The notes under the pieces are model-generated. The model was not told the origin of the DNA and did not search any database. It worked only from the letters and a program-made list of their open reading frames with translations. The position numbers and the translations under genes were made by a program. DNA of 64,000 nt from an uncultured Cyclobacteriaceae bacterium. Its GTDB lineage: Bacteria; Bacteroidota; Bacteroidia; Cytophagales; Cyclobacteriaceae. The DNA lies in NCBI GenBank assembly GCA_943788235.1, contig CALSPM010000002.1, forward strand, positions 595,983-659,982, given 5' to 3'. Of the stretch, positions 1-64,000 are shown one piece after another (positions within the stretch are counted from its first letter, which is position 1; each line of letters begins with the position of its first letter).

Positions 1-434
1 ACGGTCGCAGCTCCGTATTGCTTGATCTTTCGGGCCTGATCAATGAAAATCTTTTCTCCTTCCTTGAGTGAAATAGAATTGACCACTCCCTTTCCTTGAA
101 CACATTTCAGACCTACTTCGATGATTTCCCATTTGGATGAATCTATCATGATGGGTATTCTGGCGATCTCAGGTTCAGAAGCGACCAGATGTAAAAACTT
201 AACCATCGCCGTTTTACCATCCAACATGCCATCATCCATGTTGACATCTAAAATTTGAGCGCCTCCACGTACCTGATCCAAGGCTACTTCTATCGCCTCA
301 TCATACTTTCCCTCCTTTATCAAACGAGCAAAACGCAGGCTTCCAGTCACATTGGTACGTTCCCCTACATTGACAAAGTTAGTTTCAGTAGTAACAATTA
401 ACGGCTCAAGGCCCGATAACATCAGGGGTTTCAT
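1..434 (-). CDS. metH: Methionine synthase, pterin-binding part (3' end outside window)
   Basis: This is the N-terminal ~144 residues of a separate MetH chain that starts directly with the methyltetrahydrofolate (pterin)-binding domain. Visible family motifs are [34 protein letters not shown] and [15 protein letters not shown]. The chain probably continues past the left edge into the cobalamin-binding and reactivation domains, which cannot be seen here. The ATG at 434 is only 25 bp after the QueF-like gene, so all three genes from 1885 downwards look co-transcribed and under the SAM riboswitch. Together with the homocysteine-binding half at 887-1885 it would rebuild a complete cobalamin-dependent methionine synthase (homocysteine plus methyl-THF to methionine). 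Split metH genes are known in Bacteroidota. Confidence 0.93.
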
Positions 435-459
435 CTATTTGAAAAAAGGTTTATAAAAA

Positions 460-897
460 TTACATAACAACTTGCCATGAATCGTCAGATCCACCATGCA
501 ACCAATCCTTAAATTTTTCTTCACCTCCACGAGTCGCCCAATCAGAATCTATGGTCAACCTCGAGCTGATGCCCCCTCTTGGATTGCAATTCATCACAAT
601 ACGAAGCCGTTCAGGATCATATACCTCCATCAGGTGATCATAAAAAACATTTATTAACCGCTCATAAGAGACTACTATGTCACGTAAATGGAAGGCATAT
701 TGCTTCAAAGACTTTAACTCAATGACCTTACCTTTTGGATAAAAAGTAAGATATATATTGGCGAAATCCGGCTGTTCTTGAACACCCAAAAAGGTAAATT
801 CAGGGATTTTTATTTTTATTTCGTAAGCCTCCTTGGTCGGATTAGGAATGGCTTTCAAAATACTTTTGTCAATGGCTTGATGTACTTTAATGGGCAT
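460..897 (-). CDS. QueF-like T-fold protein lacking the catalytic cysteine
   Basis: The 145-residue protein has the fold signature of 7-cyano-7-deazaguanine (preQ0) reductase QueF: PEFT at 32-35, QPDFANIYL at 42-50, ELKSLKQY at 60-67 and NPRGGIS at 105-111. In canonical QueF the stretch before QPDF carries the nucleophilic Cys (as in FTSLCPxTGQPDF). Here it reads FTFLGVQEQPDF, one residue shorter and with Gly38 where Cys is expected. The catalytic His of the FHE motif is Tyr78, while Glu79 and Asp44 remain. Cys104 lies close to the PRGG loop but not at the usual site. The gene overlaps the upstream metH part by 11 bp and sits 25 bp before the second metH part. It is therefore probably not a nitrile reductase; a ligand-binding or new catalytic role is inferred. 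The function is unknown. Confidence 0.75.
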   Translation of the reverse strand: MPIKVHQAIDKSILKAIPNPTKEAYEIKIKIPEFTFLGVQEQPDFANIYLTFYPKGKVIELKSLKQYAFHLRDIVVSYERLINVFYDHLMEVYDPERLRIVMNCNPRGGISSRLTIDSDWATRGGEEKFKDWLHGGSDDSWQVVM

Positions 898-1885
898 ATG
901 CTATTTTTCTAGGTTTATAATTTTTAGCCAATGTGGCAATTGCTTGAATGTGATCAGGCGTCGTTCCACAACAACCACCAATGATATTGACCATATGGTC
1001 TTCTAAATAGGCGGTGATCTGATCTACCATTTCTTCAGGAGTCTCATCATATTGGCCAAACTCATTGGGCAGACCGGCATTGGGATGAGCACTGACTATG
1101 AAGTCAGATTTATCTGATAATATTTTTAAAAAAGGCCGCATCATTTCGGCACCAAAAGCACAATTTAACCCCACACTGAACAGCTCACAATGTGAAATAG
1201 AGATCAAAAAAGCTTCAGTGGTTTGACCAGAAAGTGTCCGTCCTGAAGCATCTGTAATCGTACCCGAAACCATGATCGGTGTATTGATATTGCGCTCTGC
1301 TTTGACTTCTTCAGCGGCAAAAAGTGCTGCCTTGGCATTTAGAGTATCGATGATGGTTTCAAAAAGTAGTAGATCCACTCCACCATCCAGTAAGGCCTCA
1401 ATTTGATGTCGAAAGGCTAATTTCAATGCGTCAAAAGTCACCGCTCTAAATCCTGGATCATTGACATCGGGCGATAACGAAGCCGTCGTATTGGTAGGGC
1501 CAATGGAACCTGCAACAAACCTGGGTTGATTACCGTCTAGTGCTGTATAATGATCCGCAGCAGCGCGGGCAACGCGGGCAGACTCATAATTGATTTTATA
1601 TACCCAATCTTGCATACCATAATCCGCTTGTGCTATGGTCGTACTTGAGAAGGTATTGGTCTCTATGATATCAGCACCTACTTCTAAATAGGCTTCATGA
1701 ATTGATTTGATAATGTCAGGACGGGTCAGAGACAATAAGTCATTGTTCCCTTTGAGAGAAATAGTATGTTCCTTAAGTGCCTCGTTTCTGAAATCTTCTT
1801 CCTGCAGGTCATGCCGCTGAATCATGGTGCCCATGGCACCATCGAGGATCAATATTCTTTCTTTGATAACTTCTTGAATCGTCAT
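887..1885 (-). CDS. metH: Methionine synthase, homocysteine S-methyltransferase domain
   Basis: About 332 residues make up a stand-alone homocysteine-binding (Pfam S-methyl_trans) domain. It starts LILDGAMGTMIQ, has ETNTFSSTT, and carries the three zinc Cys ligands as GLNCAFG and GGCCGTTPD. It would activate homocysteine for methylation by the cobalamin part encoded at 1-434. I chose the ATG at 1885 because the protein then begins MTIQEVIKERIL like other MetH proteins. An upstream in-frame start at 1924 would place coding sequence directly against the riboswitch. The first codons also form one arm of a predicted regulatory hairpin (1856-1912). It overlaps the QueF-like gene by 11 bp. Confidence 0.93.
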   Translation of the reverse strand: MTIQEVIKERILILDGAMGTMIQRHDLQEEDFRNEALKEHTISLKGNNDLLSLTRPDIIKSIHEAYLEVGADIIETNTFSSTTIAQADYGMQDWVYKINYESARVARAAADHYTALDGNQPRFVAGSIGPTNTTASLSPDVNDPGFRAVTFDALKLAFRHQIEALLDGGVDLLLFETIIDTLNAKAALFAAEEVKAERNINTPIMVSGTITDASGRTLSGQTTEAFLISISHCELFSVGLNCAFGAEMMRPFLKILSDKSDFIVSAHPNAGLPNEFGQYDETPEEMVDQITAYLEDHMVNIIGGCCGTTPDHIQAIATLAKNYKPRKIAYAH

Positions 1886-1912
1886 TTCTATATGTTGAAC
1901 TATCAAGAAAGA
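1856..1912 (-). promoter_or_regulatory. Expression platform of the SAM riboswitch (start-codon sequestering hairpin)
   Basis: On the minus-strand RNA, TCTTTCTTGATA (1901-1912) can pair with TATCAAAGAAAGA (1856-1868, inside codons 6-10 of metH). That gives 12 bp with one bulged A and puts the metH start codon in the loop. The same upstream strand is exactly complementary over 11 nt to TATCAAGAAAG at the 5' edge of the riboswitch (2015-2025). The two pairings exclude each other. Inference: with SAM bound, the aptamer keeps its 5' strand and the start codon is sequestered; without SAM, the aptamer 5' strand captures 1901-1912 and frees the start. Confidence 0.65.
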
Positions 1913-1927
1913 CGTTAAAACCACGTT

Positions 1928-2030
1928 TGTTATCTTCCTTCAACTATCTGAAGCAGGAGTTGGCACCTTTCTTTACAGGGGTTGCCAAGGTTTCAATGGG
2001 CCTTTCACCTCCACCTTTCTTGATAATATT
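1928..2030 (-). promoter_or_regulatory. SAM-I (S-box) riboswitch upstream of metH
   Basis: The minus strand shows the ordered S-box core: TTATCAAGAAAGGTGGAGG, then GAAAGGCCCATTGAAACC, TTGGCAACC, AAGGTGCCAACTCCTGC and finally GGAAGATAACA. The P1 helix pairs TTATC with GATAA. The GGCCC/TGA and GCAACC/AGGTGCCAA blocks are the known SAM-binding core and pseudoknot segments. It lies 40-145 nt upstream of the metH ATG, a classic target for S-adenosylmethionine feedback. No strong terminator with a U run is seen, which favours translational control through the hairpin at 1856-1912. Confidence 0.92.
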
Positions 2031-2031
2031 G

Positions 2032-2039
2032 CAAATATA
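2032..2039 (-). promoter_or_regulatory. Bacteroidota -7 promoter element for the metH operon
   Basis: The minus strand reads TATATTTG, a full match to the Bacteroidota -7 box TAnnTTTG. It lies just upstream of the first riboswitch helix, so transcription would begin at the aptamer 5' edge. A clear -33 TTG is not visible at the usual spacing; the upstream region is a T run. Confidence 0.5.
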
Positions 2040-2062
2040 TATCACCCACTGGTGAGGAAAAA

Positions 2063-2452
2063 TTATTTTTGACTTAGATATTGGTAGACCATAGACGCAC
2101 TGGCGATAAAAAGACCCCCAAGCTCTCGGGTACCCTCAATATAAGATTTTTCAGACTTCATTTTACCCACAAGATCGATTTTATCTGATGCCGATAACCA
2201 AATGATTAAATCTTGAATATAAAAGCATCCATATGCTAGCAAACTCAAGGATATGACTATATAAAACTTAAGCCAAGTCGAGGAAAGATTAAAAGGTATT
2301 GGAAAATAAGTGTTGAATATACCTAATAAGTGAACCACCGCGATAAATACGTACAAACTGACCCATAACAATGGATCAGGATCATTCAAGTTTAAGTAGG
2401 CAAAAATTAGAAAGGTCGCAGATAAAACAATACTGATCGTTATATTTTTCAT
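2063..2452 (-). CDS. TMEM220-like small integral membrane protein
   Basis: About 129 residues with four hydrophobic segments and the motif FAYLNLNDPDPLLWVSLY near the N-terminus. NDPDP followed by a Trp-containing helix is typical of the transmembrane family 220 found in Bacteroidota and eukaryotes; its biochemical role is not known. I chose the start MKNITISIVL at 2452. A longer reading to 2509 would overlap the preceding gene and add a Cys-rich, non-hydrophobic tail. It follows the sugar cassette by 19 bp and may be its last gene. Confidence 0.7.
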   Translation of the reverse strand: MKNITISIVLSATFLIFAYLNLNDPDPLLWVSLYVFIAVVHLLGIFNTYFPIPFNLSSTWLKFYIVISLSLLAYGCFYIQDLIIWLSASDKIDLVGKMKSEKSYIEGTRELGGLFIASASMVYQYLSQK

Positions 2453-2471
2453 GTCATAAAAAATCAAATCC

Positions 2472-3311
2472 TCACAACAAACCCTGCAGGTTTTGAAAAG
2501 AAGTCGCAATGCTCTTTTCAGGATCTACCGATTGGTCTTGTTCAATGAAAAAATGTTGCATCCCAGCCACCTGAGACTGATCAAATATTTCTTGGAAATC
2601 AATCACTCCATTGCCGACCTCAGTGAAATCTCCTGCCAGGTTCATATCTTTGACATGCCATAAAGAAAAACGATTTTTGTATTTCTTAAAAAGATCTAAT
2701 GCAGACGCCCCTGCTTTCAAAGTCCAATAGAGATCCAACTCAAAATCGACTGCTTCAGCATCCGTTTCCTCCAACAACAGCTCCATAGGCACAACACCAT
2801 CAATACTCTCAAATTCAAAAGCATGATTATGATAGGCCATCACTTTATCTAACTGACGTAGCTCTGAACCCTTCTCATTGAGCAGTTCAATCACTTCATG
2901 ATATACTTCAAGATGTCTTTCGTTCTCCTCTAAATACGGAAATACTACATACTTTTGATCTGTATCTTCCAGCATTTGAAGCACTCGACCCCAATCAGAC
3001 TTTAAATCTTTAAATGAAATATGACTGCTTACCATTGTCATCCCTAAATCGGTAACGATCCCATGAAACTCAGAAGGATCCAACCCATACATTTTTCCCT
3101 CACTGTAGCCTGCTGTTTCGAGTTCCTTATAGCCTACTTTGGCGACGTACTCAAGTGTTTTACTTGGATTAACCGACATTAAATCTCGCAGTGTATACAG
3201 TTGCAAACCCGTATTTGGCTTCGCCTTAAATTCGCATCTGATCAATAATGGCAGGGTATCGAGCCCCATTACGGCCGTTATCGTAGCTTTTAAAAATGAC
3301 CTTTTGTCCAT
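2472..3311 (-). CDS. Sugar phosphate isomerase/epimerase-like TIM barrel, exported
   Basis: 279 residues of the xylose-isomerase-like TIM barrel family (AP endonuclease 2 superfamily). Visible features are GLQLYTLRDLM near the start, KVMAYHNHAFEFE (metal-site region), DFELDLYWTLKAG, SLWHVKDM and HFFIEQD. The last segments carry the usual metal-binding Glu, Asp and His residues. The N-terminus KRSFLKATIT followed by a hydrophobic stretch resembles a degenerate Tat or Sec signal. The ATG abuts the stop of the 1207-residue gene, so translation is probably coupled. Family members isomerise or epimerise keto-sugars, which fits the neighbouring dehydrogenases and DUF1080 module. The exact substrate is unknown. 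Confidence 0.82.
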   Translation of the reverse strand: MDKRSFLKATITAVMGLDTLPLLIRCEFKAKPNTGLQLYTLRDLMSVNPSKTLEYVAKVGYKELETAGYSEGKMYGLDPSEFHGIVTDLGMTMVSSHISFKDLKSDWGRVLQMLEDTDQKYVVFPYLEENERHLEVYHEVIELLNEKGSELRQLDKVMAYHNHAFEFESIDGVVPMELLLEETDAEAVDFELDLYWTLKAGASALDLFKKYKNRFSLWHVKDMNLAGDFTEVGNGVIDFQEIFDQSQVAGMQHFFIEQDQSVDPEKSIATSFQNLQGLL

Positions 3312-6300
3312 TTATAAGGTCTTAATTTTGATATTTCTAAACCAAACTTCATCTCTATGATCCTGAAGGACAATGTGTCCTGATCTCCCGGTTCCAAAAT
3401 CGGGCATTTCCTTAAATTTACTGTTTTTAATCCTTTCATCCCACTTCTCATCCCACATATCATATTCCAAAAGTTTGTAACCATTAAGCCAATGCTCCAC
3501 ATGACCCTCCTTAACAATAAGCCTGACTCTGTTCCAATCATTTGGCCCATTGGCCGTCACAAAAGCTGCAGGGATCATATCATACAAATCGCCCGCTCGA
3601 TGGGCCAAATATTGGCCATCGGTATGACTCGAATTATCTAAAATTTGCATTTCAGGTCCCGTTAAATAAGCTTCTCCGTATTGATCATCCTCAATCACAT
3701 TGTAAATGATGCCGCTATTACCGCATGAGGCTACTTTCCATTCGACGTAAAGTTCATAATTCTGGTAGGCTTGATCGGTAACCACAACATTATCACCCAT
3801 GGGATAAACGCCATCGTCTCTATGTGCCGTGCTGGATAAATGAAGCGCCCCGTTTTGGACGTCCCATTTTTCTCCCAAAACATCAGCATTGTAATTTCGT
3901 AGTCCCGTGGTGTTCTTCCCATTAAAAAGCAATTTCCATCCTGCGGACTGTTCGGCCTCAGTCAATGCGTTGTGCATCACTTGATAATCCGTACTAAAAC
4001 CTGGTTGATCTTTTGGTATTTGGTTGAGCGTGTACCAAGATTCAGTCGTCCAAAGTGAATGATCAAAATCACTGATAAAAGGACGATTAATTCTGAAATA
4101 AACTACCCGATTTTCCTTAATATCTGATAATTCAACAAAGATTTTTTTCCGATCTTGCGATAGGTGAAACGCTTTCGCTTCTAAGTTCTCTAAATCCAGC
4201 TTGGGTCCCCCATACACTTCGGTAGGCTCATAACGCCATTGCTGGATCAAAAAGTCTTCAGCATTGATATTTTGCCCTTCCTTTATAGGTTCTGTAAATT
4301 CAATTTCAAAACCATCGCTTCGAGCACTTACTTTTAACATTTCAAATACAGAATTCCCATTGAAAGAAAGGCTTTGCAGTCCATAACTGAGTTTGCCTAT
4401 ATGGCCCCAATTTCCAGAAGAACCTACGCCCCCTACTATAAGATCGCCATTAGGTGCCCACAATATCCGATTTACTCCTGCTTCCAAACCTTGCGTAAAC
4501 CTAAATAATGCTCCCTGATAAGCGCCGTTGACCTTCTCTACATAAACGCGTTTGATTCCTCCATTGGTCACTTCACCATGAATCATTTGTCCTTGGTAGG
4601 GACCTATATTTAAGCCAATAGGGGTGCTCGGAGAGTTGCCAATCTCATCTTGGGGCAGCCAAACCACAGGTAAGGTTTCTTTCAATCCGGCTGTACCTTC
4701 AAAATCAACCGACCTTGAACCATAAAATGCGCCAGGCTGCACATGCACAATTTTACTAGCAGGTAACCAATCTCCTTGATTGTCTGCGATGAATATTTCA
4801 TTGTCTTTGCCAACTCCAATGCCATTGGGCGTTCTTAAACCTGTAGCGATCAACTCCACTTTTCCTGTTGATTTGTCTATTTTTAAGACTTTACCCCGAT
4901 CGGGGATTTGGGGATTCGCACTTGCTCCTCCCGGCATGATGGCGGTCGCCAACGTACCATAGAAAAACCCCTCCTGGTAGACCAATCCAAAAGCAAATTC
5001 ATGAAAATTGGCCGATACTTTCCAATCATTACTGACCGTTTGGTATTCATCAATTAATTCATCTCCATCGTGATCTATCAACTTGGTCAATTCTTGTTTT
5101 TGCAATACATAGATCTCCTCATCAACCACTTTCAATCCCAAGGGTTCAGCAAGCCCTGCGGCAATTCGCTTTACTTTAATTTGATCAGGCATACCCGAAT
5201 CCCAATTTTCTAATATGAATACTGAACCCAAAGAGTCCCAAGTACAAAGGACCATACGCCCATCTGAAAGAAAATCAAGCCCACCTACTTTAGGTGTAAA
5301 ATCACTGGGTCTTGCTTGAGATAAATCAAAAGCAGGATGTACACCGGCCAAAGGAAGTGCATCGCCAGGAATCCCTTTTTTTAACTCCCCTGGAGCAATA
5401 TATGGCTTGGTTTCCAGTAACTCACTGGATTCAAAAGACACAAATTGGTCATCAAGTAGTACAAAGCTTTCCGCATTTCTATCAAACCACTGCAATGAAA
5501 CCAAAGCTCCTCCACCCCCTTGATTAAACAATAATCTAATAGGGTGTTTTCCTGCTTTAAGAAATATTTCTCCATCCTTAATTTCTATTCCATGATCACC
5601 CCCGTTGTCTACAACCAACTGCTCATCTATGTAAAGTAAAGAACCGTCGTCACTTATCAGTCTAAAGTCATAGCTACCCTCTTTTTCAATGTTCAGTAGA
5701 CCCTTATATTCTATGATAAAGTGTTCTTGGAAATTTAAAAAATCCTTTTCGGATAACGTATGAATTTTACTGACCTTACCCTGTAAAACGGGAATCGACA
5801 TTTTGATGACTTCAAGTGGATAATCTTTCTCTAAATTTAAATATAAATGTGCCAAAAACCCTTGATCATCAGCCCCTTCATATTTTTCAGATAAATTCAC
5901 TGGAATAGATTTTAAACCCAGCGTGTATTTATCAAAGGGTGTACTGAGTTTATCATCAAGACCCAAGATATAGCTTACCATAGTTTTTGCATCCTCCGGC
6001 ATGATGTCAGGATGCGGAGTCATCAAAGCAACACCCCAAACCCCAGATCCACCTTTGATTATTTTTTGTGCCAATCCATCTACTGTGGCTTGATCATCAT
6101 TGTATTTTTTTGCAATGGCCAGGTAAGACGGCCCCACAGTTCTTATTTTTTCATTGTGGCAGGCGGCGCAATCATTCTTTTCAATTAATAATGCCCCACT
6201 TACGACCTCAGAAGTCTCATCCGTATCACTCGTTCCCGAAAGGTTTTCGACCTCAGCATGAAAATAGGTAGTCAAGTTAATTGCTTGTTCATTAAGACTT

Positions 6301-6935
6301 AAAATACCATTTATCCTGCTGAATTGAAAGCCTTGTTGCTTGTAAGACTTTTGATAAATAACGGTAAAGGAACCATCCGTTTCATAATCATCTCCACTTG
6401 ACAATAATCCCAATGAAGTTTTTAATTTCACCTCATAACCCGTCGTATTCTGAACTTTAAAAATTCTCTCAAGACCATGTCTTGTTCCACGGCTGACGTA
6501 CCTTGGTGATTCTGAAACCTGGATTTTATCGCCTTCTGGAGTAATGAATTCATAGTTAAAAAACACCTCCTTATTTTTGATCAAATGGCCCTTATACTGG
6601 AAATCAAAATCAATCATTTCATCCGCTTGCGTTAGCATCCATTCGGATGCCCCCATCTGATAATAGGTTGCTCCTAAACTTTGAGGTTGTGGTCCATGTA
6701 CGGTGGTATAAACCGCACCATCAAACAAAACGTCTCCACTCCATGCTCTGTATAAAAGCCCTGTTTGCGTGTCATAGGCTACCCATAGCTTTTCGTCAAG
6801 CGCCGCAGTAACCATTCGAGGCATTTCATCCAATACAGATCTGAAAACCCAAACATCTCGCGGGCGACTTTCTTCACTTGGCGTACTGCAGGAAATAAAA
6901 AATAAAATTGTGAGAAATGAGAATATATGCTTCAT
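3312..6935 (-). CDS. Multidomain lipoprotein: cytochrome c, PA14, beta-propeller and DUF1080 (3-keto-glycoside hydrolase/lyase)
   Basis: 1207 residues. A lipoprotein signal ends FFISC (Cys16). A region of ~200 residues without a recognised family follows. A c-type heme motif CAACH lies at ~255-259, with a candidate Met ligand in ALMTPHPDIMPEDA. Residues ~370-505 are PA14-like (SYDFRLISDDGSLLYIDEQ). Residues ~540-880 form a sorbosone/glucose-dehydrogenase-like beta-propeller (TGLRTPNGIGVGKDNEIFI). Residues ~1020-1207 are a DUF1080 concanavalin-like domain (GWKLLFNGKNTTGL, GNSGIIYNV, GPEMQILDN, GHIVLQDH). DUF1080 proteins are known 3-keto-disaccharide hydrolases or lyases. Inference: a surface or periplasmic enzyme that oxidises and cleaves glycosides and passes electrons to the heme. 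Neighbouring Gfo/Idh and TIM-barrel genes support keto-glycoside catabolism. The fusion is uncommon outside Bacteroidota and Planctomycetes-type proteomes. Confidence 0.85.
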   Translation of the reverse strand: MKHIFSFLTILFFISCSTPSEESRPRDVWVFRSVLDEMPRMVTAALDEKLWVAYDTQTGLLYRAWSGDVLFDGAVYTTVHGPQPQSLGATYYQMGASEWMLTQADEMIDFDFQYKGHLIKNKEVFFNYEFITPEGDKIQVSESPRYVSRGTRHGLERIFKVQNTTGYEVKLKTSLGLLSSGDDYETDGSFTVIYQKSYKQQGFQFSRINGILSLNEQAINLTTYFHAEVENLSGTSDTDETSEVVSGALLIEKNDCAACHNEKIRTVGPSYLAIAKKYNDDQATVDGLAQKIIKGGSGVWGVALMTPHPDIMPEDAKTMVSYILGLDDKLSTPFDKYTLGLKSIPVNLSEKYEGADDQGFLAHLYLNLEKDYPLEVIKMSIPVLQGKVSKIHTLSEKDFLNFQEHFIIEYKGLLNIEKEGSYDFRLISDDGSLLYIDEQLVVDNGGDHGIEIKDGEIFLKAGKHPIRLLFNQGGGGALVSLQWFDRNAESFVLLDDQFVSFESSELLETKPYIAPGELKKGIPGDALPLAGVHPAFDLSQARPSDFTPKVGGLDFLSDGRMVLCTWDSLGSVFILENWDSGMPDQIKVKRIAAGLAEPLGLKVVDEEIYVLQKQELTKLIDHDGDELIDEYQTVSNDWKVSANFHEFAFGLVYQEGFFYGTLATAIMPGGASANPQIPDRGKVLKIDKSTGKVELIATGLRTPNGIGVGKDNEIFIADNQGDWLPASKIVHVQPGAFYGSRSVDFEGTAGLKETLPVVWLPQDEIGNSPSTPIGLNIGPYQGQMIHGEVTNGGIKRVYVEKVNGAYQGALFRFTQGLEAGVNRILWAPNGDLIVGGVGSSGNWGHIGKLSYGLQSLSFNGNSVFEMLKVSARSDGFEIEFTEPIKEGQNINAEDFLIQQWRYEPTEVYGGPKLDLENLEAKAFHLSQDRKKIFVELSDIKENRVVYFRINRPFISDFDHSLWTTESWYTLNQIPKDQPGFSTDYQVMHNALTEAEQSAGWKLLFNGKNTTGLRNYNADVLGEKWDVQNGALHLSSTAHRDDGVYPMGDNVVVTDQAYQNYELYVEWKVASCGNSGIIYNVIEDDQYGEAYLTGPEMQILDNSSHTDGQYLAHRAGDLYDMIPAAFVTANGPNDWNRVRLIVKEGHVEHWLNGYKLLEYDMWDEKWDERIKNSKFKEMPDFGTGRSGHIVLQDHRDEVWFRNIKIKTL

Positions 6936-7007
6936 ATTAATCTATTACTTTTATGTATTGAGATGAAATTCATCAAAATGACATTACTTTTTTGAATAAA
7001 AAATTGA

Positions 7008-8066
7008 TCACTTATCTATTCCTAGAATCTTATTATTGGTCACATCATTTGCTTCTCCTCCTGCGAAATCATCAAAAGCCTTCTCCGTGACACTGATGAT
7101 GTGATCCGCAATGAAATGGGCGCCTTCTTGCGCCCCTTGCTCTGGAGACTTGATACAACATTCCCATTCGAGTACCGCCCATCCCTCGAAACCGTATTGA
7201 CTCAGCTTGCTGAAGATACCCGCAAAATCAACCGTACCATCACCTAAAGATCTAAATCTTCCTGGTCGATTCACCCAATCTTGATATCCTCCGTAAACTC
7301 CTGATTTACCCGTCGGATTAAACTCGGCATCCTTGACGTGAAACATTTTTATATATTCATGGTAATGATCAATATATTGGAGATAATCTAAGTTTTGTAA
7401 AACGAAATGGCTAGGATCGTACAATAAATTTACCGCAGTGTGATGATCCGTTACATCTAAAAATCTTTCAAAAGAAACGCCATCATGTAAATCTTCACCC
7501 GGATGAACTTCATAACACATATCAACACCTACCTCCTTACAGTGATCTAAAATAGGAAGCCACCTTTTGGCTAGCTCACTGAACCCTGCTTCAACCAGAC
7601 CCGTGGGTCGTTGGGGCCATGGATAAATAAAAGGCCATATCAAGGCACCGGAAAAGCTGGCCATCACATTAATTTCTAGATGGTTGCTGGCCGAGGCCGC
7701 TGATTTGACTTGATCCACCGCCCAGGCAGTACGTGCTTTGGTATTTCCTTTTAGATGATCCGGAGCAAACGTATCAAACATGATGTCGTAAGCAGGGTGC
7801 ACCGCCACCAACTGACCCTGAAGATGAGTTGATAACTCGGTTAGCTCTAAACCTGCCTCATTCACTACGCCTTTGATCTCATCACAATAGGTTTTGCTTT
7901 CGCCAGCTAAGGTAATATCAATCAATCGCTGATCCCAAGCAGGAATTTGAACGCCTTTGTATCCCAAAGAGGCTACCCATTCGCATATACTCTTAAGATT
8001 ATTATAAGGTTCAATATCATCCAAAAACTGTGCTAAAAAAATAGCAGGACCTTTTATCGTTTTCAT
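7008..8066 (-). CDS. Sugar phosphate isomerase/epimerase-like TIM barrel, cytoplasmic
   Basis: About 352 residues of the xylose-isomerase-like TIM barrel family, longer than the copy at 2472. Motifs include LGYKGVQIPAWD, MCYEVHPGEDLHDG, VNLLYDPSHFVLQ, MFHVKDAEFNPTG and WAVLEWECC; these contain the Glu, Asp, His and Glu positions of the metal site. No signal peptide is seen. I chose the start MKTIKGPAIFLAQ at 8066, 25 bp after the upstream dehydrogenase stop; a longer reading to 8129 would overlap that gene. Similar proteins are coupled to Gfo/Idh dehydrogenases in inositol and keto-glycoside pathways. The substrate is not determined. Confidence 0.85.
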   Translation of the reverse strand: MKTIKGPAIFLAQFLDDIEPYNNLKSICEWVASLGYKGVQIPAWDQRLIDITLAGESKTYCDEIKGVVNEAGLELTELSTHLQGQLVAVHPAYDIMFDTFAPDHLKGNTKARTAWAVDQVKSAASASNHLEINVMASFSGALIWPFIYPWPQRPTGLVEAGFSELAKRWLPILDHCKEVGVDMCYEVHPGEDLHDGVSFERFLDVTDHHTAVNLLYDPSHFVLQNLDYLQYIDHYHEYIKMFHVKDAEFNPTGKSGVYGGYQDWVNRPGRFRSLGDGTVDFAGIFSKLSQYGFEGWAVLEWECCIKSPEQGAQEGAHFIADHIISVTEKAFDDFAGGEANDVTNNKILGIDK

Positions 8067-8091
8067 ATTCAAGTGAAGGTTTAGTGTAAAA

Positions 8092-9264
8092 TTAAGCTTT
8101 ATCTTTGATTTTAGTCCAAATATTTCCATTGGTGGATGAAGCTACCACCGCAGCTACGAGGGACATTCCCTTGAAACCATCATCAATATCCGGATAAGTC
8201 ACGCTCGAAGCAGGGGATGAATGGACTTTGAATTGTCGTACATGATCCGAGAAATTTCTATAGATGTTAGCAAAAGCTTCGATATATCCCTCAGGATGAC
8301 CAGAAGGCGTTCTCATATTCAAATGTGTTTCTTCGTGCAAATAAGAATGGTCTACCCCAGTCCTGTAGATTTGTGTTGGCGCTCCCTGTTTTTTTACAAG
8401 AAGCGTATTGTGATCAGTATTGCTCCATTCTAATGCGCCCGCTTCCCCATAGATTCGAAATTTAAGATTGTTCTCATCGCCATGTGCAACTTGTGAGGCC
8501 GAAATCACCCCCTGAGCCTGTTGCTCCATTCTAAACAAGACATCGGCATCATCATCCAAGGTTCTTCCAGGTACAAAAGCATTGAGTTCGGCCAATACTT
8601 CAGTTATTTTTGATCCAGAAACATATTCAGCTAAATGCCCGCAATGGGTCCCTATGTCTCCAAAACAATTACTAATACCAGCTTTTTGGGGATCTGAACG
8701 CCATGTGGCCTGCTTTTGACCTGTGTCTTCCAACTTATCCGATAACCATCCTTGCGGGTATTCTACCATTACCTTTCGAACCTTACCTATTTCTCCATTC
8801 TTCACCATGGCCTTTGCTTGAATCAACATGGGATAGTAGGCATACGTATAAGTTAGTCCAAAGGGTAAGCCAGTCGTTTTGACTTTGCTTCTAAGTTGCT
8901 TTGCTTCGTCCATCGTAAAGCACAACGGCTTGTCTATGATAACAGGAAAACCATGATCTAAAGCCGACATTGCCGGAGCAAAATGCATATTATTTTGCGT
9001 AACAATAGAAGCAAAATCCATTCGCTCCTCCTCAGACAGGCGCGCTTCGGACGCCATCATTTCATCAAATGTTCTGTACAACCTGTCTTCATTGAGAAAA
9101 ATTTCCTTACCAAAGGCAAAAGATTTATCTGAATCTGAACTAAAGACGCCACAAACCAATTCAATTTGACCATCGAGTTGCGCTGCCATTCGATGAATTC
9201 CTCCGATAAATGCACCTCTTCCACCACCTACCATTCCCATTTTAAGTTTTCTATCTGTTGTCAT
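8092..9264 (-). CDS. Gfo/Idh/MocA family oxidoreductase
   Basis: 390 residues. The N-terminal Rossmann fold shows GMVGGGRGAFIGGIHR (dinucleotide binding). IDKPLCFTMDEAKQL is the family's EKP-type motif with Asp instead of Glu. The C-terminal alpha/beta substrate domain contains DIGTHCGHLAEYVSG with the catalytic-type His/Asp cluster. Family members oxidise sugar hydroxyls with NAD(P), commonly at C3 of a glycoside. It lies 11 bp after a paralogue at 9276 and 25 bp before the isomerase, clearly one operon. No signal peptide is seen, so it acts in the cytoplasm. Confidence 0.9.
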   Translation of the reverse strand: MTTDRKLKMGMVGGGRGAFIGGIHRMAAQLDGQIELVCGVFSSDSDKSFAFGKEIFLNEDRLYRTFDEMMASEARLSEEERMDFASIVTQNNMHFAPAMSALDHGFPVIIDKPLCFTMDEAKQLRSKVKTTGLPFGLTYTYAYYPMLIQAKAMVKNGEIGKVRKVMVEYPQGWLSDKLEDTGQKQATWRSDPQKAGISNCFGDIGTHCGHLAEYVSGSKITEVLAELNAFVPGRTLDDDADVLFRMEQQAQGVISASQVAHGDENNLKFRIYGEAGALEWSNTDHNTLLVKKQGAPTQIYRTGVDHSYLHEETHLNMRTPSGHPEGYIEAFANIYRNFSDHVRQFKVHSSPASSVTYPDIDDGFKGMSLVAAVVASSTNGNIWTKIKDKA

Positions 9265-9275
9265 GAATAATTATT

Positions 9276-10412
9276 TTAACTGACCTTTACCCATACTTGT
9301 CCTTGGCTACTTGATGACAATACCGCTTCGATAAACGACATTCCCCTTACCCCATCATGGACCGTGGGGAAAGCACCCGCCCTATTGGGTCTCCCCTGAA
9401 TGGCCGCTGCTACGCCGTTATAAATATTCCCCATGGCATCAAATAGACCTTCAGGGTGACCTGGAGCAATTTTAGTGCTCTCCAAGGCAAACTCACTATT
9501 GTATGGATTGCCCGGTTTATAAATTTGAGTGGGGGCGCCTTCAATCAAATGTTTTAAATACATGGGATGTTCTTGCTCCCATTTCAATCCTCCTTGATCC
9601 CCATATATTGCAATAGAAAAATTATTTTCTTCGCCTGTTGCGATTTGACTGGCTGTGATGACGCCTCGTGACCCATTATTCATTCTTAGGAGTATGGTAC
9701 CGTCTACATCTAATTCATTTTCGGGATAAAGGGTATCCAAATCAGCCAATACTTTATCGATCTCTAATCCCGTAGTATACTCAATCAAATTAAAGGCATG
9801 AACCCCAATATCGCCCATACAACAGCTTAGGCCAGACATTTTTGGATTCAATCTCCAGACCTTTTTCCTTTCCTCTTCTTGGTGAATGGATGGATTAATC
9901 CAACCTTGATAATATTGTGCATCTACTTTCTGGACCCTCCCAATCTTGCCTTGAGCAATCATTGACTTCATTTGACGAATCATCGGATAACCCGTATAGG
10001 TATGGCTAAGACCAAAAACCACCTCTTTCTCTTGTACTAATTTTTCTAATAACCGTGCTTCGTCTGCCGTGACCGTGACAGGCTTTTCGCAGATGACATT
10101 AAAACCAGCACTCACCAGCTTCTTTGCCATCTCAAAATGCAGAAAATTGGGAGTTAAGATGGACACTACTTGAATGCGCTCCTCTTCGGCAAGGGCCAAC
10201 TCTTTCTCAATGAATATCTCTAATGATGGATAGGATCTCGCAGCATCTAACTCTAGTTGTGCTGCAAATTGATTTCCTTCATCAAAATTAATATCAAATA
10301 CTCCTCCGGTCAAAACATAATTTTCACCCATGTAAGCAGCCACTCGGTGTACAATCCCAATAAAGGAACTTAAACCGCCTCCTATGAGGCCCAATCTTAT
10401 CTTACCACGCAT
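9276..10412 (-). CDS. Gfo/Idh/MocA family oxidoreductase (first gene of sugar operon)
   Basis: 378 residues, a paralogue of the next gene with the same layout: Rossmann GLIGGGLSSFIGIVHR, CEKPVTVTADEARLL and DIGVHAFNLIEYTTG. It keeps the canonical EKP motif that its neighbour has altered, so the pair may act on different carbons or different sugars. It is the promoter-proximal gene of the 2063-10412 cassette; the ATG at 10412 faces a 367-bp AT-rich intergenic region shared with the divergent M28 peptidase gene. Confidence 0.9.
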   Translation of the reverse strand: MRGKIRLGLIGGGLSSFIGIVHRVAAYMGENYVLTGGVFDINFDEGNQFAAQLELDAARSYPSLEIFIEKELALAEEERIQVVSILTPNFLHFEMAKKLVSAGFNVICEKPVTVTADEARLLEKLVQEKEVVFGLSHTYTGYPMIRQMKSMIAQGKIGRVQKVDAQYYQGWINPSIHQEEERKKVWRLNPKMSGLSCCMGDIGVHAFNLIEYTTGLEIDKVLADLDTLYPENELDVDGTILLRMNNGSRGVITASQIATGEENNFSIAIYGDQGGLKWEQEHPMYLKHLIEGAPTQIYKPGNPYNSEFALESTKIAPGHPEGLFDAMGNIYNGVAAAIQGRPNRAGAFPTVHDGVRGMSFIEAVLSSSSQGQVWVKVS

Positions 10413-10779
10413 ATTTTTTATAATAAACCCTGTTTTTTAGACTAATCTTTTCAAGATATTGTCGTAATTAAGGAGTTTTTTTAAATAGAAAAAATGAGAG
10501 TATCATTTTATTGATGCCATTCAAAAAATAATTACTCAAAAAATTTCAGTGCTTGAATATCAAATAAAAATATTTATGCGGTATTTGCCTAACTTTATTT
10601 AAGAAAAAAAAATAAATATTTCTCAAAAATGATGTTTTTTTAGACGCTGCATTTAAATTACTATAAAAATGCCGCATATCATTAGAATTAAAGGAAGTGA
10701 TCTAAAGTTATTTATTTAAAGTAATGACCGCTCAAAAAATTAAGATTGGCGAATTTGTCTGAATGATTCAAATTGCAAT
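10413..10779. other. Divergent intergenic region, AT-rich
   Basis: 367 bp between the sugar operon (minus) and the M28 peptidase gene (plus). It is very A/T-rich with no coding frame of note. It must carry both promoters, but I see no convincing TTG-N20-TAnnTTTG pair. A weak 7-bp inverted repeat (TATGCGG/CCGCATA) occurs near 10574 and 10670. Confidence 0.5.
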
Positions 10780-12156
10780 ATGAAAAAAATAATGATTGCT
10801 TTCCTACTCGTTGTCCCCTACTTGGTTTCAGGTCAAGAAAAATCTGATGAGGTCATGATTGCCTCCATTTATGATGAGATCTTGTCCAATAGCCCCATAT
10901 ACGAAAACTTGAGGGTACTTTGTAAAGATGTTGGCCATCGACTTAGTGGATCAACAGGTGCCGCGGCAGCCGTCGAATATACCCGTCAATTAATGAATGC
11001 GTATGACTTTGATACCGTATACCTGCAGCCTGTAATGGTGCCTAACTGGAAGCGAGGCCCTCTTGAAATTCTAAAAATAACAAACTCAAAAAAAAGAGGA
11101 ATTATAGATTTAAATGCCTTAGCTCTTGGTAATTCTGTTGGGACTGGACCTCAAGGAATTTTAGCTGAAATCATTGAATTGAAAGGTCTCTCTGAAATCC
11201 AAGAACGCAAAAATGAACTAGCAGGTAAAATTGTTTTTTTTAACGGGCCCATGAATCCAACTCTATTAGAAACTTTTTCGGCCTATGGGGCGGCTGTTTC
11301 TCAAAGATCTTCAGGGGCCGCTAGAACGGCTCCTTATGGGGCCAAAGCTATCATTGTACGCTCGATGACCCAAAGTTTAGATGACGTACCTCACACAGGT
11401 TCCTTGCGTTATCAAACAGACATAAAGGCCATTCCAGCAATGGCCATAAGCACCAAAGATGCTGATTTATTGAGTCAATTATTGAAAGACCAAGCCGACC
11501 TCCATATTTATATGGAAAATTATGCAGAAATGCTTCCTGAAGCTCAATCGTTTAACGTTATTGGTCAGCTAACAGGCACTTTATTTCCCGACGAATATAT
11601 TGCCGTTGGCGGACATTTAGATTCATGGGATGTAGGTGAAGGGGCTCATGACGATGGCAGTGGATGTATGCAAGGCATCGAAGTACTCAGGGTTTTCAAA
11701 TCTCTAAACATCAAACCCAAAAGAACCTTACGAGCAGTTATGTGGATGAATGAAGAAAATGGAAGCAAAGGAGGAAAAGCTTATGCCAACTTGAGTGAAA
11801 TGCGAAAGGAACATCATATAGCGGCCATAGAATCTGACCGAGGCGGATTTGTGCCTAGGGGTTTCACCAGTACAGGAAGTGCAAAACAAAAACAACAACT
11901 TTCAAAATGGAAGATCTTATTTGAGCCGTATGGATTGCATGATTTTGATCGTACAGGCGGTGGTGCTGATATCGGACCCCTATCAAAGCAAGGGACTTTT
12001 CTAATTGGATTACTCCCTGATGGCCAACGTTATTTCCGTTATCATCACACTGAAAAGGATGTCTTCGAAGCCGTTGATCGTCGCGAGCTAGAGTTAGGTG
12101 CGGCCTCCATGGCCAGTCTCGTTTATCTATTGGATCAATACGGTGTTAAGAACTAA
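10780..12156 (+). CDS. M28 family zinc aminopeptidase/carboxypeptidase Q-like, exported
   Basis: 458 residues with a Sec signal peptide ending VSGQ. A protease-associated-like segment is followed by the M28 catalytic domain. Zinc and catalytic residues are visible in order: GGHLDSWDVG (His, Asp), HDDGSG (bridging Asp), MNEENGSKGG (Glu pair), ESDRGG (Asp) and RYHHTEKD (His). The arrangement resembles plasma glutamate carboxypeptidase / carboxypeptidase Q. It would act in the periplasm on small peptides or dipeptides. It starts a same-strand set with the M19 dipeptidase and gamma-glutamyltransferase genes, though a 160-bp gap follows it. Confidence 0.9.
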   Translation: MKKIMIAFLLVVPYLVSGQEKSDEVMIASIYDEILSNSPIYENLRVLCKDVGHRLSGSTGAAAAVEYTRQLMNAYDFDTVYLQPVMVPNWKRGPLEILKITNSKKRGIIDLNALALGNSVGTGPQGILAEIIELKGLSEIQERKNELAGKIVFFNGPMNPTLLETFSAYGAAVSQRSSGAARTAPYGAKAIIVRSMTQSLDDVPHTGSLRYQTDIKAIPAMAISTKDADLLSQLLKDQADLHIYMENYAEMLPEAQSFNVIGQLTGTLFPDEYIAVGGHLDSWDVGEGAHDDGSGCMQGIEVLRVFKSLNIKPKRTLRAVMWMNEENGSKGGKAYANLSEMRKEHHIAAIESDRGGFVPRGFTSTGSAKQKQQLSKWKILFEPYGLHDFDRTGGGADIGPLSKQGTFLIGLLPDGQRYFRYHHTEKDVFEAVDRRELELGAASMASLVYLLDQYGVKN

Positions 12157-12316
12157 ACTAAAGTCATTAGGCTTTTACGCTCAAATAATTAGAATCTAGG
12201 TCATCATCGAGGCGAGAATACCGAATGGGTTTTTATTTTTTTATCAACACTATGAGATACCTTAAATATAATTATTGAAAAAAGAGTCCTACTATGGATC
12301 TGAAAATTAAAAATCA

Positions 12317-12913
12317 TTGAAATTAAAATACGCCTTGCTTCTTGTCAGCACTTCCCTTTTGAATCTGTTTAGCTGCCAAAAAAATGAGATAGATGAAATC
12401 GAAATTATAGCCTCAACTACCTTAGAAATGGTGATGCTCAATGAAGACTTATCTTACCAAGTCACTGATACAGAAATAGGCATCATCCGTTTTACACAAA
12501 AAGAAGGTGTGGTCTCCGTAGACTTAGAGGTTACTAATTTTCCCGAAGGTCAATTGTCTTATTATCATGCCATTCACATACACAACGGAACTTGTGAATC
12601 ACCCTCATCACATTGGAATCTGGGTAAAGATTTAGATTACAATTTTTGTAACGTGCTCAGCATGGATGAAGTATGGGCCAAACCCAAGGCGGGTGATCTA
12701 GGTAATGTCTATATCAATGAAGCAGGAGTGGGAGATTTTAGTTTACAGACAGATCTCTATACCATTGGATCAAATGACGCTTCAGACATTGTTGGAAAGA
12801 TTATTTATATGCATGAAGTAGCCGAAAATTTTAAACAAGAATGTTTTGAAGATCACAACCATGACCACAATAACAAAAAAATAGCTTGTGGTACGATTGA
12901 ACTTATGAACTAA
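12317..12913 (+). CDS. Cu/Zn-superoxide-dismutase-like lipoprotein lacking the zinc site
   Basis: 198 residues. A TTG start gives a lipoprotein signal ending NLFSC (Cys20). The SodC fold is recognisable from HAIHIHNGTC (His87 and His89), SSHWN (His99), AGDLGNVYINEAG (Asp127), YMHEV (His166) and ACGTIEL (Cys191, pairing with Cys93). Copper ligands are therefore kept. The zinc-ligand His normally in RHAGDLGN is Lys124, the zinc His in the intervening loop is absent, and the active-site Arg before ACG is Lys. A His-rich patch DHNHDH precedes the end. By analogy with copper-only SODs it may dismutate superoxide or bind copper. The gene is 2 bp before the dipeptidase gene. Confidence 0.72.
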   Translation: MKLKYALLLVSTSLLNLFSCQKNEIDEIEIIASTTLEMVMLNEDLSYQVTDTEIGIIRFTQKEGVVSVDLEVTNFPEGQLSYYHAIHIHNGTCESPSSHWNLGKDLDYNFCNVLSMDEVWAKPKAGDLGNVYINEAGVGDFSLQTDLYTIGSNDASDIVGKIIYMHEVAENFKQECFEDHNHDHNNKKIACGTIELMN

Positions 12914-12914
12914 G

Positions 12915-14078
12915 ATGAAAAAATTACTTAAGTATGCCTTCACTTTATTTTCATCAGGGACCTTACTTTTTTTCTACTTAGTGGGAAAAATCACAGATAA
13001 ATCTATGAATAAGGTTAAGGTTTTGGACCATTATGAGCCTTCTCAGCATGCCTTACAATTACACAGTGACTTAACCATTGCAGATCTCCATGCTGACAAT
13101 TTATTGTGGGACAGAGACCTCACCTCAGCGACTACACACGGCATGGTCGACCTTCCCAAGTTAATCTCGGGAAATTATACCCTTCAAGTATTCGATGCGG
13201 TCATAAAATCTCCCCGAAACCTTAATTATCTTTCTAATTCGGCCGATACTGATAACCTTACCTTATTAGCAGCTGCCAATAGATGGCCGTTCAAAACTTG
13301 GTTCAGCCTCTATGCTCGTGCCTTACATCAAAGTGAATTACTTAAAACAGCTGTTCAAAACTCATCACAGCTAGAATTTATTCAAACACAAGATGACCTA
13401 AACTATTTTTTAAGGCTTCGGAAAAATAATAGTTATAAAATCGGTGCCATTTTATCAATAGAAGGCTTACATGCTCTTGAGGGGAATTTTCTGAATTTAG
13501 ATGGCCTTTATGATGCGGGTTTTAGGATCATGGGACTCGTTCATTTTTTTGATAATGAAATAGGCGGTTCTTCAGCGGGTGAATCAAAACAAGGGCTGAC
13601 AGATTTCGGAAAACGCATCATTCATGAAATAGAAAAAAAAGAAATCATCATCGATCTCGCTCATGCCTCTCCCAAATTAATAGAAGAGGTCCTTGAGATC
13701 GTCAAAAGACCCGTAATCGTCTCTCATACTGGAGTCAATGGCATCTTTGATAGTCCTCGGAATCTATCCGATGCCGATTTGCGGGCAATCGCTAAAAATG
13801 GAGGTCTGATAGGTATCGGATTCTGGGAGGAGGCCGTAGGGTCTATTCACCCGACTTCCATCGCTGCCGCCATAAGATATACAAGTGATTTAATAGGTGT
13901 AGATCATGTTGCATTAGGCTCAGATTTTGACGGTGCGGTTACTACCAGCTTTGATGCCTCAAACATTATTTTACTTACTGAAGCCCTCATTCAAGAAGAT
14001 TTTTCCGATATAGAAATTAAAAAAATTATGGGAGGTAATCAAATTAAATTTTTAAGGCATAATTTACCAAAAAAATAA
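12915..14078 (+). CDS. Membrane dipeptidase (peptidase M19), renal-dipeptidase type
   Basis: 387 residues with an N-terminal hydrophobic anchor. The zinc site is visible as ADLHADNLL (HxD), LSIEGLHAL (bridging Glu), DLAHAS and VSHTG (His ligands) and GSDFDG (Asp). M19 enzymes hydrolyse dipeptides such as Cys-Gly. It starts 2 bp after the SodC-like gene and ends 7 bp before the gamma-glutamyltransferase gene. This ordering suggests sequential breakdown of glutathione: GGT releases Glu, then this enzyme splits Cys-Gly. It acts at the outer face of the cytoplasmic membrane or in the periplasm. Confidence 0.92.
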   Translation: MKKLLKYAFTLFSSGTLLFFYLVGKITDKSMNKVKVLDHYEPSQHALQLHSDLTIADLHADNLLWDRDLTSATTHGMVDLPKLISGNYTLQVFDAVIKSPRNLNYLSNSADTDNLTLLAAANRWPFKTWFSLYARALHQSELLKTAVQNSSQLEFIQTQDDLNYFLRLRKNNSYKIGAILSIEGLHALEGNFLNLDGLYDAGFRIMGLVHFFDNEIGGSSAGESKQGLTDFGKRIIHEIEKKEIIIDLAHASPKLIEEVLEIVKRPVIVSHTGVNGIFDSPRNLSDADLRAIAKNGGLIGIGFWEEAVGSIHPTSIAAAIRYTSDLIGVDHVALGSDFDGAVTTSFDASNIILLTEALIQEDFSDIEIKKIMGGNQIKFLRHNLPKK

Positions 14079-14084
14079 AAGTAT

Positions 14085-15785
14085 ATGAAAAAAATCAATG
14101 TGGTTGTATTCTTGATAATTAATTTTTTTAGCTGTAACAAGCCTAAGGTCACTGCTCCTCAAGAAATTAAAGGTGCTCTTGGAGAAAAAGCCATGGTGGC
14201 TACTACCCATCCTCTGGCTACTGCTGTTGGATTAGAAATCATGAAGAAAGGTGGTAATGCCATCGATGCAGCTATTGGCATTCAATTCGCATTGAGTGTA
14301 GTCTATCCACAAGCTGGAAACATTGGTGGAGGTGGCTTCGCGGTAATCCGGTTGGCAAATGGAAAAGTATCAACCTTAGATTTTCGCGAAAAAGCACCTC
14401 AGTTAGCCGAAAAAAATATGTACCTCAGCCCAGATGGTAAAGTGGTTCAAACAAAAATCAGATTGGGTCATCTCGCTTCAGGCGTTCCAGGATCGGTAGC
14501 GGGAATGTGGGAATTACATCAAAAGCATGGTCATCTCCCTTGGTCTGACTTAATCAATCCAGCTATTAATTTAGCCTACAGCGGTCATCTATTGACAGAA
14601 AGAATAGCTAAGAGTCTTAATGAGAATCAAAATAATTTTAGAGAAGCCAATCGATACCTGCCTTGGGTCCTCAAGGAGAAAGGTTGGAATAAAGGAGATA
14701 CCTCTGTTCAAAAGCAATTGGCTTCTACCCTTTCTTTTATTCAAAAAAAAGGTCGCGATGGTTTTTATAAGGGTATTGTAGCGGATCAATTAGTTAAAGA
14801 AATGATGCTTGGCCAAGGTATTATTTCTGCAGCCGATCTGATCAATTATCAACCCGTCTGGCGAGATCCCATCAAGGGAACTTATAAAGGACACACCATC
14901 TATTCAATGGCACCTCCATCTAGTGGTGGGATCGCTCTGATTCAATTACTGAAGGGCTCAGAGTACTTAAATTTTGAAAGAATGAAATTCAACAGTGCGG
15001 AAATGTTACATTATAAAACAGAAGTAGAACGGAGAGTTTATGCCGACCGGGCTATTCATTTGGGTGATCCTGATTATTATGAGGTCCCCACAGAGGCGCT
15101 CATTAACGACAATTACAATGAAAAAAGATTTTCAAATATTAAGAAGCATAAAAAAACACCTAGTTCAAAGGTGATGGAAGGAGATGTTGCCCCTCATGAA
15201 AGTCCTGAAACGACCCATTTCTCCGTTGTTGATCCTGCCGGTAATGCCGTTGCCTTAACCACAACGCTTAATGGGAGTTATGGTTCTTCCGTTATGGTGA
15301 AAGGTGCAGGTTTTTTCTTAAATAACGAAATGGATGATTTTAGTGCCAAGCCAGGTGTTCCCAATATATACGGTCTCATTGGTTCTGAAGCCAATGCCAT
15401 TGCTCCAGGAAAACGAATGCTCAGCAGCATGACGCCCACCATCGTAGAAAAGGAAGGTGCCTTGTTTTTAGTTACTGGTTCGCCCGGTGGGGCCACTATC
15501 ATTACTACGGTTTTTCAAAGTATCATCAATGTTATTGATTTTGATATGGGTCTTCAGGAAGCCATTAATGCAAAAAAAACCCATAGTCAGTGGCTGCCTG
15601 ACATCCTTTTCATTGAAAATGGGGGAATCTCCTCTGAAGTTCAATTAGATTTAGAGAAACGTGGGCATTCGATTAGTTTTAAAGAAAGCCCAAGCAAAAT
15701 TAATGCGATATTGGTCCTTGAAGATGGTAGCCTGGAGGGGGGTGCTGATTACTTACGAAGTGATAGCTATGCCGAAGGATTTTAA
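14085..15785 (+). CDS. ggt: Gamma-glutamyltransferase, lipoprotein
   Basis: 566 residues. The signal ends NFFSC, so the protein is probably lipid-anchored. The heavy-chain region has MVATTHPLATAVGLEIMKKG, GGNAIDAAIG, GNIGGGGFAV and FREKAP. The autoprocessing Thr nucleophile is in ESPETTHFSVVDPAGNAVA, followed by the small-subunit motifs PGKRMLSSMTPT and GSPGG. The length and complete motifs suggest an active N-terminal-nucleophile hydrolase that cleaves gamma-glutamyl bonds, for example of glutathione. It is the last gene of the 12317-15785 operon and overlaps the convergent OmpA gene by 4 bp. Confidence 0.95.
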   Translation: MKKINVVVFLIINFFSCNKPKVTAPQEIKGALGEKAMVATTHPLATAVGLEIMKKGGNAIDAAIGIQFALSVVYPQAGNIGGGGFAVIRLANGKVSTLDFREKAPQLAEKNMYLSPDGKVVQTKIRLGHLASGVPGSVAGMWELHQKHGHLPWSDLINPAINLAYSGHLLTERIAKSLNENQNNFREANRYLPWVLKEKGWNKGDTSVQKQLASTLSFIQKKGRDGFYKGIVADQLVKEMMLGQGIISAADLINYQPVWRDPIKGTYKGHTIYSMAPPSSGGIALIQLLKGSEYLNFERMKFNSAEMLHYKTEVERRVYADRAIHLGDPDYYEVPTEALINDNYNEKRFSNIKKHKKTPSSKVMEGDVAPHESPETTHFSVVDPAGNAVALTTTLNGSYGSSVMVKGAGFFLNNEMDDFSAKPGVPNIYGLIGSEANAIAPGKRMLSSMTPTIVEKEGALFLVTGSPGGATIITTVFQSIINVIDFDMGLQEAINAKKTHSQWLPDILFIENGGISSEVQLDLEKRGHSISFKESPSKINAILVLEDGSLEGGADYLRSDSYAEGF

Positions 15786-17320
15786 TTCTCTATTACCAGA
15801 AATTCCACTCTGCGATTGAGCCTTCGAGCGGCCTCTGATGAGTCTTTAGCTAGGGGTTGGCTTCCTCCCAGTCCCTTACCGCTTAATCGATTAGGTGATA
15901 TTCCAGCTTGGATAAGATATTTTTCAACCACCTCTACTCTGTCTTCTGACAAGGTCTGATTAAGTGCCGGATTACCTAAATTATCTGTGTGTCCTCTTAA
16001 CTCAATTTTAAGTGATGCGTTTGATTTAAGTACGTTGACCAAAAGATCCAACGAACGTGTGCTTCCCTCAATCATCTTATCGGATCCTTTGTAAAACAAA
16101 ACTTCTTTAAGCTTGATCTTTTTTCCTATGTTGAGCGGTTCTACAAAAACTTTTATGGTATCCTGATTACTCCACTCAGTTGAAGGCAATAAGAGCGAAG
16201 CACTCATAAAACCGTCTATGTTTATGGATAACTCCAAATCCGGAAATCTCGCTGCTTTCCAAATGAATGGATTTTCCACTCTTAAACTCAAAGAATCTGT
16301 TTTAATATCAAATACACCTTCTACCATTTTTTCATTTTCAGCGTTAAGCACTAAAACAATCTTTTGATTTAATGAGGTCACAGGAAGTCGAGGACGTACC
16401 AAGGTATCTTTCACATATTTTAAGTCTGAATCAATACATATACGCCTAATATCTCCATATCCATCACTTTTGGTATTGGAAGTATAGTAGGCGACAGCAG
16501 CTACCTCCGAAAAGCTAAAAGACTTTTCAGCACCCGACGTATTGATTTTAGATCCTAAATTGACCGGATCAGACCATTTTTGCCATGTATCATCCAACCG
16601 TTTGGCATAATAAATATCAAAACTTCCCGATCCTTCTCTACCATTAGTTGCAAAAAATAAGGTCTCGTTGTCATGGGCTAAAAAAGGTGTCACTTCTTGC
16701 GCCCTCGTATTGATCCCATATCCTAAAGTCATTGGGGGACTCCAATTTCCGTTTTCCTGAAGATGAGAAATATACAGATCTTCAACTCCCATAGTTACAT
16801 TGGCTTCCATGGACATCACCATATGTTTACCATCTCTGGAAAAAGCCGCACTGAAATAAGCTGATTTATTATTGAAATATTTAATCTCAAATTTCATAAA
16901 ATTATCTAGGTCACCGTCTTGCCAATCCGCTATCATCAGTTGAGTTTCGTAACCAGCACCTTGTTTTGTCAAAGAGGCATAGACAAAAGATTGATTTTGA
17001 TTTAAAAATCCAACTGCCCTATGAATGGATTCTGAATCAAGATCCAGTCTTTTACTTGAGCCCTCTTCAGATAGCCAAATATCTGTCGGCATAAAGCTTG
17101 AACTAGATATTGCTCTATTGTGCGTTTTTGAATAAATGAGTAAATAAGGGTTTTTAGATAATAAAAGGGCGCTTTCATCCGAAGCAGAATTGAGCTCAGG
17201 TATCGGTTCAGATTCACCATTAAATACAATCGTCTGATTTTGTGCCATCAAAAATGGTGTATTTATAAAACCAATCAAGAAAATAATTAAATTTAAATGC
17301 CTATCTAAAAATTCTTTCAT
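15782..17320 (-). CDS. OmpA family protein with PD40 (TolB-like) propeller
   Basis: About 512 residues. A signal peptide (to MAQ) leads to beta-propeller repeats of the WD40-like PD40 type (KHMVMSMEANV, TLFFATNGREGSGSFDIYYA). A short Ig-like region follows, then a C-terminal OmpA peptidoglycan-binding domain at ~400-512 (LRGHTDNLGNPALNQTLSEDR, LSGKGLGGSQPLA). This layout is common in Bacteroidota cell-envelope and T9SS-associated proteins (PorE-like). I prefer the ATG at 17320; a TTG at 17329 overlapping the upstream stop is possible. It is coupled to the dehydrogenase gene upstream. Confidence 0.85.
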   Translation of the reverse strand: MKEFLDRHLNLIIFLIGFINTPFLMAQNQTIVFNGESEPIPELNSASDESALLLSKNPYLLIYSKTHNRAISSSSFMPTDIWLSEEGSSKRLDLDSESIHRAVGFLNQNQSFVYASLTKQGAGYETQLMIADWQDGDLDNFMKFEIKYFNNKSAYFSAAFSRDGKHMVMSMEANVTMGVEDLYISHLQENGNWSPPMTLGYGINTRAQEVTPFLAHDNETLFFATNGREGSGSFDIYYAKRLDDTWQKWSDPVNLGSKINTSGAEKSFSFSEVAAVAYYTSNTKSDGYGDIRRICIDSDLKYVKDTLVRPRLPVTSLNQKIVLVLNAENEKMVEGVFDIKTDSLSLRVENPFIWKAARFPDLELSINIDGFMSASLLLPSTEWSNQDTIKVFVEPLNIGKKIKLKEVLFYKGSDKMIEGSTRSLDLLVNVLKSNASLKIELRGHTDNLGNPALNQTLSEDRVEVVEKYLIQAGISPNRLSGKGLGGSQPLAKDSSEAARRLNRRVEFLVIEN

Positions 17321-17325
17321 AATGC

Positions 17326-18249
17326 TCAATAACCTTTTATCCTATCCACCAAAATTTCAGGCAATTCCCCTATTATTACGCGCTTATGGGACGTGATAAT
17401 TTGGGGCACAGCCTCATTGATTTTTGTAACTACAGCAATGTGAGGAGTTATCATTATTTTGGGGTGGTCCCAAAGAGAACTTTGCTTCGGAAGGGGCTCT
17501 TCAGGAAATACATCTAAAAATGCACCAGACAATTGCTCATTTTCAATGGCTTCCATAATGTCATCATTAACTTGATGATGTCCTCTTGCGACGTTAATTA
17601 AATAAGTCCCTTTATTAAGTTTATCAAACAATTTTTTAGATAAAATGCCCCGTGTTGATTCCGTTGCAGGGAGCATAACGACTAAAATATTGATTTTACT
17701 GAGAAATAGATCCAGTTCAGCATTGAGATAACTCACTACATGAGGAATATTTTTTCTCGATTGACTTAATCCAAATACTTTGAATCCCAGATAATTCAGC
17801 TTTTCAGCTAGGTCAGCGCCTAAAGCACCCAGCCCCATGATTCCTACATTCATTTCTCGCTCAGGATTAGGCTCTTGATCCCAAACCTTATTTGATTGGT
17901 CTATCAAATACTTATCAAATTGCCGTTGATGATGTAAAATAGCTCCAATACAAAAATTGGACATCGGGCCACTCAGTCCTTCACCGATGATCCGAGTGAT
18001 CGATACCTGTCGAGGAATATCCGGATCATTCATGATGTGATCGACCCCCGCACCTAAAGAAGCAATCAATTTTAAATTAGGGAGTAGCTTGAAAAGTCCC
18101 GGTCTATGATTCCATACCACCGCCGTAGTGATTTTTTCAAGGTCTACCACATCATCATAACAATAGATCTCCAATTGATCATCATAAGATTTGAATGCCT
18201 TTAACCAAGGATTTAAATTTTTTGAGACCGAATCAATTAATATGGCCAT
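17326..18249 (-). CDS. D-2-hydroxyacid dehydrogenase (glyoxylate/hydroxypyruvate reductase A-like)
   Basis: 307 residues of the D-isomer-specific 2-hydroxyacid dehydrogenase family. The NAD-binding motif is VGIMGLGALGADLAEKLNYLG. The catalytic Arg lies in INVARGHH, the Glu in FPEEPLP and the His in DHPKIMITPHIA. The short, GhrA-like form without the N-terminal swapped extension suggests reduction of glyoxylate or hydroxypyruvate. It is cytoplasmic. It has its own upstream region (18250-18490) and ends at the OmpA gene start. Confidence 0.88.
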   Translation of the reverse strand: MAILIDSVSKNLNPWLKAFKSYDDQLEIYCYDDVVDLEKITTAVVWNHRPGLFKLLPNLKLIASLGAGVDHIMNDPDIPRQVSITRIIGEGLSGPMSNFCIGAILHHQRQFDKYLIDQSNKVWDQEPNPEREMNVGIMGLGALGADLAEKLNYLGFKVFGLSQSRKNIPHVVSYLNAELDLFLSKINILVVMLPATESTRGILSKKLFDKLNKGTYLINVARGHHQVNDDIMEAIENEQLSGAFLDVFPEEPLPKQSSLWDHPKIMITPHIAVVTKINEAVPQIITSHKRVIIGELPEILVDRIKGY

Positions 18250-18490
18250 TATATATTTTTAAGTACTTCAATAAGTCCAAATATAATTCATGAATCTAGC
18301 GTATATGGAGGGATATGCTATTTATATTTATAATTTATTCTAGGATCTGAATTTAATTAGATAACAAGTACCGGCTCGCTCAAACTAAATCTACTTTAAA
18401 TAAGGGATTAAGCATTTACATTAAATAAATTCCATTAATTTTGACCAGTTAATAAATCGTTTTTAAAATATTGAACAAATAAAAAACACT

Positions 18491-19351
18491 ATGTATAAAT
18501 TCATAACCTACAGCTTGATGATGCTCTTCATATTCACTGTGCAAGCACAAATTAATCTACCTGCTGGAAGTTCTGCAGCATCAGTTACGACAACGGTTGG
18601 TCTAACCGAGGTCTCCATATCCTATTTTAGACCTAAAATGAAAGGAAGAAAAATATTCGGTATTGATAGAGGTGCTTTACTTGAATATGGAGTTATGTGG
18701 CGCACAGGCGCTAATTCTGGAACAACCCTTACCTTAAGCACTCCGGCTAAAATAGGAGGCGTTGAGGTCCCTGCAGGCACTTACCTAATTATAACGACTC
18801 CGGGTGATAATCAATTTGATTTCATGCTTTATGGAGATCCTAGCATTGGATCAAACTTTTCTAAAATCAAAGCAGATCAAATTTTGGTCAACATGAAAGT
18901 GGATAATCTTAAATCCTCAACCATGATTGAGACCCTCACTTTCCAAATATCTGACCTATCGGCAGATAATACTAAGGCTAATATTCATTTTCAATGGGCT
19001 GATGCTTCTTGGAAAGTGCCCATGGAAGTCAGTTTTGATGAAATAGTTATGAAAGAAATTGCCAGCAAAACAAAGGTCAATTTATCAAACTATATGGCTG
19101 CTGCCAGTTATTATCTTGAAACAGGAAAAGATCTTAATCAGGCCTTGTCATGGGCCCAGCGTTTTCTTGCTGTTGAAAATAATCGCAGATACTTCTACCT
19201 CAGCAGGTTGGCCAAAATCCAAGCGGGTCTAGGCATGAAAAAAGAAGCCATCAAGACCTCAGAAGAATCCCTTGAAAAAGCAAAAACTGCGGGTGACGGC
19301 GCTTATATCAAAAGCAACGAAGCCTTCATTAAAGAATTGAAAAAGAAATAA
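18491..19351 (+). CDS. DUF2911 domain protein with TPR-like C-terminus
   Basis: 286 residues with a signal peptide to VQAQ. The DUF2911 domain covers ~25-180 and shows VGLTEVSISYFRPKMKGRKIFG, GVMWRTGANSGTTLTLSTP (the hallmark WRTGAN) and GGVEVPAGTYLI. The C-terminal ~80 residues look like TPR helices (ALSWAQRFLAVENNRR, KEAIKTSEESLEKAK). DUF2911 proteins are abundant in Bacteroidota and have no assigned function; export is predicted. TAATTTTG at 18436-18443 matches the -7 promoter consensus but lacks an obvious -33 TTG. Confidence 0.85.
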   Translation: MYKFITYSLMMLFIFTVQAQINLPAGSSAASVTTTVGLTEVSISYFRPKMKGRKIFGIDRGALLEYGVMWRTGANSGTTLTLSTPAKIGGVEVPAGTYLIITTPGDNQFDFMLYGDPSIGSNFSKIKADQILVNMKVDNLKSSTMIETLTFQISDLSADNTKANIHFQWADASWKVPMEVSFDEIVMKEIASKTKVNLSNYMAAASYYLETGKDLNQALSWAQRFLAVENNRRYFYLSRLAKIQAGLGMKKEAIKTSEESLEKAKTAGDGAYIKSNEAFIKELKKK

Positions 19352-19368
19352 GGTCAAACTTTAGTGTT

Positions 19369-19414
19369 AAAAAGGCAGATTCCAAGCATTCAAGCTTGAA
19401 AATCGCCTTTTTTT
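19369..19414. terminator. Bidirectional Rho-independent terminator
   Basis: AAAAAGGC-GATT pairs with AATC-GCCTTTTT, with an inner CAAGC/GCTTG stem and T runs on both sides. It lies between the convergent DUF2911 and symporter genes. Confidence 0.85.
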
Positions 19415-19426
19415 GAGTTTTTACTT

Positions 19427-21130
19427 CTAATTCATAGCCCTAGGTTTTTCTTGCATAAAGCTAAATAGCCAAGCCAATACAACCGTCAGAAGAACCCCAA
19501 TGGCATTATACCATAAATAACCAATCGAAAAGTAACCATTCACGTTTAGGAAATGACAAACAATCACCACAGATTCTGCCATTATTGCAGCGATAAAGAC
19601 TGAATTTCCTTGGACACGTTTGATAAAAAATGCGACAAGAAAAATACCTAAAATGGTTCCATAGAAAACAGAGCCAATAATATTTACGGTCTCTATTAGG
19701 TTTTCAGAATCACTCGCAATAAAGGCAAACATGATCGCCAAAACACCCCATATAAAAGTGATCCATTTGGATGCCATCAGATAGTTTTTATCCGTATCTT
19801 CCCTTTTAATAATTCTTTGATAAAGGTCAACCGTACTCGTACTGGCCAAAGAATTGAGTTCAGAAGAGGTAGAGGACATAGAAGCAGAGAGAATAACTGC
19901 AATCAATAAGCCAATAAATCCATGCGGTAAATAATTAAGAATAAAGGTTAAAAAGATATAATCTGAATCTTTAGTAGCCAATTCGGGATCTACTTCATTA
20001 ATTAAATCTTTTACCTTATTCCGCATGACTTCTTGCTGTGCATCAATGCTGATCAAGTCGTCCTTAAATTTCAGCTTTTTTGTGGCATTTTCTTCTTCAG
20101 TATAAGATAACGTAAGATTCTTACGCTCTAAAATCAAATCATTATAGGAATTTTCAATAGTAATCAGTTGATCGTTTGCCCAACTTTCTCTAATGAGCTC
20201 CAACGATTGATCATTGAAATGTATGGGTGGCGTATAGAAGATATAAAAAACATAAACCATGACACCTACAAAAAGGATAAAGAATTGCATGGGAATTTTC
20301 AAAATGGCATTAAACATCAATCCCATACGACTTTCCCTTACATTTTTTCCTCCTAAATACCGCTGAACCTGACTTTGATCTGTGCCAAAATACGACAATT
20401 GTAAAACCAAACCTGCCATTAATCCAGACCAAATAGTATACCTTTTCTGAAAACTAAAATCAAAGTCAATGGCATCTGTTTTATCAAGAATTCCAGCAAC
20501 TTCTACAGCATCCCTTAAGCTGATAAAATCAATTACATAATAAAGAATATATCCAAAAGCAACGAACATCCCTCCCATGATGACACCCATCTGCTGCTTT
20601 TGGGTAATACTCACAGCTTGAGTTCCTCCAGAAACCGTATAGATGATTACCAAAATACCCGTACCCAAAATAGTAAAGGAAAGATTCCATCCCAAAATCG
20701 TGGACAAAATAATAGAGGGGGCATAAATCGTAATACCTGCAGCCAAACCTCTTTGAATCAGAAACAAGAAGGCACCTAATAATCTCGTTTTAAGATCAAA
20801 TCTTCGTTCAAGGTATTCATAGGCCGTATAAACCTTCAGTTTATAATAAATGGGAATGAAAAATACAGATACAATGATCAGTGCTAACGGCAGTCCAAAG
20901 TAATTTTGAACAAAGCCCATACCACTTGCATAGGCCTGTCCTGGTGTTGAAATAAAGGTAATTGCACTGGCCTGGGTGGCCATCACCGATAATCCAATCA
21001 TCCCCCATTTCATCTTATGATTTCCCAGCAAATAGCTCTCTATATTATGTTGCCCTCTTGTTTTCCAGACACCAAAAGTAACAATGGAAAGCAGGGTCAG
21101 TGTCAGTACTAAGAAATCAATTTGATTCAT
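19427..21130 (-). CDS. Sodium:solute symporter (SSS family)
   Basis: 567 residues with about 13-14 transmembrane helices typical of the SSS family. Visible parts are MATQASAITFISTPGQAY near helix 2, GGTQAVSITQKQQ, SYFGTDQSQVQRYLGGK (the Q-x-QRxL signature) and ILSASMSSTSSELNSLASTSTVDLYQRI (helix 8 sodium site). An extra soluble insert of ~90 residues around 300-390 is mostly charged coiled coil. It is placed after the PIG-L deacetylase gene, so uptake of a deacetylated or amino sugar is possible, but the substrate cannot be told from sequence. Confidence 0.9.
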   Translation of the reverse strand: MNQIDFLVLTLTLLSIVTFGVWKTRGQHNIESYLLGNHKMKWGMIGLSVMATQASAITFISTPGQAYASGMGFVQNYFGLPLALIIVSVFFIPIYYKLKVYTAYEYLERRFDLKTRLLGAFLFLIQRGLAAGITIYAPSIILSTILGWNLSFTILGTGILVIIYTVSGGTQAVSITQKQQMGVIMGGMFVAFGYILYYVIDFISLRDAVEVAGILDKTDAIDFDFSFQKRYTIWSGLMAGLVLQLSYFGTDQSQVQRYLGGKNVRESRMGLMFNAILKIPMQFFILFVGVMVYVFYIFYTPPIHFNDQSLELIRESWANDQLITIENSYNDLILERKNLTLSYTEEENATKKLKFKDDLISIDAQQEVMRNKVKDLINEVDPELATKDSDYIFLTFILNYLPHGFIGLLIAVILSASMSSTSSELNSLASTSTVDLYQRIIKREDTDKNYLMASKWITFIWGVLAIMFAFIASDSENLIETVNIIGSVFYGTILGIFLVAFFIKRVQGNSVFIAAIMAESVVIVCHFLNVNGYFSIGYLWYNAIGVLLTVVLAWLFSFMQEKPRAMN

Positions 21131-21231
21131 TTAATAATTAGACTTTGAAATGAAGCATGGTGAGAGATTAGGTAGCATCTGAAAAAATCCTTTTTTTTAT
21201 TCATTGATATTCAATTATCATAACAAATACA

Positions 21232-23723
21232 TCATTTCTGACCCATAGAAATTAAATTAGTGAACATTCGATAAGCCCCTTCTACACCTGCAGGAAGCTC
21301 TCTGAACCATGAATAACCACTATAAATATAATAGCCTTCTCCGTGACTTGCCACGAGTAACCCTCCCTCTTTAGGAGATTCTCCAGGATCATTTGAACTT
21401 AAAATAGGCATGAATTTCTCATCCCATTCAGAGCAAAAATACAAACCTCTCTCTTGTACCCATCCATCAAAATCATGCATCGTAATTTTATTGGGGAAAT
21501 TCATAGACCTATGTCTTGGCGCAAGAATCCTTACAGGAGCGGTTTCTACAGAGACACGATCCCTTGACAATAATAATGGATAAGGAGCGATTTCTTGGGT
21601 TACTAAATTTCTATTGGTATTATACTGAACGATTACGGTTCCTCCTTTAAAGCAATAATCAAAAAGTTCTTGGTTTTTGTAAGCCAGCCATTCAACGGTA
21701 TTAAAGGCACGAACCCCCAATATAATCGCATCAAACTGCATCAAATGATCAACGGTCACATCGTCTTTATCCAACAAGCTCACCTGATATCCAATTTGTC
21801 TCAATAAATTTGGAAGCATATCTCCCGCACCTTCAATGTAGCCAATAGATTTACTTACCTTAGCCATATTTAATTTAATCAAATCAATTTTAGCCGGCTT
21901 CAGTACAGTTTGAACAGGAATATGATTGTAAGCAATAATTTGAACTTGCTGATTGGAAATATTCCCATCATCAGAAACAAAATAAGCTTTTAAATCACCT
22001 GAATTGGCCTTATATTTTGGTTTAATATTGATACTTATCAAGCGCTCTTCATTCTTCAATGAAATAAATAAGGCTGAATCATTGATGTCCGTTTGCCAAT
22101 CTTTTGGAACGACTACATGAAGCTTACCGGAAACATTATCCTTCCCTGCTACTAATCGTAGATCTATCCGTTTATCATTATCATTAGAAAATACTACATT
22201 GTCAACCGATAAATTGATGGCTACATCAGGTACGATCGCGATAGGTCGATAAACTTCACCATCGACAGGATCTGTAAATTTGTGATGAATAGGTTGTACT
22301 AATTCCAAATATTGGTTTCCTATGGCTAAAGTAAATCTTGCCTTTAATATCGGCTCATTGGTCGCACCGCCAATTTGATCTTTATTAGCTACATGGTACA
22401 TTCCCAGCGTACCCTTTTCGTTTAACCAATAAGGTGTGGTCATGGCAATAGAATCAGGAATTTTTAATGAATAGTCATTCACGATTTTCTGATTGTAAAG
22501 CATCACTTGATCCAACTCAACATTATAACCCCCATGGTTCGATGGTCAATTCAATTAATTTTATAGGAAAGTCTATCCTGTTAATGGCTTCTATACTCAG
22601 CTTTACCGTCTCTCCTCTTGCATAACTATAATCATCTGAAATGACTTCTAAATAAGTACCCGTGATTGCCATAATGGTCTGATTGATTTCATTCAATTTG
22701 ATTTCCTTCCAATATTGATCGGACATTTTGAGCAACTCTTGTCTTGCTTTCAACAGATAGCCCAAAGTTGGTTTTGGATTCTCCACTTTATAAACTTCTT
22801 GGGCTTCTAATAAGAATTGCGCCATTTTTTGACTTTTTTCAACCCTTTTCCAGGAAGTATCAATACCCCCAAAAACATCAGTATGAGAACTATCTCCTCG
22901 CCATAATTCTAAATATTCAAGCTCATCACCTCTTGAACCTGTCGATCCAAATCCTTGACTTTTATGCATACTGCGGCTTTGAGCAGCCATCTCGGTATAT
23001 GAAATTCCTAAATTAGGATTGTAAATACCTACATTGATTGAATATAACCCTTCGGGGTTAAACTTAATCTTGTTCCTTGCGTAAAACCAGGAGCTGGTAT
23101 TCCAAAAAAGCTTTTTAGGTTGCCATACCTCAATCGTTTTCAGCTGATCTGGATAAACGCTGGAATCACCCGCCAAGTCAAATGCCTCTAAAGCCAATAA
23201 GGCGGAAGTAGTATGATGACCATGGGTGGTACCTGATAAGGTATTAAATCTTGTGATGATGACATCCGGCTTAACGGTCCTGATCACCCGAACAAAATCT
23301 CTTAAGACTTTTTCCTTATCCCAAATGGACAAAGTCTCCATTGGAGTTTTGGAATAACCAAAATCATTGGCTCTAGAAAAAAATTGGGTGCCTCCGTCTA
23401 TTCGCCTAGCCTCAAGTAATTCTTGTGTCCTGATCAAGCCCAAGTTTTCACGTATTTCAGGACCAATCAGATTCTGTCCCCCATCCCCACGAGTCGCTGA
23501 TAAATAAGCGGTATTGAATAACTTTTCATTGGCATAATAGGCTATCAGTCTTGTGTTTTCGTCATCTGGATGTGCCGCTACATACAATACCGAACCCAAC
23601 ACATTCAATTTTTTTTAATAATTGTTTGACTTCCCCTGAAGGAATTCTTTGAACGGATTGTGCGGCTAACGAGCTGATCAATAACCAGCAACTCAAGGTA
23701 ATTATACTACGTAGAAAATGCAT
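21232..23723 (-). pseudogene. PIG-L family deacetylase, broken by two homopolymer frameshifts
   Basis: Read across two shifts, this is one ~830-residue exported protein. A signal peptide (MHFLRSIITL..., start 23723) runs into an A8 run (plus strand T8 at 23609-23616), where the frame changes. The PIG-L domain then follows in a second frame (AAHPDDEN zinc motif, HGHHTTSALL) to 22523. A G5 run (C5 at 22529-22533) shifts again into the C-terminal half, 21232-22515 (sugar-binding-like beta domains and a ThuA/GATase-like tail, MQFDAIILGVRAFN). PIG-L enzymes deacetylate N-acetylglucosaminyl groups. Both lesions are single-nucleotide changes in homopolymers, so a sequencing error is as likely as real inactivation. 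The intact relative may be functional. Confidence 0.8.
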
Positions 23724-24062
23724 ATAAAAAATTAATCGATGTCATTCAAGCAAGTTAAAGACCAAAGCGACATGAAAAACTGAGCTTTGTATGTCAAAGA
23801 TAAGCAGCCTAATGAAGAATAGAAATGAAAACCCCTTTTTAAGGATGTACGGCTAATGCAGAAAACAAGAAATTTATATAAAATCAATGATAGAAACCAA
23901 AAAATTATTTAAATTGAAAAAATTATTTATTTATTCCTCCTAGTAAATAGTTCCCTCATAACTGACGATCTAATGAGCCGTACATAGCGACATAAAGGGA
24001 TAATATTTAGCAGATTCAATTTGTTTTTTAGCTTAAAATAAATAATTTTCAAAGATAATAGG
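23724..24062. other. Divergent intergenic region with a spaced inverted repeat
   Basis: 339 bp, AT-rich, no gene seen. It holds a perfect 10-bp inverted repeat, ATGTACGGCT at 23845-23854 and AGCCGTACAT at 23976-23985, 121 bp apart. These GC-richer words stand out against the AT background. It separates the PIG-L gene (minus) from the lipid cluster (plus). Confidence 0.6.
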
Positions 24063-24783
24063 TTGCAAAAATTAATCGAAAACATCCTTTTTGACTTTTC
24101 CTATTTATTGTTGTGTGCCCTATCGATCGGGTATTTCATGGTACTTTACTTTGGGGTAGGTGCGCTATTCTTATTTGCTTGTAAAGGATTAGAACGTGTG
24201 AAGCTCCTACATAAAATAGAATTAAAACCGGTAGAAAAAAAAACAGATAACTTTCGAAATAGCACATTCAATAAAATCGATCCTCATTTTTGGCTTTTCT
24301 ATAAGCCCTGTAATTTATCTTGTTCGGACAGATTTCATATTGCTATTGCCAAATACCTGGCTGAATATAATGCTAGGAATTGTGCTACTCACACTTTGGA
24401 ATGAAGTTCATTTTTTTGTTGTTCACCGCCTTATGCATTTCGATTTTTTCATGAGGCATATTCATTTCATTCATCATAAATCAAGAATCCCAACGGTTTA
24501 CTCAGTTTACAGTTTCCATTGGTTTGAAGCATTTTTACTAAGTACAGTCCCTCTAACGATACTCCCATTTATTCCTTTTTCAATAGTGGCGGTGTTCATC
24601 TATCCATTTGTAAGTATCTTACTGAATTTCGCGGGTCATTGTAATTACCGTTTTGGTAATGGAAAGAGAGACCAATGGTTAAATTTTGGAACTGCGCACA
24701 ATACACATCACACAAAAGGCAGAAAAAATTACGGCTTTGCCCTCAATTTTTTGGACAAATTATTTTCTAGACTAAATAAATAA
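24063..24783 (+). pseudogene. Fatty acid hydroxylase/sterol desaturase family, one frameshift
   Basis: About 240 residues when read across a frameshift in an A9 run at 24235-24243. Removing one A joins EKK to QITFEIAHSIKSILIFG in the frame that continues through the catalytic domain. The three histidine clusters are intact: HRLMH, HFIHH and HNTHH, with FAGHCNYRFG between. The N-terminal part has two hydrophobic segments; the start is a TTG. These membrane diiron enzymes hydroxylate or desaturate lipids or sterols. It is 4 bp before the ketosynthase-fusion reading and starts the lipid cluster. The lesion may be real or a homopolymer error. No ATG start in this frame was found. Confidence 0.75.
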
Positions 24784-24787
24784 AAAC

Positions 24788-26637
24788 ATGGAAGAGGTCT
24801 ATATCATAAGTTCGGGTATTTTTTTACCCAATGAGCCCATTTCAAATTATGAAATGTAAGACTATTTGGGCCGAATCAATGGGAAAAATAGCTCTGTTAA
24901 AGACCGTATTTAAGACAAAATGGTATAAATAATCGATATTATGCGCTAAATAAGGCACAAAAAAGCACGCATTCCAATACTCAATTAGCCGTTCATTCGA
25001 TCAATCAAGCAGTCAAAAGAAGCCCCCTTGGATCAAAAGACATTCAGCTCTTAACCACTGGAACTACACAAGGAGATTTGCCCATACCAGGGTTTGCTAG
25101 TATGGTGCATGCCCAGTTGGATTTTAAGAGATGTGAATTAGCTAGTTTTCAAAGTGTCTGTGCCAGTGGTATGATGGCCTTAAAAAACGCTTTCCTTCAA
25201 TTAAAAATTGGAGAAAAACAAAATGCAGTTTGTGTTGGCAGTGAATTTGCCAGTAGGCTGTTTAAGTCCTCTAGGTTCGAAGCCCAAGGACTAAAATCAT
25301 TGCCGTTTGAATCAGAATTTTTAAGATGGATGCTCTCAGATGGGGCCGGCGCCTTTGTATTGCAAAATAAAAAAAACAAGAACGGGATTTCTTTAAAAAT
25401 AGAATGGATTGACATCAAATCTCATGCCAATGAATTTCCAGTTTGTATGTTTACAGGCAAAAATAATAACAAAGATGAAGATGAGCTTAGCTGGTTAGAT
25501 TACCCCAGCTATGAGCAGGCTTCCCAAGCAGGAGTCCTCAATTTAAAGCAAGATACGAGGTTATTAGAAAAGGTTATAGAAACAGGCGTGGCACATTATT
25601 TCGAGCTTATTGACAAGGGAAAAATTGATAGAGATAAAATTGTCTGGCTTTGCTGTCATTATTCGTCAGAAATATTCAAAGGTCCTATAAAAGAATTAAT
25701 GCGCAAAGGTGGGGGAGAAATTGCGGATGAAAAATGGTTCGGAAATTTGATAACTAAAGGCAATACGGGCGCTGCTTCTATATTCATCATGTTGGAAGAG
25801 CTCATGTATTCGGGGAAACTAAAAAAAGGAGATACCATTTTGTGTATGGTTCCTGAAAGCGGTCGATTCATTACTTCTTTTATGCAGTTAACAGTGGCAA
25901 ATAATGAGAGGAAAGAGATAAAGAGCTATCCGATAAGGGACATAGAAGCACCTCAACTGATCATCCAAAAAAATGATGTTTCAGAATGGTTGGTTAGACA
26001 ATTGACACAGATATGGATTAATTTTGAAACTGACCTATTGAATACGGCCATTATAACTAAAATCCACGAAGGAAAACTAAGCTTGGCTGATTATAAGTTG
26101 TTATTGTTAGACATGAGGCAGCAAGTCATCGATGGGTCTCAATGGATCTCCCGGGCTGCATCTAATATTGATATTGATTTGTTCGAATTGAGGTCGGCCT
26201 TCATTAAGCATACAGCAACCGAGCACAAAGATTATCAAATGCTGGAAAAAAACTATGTAGCCTTAGGGGAACAAATAGAGACCATTCAATCAGGAGAAAA
26301 AAATATAGGATCCGTTGCCTTAAGCTCTTTCATGTTTCAGCAAGCAAGCAAACCCAACCCAATAGATTTATTAGGATCGATGTTTATTATTGAAGGAATT
26401 GGCAAGCGATTGGCTGGTTTTTGGGGAGAAATGATCAAGGATCAATTAAAGTTAACGCAAAATCAAGTATCATTTTTTACCTACCACGGCATGGCTGATG
26501 AAAACCATTTCCATAACTTAGAGAGAGCATTAAATCATCCAAAAATGAATATGACCGTGGCTAAAAACATTGTTAAAACGGCCAAGACTACGGCTAAACT
26601 TTATAAAATGCAATTAGAGGAATTAGGAAATTATTGA
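24788..26637 (+). pseudogene. Ketosynthase III fused to a heme-oxygenase-like diiron domain, N-terminus broken
   Basis: From ATG 24788 the frame encodes MEEVYIISSGIFLPN..., a normal KAS III start, but has TAA at 24857 and 24911 and a missing A in the run at 24917-24920. Thereafter a clean 520-codon frame runs to 26637. The KAS III triad is kept: Cys in FQSVCASGMM, His in WLCCHYSSE and Asn in KGNTGAASI. From ~residue 300 of the intact frame a second domain appears, with TATEHKDY, MFIIEGIGKRLAGFW and YHGMADENH. The last is an H-x3-D-x2-H pair typical of heme-oxygenase-like diiron oxidases (UndA-like). Inferred role: condense two acyl chains, then oxidise the product. Lesions affect only the first ~45 codons, so the protein is probably lost or much shortened here. 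Confidence 0.78.
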
Positions 26638-27428
26638 TGCTCAGCTTATTCATATTTTGCTTTATTTATTATTTAATTGCGGGAACCGTTATCGTATTAG
26701 GCTACCATAGATCTCTTACGCATCAGGCATTTAAGATGCGAAAATGGTTTGAATACCTTGTGGTAGTTTTAGGATTGCCTGCTGGCACTCCTATTCAATG
26801 GGTGGGCAATCACCGATTTCATCATGCACATCCAGATGTAGACATAGATCCCCACTCGCCTATTATTCACGGGTTATGGTACGCCCACAATGGCTGGTAT
26901 ATCAACTCTAAAAATGGACTGCTTTGTTTCTTATATGCACTGGCTGGGCCCATACGCTTTCTAATTGATGCTTGGAACAGGCCACGAACCAATCAAGAAT
27001 ACAATCATTTGGCCGTGGATATTGCTGCAAATCCATTTTATAGATATATATCACGCCCCTCCATCTATGGGATACTGCTCTTGATACATTGCCTTATACC
27101 ATTTACATTTGCTTATACGGTTTGGGGGTTTAGTGGTCTGATTGTATTGTGGATAGACCTTGTCATCATTTTCAATTTAGGAGATAGCATCAATAGTTTA
27201 GGTCATGAAAAAATAGATGAAGATACCAGTATGGTTAATCATACTGTTTTGGCTTTTTTTACATTTGGTGATGGGTACCATAAAGATCATCATAAAAATC
27301 CTGGTTCGGCCCGATTGGGATTTCAATCCAAACAGATCGATGTGGGCTGGGGAATTTTACTTGTTTTAAAATTCTTTAATTTAGTGTATGATATTAATAC
27401 ATTAGAAGCGCAAGAAAACCCAAGTTGA
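26637..27428 (+). CDS. Fatty acyl desaturase (stearoyl-CoA desaturase type)
   Basis: About 263 residues of the membrane diiron desaturase family. Three histidine boxes are intact: HRSLTH, HRFHH and HKDHH. It also has GLPAGTPIQWVGNHR, the DPHSP motif and NSLGHEK before the third box. Four or more transmembrane segments surround them. The ATG at 26637 overlaps the ketosynthase stop (TGATG), so translation is coupled; a TTG one codon earlier is less likely. It would introduce a double bond, probably delta-9 type, into an acyl chain. It appears intact while the two genes upstream carry lesions. Confidence 0.9.
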   Translation: MLSLFIFCFIYYLIAGTVIVLGYHRSLTHQAFKMRKWFEYLVVVLGLPAGTPIQWVGNHRFHHAHPDVDIDPHSPIIHGLWYAHNGWYINSKNGLLCFLYALAGPIRFLIDAWNRPRTNQEYNHLAVDIAANPFYRYISRPSIYGILLLIHCLIPFTFAYTVWGFSGLIVLWIDLVIIFNLGDSINSLGHEKIDEDTSMVNHTVLAFFTFGDGYHKDHHKNPGSARLGFQSKQIDVGWGILLVLKFFNLVYDINTLEAQENPS

Positions 27429-27432
27429 TCCT

Positions 27433-28332
27433 ATGATAGTAGATTTTGAGTTAGAAGAAGAAAAGCACGATAGCAGAGATCCAAATCCCTGGCTGGCCTT
27501 ATATTTAGACAATAGTATACCAATCAATGACCAGACAAAAAAAGCATTAATGTCAGATAATAACTCTAAATCAAGTTATTATCTATCTCCTATCATCAAA
27601 GTTTGGTCAAAAGTAGTAATGTTTTTGATACATCTATTTAAGTTTTTCTTCCCCAAACTAATTAACTCATCAAAAATACTGCATTATATTTTGTCTTGGG
27701 GGCTCAAGCGATTTGTGAGTCCAGATGCCAACTTACTTATATTTCGACATTTTCATATAGGTACGGAAATTTTACAATTTATAGCAGCGAATATACCTGG
27801 AGTAAACTTGGTAGGAGACCCACTAAAACCAAAAACCTTCGAGGATGTAAAAGATGATTTGTTTTTAAAGCATGATTTGAATTTATACAATTTTGTCATC
27901 CGACTCAATAGTCAACTTAAAGAAAAGAGCATCACCATCAAACCACCAAAGAAAATAAATTTGGAGATGATCACAGTGGATCAGTTTGATCACATAGATT
28001 TTCCGAAGAAATGGACAAACATTGTAGACTTGCGTTCGGCGATAGAACTCTTCACCCCTTTTTATCAATTATTTCTAACTTCAAATGATTTTATTAGAGC
28101 CTCTAATTCATTGCAATTAGATGAAACGATAGCCATTTATACTTCTCAGATTTTAGGCGCACCTGGTCATTTAGGTTTAGTAAATAATAAGCATCCCATG
28201 GTACCTGTCTCTACTTATACTGCCGCTTATAGGTTGGTATTACATGGCCTGGCTGCGGAAACACTTCATGAAATTTTGGTAAATATGAAACTTAACAAAA
28301 GTTTAGATGGCGTAGTGGTTCCCGCTAAATAA
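27433..28332 (+). CDS. Unrecognised 299-residue protein of the lipid cluster
   Basis: I do not recognise the family. The protein has a hydrophilic N-terminus (many Asp/Glu), a hydrophobic stretch at ~55-75 and a conserved-looking LLIFRHFHIGTEILQFIA block. The C-terminal region contains GAPGHLGLVNNKHPMVP and YRLVLHGLAAETLHEILV. Several His residues lie in helix-like segments, so a metal site is possible but unproven. It starts 4 bp after the desaturase stop and so belongs to the same operon. The location suggests an acyl-lipid oxygenase, transferase or chaperone. The reading frame is intact and its codon use matches its neighbours. Confidence 0.7.
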   Translation: MIVDFELEEEKHDSRDPNPWLALYLDNSIPINDQTKKALMSDNNSKSSYYLSPIIKVWSKVVMFLIHLFKFFFPKLINSSKILHYILSWGLKRFVSPDANLLIFRHFHIGTEILQFIAANIPGVNLVGDPLKPKTFEDVKDDLFLKHDLNLYNFVIRLNSQLKEKSITIKPPKKINLEMITVDQFDHIDFPKKWTNIVDLRSAIELFTPFYQLFLTSNDFIRASNSLQLDETIAIYTSQILGAPGHLGLVNNKHPMVPVSTYTAAYRLVLHGLAAETLHEILVNMKLNKSLDGVVVPAK

Positions 28333-28468
28333 AATTTTTGAAATCCTTAATTAAAAGCTCTGATTTTACAACATTCACCTCTGCCTTAAACAACATCAAA
28401 CCTAAGAGCAATCATATATTTAAACATTATTCGTACAAATCCGCCGTGTCGACTTGACAAACTGCTAC

Positions 28469-29187
28469 TTACATAGCGGCTAATTTAGTAGTCACCGCTT
28501 CAAAAAAAAGTCTCCCTTTTTCAGAGGTCGCTGCTTTGAGGTCTCCCAAACCCGTATCTTCTGAGATTTGAGACCATGTTCTTTCAGGCCACAACCAACC
28601 CTCTTGCATAACTTCAATCTTACTTTTTCGTTCATGGTCCATCCCTATCTAAGACAAAGTCCTCACCAAAGCAGGTCTTAAATACATCATTAAGCTGGTT
28701 TCCATCTCATCAGAATGATCATCCGGTATTTCGAAATAGGTGCTAGGATCTAATATTTTAAACCAACTGCAGGTAGCAAGCCACATTTTTAGATATTTAG
28801 CGCCCAACTCACGAAGCAGAGTCTTAAAATTATTCCCTCCATGGCCGTTCAAAATCAATAACTTGTAAATACCTTGACGATTCAAGACTTCAACCAAATC
28901 ATTGAGCACTGCCATTTTTGTACTTGGATACATATTTAAATCTAATTTATATCTCTCTGACCTGTATTCACACCGAAGGGTACGGTGGATAACAACATCA
29001 CTTGCGCGCCCTTTTCCCAAACTTTTTTGGCAGATTCTTCGCCAATGGCATCTCCTTCATAAAGATCTGTATAATAAGGTAAATGGTAATTATGGGCCTT
29101 AGTTACTCCCAAAAGCAGAATGGCATGTTAAATTGATTGTTGCTCAATCTCTTTCCAATTGGGTTCAGCTAAAATATAAGGTATCAT
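28469..29187 (-). pseudogene. Creatininase family amidohydrolase, inactivated
   Basis: Read continuously, the minus strand encodes MIPYILAEPNWKEIEQQ... through ...EAVTTKLAAM, about 240 residues. The creatininase features are AHNYHLPYYTD, VPFGVNTGQ, LILNGHGGNN and DDHSDEMETSLM. Lesions: a TAA at 29128-29130, a one-base deletion near 28944-28950 (GATATAAATTAG, lost A) and a TAG at 28649-28651. Creatininase-type enzymes hydrolyse cyclic amides and related formamides using zinc. Three independent lesions make real gene decay far more likely than sequencing error. It lies 9 bp downstream of menC. Confidence 0.88.
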
Positions 29188-29196
29188 AGGTTCAAA

Positions 29197-30270
29197 TTAA
29201 TTTTCAAAAGGTAGTTCATCAAAATCAGTTTCAGTGTATGTCATTTTTAAATCAGTCAAAGAGGCTCTAGAAGCAAAATTATTATGATAAAGGGCTCCTG
29301 TTCCGAGACCTTGATGAGATGAATTCGGATACTGAGCGACAAATTGGGTAATCGCATTGAGCCCTATATTTGATTCCAAAGCTGAAGTTACCCACCAGCC
29401 AATATTGCGATCTTCAGCACAATTGATCCATTGATTAGATTCCATAAATCCGCCCAAAAGGCTGGGCTTTAGGATGATATAAGCTGGCTTGATGCTATCT
29501 AATAACGCCTTTTTTTCTACATCTTGTTCAATGCCAATGAGTTCTTCATCCAGTGCAATGGGAATTTTACTCGATTGACAAAGCTCATTCATGGCTTCCC
29601 ACTGACCTTTTTGAATCGGTTGTTCGATAGAATGAATATTAAACTCACTCAACTGATTTAATTTATTCAATGCCTTCTCTGGCTCAAAAGCACCATTGGC
29701 ATCTAATCGAATGATTATTTTAGATGAAATTTTTCTTAAATAGGACACCAACTTCAGTTCTTTTCCGAAATCTAAAGCCCCTATTTTTAACTTGACACAA
29801 TCAAAACCTAAGGCCATTTTTTCTTCAATTTGATCTCGCATGAAGATTTCATCACCCATCCAAACTAAGCCATTGGTTTTAATCTGTATTTTGTGTTGAA
29901 GAAAAGGTGAATTAAACCATTGCCTGATCCCCCGTTGTATCAAATCTAACAAGGCCATCTCCAATCCCATTCTGATGGCAGGGAACTTAAAAGCGAGTGT
30001 TTTCGCCAAAGCATAAACCTCGGGAACAGAGGTGGGCGTTTTGTGATCGGCTATTTCAATGATCAGCTCGCTGAGTTTTTGAGGAATTTTATCTATAGGA
30101 TCAGCCGACAAACCATTTAGGGGCGCTACCTCTCCAATACCAAATACACCTAAACTGCTGGTATCCCAAACTCGTAAAAACCAAACTTCCCTAGTTTTCA
30201 TGGTTCCGCGACTTGTACCCACAATAAATTTAAAATTTAAAGTATAGGGTTTATATTCGAGCCGGAACAT
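29197..30270 (-). CDS. menC: o-Succinylbenzoate synthase (enolase superfamily)
   Basis: 357 residues. The N-terminal capping domain begins YTLNFKFIVGTSRGTMKTRE, a form typical of Bacteroidota MenC. The barrel residues are CVKLKIGALDF (KxK acid/base Lys), IIRLDANGAF (Asp), IEQPIQK (Glu), IALDEELIG (Asp/Glu) and LKPSLLGGF (second Lys). It dehydrates SHCHC to o-succinylbenzoate in menaquinone biosynthesis. Other men genes are not in the window. The ATG at 30270 is only 7 bp from the divergent queA-like gene, so each promoter must lie in the other's coding region or 5' end. Confidence 0.88.
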   Translation of the reverse strand: MFRLEYKPYTLNFKFIVGTSRGTMKTREVWFLRVWDTSSLGVFGIGEVAPLNGLSADPIDKIPQKLSELIIEIADHKTPTSVPEVYALAKTLAFKFPAIRMGLEMALLDLIQRGIRQWFNSPFLQHKIQIKTNGLVWMGDEIFMRDQIEEKMALGFDCVKLKIGALDFGKELKLVSYLRKISSKIIIRLDANGAFEPEKALNKLNQLSEFNIHSIEQPIQKGQWEAMNELCQSSKIPIALDEELIGIEQDVEKKALLDSIKPAYIILKPSLLGGFMESNQWINCAEDRNIGWWVTSALESNIGLNAITQFVAQYPNSSHQGLGTGALYHNNFASRASLTDLKMTYTETDFDELPFEN

Positions 30271-30277
30271 AATTCAA

Positions 30278-31486
30278 ATGGACATTAAAAAAATTCATCC
30301 TGAAAATTTTAATTATCAATTACCCAAGGAGTCTATTGCTCAAACGCCCTTAGAGGTTCGATCCAATTCAAAATTACTACATTATCGAAATGGAAGCCTA
30401 GCCCATCATCAGTTTTCTTTCCTTCCTGAATTGATAAAAACCAAATCTTTGATTATTTTTAATGATACCAAGGTTATTCCTGCCCGAATGATTTTCCATA
30501 AAGCTACGGGTGCTCGCATTGAAATTTTCTTGCTTGAGCCTTTAGCACCTACGGTAATTATAGAAGAAATCATGTCTTCTAAAGGTAGTTGTACCTGGAT
30601 ATGTCTGATTGGCAATGCCAAAAAATGGGCCAATGATGCTGTTTTAAGCATCACCGTTGATCAGATCCAATTAACTGCCAAAAGAATATCTAAAGATACC
30701 GTTCTGTTCAATTGGTCGTCTCAAAAGACTTGGTCCGAACTCCTTTTAGCACTAGGTAAAGTGCCGCTTCCTCCTTATATATCAAGAGCGCCGTCAAGCG
30801 CAGATCAAAACCGCTATCAAACCGTTTATTCCACCCTTGAAGGCGCCGTTGCGGCACCCACTGCCGGACTGCATTTTACCAAAGAGGTACTCGATGAGTT
30901 GGGAGACAAACACCAACTAGATTACCTGACACTGCATGTATCCGCAGGTACCTTTCAGCCTATTAAAACAAATGCAGAGGAGCATCATATGCACCGTGAA
31001 CAACTTCGCATTACCCGAAGCAATCTAATCCATTTACTTGAAAATGAATCAGTCATTGCTGTAGGCACTACAAGCTTGAGAAGTTTGGAATCTCTGTATT
31101 GGTATGGTGTCAAATTGATAAATGGGGATCCTGATTTTTTCATACCGAAACTATATCCTTACCAAAATCACAAATCATTACCGGACAAAAAAACAGCACT
31201 CTCTGCCGTGCTCAAATATTTGGACAACCGCTCAATAAGCGCGGTAATTGGTTATACAGAAATTTTTATATTCCCCGGCTATAAATTCAAAATAGTCAAT
31301 AAAATGATTACAAACTTTCATATGCCTGGAACAACGTTAGTCATGCTAATTGCTGCGTTCTGTGGCCCCAATTGGAAAAAAATTTACGAGGAAGCCCTAA
31401 AGCATGACTATAGATTTTTAAGCTATGGCGATAGTTCCTATCTTGAACCAGATTTAAAAAAATCTTTCCCCCAGATTATACGATAA
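30278..31486 (+). CDS. queA: S-adenosylmethionine:tRNA ribosyltransferase-isomerase (QueA), divergent form
   Basis: 402 residues, longer than the ~340-350 usual for QueA. Family motifs are present: LPKESIAQTPLEVRSNSKLLHY, IIFNDTKVIPARM, PTAGLHFTKEVL, LTLHVSAGTFQPI, HHMHREQLRI, VGTTSLRSLE, TNFHMPGTTLVMLIAAF and HDYRFLSYGDSS. QueA transfers the ribosyl part of SAM to preQ1 in tRNA to form epoxyqueuosine. Bacteroidota often carry a second, longer QueA paralogue, and this looks like it. It may thus not be the main queuosine enzyme. It starts 7 bp from menC and is followed at 17 bp by a lipoprotein gene. Confidence 0.82.
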   Translation: MDIKKIHPENFNYQLPKESIAQTPLEVRSNSKLLHYRNGSLAHHQFSFLPELIKTKSLIIFNDTKVIPARMIFHKATGARIEIFLLEPLAPTVIIEEIMSSKGSCTWICLIGNAKKWANDAVLSITVDQIQLTAKRISKDTVLFNWSSQKTWSELLLALGKVPLPPYISRAPSSADQNRYQTVYSTLEGAVAAPTAGLHFTKEVLDELGDKHQLDYLTLHVSAGTFQPIKTNAEEHHMHREQLRITRSNLIHLLENESVIAVGTTSLRSLESLYWYGVKLINGDPDFFIPKLYPYQNHKSLPDKKTALSAVLKYLDNRSISAVIGYTEIFIFPGYKFKIVNKMITNFHMPGTTLVMLIAAFCGPNWKKIYEEALKHDYRFLSYGDSSYLEPDLKKSFPQIIR

Positions 31487-31503
31487 CAAAAAAATAAAAT
31501 CAT

Positions 31504-32355
31504 GTGATTAAAATACATAAACTAGTCGCCCTTCTCATTTTAACAATCTGCTCTTGTCAGCAAATTGAAAAACAGCGCTTTCGCTTGACCTCAAAGCTTT
31601 TCAATAAAGGAATCACAATAGCGGGAATTGCACATCTAAAAGAAAGTGACCCTGATTGTAATGATAAAAATTGTGCTATGATTGAAGTCAATTACCCCAT
31701 TTTTAAAAGTAAACCCTTATTAAACCAGCGGATCGAATCTATCCTTAAAAGGGAGATAGAGGGATTTCTTCCTTCCGTAGGTACTGCAAAAACCATTAAT
31801 GATTATATGAAATTATTTATCAAAAGTTATGTGTCATTCAAAGAGCAATTTCCTGAAAGCAAGACACCTTGGTTCCTTGAAATTGTGATTGAAACGAATT
31901 ACAATGATTTCGGCTGGCTTTCTTTTGCTTCTAGCAGTAAGTCGTATACGGGCGGGGTTCGTAACAATGAATGGTTACAATATATAAATATGGATACTTT
32001 GGGTAGGAACATAGATATTGAAGATAAAATTGGAGACTTTTCAAAGCTACGTCAGGAAGCTGAAATTATTTTTAGAAACCAAAACCAAATCCCTCCTGAT
32101 GCTCGCTTGAGTGCCACTGGATTTACATTTAAGAACGACAAATTTCATTTACCCGAAAACATTGGCAGCAATGACACACATATATTACTCCATTACAATA
32201 ATTATGAAATCGGAAATAATATTCAGAGTGCTATACTGATAAAAATTCCATATTCATCAGTTACTGACAACCCTGAAATTCCTTATTACGAGGATGTCAT
32301 CATGTACTATAAAGATTTTTTAAATTGGTGGTCAGATCAAAATTGGACACCTTAG
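31504..32355 (+). CDS. Lipoprotein with DUF4163/DUF3298 (PdaC/RsiV-like) domains
   Basis: 283 residues from a GTG start. The lipoprotein signal ends LTICSC. The body resembles the PdaC/SigV-type pair: an N-terminal DUF4163 (CAMIEVNYPIF) and a C-terminal DUF3298 with SSSKSYTGGVRNNEWLQYINMD and LSATGFTFKNDKFHLP. A Cys pair (DPDCNDKNC) may form a disulfide. DUF3298-type domains occur in RsiV anti-sigma factors and peptidoglycan deacetylases, but no catalytic domain is seen here. An envelope location is predicted; the precise function is unknown. Confidence 0.75.
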   Translation: MIKIHKLVALLILTICSCQQIEKQRFRLTSKLFNKGITIAGIAHLKESDPDCNDKNCAMIEVNYPIFKSKPLLNQRIESILKREIEGFLPSVGTAKTINDYMKLFIKSYVSFKEQFPESKTPWFLEIVIETNYNDFGWLSFASSSKSYTGGVRNNEWLQYINMDTLGRNIDIEDKIGDFSKLRQEAEIIFRNQNQIPPDARLSATGFTFKNDKFHLPENIGSNDTHILLHYNNYEIGNNIQSAILIKIPYSSVTDNPEIPYYEDVIMYYKDFLNWWSDQNWTP

Positions 32356-32432
32356 CGGACTTAAAATAGTCCTAGAGTTTTGAGTAACTCCTTTATTTAC
32401 CAAAGCCCTCAACACTTGGAGCCGTTCACTCA

Positions 32433-34127
32433 TCAAGATCCCTCATAGGTATGCATCTTTAAATCATCCTCTTTGATGATTCTTCTCAATATCTTACCCA
32501 CATTAGATTTAGGCAACTCCGAGATAAATGAAACATGACGTGGACATTTATAGCCTGTTAACTTTTCCTTACAATAGGCAATAATCTCAGCCTCGCTTAA
32601 GGTTTCATCCTTTTTGACAACAACCGCTTTCACAGCTTCTGTTGATTTAAGATCGGGCACACCGATCACTCCTACTTCCAGTACCTTGGGATGAGATGAA
32701 ATAACATTTTCAATCTCATTGGGATAAACATTGAATCCCGATACAAGAATCATTTCTTTTTTTCTATCTACAATTTTAAAAAAACCTTCCTCATCCATTA
32801 TAGCTACATCACCTGTTTTAAACCAACCCTCTTGCATAACATGATCTGTTTCTTCTGGTCGGTTGTAATATCCTTGCATTACTTGCGGACCTTTGACGCA
32901 GAGTTCTCCTGGATCGCCCACAGCCACCTCGACAAAATCATCATCAAAGTTCTTTATTTCCGTATTGGAAATAGGAAGTCCAATCGTACCCATTTTATGC
33001 CTTCCATCTAATGGATTAATCGTAAGCACGGGTGAGGTCTCCGTAAGGCCATAGCCTTCTGCCAATGGCGTTCCTGTTATTTCAAGCCATTTTTCAGCGA
33101 CTGAATTTTGAACCGCCATACCCCCACCAAAACCAAAACGAAGCTTACTGAAGTCACAATTTTTAAATTCAGGATGATTCAATAATCCATTAAAAAGAGT
33201 ATTTACACCACTCAATATAGTAAATTTATGCTTCTTGAGTTCCTTTACAAAACCATCCATATCTCGGGGATTGGTAATTAAAATATTTTGGGACCCCGAA
33301 CTCACCGAACCTAGTACATTGGCGACTAAGGCAAAAATATGATAAATAGGGAGTGCGGTAACATAAACCTCAGCTCCTTCTTTCAAACCTCCACTTTTCA
33401 TCCAGGCATTTACTTGTAATAAATTGGCAACTAAATTACCATGAGAAAGCATTGCACCTTTGGAAACTCCCGTGGTACCTCCCGTATATTGAAGAAAAGC
33501 TAAATCGCTATTTTGAATAGGTGGCTGGACAAAATCATGATTGGCTCCTAATTTAAGAGCTTTCATCAAAGGAGTCACCTCTGGAAGGCTGAAGGAGGGA
33601 ACCATTTTTTTGACGTATTTGACAGCAAAGTTGATCAGACTTCCTTTTATCCCTCCGATCATATCTCCAAGTTGTGTAACCAATACATGTTTCAACTTAG
33701 TTTCAGACAAAATACCTTCTAGGATACTTGCGAAATTAGCTAAAACGATAATTACTTTCGCATCAGCATCATTCAGTTGGTGTTTTAATTCACTTGAGGT
33801 ATATAGCGGGTTTACATTTACTACCGTCATTCCCGCCCGTAAAGCTCCAAATAGCACTACGGGATATTGAAGTAAATTGGGCATTTGAATCGCTACTTTA
33901 TCCCCCCGATTCAGTCCTAAGTCATAAATCAAATAAGCAGCAAAACTATCTGAAGCTATGTTCAACTCGTTAAAAGTCATTACTTTACCCATGTTTTCAA
34001 AGGCCGGATAGTTACCGAATTTTTTGAAACTATCATTCAAGAGTTCGGCTAAGCTTTCGTATTCAGTACTATCAATTTGTTGAGGGACTTCTTTCGGGTA
34101 GTGTGCATGCCATGGAGCGTTTTTCAT
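32433..34127 (-). CDS. fadD: Long-chain fatty acid-CoA ligase
   Basis: About 564 residues of the ANL adenylate-forming family. Visible motifs are LQYTGGTTGVSKGAMLSH (P-loop-like), GYGLTETSP, GELCVKGPQVMQGYYNRPEET, GWFKTGDVA and DRKKEMILVSGFNVYPNEIE, ending with the C-terminal Lys motif PKSNVGKILRR. The first region LAELLNDSFKKFG is typical for FadD. It activates fatty acids to acyl-CoA. I chose the ATG at 34127 (MKNAPWHAHYP); an in-frame extension to 34163 lacks homology. It may supply acyl-CoA to the lipid cluster upstream, but no operon links them. Confidence 0.92.
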   Translation of the reverse strand: MKNAPWHAHYPKEVPQQIDSTEYESLAELLNDSFKKFGNYPAFENMGKVMTFNELNIASDSFAAYLIYDLGLNRGDKVAIQMPNLLQYPVVLFGALRAGMTVVNVNPLYTSSELKHQLNDADAKVIIVLANFASILEGILSETKLKHVLVTQLGDMIGGIKGSLINFAVKYVKKMVPSFSLPEVTPLMKALKLGANHDFVQPPIQNSDLAFLQYTGGTTGVSKGAMLSHGNLVANLLQVNAWMKSGGLKEGAEVYVTALPIYHIFALVANVLGSVSSGSQNILITNPRDMDGFVKELKKHKFTILSGVNTLFNGLLNHPEFKNCDFSKLRFGFGGGMAVQNSVAEKWLEITGTPLAEGYGLTETSPVLTINPLDGRHKMGTIGLPISNTEIKNFDDDFVEVAVGDPGELCVKGPQVMQGYYNRPEETDHVMQEGWFKTGDVAIMDEEGFFKIVDRKKEMILVSGFNVYPNEIENVISSHPKVLEVGVIGVPDLKSTEAVKAVVVKKDETLSEAEIIAYCKEKLTGYKCPRHVSFISELPKSNVGKILRRIIKEDDLKMHTYEGS

Positions 34128-34358
34128 TTTTTCACTGTTGTTTTTTATACGAACAATAATCACAACAAATTAGTCTAATTGCTCGGCTTCTCAAATAATA
34201 ATCAATCTTTATCTTGGTTTCAAATAAAAATTATTTAATGACAAAATAATATTTTTTCGACGTTTTCCTCAATCCTTTGGCATAACGCTAGTTTAACCAA
34301 TACATTTATTAAACCAAAGCGTCTGAATTTAATTTTTTTTTTGCATATTGCGGCGGAA

Positions 34359-35015
34359 ATGGAGAAAATTGAATTCGAAATATGGGGGTTACAGCTATTA
34401 GAACCTATGGCTTTAATCCTTAATTTAATCATGTGTTTTCAAAGCTTTCATCACTATCTTGAAATCAATAAATCCTTCGCTTCCCCTTTTTCTTCCTACT
34501 TTGGTAAGTTCTTTTTATGTATTTCTATCTCTACTTTTTTTGCTGCTTGGTCACATTTATTTTATAATTATTTAGGCATGGCAGGTAAAATACCTGGGTA
34601 TAGCACTACCATCATATCCATTGGCATGTTAGAATATGCGATGGTCATTTACCTTTATCCCAAAGGCAATATTTTATTAAAATCGATCATCGCGTTCCTT
34701 ATGGCCAGCACCTTTAGTTTGCTCATTTTCGAATTAAAATTCTTGTGGGTTGCCATTCATATGGCTATTGGGATTGTTCTGTTTTTAGGAATGCCCTTTT
34801 CTTTTAAAATTATAAAAGGTGAAGAAAAAGCAAGCTTTTTCTTTTGGGGATTTATCTCCATGTTAATGACGCTTCCTGTGGAGCTACTCAGATTGAACCT
34901 TCACCCATGGTTTCAGCACCAAGACATCTCACATGTTTTTATGATCTGTGCACTCTATTGTTTTTCTAAGGGTGTTCGTCTAACAGAATTGATCAGCAGC
35001 CAGGTCAAAGTTTAA
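34359..35015 (+). CDS. Multi-pass membrane protein of unknown function
   Basis: About 218 residues with six or seven hydrophobic helices separated by short loops, no signal peptide and no soluble domain. The topology recalls ceramidase/Per1-like or DUF6962-type 7TM proteins, with polar residues His/Asn/Tyr inside helices (AAWSHLFYNYLG, VAIHMAIG, RLNLHPWFQHQD). I cannot assign a family with confidence. The ATG at 34359 is preferred; a TTG at 34341 in the same frame gives an odd leader. It lies 95 bp before an S9 peptidase gene and opposite fadD. Confidence 0.6.
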   Translation: MEKIEFEIWGLQLLEPMALILNLIMCFQSFHHYLEINKSFASPFSSYFGKFFLCISISTFFAAWSHLFYNYLGMAGKIPGYSTTIISIGMLEYAMVIYLYPKGNILLKSIIAFLMASTFSLLIFELKFLWVAIHMAIGIVLFLGMPFSFKIIKGEEKASFFFWGFISMLMTLPVELLRLNLHPWFQHQDISHVFMICALYCFSKGVRLTELISSQVKV

Positions 35016-35110
35016 TTTTTTTAATTCTTTTTTCTTGTAAGTGTGATATTCAAAGTAATAAAATTAGGATAAATACAATTAATTTAAGACAAATATTAAT
35101 CCCTATCCAA

Positions 35111-37006
35111 ATGAAAAAACTTAGTGCTCTCTTGTTTTTAATAATGCTCTCTTGTGAAAAAAAAGAAGATCTCTCTCAAAATGAGAGATATACCATTGAG
35201 CAATTTATGAATACTACTCAAGTATTTGGCGGTGATTTCTCGGTAGATGAGAAAACAATTTTGATTACTAGCAAGGCAAGTGGCGTCTTAAATGCCTATA
35301 GCATTGATCTTGAAACAGGCGAACAAACACAACTTACCCATTCTTCGGAAAATGCCATCATCGCTCGGTCTTACTTTTCCTCAGATGATAGAATTATTTA
35401 TACGAGTGACGAGGGGGGAAATGAATTGACTCAAATTTACATAAAAAATAGGGAAGGCAGCGTGATCGACCTCACGCCTGACAGTGCCAAGGCCTCCTAT
35501 TACGGATGGAATCACAATAATACGGCCATCTATTGGGCCTGTAACAAAAGAGATCCCAGATATTTTGATTTGTATCGAACCGAAATAATAGGTGCATCGG
35601 TAGCTGAGGGTGGGTTTCAAACCAATAAAATATACATAAACGATAATGGCTTTACGCCTTCAATAGTCAGTGATGACGAACGATACATCGCCCTTTCTGA
35701 AAGAGTGAATACTTCTGATGCAAACATCCATCTTTTAGATACCCAAACAGGAGAGGTATCCCTAATCACCCCTCATGAAGGTTTCGTACTTAATGAGCCA
35801 CAGTTCTTTTCAAAAGATCATAACACTTTATATTTCACTACTGACCTTGATAGTGAGTTTGCCTACCTAATGTCTTATAACATCGGTAACCAAACCCAAA
35901 AAGTAGAACAAAAAGCCGAATGGGCCATAAGTTATGCCTACCTGTCTCAAAATGGTGCATACCGTGTCACTGGTATCAATGAGGATGCAAGTACCAAAAT
36001 CATCATTCAAGACACTCATTCAAAAGAAATCATTACCATCCCAAATTTACCCGAAGGAGATATCTCATCGGTAAACATTTCGGATAGTGAAACGCAAATG
36101 ACCTTCTATCTAAGCAGTTCTAAAATACCTCAAGACCTATTTTTATACCATTTTAAAAATAAAACACTTAAAAAGCTAACTCATACACTTAACCCTGAAA
36201 TAAATCCCGATGATCTTGTCGCCGGACAAGTCATTCGATTTCCTTCCTTTGACGGTCTTTCCATACCTGCCATTCTATATAAACCAAATAACATCCAGAA
36301 AGGAGACAAATTATCTGCTTTGTTGTATGTCCATGGTGGACCTGGAGGACAAACAAGGCTGGATTATACAGATAGAATACAATATTGGGTAAATCAAGGT
36401 TATGTGGTGCTTGCCGTAAATAATAGAGGGAGTTCGGGATATGGTAAAACCTTTTATAAGGCCGATGATTTAAAACATGGGGATGTTGACCTGAAAGATT
36501 GCATCGCATCCAAGAAATTCTTGATCAACTCAGGTTATGTAGCTGCCGATAAAATTGGAATTATGGGAAGTAGTTACGGTGGATACATGGTGATGGCGGC
36601 CTTGGCATTCGCCCCTGATGAGTTCGCTGTAGGCGTTAATTATTTTGGTGTGACCAATTGGTTACGTACCCTAAGGAGCATTCCTGCCTGGTGGGAAGCC
36701 TCTCGAAATGCCTTGTATACTGAGTTAGGAAATCCCGAAACGGACAGTCTTGCCCTCTACAACAAGTCACCTTTGTTCTTTGCCCATCAAATCACCAAGC
36801 CCTTTATCGTTTTTCAAGGGGCCAATGATCCTAGGGTACTTCAAATTGAATCTGATGAAATAGTCGCTGCCGCTAAGAACAATAACATCCCAGTTGAGTA
36901 TATTGTTTTTCCTGATGAAGGTCATGGCTTTACAAAGAAGGTAAATAATATTGAAGCTTCTCAAAAAACGCTGGAATTTCTAGATAAATACCTAAAGGGG
37001 AGTTAA
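35111..37006 (+). CDS. S9 family prolyl oligopeptidase-like peptidase, lipoprotein
   Basis: 631 residues with a lipoprotein signal ending IMLSC. An N-terminal seven-bladed beta-propeller (~40-350) carries repeated YFSSDDRIIYTS- and YISxDxRYIALS-type blades. The C-terminal alpha/beta hydrolase carries the catalytic Ser in IMGSSYGGYMVM, an Asp in NDPRVLQIESDE and the His in DEGHGFTKK. HGGPGGQ forms the oxyanion region. The layout matches DPP4/acylaminoacyl peptidase members of S9. It would release dipeptides or process peptides at the envelope. The frame is intact and the gene is followed by a dead YfiT gene. Confidence 0.92.
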   Translation: MKKLSALLFLIMLSCEKKEDLSQNERYTIEQFMNTTQVFGGDFSVDEKTILITSKASGVLNAYSIDLETGEQTQLTHSSENAIIARSYFSSDDRIIYTSDEGGNELTQIYIKNREGSVIDLTPDSAKASYYGWNHNNTAIYWACNKRDPRYFDLYRTEIIGASVAEGGFQTNKIYINDNGFTPSIVSDDERYIALSERVNTSDANIHLLDTQTGEVSLITPHEGFVLNEPQFFSKDHNTLYFTTDLDSEFAYLMSYNIGNQTQKVEQKAEWAISYAYLSQNGAYRVTGINEDASTKIIIQDTHSKEIITIPNLPEGDISSVNISDSETQMTFYLSSSKIPQDLFLYHFKNKTLKKLTHTLNPEINPDDLVAGQVIRFPSFDGLSIPAILYKPNNIQKGDKLSALLYVHGGPGGQTRLDYTDRIQYWVNQGYVVLAVNNRGSSGYGKTFYKADDLKHGDVDLKDCIASKKFLINSGYVAADKIGIMGSSYGGYMVMAALAFAPDEFAVGVNYFGVTNWLRTLRSIPAWWEASRNALYTELGNPETDSLALYNKSPLFFAHQITKPFIVFQGANDPRVLQIESDEIVAAAKNNNIPVEYIVFPDEGHGFTKKVNNIEASQKTLEFLDKYLKGS

Positions 37007-37027
37007 GCTCAATTTTTAAGCAAAATG

Positions 37028-37558
37028 ATGAATTTAAACGATCTCAAATACTCCATAGGTAAATTAGAAATGCCTACTTCCCTAGTAATGAATGAAATAA
37101 AGGAAGGTATTGAAGCCCATGCCTCATTTCCTGAAAAACTGAAGACGCTGGTTAAGTCTATCTGAGTGGAACAAGAAGATTGGCTCTATAGACCGGATAG
37201 ATAGAGTATTAATCAAGTCATACACCATTATGCCGACAGTCATATGCAATCGGTCACCCGGATTAAGTGGGGGCTAACGGAGTCAACACCCATCATCAAA
37301 ACCTATCACGAAGCATTGTGAGCGCAAATGTCCGATTACCATGGACCGATACAACCCTCACTTGGAATAATCTCGAGTTTACATGCCCGATGGGTTTATT
37401 TATTGAATTCCATGAAACCTCAGGATTTTGAAAAAACATTTGTACATCACGATGGGGAAATGAGATTGGATGAGGTTTAAGCCCTCTATGCATGGCATGG
37501 TGAGCATCATTTGGCTCATATATGTCAAGCGCTCAATTCAAAAGTAAGTTATACTTAG
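37028..37558 (+). pseudogene. YfiT/DinB family metal-dependent thiol transferase, four in-frame stops
   Basis: One unbroken 177-codon frame encodes a recognisable YfiT/DinB four-helix-bundle protein: MNLNDLKYSIGKLEMPTSL, HHYADSHMQSVTRIKWGLTE, QPSLGIISSLHARWVYLL and the metal motif WHGEHHLAHI. The metal His residues are present. Four stop codons interrupt it: TGA 37163-37165, TAG 37202-37204 (where a Trp is expected), TGA 37319-37321 (Trp expected) and TAA 37478-37480. There is no frameshift. YfiT proteins belong to the bacillithiol S-transferase family. Stops at Trp codons are consistent with G-to-A changes. The gene is clearly non-functional but recently lost, since the frame is still aligned. 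Confidence 0.88.
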
Positions 37559-37683
37559 CTGAAGTGTAGTTTCTTTATTTATATGCTCCCTTTATATTCA
37601 TTTTAAGAACATAAGTAGCTTTTGAGGCAGACATAAGAAGAAAGTCTCGTTGTTCAATCAAAAAAACAACCGTTCCTGATACA

Positions 37684-39219
37684 CTAAGAATCATTTATCA
37701 TTTTCTCAACTGTTTCTATTATGGTCTTCTTTGGAGGAGACACTTTCGAAACTATAAATCCAACGATCATAGCCATTAAAAAAGAGGGTGCTAGTACATC
37801 AAGTTCTATAAAATAATCACCTACCCCTTCCATATTTGATACTACAAACTTGAAAAAAATGATAGAAAAAAATCCGGTAATCATAGAAGCAATAGCTCCT
37901 TTTTCAGAAAATCCTTTCCAAAACAATGATAAAATAATTACCGGACAAAAAGTGGCTGCAATACCGGACCATCCAAATATCATGATCCAAAAAATCTTCC
38001 TATCCGGATACAAATAGTATAATAAAATTGCAATACCCAGTGCCATTAGTGCCATTCCAATGGTAACTAGTCTTGAAACTTTTGTCAAGTCTTGATCTTT
38101 TAAATCAGGTCTGAATATTTTTTGATAGAAATCTCTCGTAATTGCACTAGAGGCAAGAATAAGAAGAGAATCAATGGTTGACATAATTGCTGAAAGTACA
38201 ATGGCAATAAAGATAGCAACTAAAATTGCTGGTAAGAATTCATTGGTTACCAAGCTCAAAACATTTTCTCCTCCTGTCCCTAAAATAACTTCGGGATCTT
38301 GACCTTTTTGTGTAAAATAAATTCGAGCAAGAATTCCAATCGTGACTGCTGCAGCATCAGTTAATAATGTAAAAAGCAGTGCAACCCATTTACCTTTATC
38401 AATTTCTTTTTCGCTTTTAATAGACATAAAGCGAACATACACTTGTGGTGATCCTAAAAAACCCAATCCGATCATTGAGAAACCTAAAATCGTAAATAAA
38501 TTAAGCCAGCTATTATCGCATCTCCCCAGGAATTGTGTTAAGGTGGGATCAATAGCGTTGAGTCCTGCAGTAATTCCCACTCCATGATCCATGGAAAACC
38601 ATACAACAATTGGCAATAAAACTAATCCAAAAAACATTAAAATACCTTGAAACATATCAGACCAAACAGCAGCTACGAATCCACCTATAAAAATATAGAG
38701 CAAGACAATAAAAAATCCAATTATCGCACCCACTCGATAGTCAATATTAAGCATTGATTCAAAGGCAATTCCAGTAACATCCATTTGGGAAGCGACATAT
38801 ATAACCACAAATATGACGAGTGCCGAAGCAGCTACAATTCGAAGTGTATTTGTAGATGATTTAAAATGTGCCTCAAGGTAGTCTGGTATGGTAATCGCAT
38901 TATATTGATCAGATAATTTTTTGAACCGCGTTGCCATGAATTGCCAAGAAACAAAAACTCCAAGAAGTTCTCCCAAAACGACCCAATAGCCTGAATATCC
39001 GGCTATTGCACCCATACCTGTAAGACCGATGAGTAACCAACCTGATTCACCGGTGGCCCTTGCAGAAAAAGCAACAGCCAAAAAACCCATATTTTTTCCA
39101 CCGACATAATAATCACTCATGCCTTTGATTCTCCTGGAGGCTAGGATTCCAATGAAAAATAATATGCCAACGTAAAAAGTGAGAACAACTAATTTGATTA
39201 CTAATTCTGGATCGTTCAA
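37684..39219 (-). CDS. Sodium:solute symporter, proline permease-like
   Basis: 511 residues with 12-13 transmembrane helices of the SSS/PutP group. Features: DYYVGGKNMGFLAVAFSARATGESGWLLIGL near helix 2, GGFVAAVWSDMFQG, GSPQVYVRFMSIKSEKEI and IFIAIVLSAIMSTIDSLLILASSAITRDF (sodium site, helix 8). PutP carries proline with sodium. The family also carries taurine, betaine and other small organics, so substrate assignment is tentative. It is divergent from the cysteine dioxygenase/decarboxylase pair at 39456-41459. It may supply or export the related amino-sulfonate, but this is inference only. Confidence 0.88.
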   Translation of the reverse strand: MNDPELVIKLVVLTFYVGILFFIGILASRRIKGMSDYYVGGKNMGFLAVAFSARATGESGWLLIGLTGMGAIAGYSGYWVVLGELLGVFVSWQFMATRFKKLSDQYNAITIPDYLEAHFKSSTNTLRIVAASALVIFVVIYVASQMDVTGIAFESMLNIDYRVGAIIGFFIVLLYIFIGGFVAAVWSDMFQGILMFFGLVLLPIVVWFSMDHGVGITAGLNAIDPTLTQFLGRCDNSWLNLFTILGFSMIGLGFLGSPQVYVRFMSIKSEKEIDKGKWVALLFTLLTDAAAVTIGILARIYFTQKGQDPEVILGTGGENVLSLVTNEFLPAILVAIFIAIVLSAIMSTIDSLLILASSAITRDFYQKIFRPDLKDQDLTKVSRLVTIGMALMALGIAILLYYLYPDRKIFWIMIFGWSGIAATFCPVIILSLFWKGFSEKGAIASMITGFFSIIFFKFVVSNMEGVGDYFIELDVLAPSFLMAMIVGFIVSKVSPPKKTIIETVEKMINDS

Positions 39220-39350
39220 AATATATATTTATATTATTTTATCTCAATTAATTTCAGATGGATCTCTCAAATAAAATAAAAAGTACCCATTCTGCAATTC
39301 TACCCAAAATGTTTAATAAACAGATAAAAATTACTCTTTTTCATAAATAC

Positions 39351-39382
39351 TTGAAAAAATTGATCGGAGATTGCTAACTTTG
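39351..39382 (+). promoter_or_regulatory. Bacteroidota promoter of the cysteine dioxygenase operon
   Basis: TTG at 39351-39353 is followed after 21 nt by TAACTTTG at 39375-39382, matching the Bacteroidota sigma consensus TTG-N19-21-TAnnTTTG. The start would be near 39389, giving a leader of 70-95 nt before the dioxygenase start. A second TAGATTTG at 39425 is less well spaced. Confidence 0.6.
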
Positions 39383-39482
39383 AATTGTAAAATTACTTTG
39401 AAAAATTTACTAAAAGCGATTAGTTAGATTTGAAAACTTACCTTGGATCTGCTCATTGAATGAACAGAAAAAAGATGAAAAA

Positions 39483-40034
39483 ATGATAAAGGCTATCGAA
39501 AAGAAGCAGAAGAAAATTCATTCATTAAACCTATTAATTAGTGCTCTTAAAAATGAGCAAAGTACGAAGTACCATGACATTTTACATTCAATGGAGATAC
39601 AAAAGAGTGCTTTTGAAATTTTTTGTTCTTGGTCTGAATCAACCTATACTCGGAATTGTATTTTTGAAAATGAACGATTTGAGCTGATCCTAATTTGTTG
39701 GCAATCAAGTCAAAAAACCCCTATTCATGATCATGGAGGTGAGGAATGTTGGGTGAAATTCATAGATGGTGAATTTAAAGAAACAATTTATAGATCGAAT
39801 GAAGTGGGTGAAATCAATATACAGAAATCGACCCTCTTTAAAGCAGGGGATATTTCCTATATGATCGATTTCATGGGTTGTCATCAATTAAAAAACCTAT
39901 CCAACCAACGAGCGCTCTCACTCCATTTATATGCAAAGCCTATTCGTAATTGCAACATTTATGATGAACAATCAAAGGAATTTGTGCAAAAAAAAATGAG
40001 TTATCACACAGTTTCTAATACTACGATCAATTAA
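39483..40034 (+). CDS. Cysteine dioxygenase family protein
   Basis: About 183 residues (192 if the TTG at 39456 is used). The cupin iron site is visible: TPIHDHGGEECWVKF gives His-x-His and the Cys that crosslinks to Tyr in type I enzymes, and DFMGCHQLKN gives the third His. Length and motifs match the CDO_I family, which oxidises cysteine to cysteine sulfinate with O2. The next gene, 15 bp away, encodes a PLP decarboxylase of the cysteine-sulfinate type. Together they would form hypotaurine. It is cytoplasmic, with no signal peptide. It could alternatively use another thiol, for example 3-mercaptopropionate. Confidence 0.85.
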   Translation: MIKAIEKKQKKIHSLNLLISALKNEQSTKYHDILHSMEIQKSAFEIFCSWSESTYTRNCIFENERFELILICWQSSQKTPIHDHGGEECWVKFIDGEFKETIYRSNEVGEINIQKSTLFKAGDISYMIDFMGCHQLKNLSNQRALSLHLYAKPIRNCNIYDEQSKEFVQKKMSYHTVSNTTIN

Positions 40035-40049
40035 TTACAATAAAATTAT

Positions 40050-41459
40050 ATGTCCAAAATAAATAGTGATTTAGTTCTATTTAATGAACTGGTTGAAGTA
40101 TTGTTAAATGAAGAACATAAGCATCCAGTAGCCGATCGAATAGAAGCTGACAAACTTTACGATACTCTAGACCTTTCGCTAAAACCCACCCCCATTGTTG
40201 ATAATAAGCTAAAAAATCTACTCAAAGAAGTCATAATTTCTACGCCCAAAACAGCAACAAAATTATTTTTTAATCAACTTTTTGGAGGAAGACAAAGTAA
40301 GGCCATTTTGGGTGATTTACTAGCAGTAATGCTTAATAACAGCATGTATACCTATAAAGTTGCCGGTCCCCAAGTTGGTATTGAACAAGAGATTATAAGA
40401 AAATCTTGTGAGATGATCGGTTATGGCTCTCAAAGTAATGGTACCTTTCCAACTGGGGGTTCGATGAGCAATTATATGGCCTTAGTCATGGCTAGAGATA
40501 CCAAAGATTACCATTGTAGAGAAAAGGGTATGTCCAAACCAATGATTGTTTACACTTCTCGAGAATCGCATTATTCAAATTCAAAAAATGCAAGCTTTGC
40601 AGGAATTGGCAAGAGCAACATTAGATATATTCATACTGATTCCAGAGGAAAAATGCTCCCGAACCATTTGGAAGCACAAATTATTAAAGATCTCGATGAA
40701 GGTTTTGTTCCCACTTATGTAAATGCTACCGCAGGCACGACCGTTTTAGGGAGTTTTGATCCAATAGATAAAATTGCTGATATCACAGAGAAATATAATC
40801 TTTGGCTCCATGTCGATGGTGCATATTGTGGAAGCGTTATTTTCAGCGATAAATTTAAATATCTTGTTGGTGGAATAGAAAGATCAAATTCTTTCAGCTA
40901 TAATGCGCACAAGATGTTGGGAACCCCTTTAACTTGTTCAGTCTTGTTAGTAAACGATAAAAAACATTTACACAACTCCTTCAGTAATGATGCAGATTAT
41001 CTTTATCAAACAGATGGTGACGATTTCAACTTAGGTAAAACTTCGTTCCAATGTGGAAGAAGGAATGATGCACTGAAATTCTGGACACTTTGGAAATCAA
41101 TTGGGACTAATGGATTGAAACAAATTGTAGATAAACAATTTGAACTTGCAGATATTGCTCGAGCATATATTAAAAGTAATCCCGATTATACACTATATAG
41201 TTTTGATGATTCAATCTCAGTCTGTTTTAATTATCAAGGAATTGACGCAATGACACTTTGCACAGCTCTATATGAACATCAAATTACGGTCGTTGGCTTC
41301 GGGTCTTTTAATGATGATACATTTATTAGACTAGTAACAATTAATACCAATAATAAAGAATATGATATTTTGAACTTCTTTAAAGTACTTGAAGCCTACG
41401 TTAGTAAAACTTCAAAAATAAAAAAATTAAAGAAGGAAGTTCTGGAGCAGGCCGAATAA
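40050..41459 (+). CDS. PLP-dependent decarboxylase, cysteine sulfinate decarboxylase-like
   Basis: 469 residues of the group II decarboxylase family (GAD/CSAD/aspartate 1-decarboxylase). Key parts: FPTGGSMSNYMALVMAR, NATAGTTVLGSFDPIDK, WLHVDGAYCGSVIF, SFSYNAHKMLGTPLTC (PLP Lys) and FQCGRRNDALKFW. GGS-SN plus QCGRR is closer to cysteine sulfinate decarboxylase than to glutamate decarboxylase as I know these motifs. It would convert cysteine sulfinate to hypotaurine, or possibly aspartate to beta-alanine. The preceding cysteine dioxygenase strengthens the first option. Confidence 0.8.
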   Translation: MSKINSDLVLFNELVEVLLNEEHKHPVADRIEADKLYDTLDLSLKPTPIVDNKLKNLLKEVIISTPKTATKLFFNQLFGGRQSKAILGDLLAVMLNNSMYTYKVAGPQVGIEQEIIRKSCEMIGYGSQSNGTFPTGGSMSNYMALVMARDTKDYHCREKGMSKPMIVYTSRESHYSNSKNASFAGIGKSNIRYIHTDSRGKMLPNHLEAQIIKDLDEGFVPTYVNATAGTTVLGSFDPIDKIADITEKYNLWLHVDGAYCGSVIFSDKFKYLVGGIERSNSFSYNAHKMLGTPLTCSVLLVNDKKHLHNSFSNDADYLYQTDGDDFNLGKTSFQCGRRNDALKFWTLWKSIGTNGLKQIVDKQFELADIARAYIKSNPDYTLYSFDDSISVCFNYQGIDAMTLCTALYEHQITVVGFGSFNDDTFIRLVTINTNNKEYDILNFFKVLEAYVSKTSKIKKLKKEVLEQAE

Positions 41460-41832
41460 TTATGATAAGCCTTTTGAAAAGGTAGTAACAAATGAAATTT
41501 CCTGTTACTCAGGATGAGCACAAAATATTTTTATTCTCTTCAGAGATGATAAAAAAAAGATTGAGTGGCCTACTTTTGAATATATGGGTAATTACTAATA
41601 TTTGAATTTTGCTATAATCTATTCCATCCCAACTCATGCATAAAATCATTCTTTAAATTCTATTTTATTCAGAGATTATCAACCCACTAGGTCAATAAGC
41701 ATTCTCCATTGTATTTTTATTTCAAAACATATTTGATAATAAATTATTATCAAATAATATAACGAAAACTATAGCCATCTGATAAATATTCAACGTAGGT
41801 ATCTGGTCAAAAGAATCTATTATGTACCCCAC
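41460..41832. other. Intergenic region, convergent genes, no gene seen
   Basis: 373 bp, very AT-rich. No meaningful coding frame and no terminator with a clear stem-loop and T run were identified. It contains the long palindrome described separately. Confidence 0.6.
41730..41756. repeat. 27-bp near-perfect palindrome, 13-bp arms
   Basis: TATTTGATAATAA followed by one central A and its exact reverse complement. The single-base centre is unlike a terminator and more like an operator or cruciform. It lies between convergent genes, ~270 bp downstream of the decarboxylase. Confidence 0.8.
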
Positions 41833-42732
41833 TTATTTAAAAGATTGAGATGCTCCACTTACTTCCATTTTCAATTGATAAATAGCCTTTGATGCAGTAA
41901 TGAAAAGAATGTCTCGATGGCGTCCACCGAAAGTCACATTGGCCGTCCAAGGTTCATCAATGTTGATATGCTCAATTTTTTTACCTTTAGCATCAAAAAT
42001 ATAAACGCCGTCCCCTGTGAGGTAAACATTGCCTTGCGCATCAAGGGTCATCCCATCTGATCCCATCGCTACGAACCATTTTTTATTGGATAAATTTCCA
42101 TCGGCTTCTATTTGATAACTGTACGTCATTTGCGCATCTATATCGGCAACATATAACAAGGATCCATCCGGTGTACCTATGATTCCATTGGGTTGCTCTA
42201 AACCTGTAGCTACTGTCTTTACTGCACCTGTTGGTGATAAATAATAGACATTATTAGAGGACAAATAGGGCGCAGTATGCAGCCAATAAGGACGTTGATA
42301 AAAAGGGTCTGTAAAATAAACACCACCTTTGGGATCCACCCAGAGATCGTTAGGTCCGTTCAATCGTGTACCTTGAAAATCTTTTAAAAGAACCTCGATG
42401 TTTTTATCAGTATCAATTTTCCATAATTGACCCAACTCATCGGTACAAGCATATAAATTATCCTCTGCGTCAAAATACAAACCATTGGCACGACCTGATG
42501 GCGTTAAGAAAATTTCAAATTCACCATCAACTGACCATTTAAGTATTTGATCATTGGGCTGATCGGTAAAATAAACATTGCCCCGACTGTCAACAGCTGG
42601 GCCTTCGGTAAAGTCAAAATGATTGGCTATTTTTATTAATTGGGCATCCTTAGCAACAATTGTAGGTGCTTGTGCTGTATTCTTCGGCGACGTAACTAAA
42701 GACACCACAAATAATATTAGTAAATATTTCAT
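41833..42732 (-). CDS. SMP-30/gluconolactonase family protein, exported
   Basis: 299 residues with a signal peptide to NTAQ. The six-bladed propeller shows FTEGPAVDSRGNVYFTDQPND, RLNGPNDLWVDPKGGVYFTDP, EQPNGIIGTPDGSLLYVAD and DGMTLDAQGNVYLTG, with metal-site Glu, Asn and Asp residues in the family's positions. Such proteins hydrolyse sugar lactones using a divalent cation. It follows a sulfatase gene at 25 bp on the same strand, consistent with periplasmic carbohydrate breakdown. Confidence 0.88.
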   Translation of the reverse strand: MKYLLILFVVSLVTSPKNTAQAPTIVAKDAQLIKIANHFDFTEGPAVDSRGNVYFTDQPNDQILKWSVDGEFEIFLTPSGRANGLYFDAEDNLYACTDELGQLWKIDTDKNIEVLLKDFQGTRLNGPNDLWVDPKGGVYFTDPFYQRPYWLHTAPYLSSNNVYYLSPTGAVKTVATGLEQPNGIIGTPDGSLLYVADIDAQMTYSYQIEADGNLSNKKWFVAMGSDGMTLDAQGNVYLTGDGVYIFDAKGKKIEHINIDEPWTANVTFGGRHRDILFITASKAIYQLKMEVSGASQSFK

Positions 42733-42757
42733 TTAAATACACTTCTGAATTTATAAA

Positions 42758-44146
42758 CTATTCCAATTCAAACTTTACCTTATGTTTTTGCGCATATCTC
42801 AGCATTTTTTTGAAGACCTCAGGATGATCTTCCTGTACATCTTGAGTTTCCATAGGATCGTTAGCCAAATCATAAAGCGTTAAATCAATGGAGGCTTGCT
42901 CATATTTTCCAGGAATACCATCGCTACCTGTAGAGGGACGTGTTCTGTAATTATGAGGCAGGTGCAATTTCCACCGACCACTTCCGCTCATCACAGACTC
43001 TAATCTTGGCCCTGTCGTAAATGCATAATAATCATGTGGCGACATTTGCTTTTCTCTTGTAATTAAATCCCAGATATTTTTACCATCTATCGGCTGCTGT
43101 GGTAAAGGGGTCTCTGTTAAATGAGCAATGGTTGGGAGTAGATCAATAGATAGAAATACCTGATCGGAAACCGAACCTGGAGCCAACTTACCAGGATATT
43201 TGATGATACATGCCACTTTCGTCCCACCATCAAATGAAGTCCCTTTGGCTTCCCTAAAGGGAGTGGTTCCCGCATGATTCCCATAAGAAATCCATGGCCC
43301 ATTGTCAGAGGTGAAGACCACAAGGGTCTCTTCATCAATACCTGCCACACTTAGGGCATCCATGATCCGACCTATAGATGCATCTAATTCTACAATGACA
43401 TCCCCAAAAAGCCCCACTCCCGACTTCCCTTCAAAGGCTTCACTACAAAACAGTGGGACATGGGGCATTGAATAGGGAACGTATAAAAAAAAGGGTTGTA
43501 GAGCATAATCATTAATGAAATTTACGGCATCATCTGTGGCCCATTTCGTTAAGTTACGTTGATCTGCTCTAGAAACAGCTTCTATTTCTACTTGACCATT
43601 TTTCCAATACTGGAGTGGAAATTTTCCCCAAAATTCTGGATTCTCCGGATGATATTCCCACATATCGTTGCTGTACATCAGTCCAGAAGAAACGTCAAAT
43701 CCGCGTTGATGGGGACGCGTGTTTTCTTGATCTCCTAAATGCCACTTACCAAAAATCCCCGTTTTATAACCATCTGCACTATAAATTTCAGCCATCGTAG
43801 GGAAATCAGGTGACAACCCTCTTTCCTTTGGCGCATGTGCATTAAAAACCTTCGTTCTTCCTGGATAACTACCTGTCAACAAAGCCGCCCTTGATGCAGA
43901 ACAAATCGCCTGTGGCACATAAAAATTTCGATAAACTACCCCCTCTTTGGCCAATCGATTTACTTGAGGTGTTTGTATCCCTTTTTGGCCAAATGGCTCA
44001 AAATCACTCCATCCCGAGTCATCTAAAAAGATAATGACGACATTGAGCTTATTGCTTGTGAGCGATTCGGGCTTTCCGCACCTCATCAATAAACTCAGAC
44101 AGCTTAGCACCGTCAATAAAATAAAAAATTTTGTATGATGCATCAT
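42758..44146 (-). CDS. Arylsulfatase-type formylglycine sulfatase, lipoprotein
   Basis: 462 residues. The signal ends CLSLLMRC (probable lipid Cys). The metal site is IIFLDDSGWSD. The formylglycine motif is QAICSASRAALLTGSYPGR, with the CxAxR form compatible with aerobic FGE or anaerobic maturases. Further sites are FGKWHLGD, SMPHVPLF and VFTSDNGPWISYG. It would cleave sulfate esters, probably from a sulfated glycan. The neighbours are an SMP-30 protein and, across a dead transporter, nagB. No maturation enzyme is visible in the window. Two adjacent Met codons could start it. Confidence 0.92.
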   Translation of the reverse strand: MMHHTKFFILLTVLSCLSLLMRCGKPESLTSNKLNVVIIFLDDSGWSDFEPFGQKGIQTPQVNRLAKEGVVYRNFYVPQAICSASRAALLTGSYPGRTKVFNAHAPKERGLSPDFPTMAEIYSADGYKTGIFGKWHLGDQENTRPHQRGFDVSSGLMYSNDMWEYHPENPEFWGKFPLQYWKNGQVEIEAVSRADQRNLTKWATDDAVNFINDYALQPFFLYVPYSMPHVPLFCSEAFEGKSGVGLFGDVIVELDASIGRIMDALSVAGIDEETLVVFTSDNGPWISYGNHAGTTPFREAKGTSFDGGTKVACIIKYPGKLAPGSVSDQVFLSIDLLPTIAHLTETPLPQQPIDGKNIWDLITREKQMSPHDYYAFTTGPRLESVMSGSGRWKLHLPHNYRTRPSTGSDGIPGKYEQASIDLTLYDLANDPMETQDVQEDHPEVFKKMLRYAQKHKVKFELE

Positions 44147-44235
44147 GAGCGTAGAATAATCAATAAATCATTAAAATAGAAAAAGATAAGGCTTAATAAT
44201 AAGATCATTATGCTTTAAATTAATACAAAAAATTC

Positions 44236-45412
44236 ATGATCACTAGAAGTCCTTAAATTGTTTTTTTGATTCTACTGATATTTTTTGTCATCTCCTTTAT
44301 AAACAACATTATAGGACCTTTAATACCTGATATTATCGAGAGTTTTGACCTTAGTTTGACCTTAGTCGCTTTGATCCCATTGGTCTTGTTTATCGCCTAT
44401 GCTATCATGTCTATTCCCGCAGGCATACTGCTCCCAAGCTATCTCACTGATTTGTTTTCATACTTCACCATTAGTTGTGGTATGACCGTACTTCAAGTAG
44501 TCATTAACCTTCTTTTAAGAGCCACTGGTGGCGAAGAACATTTCGCGATGTATGCTGTTTTGTACAATTAGTTTTTGGATTTGTCTCCCTTTTTTAAGCC
44601 CCCTAGTTTATACTCAATTAGCCTCTGAAACGTTTTTTGCGAATAAGCATTCATTTCTTCACACGTTCAGTACTTTTTTGGGCTCCATAGAGTTACCTTG
44701 AATATCCTTGTATTTTTTATTTTCTGTTATCAGCCTCTTTATGATCCTCATTTTGATTTTTTCAAAATTTCCTAAAGTTGAACTTAAATCAAATGAAAAA
44801 TTAGGTGCTCTCGCCACGCACATTAAACTATTTAAAAATAAGCAAATACGATTATTTTTTTTAGGAATGATTTGTTAGCTAGGTGCCGAACAGGGTATTG
44901 CGAATTGGATTTCTCAATTCCTTAATGTGTATCATGGCATTGATCCAAAAATATTGGAGGCAGCCACCATTTCTGATTTTTGGGGATTAATGAACTTGGG
45001 TGAGATTATTAGGCTTATTCTTTTAAAAATCTTTGATAGTCGATCGGTTCTTATTACTCTTTCAGGGCTTGCTATGATTTGCCTAATCCTCGCGTTTTTC
45101 GGTCCGGCTGAAATCGCTTTGATTTGCTTCCCATTAACGGATTTATTTTTATCGGTAATGTATCCCATTCTTTTTTCTTTAACATTGAATTCCTTTGCAG
45201 ACCATCACGGTTCAATTTCAGGAATATTGGTCACGGGAATTATTGGAGGAGCCATCTTACCGCTCATCATTGGCTGGTTAGGAGATGCGGTCGGACTTCG
45301 GTCAGCTCTGTGCTTTTTATTTTTTCCACTTGCCTTTATTTTGAGTACTGGTTTTTGAGCAAAGCCCCTGATCACTAATAAAAAATTACGTTGGTTTTAT
45401 AAAGGATCATAA
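44236..45412 (+). pseudogene. FucP-like sugar:H+ symporter (MFS), degraded
   Basis: Readable fragments of a fucose-permease-type MFS protein: IIGPLIPDIIESFDLSLT, YAIMSIPAGILL, VVINLLLRATGGEEHFAMY, LGAEQGIANWISQFL and GIIGGAILPLIIGWLGD. A TAA at 44254 blocks the ATG at 44236. A segment of about two helices is missing after SIPAGILL. Frameshifts follow near 44570 and 44590, with TGA/TAG stops in W/Y positions near 44700 and 44877, and a final TGA at 45356 before the C-terminal tail. It would have imported sugar; it now cannot. Confidence 0.88.
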
Positions 45413-45494
45413 ATATACAGCCAGCTTTGGCCTTGATTGAGAAGGGTAATTAAGGCTAAAAAAAGTGCCCATCCATTAAATATTTTCAAAGCCT

Positions 45495-46226
45495 TTATTT
45501 AGGATCCAATAAAGAACTGGCAGCCTGGTCTAAAAATACATGACAATTTGGGTGATGACGCAAGAGACTTGCAGGACATGAAAGAGAAACCTCTTCTTCA
45601 AGCATTTTTTTAACGATTGATGCCTTATTTTGACCAACAACCAACAACAATATACTTCTGGCTTCCATGAGCGTCCCTAAACCAAGTGTCAACCCTTGGG
45701 ATAACTTTTGAGGTTGTTCAAAATACTTTTGTCCTGTTTGTATGGTCAAAGGGTCTAAATCAATTATTTGACTTCGTGAATCTACAGGGGTAAATGGTTC
45801 ATTCATCCCAATATGGCCATTAAGACCGAGACCCAAAATGGCTAAGTCAATACCCCCTTGCTTTTTGATATACATCTCATTAATGATACATTCGGAAAAC
45901 ACATCCACCGATCGACCGTCAAAAAAACATATCTGTTTATCAGACACTCCTAAGGGGTTGAAAAGGTCTTGATCCAAATGGTACCTACAACTTCCTATGT
46001 CTTGACCATTTAAACCTATCCATTCATCTAAGCCCAAAAAATGCCAGTCTGCTGTATCTAAGCTGTTTATTTCTACGCTTGTAACCAACTGCTTATAAAC
46101 TCCTTTGGTAGAATCTCCCGAAGCCACGCAAACCAATGGCTCTCGCGTTTCTTTTACCGAATCAATTAAGACCTTCGTCGCAAAGGTGCTCAATTCTTCG
46201 TAAGTATTTGAAATAGTTACATTCAT
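45495..46226 (-). CDS. nagB: Glucosamine-6-phosphate deaminase
   Basis: 243 residues of the NagB/6-phosphogluconolactonase fold. Motifs: VCVASGDSTKGVYKQLV (phosphate loop), FLGLDEWIGL (catalytic Asp/Glu pair region), ILGLGLNGHIGMNEP (base-catalysis His and Asn) and the pentose-type C-terminal end. It converts glucosamine-6-phosphate to fructose-6-phosphate and ammonia, so it channels amino sugars into glycolysis. It lies beside a dead sugar transporter and a sulfatase, which suggests a former or remaining amino-sugar utilisation locus. It is cytoplasmic. Confidence 0.9.
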   Translation of the reverse strand: MNVTISNTYEELSTFATKVLIDSVKETREPLVCVASGDSTKGVYKQLVTSVEINSLDTADWHFLGLDEWIGLNGQDIGSCRYHLDQDLFNPLGVSDKQICFFDGRSVDVFSECIINEMYIKKQGGIDLAILGLGLNGHIGMNEPFTPVDSRSQIIDLDPLTIQTGQKYFEQPQKLSQGLTLGLGTLMEARSILLLVVGQNKASIVKKMLEEEVSLSCPASLLRHHPNCHVFLDQAASSLLDPK

Positions 46227-46274
46227 GTAATTTTATAATATATTTATACTCCTAATATGAAGAAAGCAGATTAC

Positions 46275-46428
46275 AAATAGGCATATAACGCAATATAATA
46301 AAATGAAAGTAAACACTATTTGGTGACCGGCAGAAAAGATTCTCCAAAATAAACCTCCAGATTAGGGGCTCGAAGTCCAAGAAAACGGTCGACTACTTCT
46401 ATGTAAATCTACTTATAATGCCTATTTG
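46275..46428. repeat. Spaced 11-bp inverted repeat
   Basis: CAAATAGGCAT at 46275-46285 and ATGCCTATTTG at 46418-46428 are exact inverted repeats 132 bp apart, in a non-coding stretch of ~266 bp. No ORF lies between them. A small non-autonomous element or a regulatory pair is possible. Confidence 0.55.
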
Positions 46429-46492
46429 AGCCGTGAGAAGTGTTACTGATTTTGAGATTACAAATCAAAGCATAGTTGTAAACTTCCAAAAT

Positions 46493-46770
46493 TTTGAATT
46501 TGCCTGGAAGGTTGGGTTAATGATTTTTAGATTACATATTATATTGATTGGTTTCTTAATGAAGTTGCATAACAGAATTCCTAAATTCTTGTATTATTTG
46601 ACATTAATATAGGTGGAATGTCATACGTGTTGGTTCATTTATTAAAGTTAAATTCCCCTTCCCAGTTTGTTTCAAATTTAAAAATGGCATTAGCACTGCC
46701 AATGGCTTTTGGAGAAATAGGATTAGCAATATGGTTGTTAGTGAAAGGGGGTAAAGATATTTCAATGAGA
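46493..46770 (+). pseudogene. DUF4386 membrane protein, C-terminal remnant with frameshift
   Basis: Two frames join to give NFEFAWKVGLMIFRLHII, GFLMKLHNRIPKFLYYLTLI and, after a shift near 46612, GGMSYVLVHLLKLNSPSQF and MAFGEIGLAIWLLVKGGK. This is the C-terminal half of DUF4386, a family of small membrane proteins of unknown function. The N-terminal half is absent. A terminator follows at 46771, matching the end of the original gene. Confidence 0.75.
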
Positions 46771-46800
46771 AAACCCACTCATTTGAGTGGGTTTCTTTTT
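46771..46800 (+). terminator. Rho-independent terminator of the DUF4386 remnant
   Basis: AAACCCACTC, loop ATTT, GAGTGGGTTT, then CTTTTT. The 10-bp stem is perfect and has a T run on the plus side. Confidence 0.85.
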
Positions 46801-46855
46801 GGTGGACCTCTCGGTCCTAAGTTCGAACTTTTTCAGAAAATTATTTAGAATACGA

Positions 46856-47395
46856 TTATGAGGTGTAATCTTTATATAGTTTTAAAAACCAATTATAGCA
46901 AATAAATACACTGCCTATAACAAGAATAAGATAAATGGTAGTTGCACTATGAATATTTTTGTAATACGGAACATAATTTAGAAGTAGCCACATAAATGTA
47001 GAAACTACACCTGCGAATACAAGACATCTAGTCATTAAATGACCCATGTAATGATTAAACCGATTAATATCTTTTGGGAGTTTATATAATATTGAGATCC
47101 AACTTTGTTTTTTGCCTGTATAGATATATCCAATAAAATTACTGAAACTATAGTCTTTTTCAGTTGGATAAAGATTAAAGTGTTTAAAGAAAGCAAGATA
47201 ATATGCATATATACTGTATATGCATAGAATACTTATAATAATTAATAAAGGAGTCCAGTTTAAACCAAATAAAGACACAAGCGGATTTGCTTCAAGTGTT
47301 AAATCAGGTGTATATTGAAAAGTGCAATATGCATCATAAACTCTTGTTGCTAATATCCAAAATACTGTTAGGCTAAACGTTATATTCTTTTTCAT
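46856..47395 (-). CDS. Unrecognised multi-pass membrane protein
   Basis: About 179 residues with four hydrophobic helices. The first part reads LATRVYDAYCTFQYTPDLTLEANPLVSLFGL. The D-aYxT ... E-NPL pattern resembles small DUF5658-like membrane proteins, but I am not certain. No catalytic motif is seen. I chose MKKNITFSLT at 47395 rather than the longer reading at 47431, which would extend into the tRNA terminator. Base composition is lower in GC than the surrounding core genes. It is downstream of the tRNA on the same strand and separated by a terminator. Confidence 0.6.
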   Translation of the reverse strand: MKKNITFSLTVFWILATRVYDAYCTFQYTPDLTLEANPLVSLFGLNWTPLLIIISILCIYSIYAYYLAFFKHFNLYPTEKDYSFSNFIGYIYTGKKQSWISILYKLPKDINRFNHYMGHLMTRCLVFAGVVSTFMWLLLNYVPYYKNIHSATTIYLILVIGSVFICYNWFLKLYKDYTS

Positions 47396-47418
47396 ATTGA
47401 TAATAAACGCAATGATAC

Positions 47419-47444
47419 AAAAAAACCTCACAATTTGTGAGGTT
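47419..47444 (-). terminator. Rho-independent terminator after tRNA-Ile
   Basis: On the minus strand AACCTCAC-AAATT-GTGAGGTT is followed by a T run (plus A run from 47419). It directly follows the tRNA 3' end. Confidence 0.85.
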
Positions 47445-47453
47445 AATTTTTAG

Positions 47454-47527
47454 TGGGCCCACCAGGACTCGAACCTGGGGCCACCTGATTATGAGTCAGG
47501 TGCTCTAACCAACTGAGCTATAGGCCC
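47454..47527 (-). tRNA. tRNA-Ile2 (CAT anticodon, lysidine type)
   Basis: 74 nt on the minus strand. The acceptor stem GGGCCTA pairs with TGGGCCC. The D arm is GCTCAGTTGGTTAGAGC and the anticodon stem-loop is CCTGACTCATAATCAGG with anticodon CAT in loop CTCATAA. The T arm is CCAGGTTCGAGTCCTGG. The sequence resembles the isoleucine-2 tRNA that TilS converts to read AUA, rather than elongator or initiator Met. CCA is not encoded (the next bases are CTA). Confidence 0.9.
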
Positions 47528-47932
47528 ATGCTTTAATAAGCGCAATTTTAGTCGATTTCTGTGAATATACCAACGTATAGAAATCGTATTTTAAGAGAAA
47601 TATTAAATTATTAACCTCCCTCTCGCATGCATTTGAGCCTTCAACTTTCAATAAACTTCACCCAATTAGGTCGAATTCGCCTTATTTGCTCGTTATTCAA
47701 CTTTAAAAACATATTTTATTTAAAAATTAAGAAGATTTCATAAAATTAAAGCCCTGTTTTATTTCAATATAGTAAATATTTAAAAAATATCTTTATTCAT
47801 TATGAATTCTGTAAAAAAATAGTATCAAATTTTATTTTTTACTTTTAAAAGAATCTTTTTGGATCATCTTATTTATTTTTGTTTAAAGTATCCATACTAA
47901 TCTCCCTCTTCAAGAACATCAAATTAAAGAAT
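47528..47932. other. Leader and intergenic region upstream of gltB
   Basis: 405 bp, AT-rich, with no gene. TATTTTTG at 47874-47881 fits the -7 promoter element, but the upstream TTG spacing is short. It must carry the gltBD promoter. No riboswitch core was recognised. Confidence 0.5.
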
Positions 47933-50900
47933 ATGAGCATAGGCCTTTACGACCCCCAATTTGAACATGAGTCATGTGGTGTTGGTTGCATCACAAACTT
48001 TAAAGGCATCAAATCCCATGCTATCGTCAAAGATGCATTGACCATGCTAGAAAACATGGAGCACAGGGGTGCTACTGGTTCCGATCCCGATACAGGTGAT
48101 GGTGCTGGTATTTTAATTCAAATACCTCATGATTTTTTGGAAGAGCAATTACAAACTTTCGGGATTCCACTTCCTAAAGTAGGTCTTTATGGCGTTGGTA
48201 TGGTCTTCTATCCTCAGCATTATGGCACGAGAGAGCTTTGTAGGAAAGTCATTAATGATTGCATGACTACCATGAATTTTAAACTCATTAGCTATCGATT
48301 GGTTCCCACAGATGCCAATGTCCCTGGACATGAGTCAAAGTCTGTAGAGCCTTACATCGAGCAGCTTTTTCTGGTTCATGAAGACAATACTGTTCAAGGT
48401 GATGATCTTGAACGTAAACTATTTGTATTAGGTAACTACATAGCGCATCAAATAAATAACTATGTGCATGCCGCTAATAATGAATTTTATATTGCCTCTC
48501 TCTCTTGTAATACCCTCATTTATAAAGGTCAACTGAAAACTGACCAATTAAGAAGCTTCTATCATGATCTTCAAAATGAACGCATCACCTCCGCTTTAGC
48601 CATTGTGCATTCAAGATTTTCAACTAATACCTTTCCCAATTGGAAATTGGCTCAGCCGTTTAGATACATTGCTCATAATGGAGAAATCAATACCATTCGC
48701 GGAAATGTCACCAAAATGAAATCTAAAGAGGCCTTGATGCATTCAGACTATTTTTCCTCAAAGGAGTTATCCTACTTGATGCCCATTACAGATCCCAATA
48801 ATTCTGATTCTGCAAATCTAGATGGCTTGGTGGAGTTACTTACTTTATCTGGTCGAAGCTTACCTCATGTCATGATGATGCTCGTCCCAGAAGCCTGGCA
48901 GGGCAACAAACAAATGGATACAAACAGAAAGGATTTCTATAAATATCATGCAGCCATGATGGAACCATGGGATGGTCCAGCAGCCCTCTTTTTCACGAAT
49001 GGAAAACAAATTGGAGCCACTTTAGATCGCAACGGGCTGAGACCCGCCCGTTATTGTATTACCTCAGATCATCGACTCATTATGGCTTCTGAAGCCGGAG
49101 CCATTGTTACAGATGAGTCCAAAATCATTAAAAAAGGTAGACTCCAACCCGGAAAGATGTTACTAGCAGATTTGTCTTTAGGAGTTATTTATGATGATTC
49201 ACAGATAAAAGCACTGGTTTGTGATGACAAACCCTACAAAAAGTGGCTTGAGGAACAACGCATCAAGTTAAGGCTCATGCCCATTCCTGAACTTCAGGCA
49301 AAGATCATTGAACCCCACAGACTTACCACCAGACAGATGTCTAATGGCATGACCGAGGAGGATGTCAAAATAACGATATTACCTTTTGCTCGCACCGGGA
49401 CAGAACCTTTGGGATCGATGGGCTCTGATGTTCCATTGGCCGTCCTTTCAAAGCAAAGTCAGCATATTTCCAATTACTTCAAACAATACTTTGCTCAAGT
49501 AAGTAATCCTCCCATCGATCCCATTCGTGAAAGACTAGTGATGTCTTTGTATACCAGAATAGGGAAATCTTTAAATTTATTACAAGAATCGGCCGAACAC
49601 ACCAGGCAAGTCCATATCTCTCAACCCATCCTTTCTAGAGATGATTTTTATAGAATAAAGGGATTGGCCAGTCATGGAATGGATTACTACATTATTGATG
49701 CTACCTTAGATGTCGCGAACAAAGAGACCTTGCGGATGGCCATAGGTAGGATCTGTAACGAAGCGGAAGATGCCATCAATAAAGGTAACAGTGTACTTAT
49801 CATTTCTAACAGAAAGGAAAGTAAATACAAAGCAGCCATTCCTAGTTTACTTGCCACAGGATCCGTTCATCATCATTTAGTTAATAAAAAATTACGAACT
49901 CAGGCGGGGATCGTAGTAGAATGCAGTGATGCATGGGAAACACATCACTTTGCTACTATTATTGGATACGGTGCCAGTGCCATCTATCCCTACCTTACCT
50001 ATGATACCATCCAAAATGCTTACAATACCCAAGCATTAAATAATGAGCAACCGTTGGATTATTATTTTGGTAATTTTCGAAAGGGGATCGGTAAAGGCCT
50101 TTTGAAAATTTTGTCTAAAATGGGCATCAGCACCTTACAATCTTATCAATCCTCACAAATATTTGAATGTATTGGTTTAGGTCAAGAAGTCATCTCTACC
50201 TGCTTCAAAGGAACTGTGAGCCGTTTAGATGGACTGAATTTTGATGATTTGGGCAAAGAAGTGGTTATCAAACACCTAGCTGGCTATAATAAAAGTGAAC
50301 ATCAACTTTTGGAAGCAGGGGGGTATTTCCAATGGAAACAAAAAGGCGAAAAGCATCTGCTCAATCCCGATACCATCCACTTGCTTCAAAAATCTACCCG
50401 CCTCAATGATTATGAGCTTTTTAAAAAGTTTACAGGAAAAATACATGACGAAGATACGGACATCATTAACGTAAGGGATTTATTTGAATTTAAATACAGA
50501 CAAGCGATTCCGGTTGAAGAAGTAGAACCTGTTGAAAATATTTTAAAGAGATTTGCCACTGGTGCCATGTCGTTAGGATCAATATCACATGAGGCCCACA
50601 GTACGCTGGCCATTGCAATGAATCGTATTGGAGCCAAAAGTAATAGCGGAGAAGGTGGAGAAGACAGTAAGAGATATCTCAAAAAAGAAAATGGAGATTG
50701 GGAACGATCTGCCATTAAACAAGCCGCTTCAGGACGATTTGGGGTGACTATAGAATATTTAAATAATGCAGAAGAACTACAAATTAAAGTGGCTCAGGGA
50801 GCTAAACCTGGTGAGGGGGGGCAATTGCCTGGCCATAAAGTTGATGACTATATTGCCAAAGTCAGGCACAGTACGCCGGGAGTTGGACTTATATCTCCTC

Positions 50901-52411
50901 CACCCCATCATGATATTTACTCAATAGAAGATCTTAAGCAACTTATATCAGATCTTAAAAATTCAAATCCAGCCGCTCGAATTAATGTGAAACTTGTCTC
51001 GGAAGCTGGTGTAGGTACTATTGCGGCTGGTGTTGCGAAAGCAAAAGCAGACGTTATTTTGATCTCAGGAGCCGACGGAGGTACGGGAGCTAGCCCTATA
51101 AGTTCAGTAAGACATGCGGGATTACCTTGGGAAATGGGTCTTGCCGAAGCGCATCAAACCCTCGTCAGAAACAATCTGAGAAGTCGGGTTACCCTACAAA
51201 CGGATGGTAAAATCATGACTGGCCGTGATCTCGCCATTGCTACCCTCTTAGGTGCAGAAGAATACGGCATCAGTACCGCAGCACTCATTATTGAAGGCTG
51301 CATCATGATGCGAAAATGTCACCTAAACACTTGCCCTGTGGGCATTGCTACGCAAGACCCGGAACTACGCAAATTATTCACGGGAGATCCAGATCACGTA
51401 GTGAACTTTTTTACTTTGTTGGTCATAGATTTCAGAGAAATCATGGCAGCACTTGGCTTCAGAACGGTTAACGAGATGGTCGGAGAATCACATGTCCTCA
51501 AAATGAGGTCTGATATAGATCATTGGAAAATCAATCGATTAGACTTTACTCCTGTCTTACATTACGAAAAAGCTCCCGGACATGTAGGTACCTATAAAAA
51601 GATAGACCAAAATCATCATCTCGAAGAAGCCTTAGATTGGCAACTGATAGAAGCAATTGATCAATCTAAATCACCTAAAGATTTAGCCTTTCCGATCCTC
51701 AATACCCATCGATCTGTTGGTACCTTATTGTCAGGACACCTTATCCGCCAAAAGAAGATGATCACCCAACATATGAAGATTACTTTTACCGGTAGTGCAG
51801 GTCAGAGTTTCGGTGCTTTTCTTGCTGAAGGACTCGATTTTCTCCTTATGGGGGAAGCAAATGATTATGTAGGAAAAGGACTGTCGGGTGGTATCATATC
51901 TATCAAACCAAATGAACATGCAACCCTTACACCGGATGAACACATCATAATAGGTAATGTCACTTTATATGGTGCAACTTCAGGAGAAATCTATGTCAAC
52001 GGACAGGCAGGAGAACGATTTTGTGTGAGGAACTCTGGTGCCGAGGCCGTCGTTGAAGGCATTGGAGATCATGGATGCGAATACATGACCGGTGGCTTAG
52101 CTATCATTTTGGGTGCCGTTGGTAGTAATTTTGGTGCAGGCATGAGCGGTGGAATCGCCTATGTTTACGACGAAAAAAATAATTTTTCCGAAAATTGTAA
52201 TATGGAAATGATAGACATTGATCCCCTGAAAGAGGACGACGTCAATTTACTGAACGCAAAATTAAATGAACACAGAAAACGAACGGATAGTCCGAAAGCT
52301 ATTGAAATTTTAAATCATTGGGATACTGCTTTAAAATATTTCAAAAAAGTGATGCCAATAGAACTCAAGCGTGTATTAGCTAATCAGAAAACCTCTAAAA
52401 AAGTAGCCTAA
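47933..52411 (+). CDS. gltB: Glutamate synthase large subunit
   Basis: 1492 residues from the ATG at 47933 (MSIGLYDPQFEHESCGVG). An in-frame TTG upstream would only add a poor leader. Cys14 in ESCGVG should become the N-terminal nucleophile after propeptide removal. Order: class II glutaminase (~14-430), a central domain, an FMN/synthase barrel with GGEDSKRY, the GQLPGHKV loop, and the 3Fe-4S cysteines in MMRKCHLNTCPVGIATQ. The C-terminal GXGXG helix domain has repeated G-x-G-x-G (GSAGQSFGAFLAEG). It makes glutamate from glutamine and 2-oxoglutarate with the small subunit. TAATG overlaps the gltD start. Confidence 0.97.
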   Translation: MSIGLYDPQFEHESCGVGCITNFKGIKSHAIVKDALTMLENMEHRGATGSDPDTGDGAGILIQIPHDFLEEQLQTFGIPLPKVGLYGVGMVFYPQHYGTRELCRKVINDCMTTMNFKLISYRLVPTDANVPGHESKSVEPYIEQLFLVHEDNTVQGDDLERKLFVLGNYIAHQINNYVHAANNEFYIASLSCNTLIYKGQLKTDQLRSFYHDLQNERITSALAIVHSRFSTNTFPNWKLAQPFRYIAHNGEINTIRGNVTKMKSKEALMHSDYFSSKELSYLMPITDPNNSDSANLDGLVELLTLSGRSLPHVMMMLVPEAWQGNKQMDTNRKDFYKYHAAMMEPWDGPAALFFTNGKQIGATLDRNGLRPARYCITSDHRLIMASEAGAIVTDESKIIKKGRLQPGKMLLADLSLGVIYDDSQIKALVCDDKPYKKWLEEQRIKLRLMPIPELQAKIIEPHRLTTRQMSNGMTEEDVKITILPFARTGTEPLGSMGSDVPLAVLSKQSQHISNYFKQYFAQVSNPPIDPIRERLVMSLYTRIGKSLNLLQESAEHTRQVHISQPILSRDDFYRIKGLASHGMDYYIIDATLDVANKETLRMAIGRICNEAEDAINKGNSVLIISNRKESKYKAAIPSLLATGSVHHHLVNKKLRTQAGIVVECSDAWETHHFATIIGYGASAIYPYLTYDTIQNAYNTQALNNEQPLDYYFGNFRKGIGKGLLKILSKMGISTLQSYQSSQIFECIGLGQEVISTCFKGTVSRLDGLNFDDLGKEVVIKHLAGYNKSEHQLLEAGGYFQWKQKGEKHLLNPDTIHLLQKSTRLNDYELFKKFTGKIHDEDTDIINVRDLFEFKYRQAIPVEEVEPVENILKRFATGAMSLGSISHEAHSTLAIAMNRIGAKSNSGEGGEDSKRYLKKENGDWERSAIKQAASGRFGVTIEYLNNAEELQIKVAQGAKPGEGGQLPGHKVDDYIAKVRHSTPGVGLISPPPHHDIYSIEDLKQLISDLKNSNPAARINVKLVSEAGVGTIAAGVAKAKADVILISGADGGTGASPISSVRHAGLPWEMGLAEAHQTLVRNNLRSRVTLQTDGKIMTGRDLAIATLLGAEEYGISTAALIIEGCIMMRKCHLNTCPVGIATQDPELRKLFTGDPDHVVNFFTLLVIDFREIMAALGFRTVNEMVGESHVLKMRSDIDHWKINRLDFTPVLHYEKAPGHVGTYKKIDQNHHLEEALDWQLIEAIDQSKSPKDLAFPILNTHRSVGTLLSGHLIRQKKMITQHMKITFTGSAGQSFGAFLAEGLDFLLMGEANDYVGKGLSGGIISIKPNEHATLTPDEHIIIGNVTLYGATSGEIYVNGQAGERFCVRNSGAEAVVEGIGDHGCEYMTGGLAIILGAVGSNFGAGMSGGIAYVYDEKNNFSENCNMEMIDIDPLKEDDVNLLNAKLNEHRKRTDSPKAIEILNHWDTALKYFKKVMPIELKRVLANQKTSKKVA

Positions 52412-53856
52412 TGGGAAATATAGATGGATTCATGAAAATAGGACGGGACCTACCTAAAACCCGAGACCCAAAGGAAAGAATCAAAGACTACAAGGAGTTT
52501 TATGTTCCGCACAGCGAAGAGCTCACTAAGAAACAAGCCAGTAGGTGCATGGATTGTGGTGTTCCCTTTTGTCATAAAGGCTGCCCGCTGGGAAATATCA
52601 TACCTGATTTTAATGATGCCGTTCATAACGATGATTGGAATCGAGCCACGGATCTGCTTTTGGAGACCAATAATTTTCCTGAATTTACAGGTCGTATTTG
52701 TCCTGCACCCTGCGAGGGCGCTTGTGTATTAGGTATCAATAAGCCCCCTGTCGCCATTGAACATATCGAAAAAAGCATCATCGAGAAAGCTTTTGAATCA
52801 GGTAAAATTCAGCCCAGTCCGCCCATTAAAAGAAAGCTTAGTTCGGTTGCCGTGATTGGATCAGGACCGGCCGGGCTTGCGGCTGCAGACCAATTAAACA
52901 AAGCCGGTTATCAAGTGACGGTTTTTGAACGTGATGAAAAAATAGGCGGCTTGCTTCGTTTTGGTATTCCAGATTTCAAACTAGAAAAATGGATAGTTGA
53001 AAGAAGAGTAAATCTATTGATAGCAGAAGGAATCACCTTTAAAACAAATATTGAAGTAGGCGTTGACCTCTCAATTAGCGATCTAAAAAATCAGTTTGCG
53101 GCTATTTTATTGTCTACCGGAGCTACCATTCCTCGCGATATAGATATCTCAGGTAGAAATCTGAAAGGTATTCATTTTGCCATGGACTTTTTAACTCAAC
53201 AAAACAAACGAGTTTCTGAGCTAGGTTTCGACCAAGAAGACCTCTTTGCTACAGATAAAAATGTCATTGTCATTGGCGGCGGTGATACGGGCTCTGATTG
53301 TATTGGGACCTCGAATAGACAAGGTGCCAAGTCGGTCACACAATTTGAGCTTTTAGGTAAGCCAGGAATTTCCAGAGGTATCCGCAATCCATGGCCTGAG
53401 TGGCCTTTGGTTTTGAGAACCTCTTCCTCTCATGAAGAAGGCGTTGATAGAACCTGGTCAGTATTAACTAAATCTTTCATTGGAGATGAAAATGGAAATA
53501 TTTCAGGGCTTAAAACGGTAAAAGTAGTTTGGGAAAATGGAAAATTTGATGAAATCCCTGATACTGAAAAGATTTATCCTTGTGACCTTGTACTCATCGC
53601 AGTCGGTTTTGTACATACCCAGAAAGAAGGTTTGTTAGATCAATTGAACATCAATCTAGATGAAAAAGGAAATGTTAAGGCTGAAAACTATAAAACTAAT
53701 GTAGATAAAGTCTTTACCGCTGGCGATATGAGAAGAGGTCAATCATTGGTCGTATGGGCTATTCAAGAAGGCAGAGAAGCCGCTAGGGCTTTAGATAAAA
53801 GTTTATCTGGAAAGAGTTCACTGGCCTCTAAGGAGCGCTCTAGTTATGAGCTTTAA
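52411..53856 (+). CDS. gltD: Glutamate synthase small subunit, NADPH-type
   Basis: 481 residues. The N-terminal Fe-S region is rich in Cys: ASRCMDCGVPFCHKGCPLGN and CPAPCEGACVLGI. FAD binding: VAVIGSGPAGLAAADQLNKAG. NADPH binding: VIVIGGGDTGSDCIGTSNRQGA. FTAGDMRRGQSLVVWAI is near the end. It delivers electrons from NADPH to GltB. It starts inside the gltB stop (TAATG) and overlaps the convergent 71-residue gene by 4 bp. Confidence 0.97.
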   Translation: MGNIDGFMKIGRDLPKTRDPKERIKDYKEFYVPHSEELTKKQASRCMDCGVPFCHKGCPLGNIIPDFNDAVHNDDWNRATDLLLETNNFPEFTGRICPAPCEGACVLGINKPPVAIEHIEKSIIEKAFESGKIQPSPPIKRKLSSVAVIGSGPAGLAAADQLNKAGYQVTVFERDEKIGGLLRFGIPDFKLEKWIVERRVNLLIAEGITFKTNIEVGVDLSISDLKNQFAAILLSTGATIPRDIDISGRNLKGIHFAMDFLTQQNKRVSELGFDQEDLFATDKNVIVIGGGDTGSDCIGTSNRQGAKSVTQFELLGKPGISRGIRNPWPEWPLVLRTSSSHEEGVDRTWSVLTKSFIGDENGNISGLKTVKVVWENGKFDEIPDTEKIYPCDLVLIAVGFVHTQKEGLLDQLNINLDEKGNVKAENYKTNVDKVFTAGDMRRGQSLVVWAIQEGREAARALDKSLSGKSSLASKERSSYEL

Positions 53857-54056
53857 AGCATCCTGATTTCTAAATCATTTCCCTTTCCAAAACCTATGAT
53901 TTGACTCATCCTATAGGTTTCTAAAGTGAAGAGGTCTTTGAGTAAGAATTCATTCTCACCCAGTATTTTTAATAACTCAAATTCAAAAATCTCCCCGTAA
54001 TTCGTCAATCGGTAGCGCTCCCCTACGCGTAAACTGCTAAATGCCAATCCGCTCAT
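53853..54056 (-). CDS. Conserved small Bacteroidota protein of unknown function
   Basis: 67 residues (71 if the start at 54068 is used). The sequence LRVGERYRLTNYGEIFEFELLKIL followed by KDLFTLETYRMSQIIGFGKGNDLEIR is a short, possibly SH3-like beta-rich domain. I recall this pattern among unnamed proteins of the phylum, but no function. It overlaps the gltD stop by 4 bp, convergent. No signal peptide or membrane segment. Confidence 0.6.
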   Translation of the reverse strand: MSGLAFSSLRVGERYRLTNYGEIFEFELLKILGENEFLLKDLFTLETYRMSQIIGFGKGNDLEIRML

Positions 54057-54240
54057 AAACAAGAACAAATTTAAACCAATACCTACACATTAAGATAGTG
54101 TCGTCCTTAAATTAAATGGCTATTTGTGTTTAACAGAAGTCTGAAAGATCAACCTAATAAAAAAAGCGGATACAACTATGACCGGCCTATTCTATATGAA
54201 ACACTCAACATTTCAAACAAATTTGATTTATCAAAAATAA

Positions 54241-54495
54241 TTATTCTGCAGATTTTTTTGCTTTTGAGGGCTTCTGTGCCTTGGCATTCTTTTTAGCCTT
54301 TTCCGCTACCGTTTTCTCTACTTTTTCCGCTTTTACTGCAGGCTCGGCCTTCTTGGCATCAAACTCTTTTTTGATCGCATCTACATCCACATTCTTGATG
54401 ACGGGGACAAACGAAAGACGTTGTATCGTAGCCACACGATTTTTTGCAACATTTTTGTTTTTACGTCCTTTTCTTTCTAATCTAGTAACAGCCAT
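54241..54495 (-). CDS. Small basic protein, Lys/Ala-rich tail
   Basis: 84 residues, strongly basic. The N-terminal part MAVTRLERKGRKNKNVAKNR and RLSFVPVIKNVDVDAIKKEF resembles small conserved Bacteroidota proteins possibly associated with ribosomes or nucleic acid. The C-terminal ~35 residues are a low-complexity AKKAEKVEK-type tail that looks like histone H1-like extensions. Charge suggests binding to RNA or DNA. The function is not known. It is divergent from hisS with a 68-bp shared region. Confidence 0.6.
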   Translation of the reverse strand: MAVTRLERKGRKNKNVAKNRVATIQRLSFVPVIKNVDVDAIKKEFDAKKAEPAVKAEKVEKTVAEKAKKNAKAQKPSKAKKSAE

Positions 54496-54540
54496 TTTGT
54501 TTTATTTGTTAATTACAAGGTGCGAAATTAGAGGATTTCT

Positions 54541-54548
54541 TAGATTTG
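54541..54548 (+). promoter_or_regulatory. Possible -7 promoter element of hisS
   Basis: TAGATTTG matches TAnnTTTG and lies 16 bp before the GTG start of hisS. A well-spaced TTG -33 box is not seen. Confidence 0.35.
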
Positions 54549-54563
54549 TCAAAAATATTTTAA

Positions 54564-55928
54564 GTGGAAAAACTTTCTATCCCCAAAGGAACCCGTGATT
54601 TCGGCCAAATTGAATCATTTCGCCGTAAATACATCATTGAAAAAATTCAAAGTAATTTTATAAAGTACGGATTTGCACCGATCGAAACGCCAACAATGGA
54701 ACATCTATCTGTACTTACGGGAAAATATGGCGACGAAGGAGACCAACTTATTTTTAAAGTGCTTAATTCTGGAGACTTTTTAAAAAAAACGGATTGCGGC
54801 GATTACGATCAAGGTGCAAAGACACTTTTACCTAAAATAGCTGAAAAAGGTCTTCGATATGATTTAACGGTTCCCTTTGCTCGACATGTAGTGATGAATC
54901 GGCACAACATTACTTTCCCCTTTAAAAGATATCAGATACAGCCTGTATGGAGGGCTGATCGACCCCAGCGAGGTAGGTACAGAGAGTTTTACCAATGTGA
55001 CGCCGATATTATAGGTACCCGATCTTATTGGAATGAAATAGAACTGACCTTATTGATTCATGATGTCTTCAAATCTTTAAATTTTGATAGTTTTGAAGTA
55101 AAAATCAATCATAGAGAAGTTTTGTTCGCAATGGCCGCGGCCGCTGATTTAAAAGGAAAAGAGACTCCTTTTTGCGTAGCATTGGACAAAATAGATAAAA
55201 TAGGTACAGAAAAAGTACTCCACGAGATCAGTCTACTTCAAGGTGACTCGGAAATGGTTTCAAAATATCTCGAAATTATTGATGCTGATGTTGGTAAATC
55301 CCTCAAAATTGAAAAATTGGTTAAGCTCACGGGTACCTCAAATAAAGGTTTTGAAGAATTAAATGTATTTTTTAAGAATTTAGATGAACTCACCGATCGG
55401 AAATTTAATATTTCTCTTGACTTTTCCTTAGCACGAGGCCTTTCCTACTATACTGGGATGATTTATGAGGTAAAACCAACAGAAGTTAACATTGGAAGTA
55501 TTTGTGGGGGTGGGCGCTATGATAATTTGACAGGTATGTTTGGCCTTAAAGGCATGTCAGGCATTGGCATTTCATTTGGATTAGATCGTATTTACGATGT
55601 CTTAGCCGCATCCAATTTATTTCCTGAAACAGCTAAAGGGGGTCCAAAAGTACTGATCACCCATCTCGATACCTCCGCTTTCAAGCATGGCATTAAAATC
55701 ATCGAAAAATTAAGAAAGGCGGGCATTGCGGCTGATCTTTTTCCCGATGCGGTCAAAATTCAAAAACAAATGAATTATGCCAATAAATTGGCGATTCCAT
55801 ACGTTATAACTATTGGATCAGAGGAAATCTCACAAGCGCGCTATCCATTAAAAAGCATGAGTACTGGAGAGATCTTAACATCCTCTGTTGAAGGTATTAT
55901 TGAAAACTTGAAAATAGATAGATTTTGA
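54564..55928 (+). CDS. hisS: Histidyl-tRNA synthetase
   Basis: 454 residues from a GTG start. Class II motif 2 is present as QIQPVWRADRPQRGRYREFYQCDADIIG, followed by the histidine-specific LDFSLARGLSYYTGMIYE and motif 3 GIGISFGLDRIYDVL. The C-terminal anticodon-binding domain begins KVLITHLDTS. It charges tRNA-His. The gene overlaps the T9SS cargo gene by 4 bp (TTGA). Confidence 0.97.
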   Translation: MEKLSIPKGTRDFGQIESFRRKYIIEKIQSNFIKYGFAPIETPTMEHLSVLTGKYGDEGDQLIFKVLNSGDFLKKTDCGDYDQGAKTLLPKIAEKGLRYDLTVPFARHVVMNRHNITFPFKRYQIQPVWRADRPQRGRYREFYQCDADIIGTRSYWNEIELTLLIHDVFKSLNFDSFEVKINHREVLFAMAAAADLKGKETPFCVALDKIDKIGTEKVLHEISLLQGDSEMVSKYLEIIDADVGKSLKIEKLVKLTGTSNKGFEELNVFFKNLDELTDRKFNISLDFSLARGLSYYTGMIYEVKPTEVNIGSICGGGRYDNLTGMFGLKGMSGIGISFGLDRIYDVLAASNLFPETAKGGPKVLITHLDTSAFKHGIKIIEKLRKAGIAADLFPDAVKIQKQMNYANKLAIPYVITIGSEEISQARYPLKSMSTGEILTSSVEGIIENLKIDRF

Positions 55929-57598
55929 TTAAAGAGATCATTATATTTTTTTTCAAATTTATTGTTTTAAGAATTACCGTTTTTGTTGTCTTGACAGTTC
56001 CTTTTGGTGCAGCAGCACAGATAAGTCAAGATACCTCTTTTTCCGTTGCATATCAACGTGGATGTGCCCCCTTCACGGTAAACATTCAAGAGCTTATTGA
56101 TTATGGTGATGAGGTTCCTCGGAATTATATCTACGAAGCCAATCTAGGCACAGTGACCTCAGTCGACACCTTTTATACCTACGACGAGCCCGGAGATTAT
56201 CTCATTTATCAAATAATTAGTGAGGGAGATGACAGAGAAGATTCCTTATGGATCCAAGTTTCTGATCCGGTAATTCCTGATTTTAGTTATTTTTATTGCG
56301 ACCGTCAACATCTCTCCATTGAGATTTTGGATGATTATTATGATAGTTATCAACTTTACACTTCTACAGATACGTTCCTACATGTAAAAGAGGATGTCAA
56401 TCCCTTTACCATAGATGTACCCGAAGTAGCCAGCATTGATTTAATCATAGAAGGTTTTTATGACGGAGGGCAACCTAACTGCGGGAGTTCACCTGTTCAG
56501 AGCGTTCTCATGCTTGAGTTGACCAACAATTCGACAGTGGACTCCGCCTTTGTGAAATATGTATGTCAAAATGAAGTCTCACTCCAAATATATTATGAAG
56601 CAGATTCAACAACTTATTACAATATTGAATATCAATCAACACCCAGTGTGTTTACGCCCATCTATGACGGTTTATTGGACTCTAATTCTTTATTTTTCCC
56701 ATCCCTGCCCTTTGATGAATCCCTCTCTTCATTATGCTTTCGGATCAATGCCCTTTCGCTATGCAATGATGAGAATATCGTATTAGGCGATTCCTTGTGT
56801 TTGGACATTAAAAGTGATAATACTGCATTTAATTACGCCTACGCCTCCTATGATTCGGAAAATCATATTGCCTTGAATTTTAGTGAAAATAGTAATGGTT
56901 TATTTCATGCCGTAAAATATATAAATGACGTTTTGTTCGATACTTTATACAACATACAGCCTGGGCACGTTGATTCTAGCGTGTACCCTCTCCGGAAATA
57001 CAGTTATGAGCTCCTTTTCACTCCTTCGTGTGATGCCAGCATACAAACAATCAAGATTACGCCTACCTATCTAGAATTATCAGACTATTATACCAATGCC
57101 TACTCCTCTGAATATTTTGATGGTACGTATAAATTGGGACAAACTCTAGATTACCAATTGGTCAATTCAGATCAAGCAGAAAGTATCACCCAGCCCGTTG
57201 TGTTGACCCAACTCAAGACCATTAACATCACACATGACTTAGGAACCCATCAAAAAATCTGGGCTGAAGGAACCAATGCAGCAGGTATTATTTTAAGGTC
57301 CAATGCAGTGAAGATAAAATTTAACCCGGTAATATATGTGCCAGAAGCTTTTTCTCCCAATGGCAATGGTATCAATGAAACGTTAAAGTTTTTTGGTCTT
57401 CCTACAAATCAATTTACTTTTAAAGTATTCAATCTTGCTGGAAAAGAAATTTTTATTACTGAACAGAAAGGTGATTTTTGGGATGGGCGTCAACAAAATG
57501 GTGATATTGTAAAGGGCTCTTATGTCTACCAAGTCAATTATTATACCGAAGAAAATGAATTATTAACGCAGCAGGGCAGTTTCGTTCTTATTAAATGA
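55925..57598 (+). CDS. Exported protein with type B T9SS sorting domain
   Basis: 557 residues from a TTG that overlaps the hisS stop. A signal peptide (to AAAQ) leads to a PKD-like domain (DEPGDYLIYQIISEG) and a poorly conserved beta-rich middle (~110-450). The C-terminal ~85 residues are the gliding-motility-associated sorting domain: YVPEAFSPNGNGINETLK, FKVFNLAGKEIFI, WDGRQQNGDIVKGSYVYQV. Type B domains are cleaved by the type IX secretion machinery, and the protein goes to the surface or medium. Its target is unknown. Its co-transcription with hisS is probably positional. Confidence 0.88.
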   Translation: MIKEIIIFFFKFIVLRITVFVVLTVPFGAAAQISQDTSFSVAYQRGCAPFTVNIQELIDYGDEVPRNYIYEANLGTVTSVDTFYTYDEPGDYLIYQIISEGDDREDSLWIQVSDPVIPDFSYFYCDRQHLSIEILDDYYDSYQLYTSTDTFLHVKEDVNPFTIDVPEVASIDLIIEGFYDGGQPNCGSSPVQSVLMLELTNNSTVDSAFVKYVCQNEVSLQIYYEADSTTYYNIEYQSTPSVFTPIYDGLLDSNSLFFPSLPFDESLSSLCFRINALSLCNDENIVLGDSLCLDIKSDNTAFNYAYASYDSENHIALNFSENSNGLFHAVKYINDVLFDTLYNIQPGHVDSSVYPLRKYSYELLFTPSCDASIQTIKITPTYLELSDYYTNAYSSEYFDGTYKLGQTLDYQLVNSDQAESITQPVVLTQLKTINITHDLGTHQKIWAEGTNAAGIILRSNAVKIKFNPVIYVPEAFSPNGNGINETLKFFGLPTNQFTFKVFNLAGKEIFITEQKGDFWDGRQQNGDIVKGSYVYQVNYYTEENELLTQQGSFVLIK

Positions 57599-57613
57599 TA
57601 AAATATTAATAAC

Positions 57614-57946
57614 ATGCTAGATATGATGAAAATGATGGGCAAAGTCAAAGAAGTCCAAGAAAAAATGAAAATTGCCAAAGAAGAATTGGGTAATATTTTT
57701 GTGGAAAGTGATGCAGGAGCAGGCTTGGTAACCGCTAGATTCAATGGGAACAAAGAACTCTTGGAACTAAAAATAGATGACTCACTTTACGGAAAAGAGG
57801 ATAAAGAACTTCAAAAGGATCTTATCATAGCCGCTGTAAATAAAGGCATTAAAGCCGCAGAAGACGAGAGCAAAGAACATTTACAAAAAGCCACGCAAGG
57901 TATACTTCCAAATATTCCTGGAATGGATCTAAACAGCATGATGTAA
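57614..57946 (+). CDS. ybaB: YbaB/EbfC family nucleoid-associated protein
   Basis: 110 residues. The YbaB pattern is MLDMMKMMGKVKEVQEKMKI, VTARFNGNKELLELKIDDSL and the C-terminal NIPGMDLNSMM. These small dimers bind DNA. It lies 15 bp after the T9SS cargo gene and overlaps the glycosyltransferase start (TAATG). Confidence 0.92.
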   Translation: MLDMMKMMGKVKEVQEKMKIAKEELGNIFVESDAGAGLVTARFNGNKELLELKIDDSLYGKEDKELQKDLIIAAVNKGIKAAEDESKEHLQKATQGILPNIPGMDLNSMM

Positions 57947-58920
57947 TGTCTGTCACTGCGATTGTAATTTTAAACTATAATGGTATTAATTTTCTAAAAA
58001 AATACCTAGGTATCTTGATCAAAACCTCTAGTAATTATGAAATTGTCGTGGCCGACAATGGATCAACAGATTCCTCATTAGATTGGTTAAAAAAAAATCA
58101 TTCGGATATCAGAGCAATCGTATTAAAAGAAAATAATGGATATGCTGGTGGTTATAATTTAGCCCTTAAAGAGGTAGCAGCTGACTATTACGCTCTCATC
58201 AATTCTGATGTTGAAACGAAGTTAAATTGGTTAGATCCTTTGGTTGATTTTTTGGAGGAACATCCCGATTATAGTGCAATTCAGCCAAAAATTTTGAATC
58301 AGAATGATCCTTCCAAGTTTGAATATGCCGGGGCAGCCGGTGGTCAACTCGATGCTTGGGGCTACCCCTTCTGCAGAGGTCGAATTTTTGATACGATCGA
58401 AAATGACCGAGGTCAATATGATGATGCCACTGATGTGTTTTGGACTTCTGGGGCTTGTATGGTCATAAGAGCTAAGGACTTCAATGATGTAGGCGGGTTT
58501 GATGCTGACTTTTTTGCACATATGGAAGAAATCGATCTTTGTTGGAGATTAGCAATGAAAGGGAAAAAATTTAGGTTCAGTCCAAAAAGTACGGTACACC
58601 ACGAAGGCGGCGGTACGCTGTCTACTTCAAATCCTCAAAAAACCTATTTAAATTTCAGGAATGGTCTAATCATGCTTTTAAAAAACCTACCCAAAAAACA
58701 GCTGATCAAAATTCCTTTAAGAATGGTTTTTGACTTGGGTGCTGCTTTTTTGTTTTGGAAATACCAGGGATTTGATCACTTCATGGCCGTATGGAAGGCG
58801 GAATTAGACTTTATTCTGAATTTAAAAAAATATTGGAGAAACAGAACTCAACATGCCCATCCAAAAATAAGCCTTGAACATCCCATAGAAAGTATCGCGA
58901 TTACAATACTTCTTTTTTAA
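57946..58920 (+). CDS. Glycosyltransferase family 2 (rhamnosyltransferase-like)
   Basis: 324 residues. A GT-A fold begins AIVILNYNGINFLKKYL, with VVADNGSTDSSLDWL, the acidic metal motif NSDVETKLNW and ACMVIRAKDFNDVGGFDADFFAHMEEIDLCWRL. A C-terminal amphipathic or membrane-associated segment (LRMVFDLGAAFLFWKYQ) follows. It probably adds a sugar to an envelope polysaccharide. The substrate is unknown and no polysaccharide cluster is adjacent. Confidence 0.88.
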   Translation: MSVTAIVILNYNGINFLKKYLGILIKTSSNYEIVVADNGSTDSSLDWLKKNHSDIRAIVLKENNGYAGGYNLALKEVAADYYALINSDVETKLNWLDPLVDFLEEHPDYSAIQPKILNQNDPSKFEYAGAAGGQLDAWGYPFCRGRIFDTIENDRGQYDDATDVFWTSGACMVIRAKDFNDVGGFDADFFAHMEEIDLCWRLAMKGKKFRFSPKSTVHHEGGGTLSTSNPQKTYLNFRNGLIMLLKNLPKKQLIKIPLRMVFDLGAAFLFWKYQGFDHFMAVWKAELDFILNLKKYWRNRTQHAHPKISLEHPIESIAITILLF

Positions 58921-58944
58921 TAAAAAGACTTATAACGAGCTGAA

Positions 58945-59154
58945 TCAATAATACCAAAGGGTATTCTCTCTTCTTCTGTAAAGTTTCTTAAAACTCATCC
59001 AAAAGGCAACCGCTAAATAAAGGATTACCGGCGATCCAAAAGTTAAAAAAGAGGCATAAATAAAAGATAAGCGAATACTTGAAGTTGGTATTTTGAAATA
59101 CTCACCTACCGCATTGCATACCCCAAAAGCATACTTTTCAATAAAATATTGCAT
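58945..59154 (-). CDS. PspC domain membrane protein
   Basis: 69 residues. The PspC domain reads GVCNAVGEYFKIPTSSIRLSFIYASFLT, followed by a second transmembrane helix ILYLAVAFWMSFKKL. This is the stand-alone form common in Bacteroidota. PspC domains take part in envelope stress responses elsewhere. It is convergent with the glycosyltransferase gene. Confidence 0.85.
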   Translation of the reverse strand: MQYFIEKYAFGVCNAVGEYFKIPTSSIRLSFIYASFLTFGSPVILYLAVAFWMSFKKLYRRRENTLWYY

Positions 59155-59241
59155 AAAATTTGAGTATAAAACACGACAAAGGTAAATATTAACATCTTTT
59201 TATATCAACAGATTGAACTATTTTATAAATTTGGGGTAATA

Positions 59242-59272
59242 TTGTAACCAATTTAGGAAAAAATTAACTTTG
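59242..59272 (+). promoter_or_regulatory. Bacteroidota promoter of the OmpA/TPR lipoprotein gene
   Basis: TTG at 59242-59244, 20 nt, then TAACTTTG at 59265-59272: the full Bacteroidota consensus at ideal spacing. Start expected near 59279, leaving a ~20-nt leader. Confidence 0.7.
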
Positions 59273-59298
59273 GATAGTATCAATAAACAATAAACAAA

Positions 59299-61083
59299 AT
59301 GAAAAATTTAAACCTCATAGTGGCCACAATTATCGCTACCTCTATATTTAGCGGTTGTGCGCTTAAAAAAATGGTGAAACTTGCCGAAAAGCAGGATTTA
59401 GAGGTTAGCCCTGATCCATTGGAACTTCATGGCAGCCAAGTTGCCTTTGATCTTTCTGCTGTGTTACCTCCCAAAATGCTTCCGACTGGAAAAGTTTATA
59501 CGCTCAACACAACCTATCAGTATGGTGATAAAGAGATAGAGGTGGGTAGCATTGAGTTCAATGCCGAAAACTATCCTAAGAGTAGTTCAACGACTTCTCG
59601 TGTCAGTCGCTCTTTTTCTATGCCCTTTAATGCATCTCTGAATCCGGGTAGCTTAATGATTCAGGGCGAAGCTAAGGATCCAAAAAACGGAAAAGCCCTT
59701 ACCACAGCAAAAATGGAAATAGCTGTAGGTATTATTACGACATCTAGAGCTGTTCAAAATGATTATGCAACAAATTATGCAGATCATGGCTATAATGATC
59801 AAGAGGAACTGATACCCACTAACATCAATTTTTATTTTCCTCAAGGAAGTTCCTATTTGTCGCAATATTTAGCTACCGACGGAAAGAGTAATAAAGCAAA
59901 AAAATCAAATCTTTCCGCGTTCATCGCCGACAAAAATGTAACTCGAACCGTTACGGTCACTGGTACGCACTCTCCTGAAGGTTCAGAAACTATCAACGGT
60001 GATCTATCCAAAAATAGAGCTGAAGCAATAGAAAAATATTACCGTAGCCAAATGAGAAAATACGATTATACGGGAACGGCTGCTGAAATTAAATTTATCC
60101 TCAAGCCTGTCGTTCAGGATTGGACCGCTTTCAAAGTAGCCTTGAGAAACTCTGAAATCAGTGAAGATTCCAAAAAATCATTCTTAAATATTGTCAATGG
60201 TTCAGGTTCTTTTGAAGACAAAGAAAAGGCAATGAGAAAAATATCCTCTTACAAATCGGTATTTGACAAAGTTTATCCATCCTTAAGGACGGCGCAAACT
60301 GAAATTCTGACAGTTAAAGAGAAAAAATCACCGGCTGAAATTTCTTTATTAGCCAAGCATATCGTAAACGGGGATACCACGAGCGAAGTACTCTCCAATG
60401 AAGAATTATTATATGCGGCTACCCTTACCCCGAGTCTGAAAGAAAAAGAAGAAATCTACATCGCTGCCTCGAAAAAAGAAGGGAGTTGGGTCGCTCATAA
60501 TAATTTAGCGGCAGTATATTTACAAATGGCTGAACAAAATGGAGACGATATGGCCAAAAACATACAAGATGCATTGACCCAATTAGACATTGCATCCAGC
60601 AAAGCTGATCATATCGAAGTATATGCTAACAGAGGAACCGCTCTCATGATGCAAGCATCTTATCAGGAGTCTTTTGAAGCGCTATCATCAGCGATTTCAG
60701 GCGCAACAGGTGATCTCAAAGAGGCTTTAAATGCTTCTATCGGTTCCATTCATATTAGAATGGGAGATTATGAAAAAGCCAGTGCGGCTTTAGCTGCAGC
60801 AGACGATAGTGAAGTGGCAAATTTCAATCGAGGTCTAGCACATCTTTTAGGAGATAATTTCGATGGCGCAAATCGTGAATTTAACAAAATAAATAATAGC
60901 TCTTCGCTGTTATCACACGCAGCCTATTACTCAGCGGTCACTGCAGCAAGAAGTAATAATGAAAGTGGTATCAAGTCAAAACTCAAAGTAGCCGTATCAA
61001 TAGATGTCACTTTAAAAGAGAAAGCCTTAAATGATCTAGAGTTTTCAAATTATGCAGATGCGGTAGCAGAGGCGATTAGATAA
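59299..61083 (+). CDS. OmpA-like TPR lipoprotein
   Basis: 594 residues with a lipoprotein signal ending SIFSGC. The N-terminal ~150 residues are beta-rich (LHGSQVAFDLSAVLPPKM). An OmpA-like region follows (TVTGTHSPEGSETINGDLSKNRAEAIEKYY). The C-terminal ~200 residues are TPR helices (NNLAAVYLQMAEQNGDD, ANRGTALMMQASYQESFEAL). The layout fits an outer-membrane-anchored scaffold. It has its own promoter and terminator. Confidence 0.85.
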   Translation: MKNLNLIVATIIATSIFSGCALKKMVKLAEKQDLEVSPDPLELHGSQVAFDLSAVLPPKMLPTGKVYTLNTTYQYGDKEIEVGSIEFNAENYPKSSSTTSRVSRSFSMPFNASLNPGSLMIQGEAKDPKNGKALTTAKMEIAVGIITTSRAVQNDYATNYADHGYNDQEELIPTNINFYFPQGSSYLSQYLATDGKSNKAKKSNLSAFIADKNVTRTVTVTGTHSPEGSETINGDLSKNRAEAIEKYYRSQMRKYDYTGTAAEIKFILKPVVQDWTAFKVALRNSEISEDSKKSFLNIVNGSGSFEDKEKAMRKISSYKSVFDKVYPSLRTAQTEILTVKEKKSPAEISLLAKHIVNGDTTSEVLSNEELLYAATLTPSLKEKEEIYIAASKKEGSWVAHNNLAAVYLQMAEQNGDDMAKNIQDALTQLDIASSKADHIEVYANRGTALMMQASYQESFEALSSAISGATGDLKEALNASIGSIHIRMGDYEKASAALAAADDSEVANFNRGLAHLLGDNFDGANREFNKINNSSSLLSHAAYYSAVTAARSNNESGIKSKLKVAVSIDVTLKEKALNDLEFSNYADAVAEAIR

Positions 61084-61096
61084 TTCTAAAAAATTT

Positions 61097-61130
61097 AAAA
61101 AAAAAGCTCCGTTGAGGAGCTTTTTTTTTA
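61097..61130 (+). terminator. Rho-independent terminator
   Basis: AAAAAAGCTCC, loop GTTGA, GGAGCTTTTTT followed by a long T run. It ends the OmpA/TPR transcript. Confidence 0.92.
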
Positions 61131-61193
61131 CTCTTAGCACTATTTGACCTTGATGTTTTAATTTAGCACCTTCATTTATTATTATCATTTATT

Positions 61194-62171
61194 ATGAGAG
61201 AAATTCAGTTCAGGGACGCTCTTAGGGAAGCTATGACCGAAGAAATGAGAAAAGATGAGAACATCTTTTTGATGGGAGAAGAAGTAGCTGATTATAATGG
61301 AGCTTATAAAGTAAGCCAAGGTATGCTTGATGAATTTGGCGCCAAGCGCGTAATTGATACTCCCATCGCAGAGTTAGGGTTTGCTGGAGTAGGCATTGGA
61401 GCTGCAATGAATGGGTTAAGGCCCATTATTGAATTCATGACTTTTAACTTTTCTTTGGTCGCCATTGATCAAATTATCAATGGAGCTGCTAAAATGCTCT
61501 CTATGTCCGGGGGACAATACAATGTCCCCATCGTTTTTAGAGGTCCTACCGGAAATGCAGGTCAATTAAGTTCTCAACATTCACAGAACTTTGAGAATTG
61601 GTTCGCAAACACACCTGGTTTGAAAGTGGTCGTTCCCTCAAATCCATACGACGCCAAAGGTCTTTTGAAGGCCGCTATAAGAGATAATGATCCTACAATA
61701 TTCATGGAGTCTGAACTCATGTATGGTGACAAGGGAAAAGTTCCAGAAGAAGAATATATACTAGAAATTGGTAAAGCCAACATCGCAAGGGAAGGAAAAG
61801 ATGTTACCCTCGTCTCTTTTGGGAAATTCATGAAAATTGCCATTGAGTGCGCCATTGAAATGAAAAAAGAAGGCGTAGATGTTGAAGTGATCGATTTAAG
61901 GTCTGTCAGACCCATCGATTATGAAACCATCATTACCTCCGTAAAGAAAACTAATCGATTGGTTTTGTTAGAAGAAACATGGCCTGTTGCCTCCATTTCA
62001 TCAGACATCAGCCATATTGTACAAAGAAATGCCTTTGATCACTTAGATGCACCTATTTACAGGGTTGTGAGCAAAGATTTACCATTACCCTATGCGCCTA
62101 CTTTGATTGAGGAAATCTTGCCAAATGTCAAAAAAACAATCGCAGCTATCAATGCGGTTATGTATCGATAA
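61194..62171 (+). CDS. pdhB: Pyruvate dehydrogenase E1 component, beta subunit
   Basis: 325 residues. E1-beta motifs: MREIQFRDALREAMTEEM, FLMGEEVADYNGAYKVSQG, VIDTPIAELGFAGVGIGAAM, RGPTGNAGQLSSQHSQNFE and LLEETWPVASISSDISH. It pairs with an alpha subunit to decarboxylate pyruvate with ThDP. The alpha, E2 and E3 genes are not in the window; in Bacteroidota pdhB is often separate. It may also accept branched-chain 2-oxoacids. It is convergent with ffh. Confidence 0.92.
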   Translation: MREIQFRDALREAMTEEMRKDENIFLMGEEVADYNGAYKVSQGMLDEFGAKRVIDTPIAELGFAGVGIGAAMNGLRPIIEFMTFNFSLVAIDQIINGAAKMLSMSGGQYNVPIVFRGPTGNAGQLSSQHSQNFENWFANTPGLKVVVPSNPYDAKGLLKAAIRDNDPTIFMESELMYGDKGKVPEEEYILEIGKANIAREGKDVTLVSFGKFMKIAIECAIEMKKEGVDVEVIDLRSVRPIDYETIITSVKKTNRLVLLEETWPVASISSDISHIVQRNAFDHLDAPIYRVVSKDLPLPYAPTLIEEILPNVKKTIAAINAVMYR

Positions 62172-62187
62172 AATTCGATGAATGAGG

Positions 62188-63507
62188 TCACTTCATAAAG
62201 TTGGACAATGCTTTGGCTCCGCCCATCTTATTCATGGTTTTCATCATTTTACGCATTTGATCAAACTGCTTAAGTAACTGATTCACTTCTGTCACTGTCG
62301 TACCACTTCCTTTCGCTATTCTGATTTTTCTACTCCCATTCATGAGCTCTGGACTGGATCTCTCCTTGGGAGTCATGGATTTAATAATAGCCTCTATAGG
62401 CTTTAAGCTATTGTCATCAATATCAACGTCTTTTATTGCCTTACCCATACCAGGTATCATTCCAACAATATCCTTAAGACTTCCCATCTTTTTGATCTGC
62501 TCCATCTGAATCAAAAAATCATCAAATCCAAACTGATTTTTTTTGATCTTTTTATTGATTCTCTGCGTCTCTTTTTCGTCAAAATTTTGTTGGGCCCTTT
62601 CCACTAAGGTCAGCACATCACCCATTCCCAAAATCCGCTTCGCCATACGATCTGGATAAAACTGATCAATGGCATCCATTTTTTCACCAGTAGAAATAAA
62701 TTTAATTGGTTTTTCCACTTGTCTCCTTACAGATAAGGCGGCCCCTCCACGTGTATCACCATCAAGCTTGGTCAACACTACCCCATCAAAATTAAGACGC
62801 TCATTAAACGCTTGAGCCGTATGAACGGCATCTTGCCCCGTCATGGCATCAACTACAAATAAAGTCTCGGCAGGTTTTATTTGCTTTTTAAGCCCTGAAA
62901 TTTCAGTCATCATTTGTTCATCAACGGCCAATCGACCTGCCGTATCAATGATTACTGATTTTTTTCCATGGGCCTTGGCGTATTTCATGGCATTTTTAGC
63001 AATGGAAATCACATCTTTATTTTCTATTTCAGCAAATACCTCTACGTCTATTTGTGCACCCAGAACTTTAAGTTGGTCTATCGCTGCTGGTCTGTAAACA
63101 TCACAAGCAACCAATAAAACCGAGTGACCTTTCTTCTTGATATAATGGGCTAATTTTCCAGAAAACGTAGTTTTACCAGAGCCCTGGAGACCTGCTATGA
63201 GTATAGTATTTGGATTACCGCCTAAATTAACAGGAACGCTTTCTTGACCCATCAATACAGTCAGCTCTTCGGCCACTATTTTAGTCAATAACTGACCGGG
63301 AGAAACAGAAATCAAGACATCCTGCCCCAGCGCCTTTAATCTGATAGAATCAGTAACGTCTTTTGCTACTTTGTAATTAACATCCGCATCGATCAATGCC
63401 CGTCGGATCTCTTTTACTGTGGCGGCGACATTTAATTCGGTGATCCTACCTTGGCCTTTAATATTTTTAAAAGCACGATCAAGTTTAGCACTTAGATTAT
63501 CAAACAT
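62188..63507 (-). CDS. ffh: Signal recognition particle GTPase
   Basis: 439 residues. N domain from MFDNLSAKLDRAFKNIKG. G domain: IAGLQGSGKTTFSGKLAHYI (P loop), VDAMTGQDAVHTAQAF, VVLTKLDGDTRGGAALSVR and DRMAKRILGMGDV. M domain ends LLKQFDQMRKMMKTM. It binds 4.5S RNA and targets nascent membrane proteins. I chose the ATG at 63507; a TTG two codons earlier is possible. Confidence 0.97.
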   Translation of the reverse strand: MFDNLSAKLDRAFKNIKGQGRITELNVAATVKEIRRALIDADVNYKVAKDVTDSIRLKALGQDVLISVSPGQLLTKIVAEELTVLMGQESVPVNLGGNPNTILIAGLQGSGKTTFSGKLAHYIKKKGHSVLLVACDVYRPAAIDQLKVLGAQIDVEVFAEIENKDVISIAKNAMKYAKAHGKKSVIIDTAGRLAVDEQMMTEISGLKKQIKPAETLFVVDAMTGQDAVHTAQAFNERLNFDGVVLTKLDGDTRGGAALSVRRQVEKPIKFISTGEKMDAIDQFYPDRMAKRILGMGDVLTLVERAQQNFDEKETQRINKKIKKNQFGFDDFLIQMEQIKKMGSLKDIVGMIPGMGKAIKDVDIDDNSLKPIEAIIKSMTPKERSSPELMNGSRKIRIAKGSGTTVTEVNQLLKQFDQMRKMMKTMNKMGGAKALSNFMK

Positions 63508-63639
63508 ATACAATAAGTTGTCTTTGTTTTAAAATGTAAAAATAACCATAGTAGAATATATTAAAATCAATTTCCACCAATTTTTGAGACCTAGAATAGG
63601 CCCTATAGAAAACCTCTTTTTATGGAGGGTAAAGAAAAA

Positions 63640-64000
63640 CTAACAATTCAAAATAGGGCTCAAATCCGCTGGGTAATATTTTATCGATTTTAACGTCTTG
63701 TCATCTCCCCTTCTAAAGACCAGATATTTACCAGATACCTCTCTATAATAACAATCAGTATCTTTCTTTCCTTTGTAGTGAGCAACCGTTGCATGTGCTT
63801 CCTCTTCACTCTCACAGGCTTTACTCATATTAGATTTTTGCACTTCATTGAAGAGTGCTGGAAATTTCTCGCCTAATCCAAACTCAAGAATGGCACCTGA
63901 AAGCACGTATTGGATATCACATAGCGCATCCGCAATTTCCACCATATCTCTTTCAGCAATGGCCTCTTTAAGCTCTTGTAATTCCTCATCAATTAAGGAC
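63640..64000 (-). CDS. MazG-like nucleotide pyrophosphohydrolase (5' end outside window)
   Basis: The frame continues to the right edge, so the true start lies beyond 64000. Visible residues include LIDEELQELKEAIAERDMVEIADALCDIQYVL, a MazG/dUTPase-like E-x2-E ... E-x2-D metal motif. Such enzymes hydrolyse NTPs to NMPs. The C-terminal ~60 residues (YYREVSGKYLVFR) are a short extension of unknown role. It has a 132-bp gap before ffh. Confidence 0.75.
   Translation of the reverse strand, partial: SLIDEELQELKEAIAERDMVEIADALCDIQYVLSGAILEFGLGEKFPALFNEVQKSNMSKACESEEEAHATVAHYKGKKDTDCYYREVSGKYLVFRRGDDKTLKSIKYYPADLSPILNC

Follow-up and report, generated by a model that had tools for sequence, protein, structure and literature searches.

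The question raised by this locus is which product a type III ketosynthase (KAS III) would make when it is fused to a heme-oxygenase-like (HDO) domain and encoded among further lipid enzymes. The window, that is, the whole 64,000-nt stretch of DNA from an uncultured Cyclobacteriaceae bacterium analysed here, carries on its plus strand (24063-28332) genes for a hydroxylase, the KAS III-HDO fusion, a desaturase and a DUF6999 protein, in this order (Table 1). Gene content, order and strand agree with the initial annotation, and so does the clustering of three putative diiron lipid enzymes, with matches to PF04116 (E = 1.4e-21, measured on the 3′ open part of the hydroxylase gene), Haem_oxygenas_2 (PF14518, E = 6.6e-4, 20 bits, under the cut-off of 28.9) and PF00487 (E = 1.3e-14). 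The C-terminal part of the fusion is indeed HDO-like, as a profile match to PDB 3dde indicates (E = 8.5e-13), and the C-terminal domain of the ketosynthase (KS) matches PF08541 (E = 1.9e-9). The 299-residue protein, earlier taken to be unrecognised, belongs to a named family, DUF6999 (PF22523, E = 1.4e-118). The desaturase ATG and the stop codon of the fusion gene share one base. The grouping of these genes is more than chance: they are found grouped in other genomes as well.

Table 1. Features of the ketosynthase-HDO locus in the window
Feature	Coordinates	Strand	Basis or remark
Fatty acid hydroxylase (PF04116), broken into two frames	24063..24783	+	Pfam; His boxes of the 3′ part shared with L028
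KS-HDO fusion gene, ATG 24788, stop 26635-26637	24788..26637	+	Frame open only from 24901
StlD/DarB-like ketosynthase domain	24788..25902	+	Limits from the model of L028
HDO (heme-oxygenase-like) domain of the fusion	25975..26634	+	Pfam; profile match; conserved candidate ligands
Fatty acid desaturase (PF00487), open	26637..27428	+	Pfam
DUF6999 (PF22523) protein, 299 aa, open	27433..28332	+	Pfam; near-constant KS-HDO neighbour

The count of recurrences covers 95 loci, the window included, of which 94 are distinct since the repeat L024 (identical to L050) was kept; loci below L016, together with L016, L020-L023, L026 and L027, were left out, and the DUF6999/HDO loci among them repeat counted ones, save L023 and L027. 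The fusion and DUF6999 lie on one strand in 86 of the 95 loci, most of which were gathered via DUF6999, and KS and HDO are separate yet adjacent genes in 4/95. As a reverse test, 148 genomes were checked and the fusion and DUF6999 were found in the same five; DUF6999 was also present in 5/5 further fused genomes and in none of the 31 DarB-only genomes tested. HDO and DUF6999 share a strand in 92/92 loci, with a gap of at most 300 bases in 80, of 306 to 862 bases in 11 (the desaturase lies in between in 10) and of 3,100 bases in one, L099. Co-occurrence of the cassette genes is supported, but is nearly constant only for KS, HDO and DUF6999; the hydroxylase is present in 58 of 83 loci and the desaturase in 10 of 83. 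Beyond the four cassette genes, every cluster of neighbouring frames of at least 80 aa is limited to 8 or fewer of the 83 loci, and no recurrent carrier protein was found beside the cassette among frames of this size. An exception is genome G357 (L023/L027), in which a weak DUF6999 match (32 bits) containing a stop lies near a KS-like gene; an HDO was looked for at this site and not found. The KS-HDO-DUF6999 unit occurs in Bacteroidota, Bacillota and Pseudomonadota, and also on single contigs from metagenomes that bear the labels Acidobacteriota and Chlorobiota. Named strains with an open cassette include Zobellia uliginosa DSM 2061 (L050) and Paenibacillus nasutitermitis (L104), and the control genome of Caulobacter vibrioides gives matches to DUF6999 and to a DarB-type KS within one genome.

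The copy in the window itself is partly broken. One extra nucleotide in an A run near 24235 splits the hydroxylase gene, whose 3′ part retains the His boxes found in the related locus L028; the N-terminus of the fusion contains an in-frame TAA (24857-24859), and one nucleotide of a T run is deleted near 24908. Therefore the window has no frame open from the start codon for either gene, whereas all four genes are open in the relatives L028 and L029. Both genes are damaged in this genome, where they are probably in decay. Errors of sequencing or assembly, in a cassette that is functional in this organism, are a rather unlikely explanation of the breaks, even though both single-nucleotide indels fall in homopolymer runs, the neighbouring PIG-L and creatininase genes also contain such indels, and pN/pS against L028 is low (0.098 for KS, 0.10 for HDO and 0.098 for DUF6999). 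Against such errors, one stop codon in KS arose by substitution, and the end branch of the window KS is longer in the KS tree than that of L028 (0.046 vs 0.0098). Moreover, L030 shares the surrounding genes but has lost the segment that runs from the hydroxylase to within the desaturase, and at L094 a truncated DUF6999 alone remains, KS and HDO not being found at that locus.

The C-H-N triad of the ketosynthase is complete in the window, as had been noted (C 25159-25161, H 25657-25659, N 25762-25764), and does not vary among the 38 fusions aligned. The nearest protein in PDB by sequence is StlD (E = 1e-113), far closer than OleA (5vxh, E = 7.2e-7), and Foldseek aligns KS with StlD over 382 columns at 40% identity (E = 6.7e-34). 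The nearest NCBI families are likewise StlD/DarB, but scores stay under the curated cut-off of 450 bits of the StlD/DarB family beta-ketosynthase NF005293 (L104, 435.8; L028, 428.9; window, 368 bits with the N-terminus missing), and the substrate or ring chemistry may therefore differ. Thirty-two KS columns with a conservation of 97% or more have the same residue across 88 KS-HDO-type and 32 DarB sequences; at 19 of these columns, the two FabH-like proteins of the window's genome both carry another residue. In the KS tree, DarB lies across a branch from the cassette ketosynthases (support 89), and the split ketosynthases fall among the fused ones. On this sequence evidence we treat the cassette KS as a sister group of StlD/DarB. 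Another four KAS III-type genes in the window's genome were compared with the DarB model and set aside, two matching weakly (31 bits or less) and two giving no match at E = 0.001; one of the latter, of 362 aa, looks like a type III polyketide synthase and has a UbiA-like gene alongside.

These results bear directly on the hydrocarbon route of the initial annotation, in which an OleA-like head-to-head condensation and an UndA-like decarboxylation would yield an olefin or hydrocarbon. UndA does belong to the HDO family (PMC13108848, in the part available), and OleA, a KAS III relative, is among the structural matches of KS. However, an OleA-type KAS III is ruled out by sequence given the much closer StlD, the residues shared with DarB are retained, and the limit of 8/83 loci for further neighbours, counted as frame clusters rather than by an ole-family search, stands against this route, which we consider very unlikely. 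With StlD/DarB as nearest families, a ring-forming condensation of two chains is the likelier one.

PF14518 is detected in the HDO domain of 17 of 18 members (E ≤ 0.01); the gathering score is exceeded in L104, L106, L156 and L157 and missed by the window and L028. Seven candidate ligands, H475, E479, D482, E536, H567, D571 and H574 (L028 numbering; subtracting 38 gives the window frame opening at 24901), are invariant in 92/92 sequences. The α3 motif H-x3-D-x2-H, correctly recognised in the window from the start, is found in 90/92 and is replaced by H-x3-D-x4-H in two (L018 and L019), and the α1 motif is H-x3-E-x2-D, without the E-x9-H spacing of α1 (E143/H153) described for DtpC in the excerpt available. 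The seven invariant residues are compatible with the rule of three-His/three-carboxylate ligands given for HDOs in the accessible text of PMC13108848. We infer a metal site from this conservation only, and the fold alone suggests that the chemistry may be UndA-like.

DUF6999 has seven invariant residues of its own (H106, H147, D148, D199, D230, H271 and E276). Foldseek against PDB and BFVD gave no match at E = 0.001 or better, a sequence search of PDB gave none up to E = 10, and a profile comparison with the HDO domain, which considered DUF6999 as a second HDO, gave none either. The family is present in one of 72,556 plasmid records, and no paper on it was found in the open-licence literature searched. 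Judged by co-occurrence alone, it may be a partner enzyme or an assembly factor.

The product of the cassette is probably a ring-bearing lipid that has not been described previously. Tentatively, and somewhat short of an even chance, we regard the cassette as a two-chain lipid-ring synthase, in which the HDO domain oxidises the ring product of KS in place of DarA. Enzymes of the DarB/StlD type convert β-ketoacyl and α,β-unsaturated acyl thioesters to 2,5-dialkylcyclohexane-1,3-diones (PMC4578411, in the portion available). The cassette KS would similarly condense a β-ketoacyl thioester with a second, probably α,β-unsaturated, acyl thioester to a carboxylated cyclohexanedione, which the fused HDO domain would oxidise with O2, substituting for DarA. 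DUF6999 would act in its suggested supporting role, and the hydroxylase and the desaturase, each found in part of the lineages, would tailor the acyl chains. In one specific route, the carboxylate of the ring would be removed by UndA-like oxidative decarboxylation, with the new double bond so placed that the ring could tautomerise to a 2,5-dialkylresorcinol. It appears doubtful that the full form of this proposal holds, that is, an O2-dependent resorcinol synthase in one polypeptide, with diiron UndA-type aromatisation replacing DarA and DUF6999 as a third, structurally new pathway enzyme.

DarA is a separate flavodoxin-like protein. The proteins labelled DarA here are those we take to be DarA because they adjoin DarB, as in the darA/darB table of PMC3949708; in scans of two of them, NCBIfam named neither and Pfam gave a sub-threshold flavodoxin match in one. 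The profile of this putative DarA matches in 4 of 31 cassette genomes (G323, G537, G955 and G916) and is absent from the other 27, and only these four also encode a DarB-like KS that is not part of the cassette (463.6 bits in G916, under cut-off). The same table, in the part available, lists darA as DAR-aromatase (PMC3949708). A non-aromatic product, for which no aromatase is required, would likewise be consistent with the missing DarA. It is quite possible, if well short of an even chance, that the KS product is of the dialkyl-cyclohexanedione type or another two-chain compound, and that HDO together with DUF6999, the hydroxylase and the desaturase tailors this product through hydroxylation, desaturation or cleavage of a chain but does not make it aromatic; such tailoring agrees with the hydroxylase often, and the desaturase sometimes, found alongside, and the missing DarA is equally expected. 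Taken alone, however, it leaves unexplained why HDO is fused or adjacent to KS in 90/95 loci, an arrangement suggesting that HDO acts directly on the KS product. With this cassette, a replacement of DarA by diiron chemistry in a two-chain lipid-ring pathway can be put to the test. A conserved KS-HDO-DUF6999 unit is now named across several bacterial phyla, and DUF6999 gains functional context.

The initial annotation did not recognise the fusion as described, and we likewise found no description of it in the open-licence papers searched, nor of a resorcinol linked to an HDO. In a literature search combining HDO and ketosynthase, the passages among the matches listed were unrelated. The accessible parts of four works on HDO gene clusters (PMC13108848, PMC13232832, PMC11965152 and, on chalkophomycin, PMC10849742) yielded no KS-HDO fusion, and neither "ketosynthase" nor "fused" appears in that of the first, a 2026 review. 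According to the same part of this review, SznF with its cupin is set apart from other characterised HDOs by the extra domain (PMC13108848). The cassette HDO resembles the superfamily of UndA, SznF, CADD and BesC in its heme-oxygenase-like helical domain with invariant His and carboxylate residues, and differs in being joined to a ketosynthase and in its α1 motif. The cassette KS shares with StlD/DarB the KAS III fold, the C-H-N triad and the 32 conserved columns common with DarB, StlD being its nearest solved structure, but is separated by the supported tree branch, by scores under the NCBI cut-offs and by the fused or adjacent HDO. Compared with the DarA-DarB pairs of dialkylresorcinol and flexirubin clusters, the cassette likewise combines a DarB-type KS with the gene of an oxidising partner; in those clusters DarA is a separate protein, whereas here a diiron domain would take this part, accompanied by DUF6999.

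The initial annotation had placed on the plus strand a hydroxylase, a KAS III-type ketosynthase (KS) joined to a heme-oxygenase-like (HDO) domain, a desaturase and a 299-residue protein; this set is confirmed by Pfam together with the reading frames, and a search for the family of the last protein returned DUF6999. The stop codon of the fusion gene overlaps the desaturase ATG.

Features of the window cassette and its adjoining genes
Feature	Position	Strand	Evidence or remark
PIG-L family gene	21232-23608	-	A 1-nt insertion near 22529 breaks it into ORFs of 427 and 361 aa; single frame of ~835 aa in relatives L028 and L030
Fatty acid hydroxylase gene	within 24063-28332	+	PF04116
KAS III joined to HDO-like domain	within 24063-28332	+	Sequence and family matches
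Fatty acid desaturase gene	within 24063-28332	+	PF00487
299-aa protein (DUF6999)	within 24063-28332	+	PF22523, E 1.4e-118
Creatininase gene	28649-29020	-	Loss of 1 nt near 28945 cuts the frame; longer and open in L028 (256 aa)

The expected co-occurrence of the four genes held nearly always for KS, HDO and DUF6999, and less often for the other two enzymes. The named-genome scan used the best 80 of 212 relatives, and the loci compared number 95 with the window included (94 distinct). The fusion accompanies DUF6999 at 86 of them and is split at four (L106, L149, L156, L157), while two have HDO with DUF6999 and three DUF6999 alone. Three of these five incomplete loci (L086, L088, L089) start at a contig end; the other two, L030 and L094, appear to be genuine losses, the latter having only a truncated DUF6999, with KS and HDO not found at the locus. 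Clustering of neighboring frames of at least 80 aa at 83 loci recovered the hydroxylase at 58 and the desaturase at 10, and no further cluster at more than eight. Wherever HDO and DUF6999 are both present they share a strand (92/92), separated by at most 300 bases in 80 cases, 306 in L086, 790-862 in the 10 loci with an intervening desaturase, and 3,100 in L099, where two other frames lie between.

Within the order, the fusion and DUF6999 are found in the same five of 148 genomes. DUF6999 occurs in 5/395 genomes of the phylum, counting the weak exception G357, where a DUF6999 match with a stop lies near a KS-like gene, HDO was not found at the locus, and the match is possibly a remnant or divergent form. 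It occurs also in 9/398 Pseudomonadota genomes, with KS and HDO adjoining in all nine. Annotation in Pseudoalteromonas shows three separate adjoining genes, and four Proteobacterial loci (L150, L152, L153, L154) have the order hydroxylase, desaturase, KS-HDO, DUF6999. Flagellimonas algicola has the KS-HDO and DUF6999 pair twice, on different contigs. At the split loci L149 (9603-10175) and L157 (11444-12022) a ~190-aa protein without a Pfam match precedes the KS, and a 634-aa protein annotated as hypothetical, also without a Pfam match, follows DUF6999 in L149 (12609-14726).

The nearest NCBI families of the KS are StlD/DarB, with 368 bits for the window and 428.9 for L028, both below the DarB cut-off of 450 (NF005293), and among solved proteins StlD is the closest to it (E 1e-113). 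The predicted structure of the L028 fusion (mean pLDDT 88.8, pTM 0.65) likewise matched StlD (E 6.7e-34); all 50 matches listed are KAS III-type, so the search placed the KS part of the model and not the HDO part. Across 345 genomes sampled from the class, KSs fall into two kinds under the DarB model: full-length matches scoring at least 459.8 bits come from frames of 374-423 aa, and matches scoring 387.3-416.5 bits from frames of 616-635 aa, leaving aside the fragments in genome G1089 and the copy in the window, at 343.6 bits and 578 aa. In a quick tree of 58 rows, with 16 of 55 forks open and L156 on a long branch, a branch with support 89 (not starred) sets DarB apart, and the split KSs fall among the fused ones. 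At 32 KS columns, 88 KS-HDO-type sequences and 32 of DarB have the same residue, conserved to 97% or more; both FabH-like proteins of the window's genome differ at 19 of these columns.

A profile of 18 HDO domains, 17 of which match PF14518, matched PDB 3dde, of heme-oxygenase-like fold (E 8.5e-13). According to the accessible text of PMC13108848 and PMC11965152, three histidines and three carboxylates are believed to serve as ligands in most HDOs. Here all 92 domains compared (91 distinct) keep H475, E479, D482, E536, H567, D571 and H574, numbered as in L028; the α1 motif, H-x3-E-x2-D, is unusual, and the α3 motif reads H-x3-D-x2-H in 90 of them, with H-x3-D-x4-H in the other two (L018, L019). 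DUF6999 keeps H106, H147, D148, D199, D230, H271 and E276 in 92/92 and is predicted to be mostly helical (mean pLDDT 85.9); structure searches with this model detected no structural relative.

Of 59 genomes in the class sample with a DarB-model match, six have the fused KS. In the five other than the window's genome, DUF6999 is found within ~1 kb of it, sharing its contig and strand. Among the 53 without a fused KS, DUF6999 was absent from all 31 tested, 30 of which have a full-length unfused match (23 over the DarB cut-off) and one, G1089, fragments only. A putative DarA profile was built from the ~300-aa neighbor of DarB in four genomes; we take these neighbors to be DarA from their position, and no family model scanned names them. 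The profile matches 4/31 cassette genomes, and these four are also the ones in which a DarB-like KS lies elsewhere than in the cassette (below the cut-off in G916). The cassette does not go with DarA, as putatively identified.

Damage affects two genes of the window cassette. In the hydroxylase, a 1-nt insertion near 24235 breaks the frame; the fusion carries a TAA in frame (24857-24859) and has lost 1 nt near 24908. These breaks may be sequencing errors, which are possible since 1-nt indels, several within homopolymers, also affect the adjoining PIG-L and creatininase genes. We consider recent decay more likely. Relatives L028 and L029 (~93% DNA identity over the cluster) have all four genes open, and L030, in our reading, has surrounding genes in common with the window and has lost the stretch from hydroxylase into desaturase. 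Compared with L028, KS, HDO and DUF6999 have low pN/pS values (0.098, 0.10 and 0.098, respectively); those of the desaturase (0.16) and the hydroxylase (0.28) are higher.

The DarB/StlD-type reaction passes through a ring-carboxyl intermediate. Its products are 2,5-dialkylcyclohexane-1,3-diones, made from a β-ketoacyl and an α,β-unsaturated acyl thioester (accessible text of PMC4578411), and with Fe2+ and O2, UndA converts dodecanoic acid to 1-undecene by decarboxylation (accessible text of PMC13108848). We infer that UndA-type decarboxylation of the ring carboxylate would give a cyclohexenedione that tautomerizes to a resorcinol; tailoring without aromatization is nearly as likely. The fusion had been noted as unfamiliar, and our searches of the open-licence literature, with few subscription papers in it, turned up nothing on DUF6999 and nothing linking HDOs with resorcinols or with KSs, in agreement with that impression. 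The parts of the cassette are of known kinds; their combination is a new variation on them.
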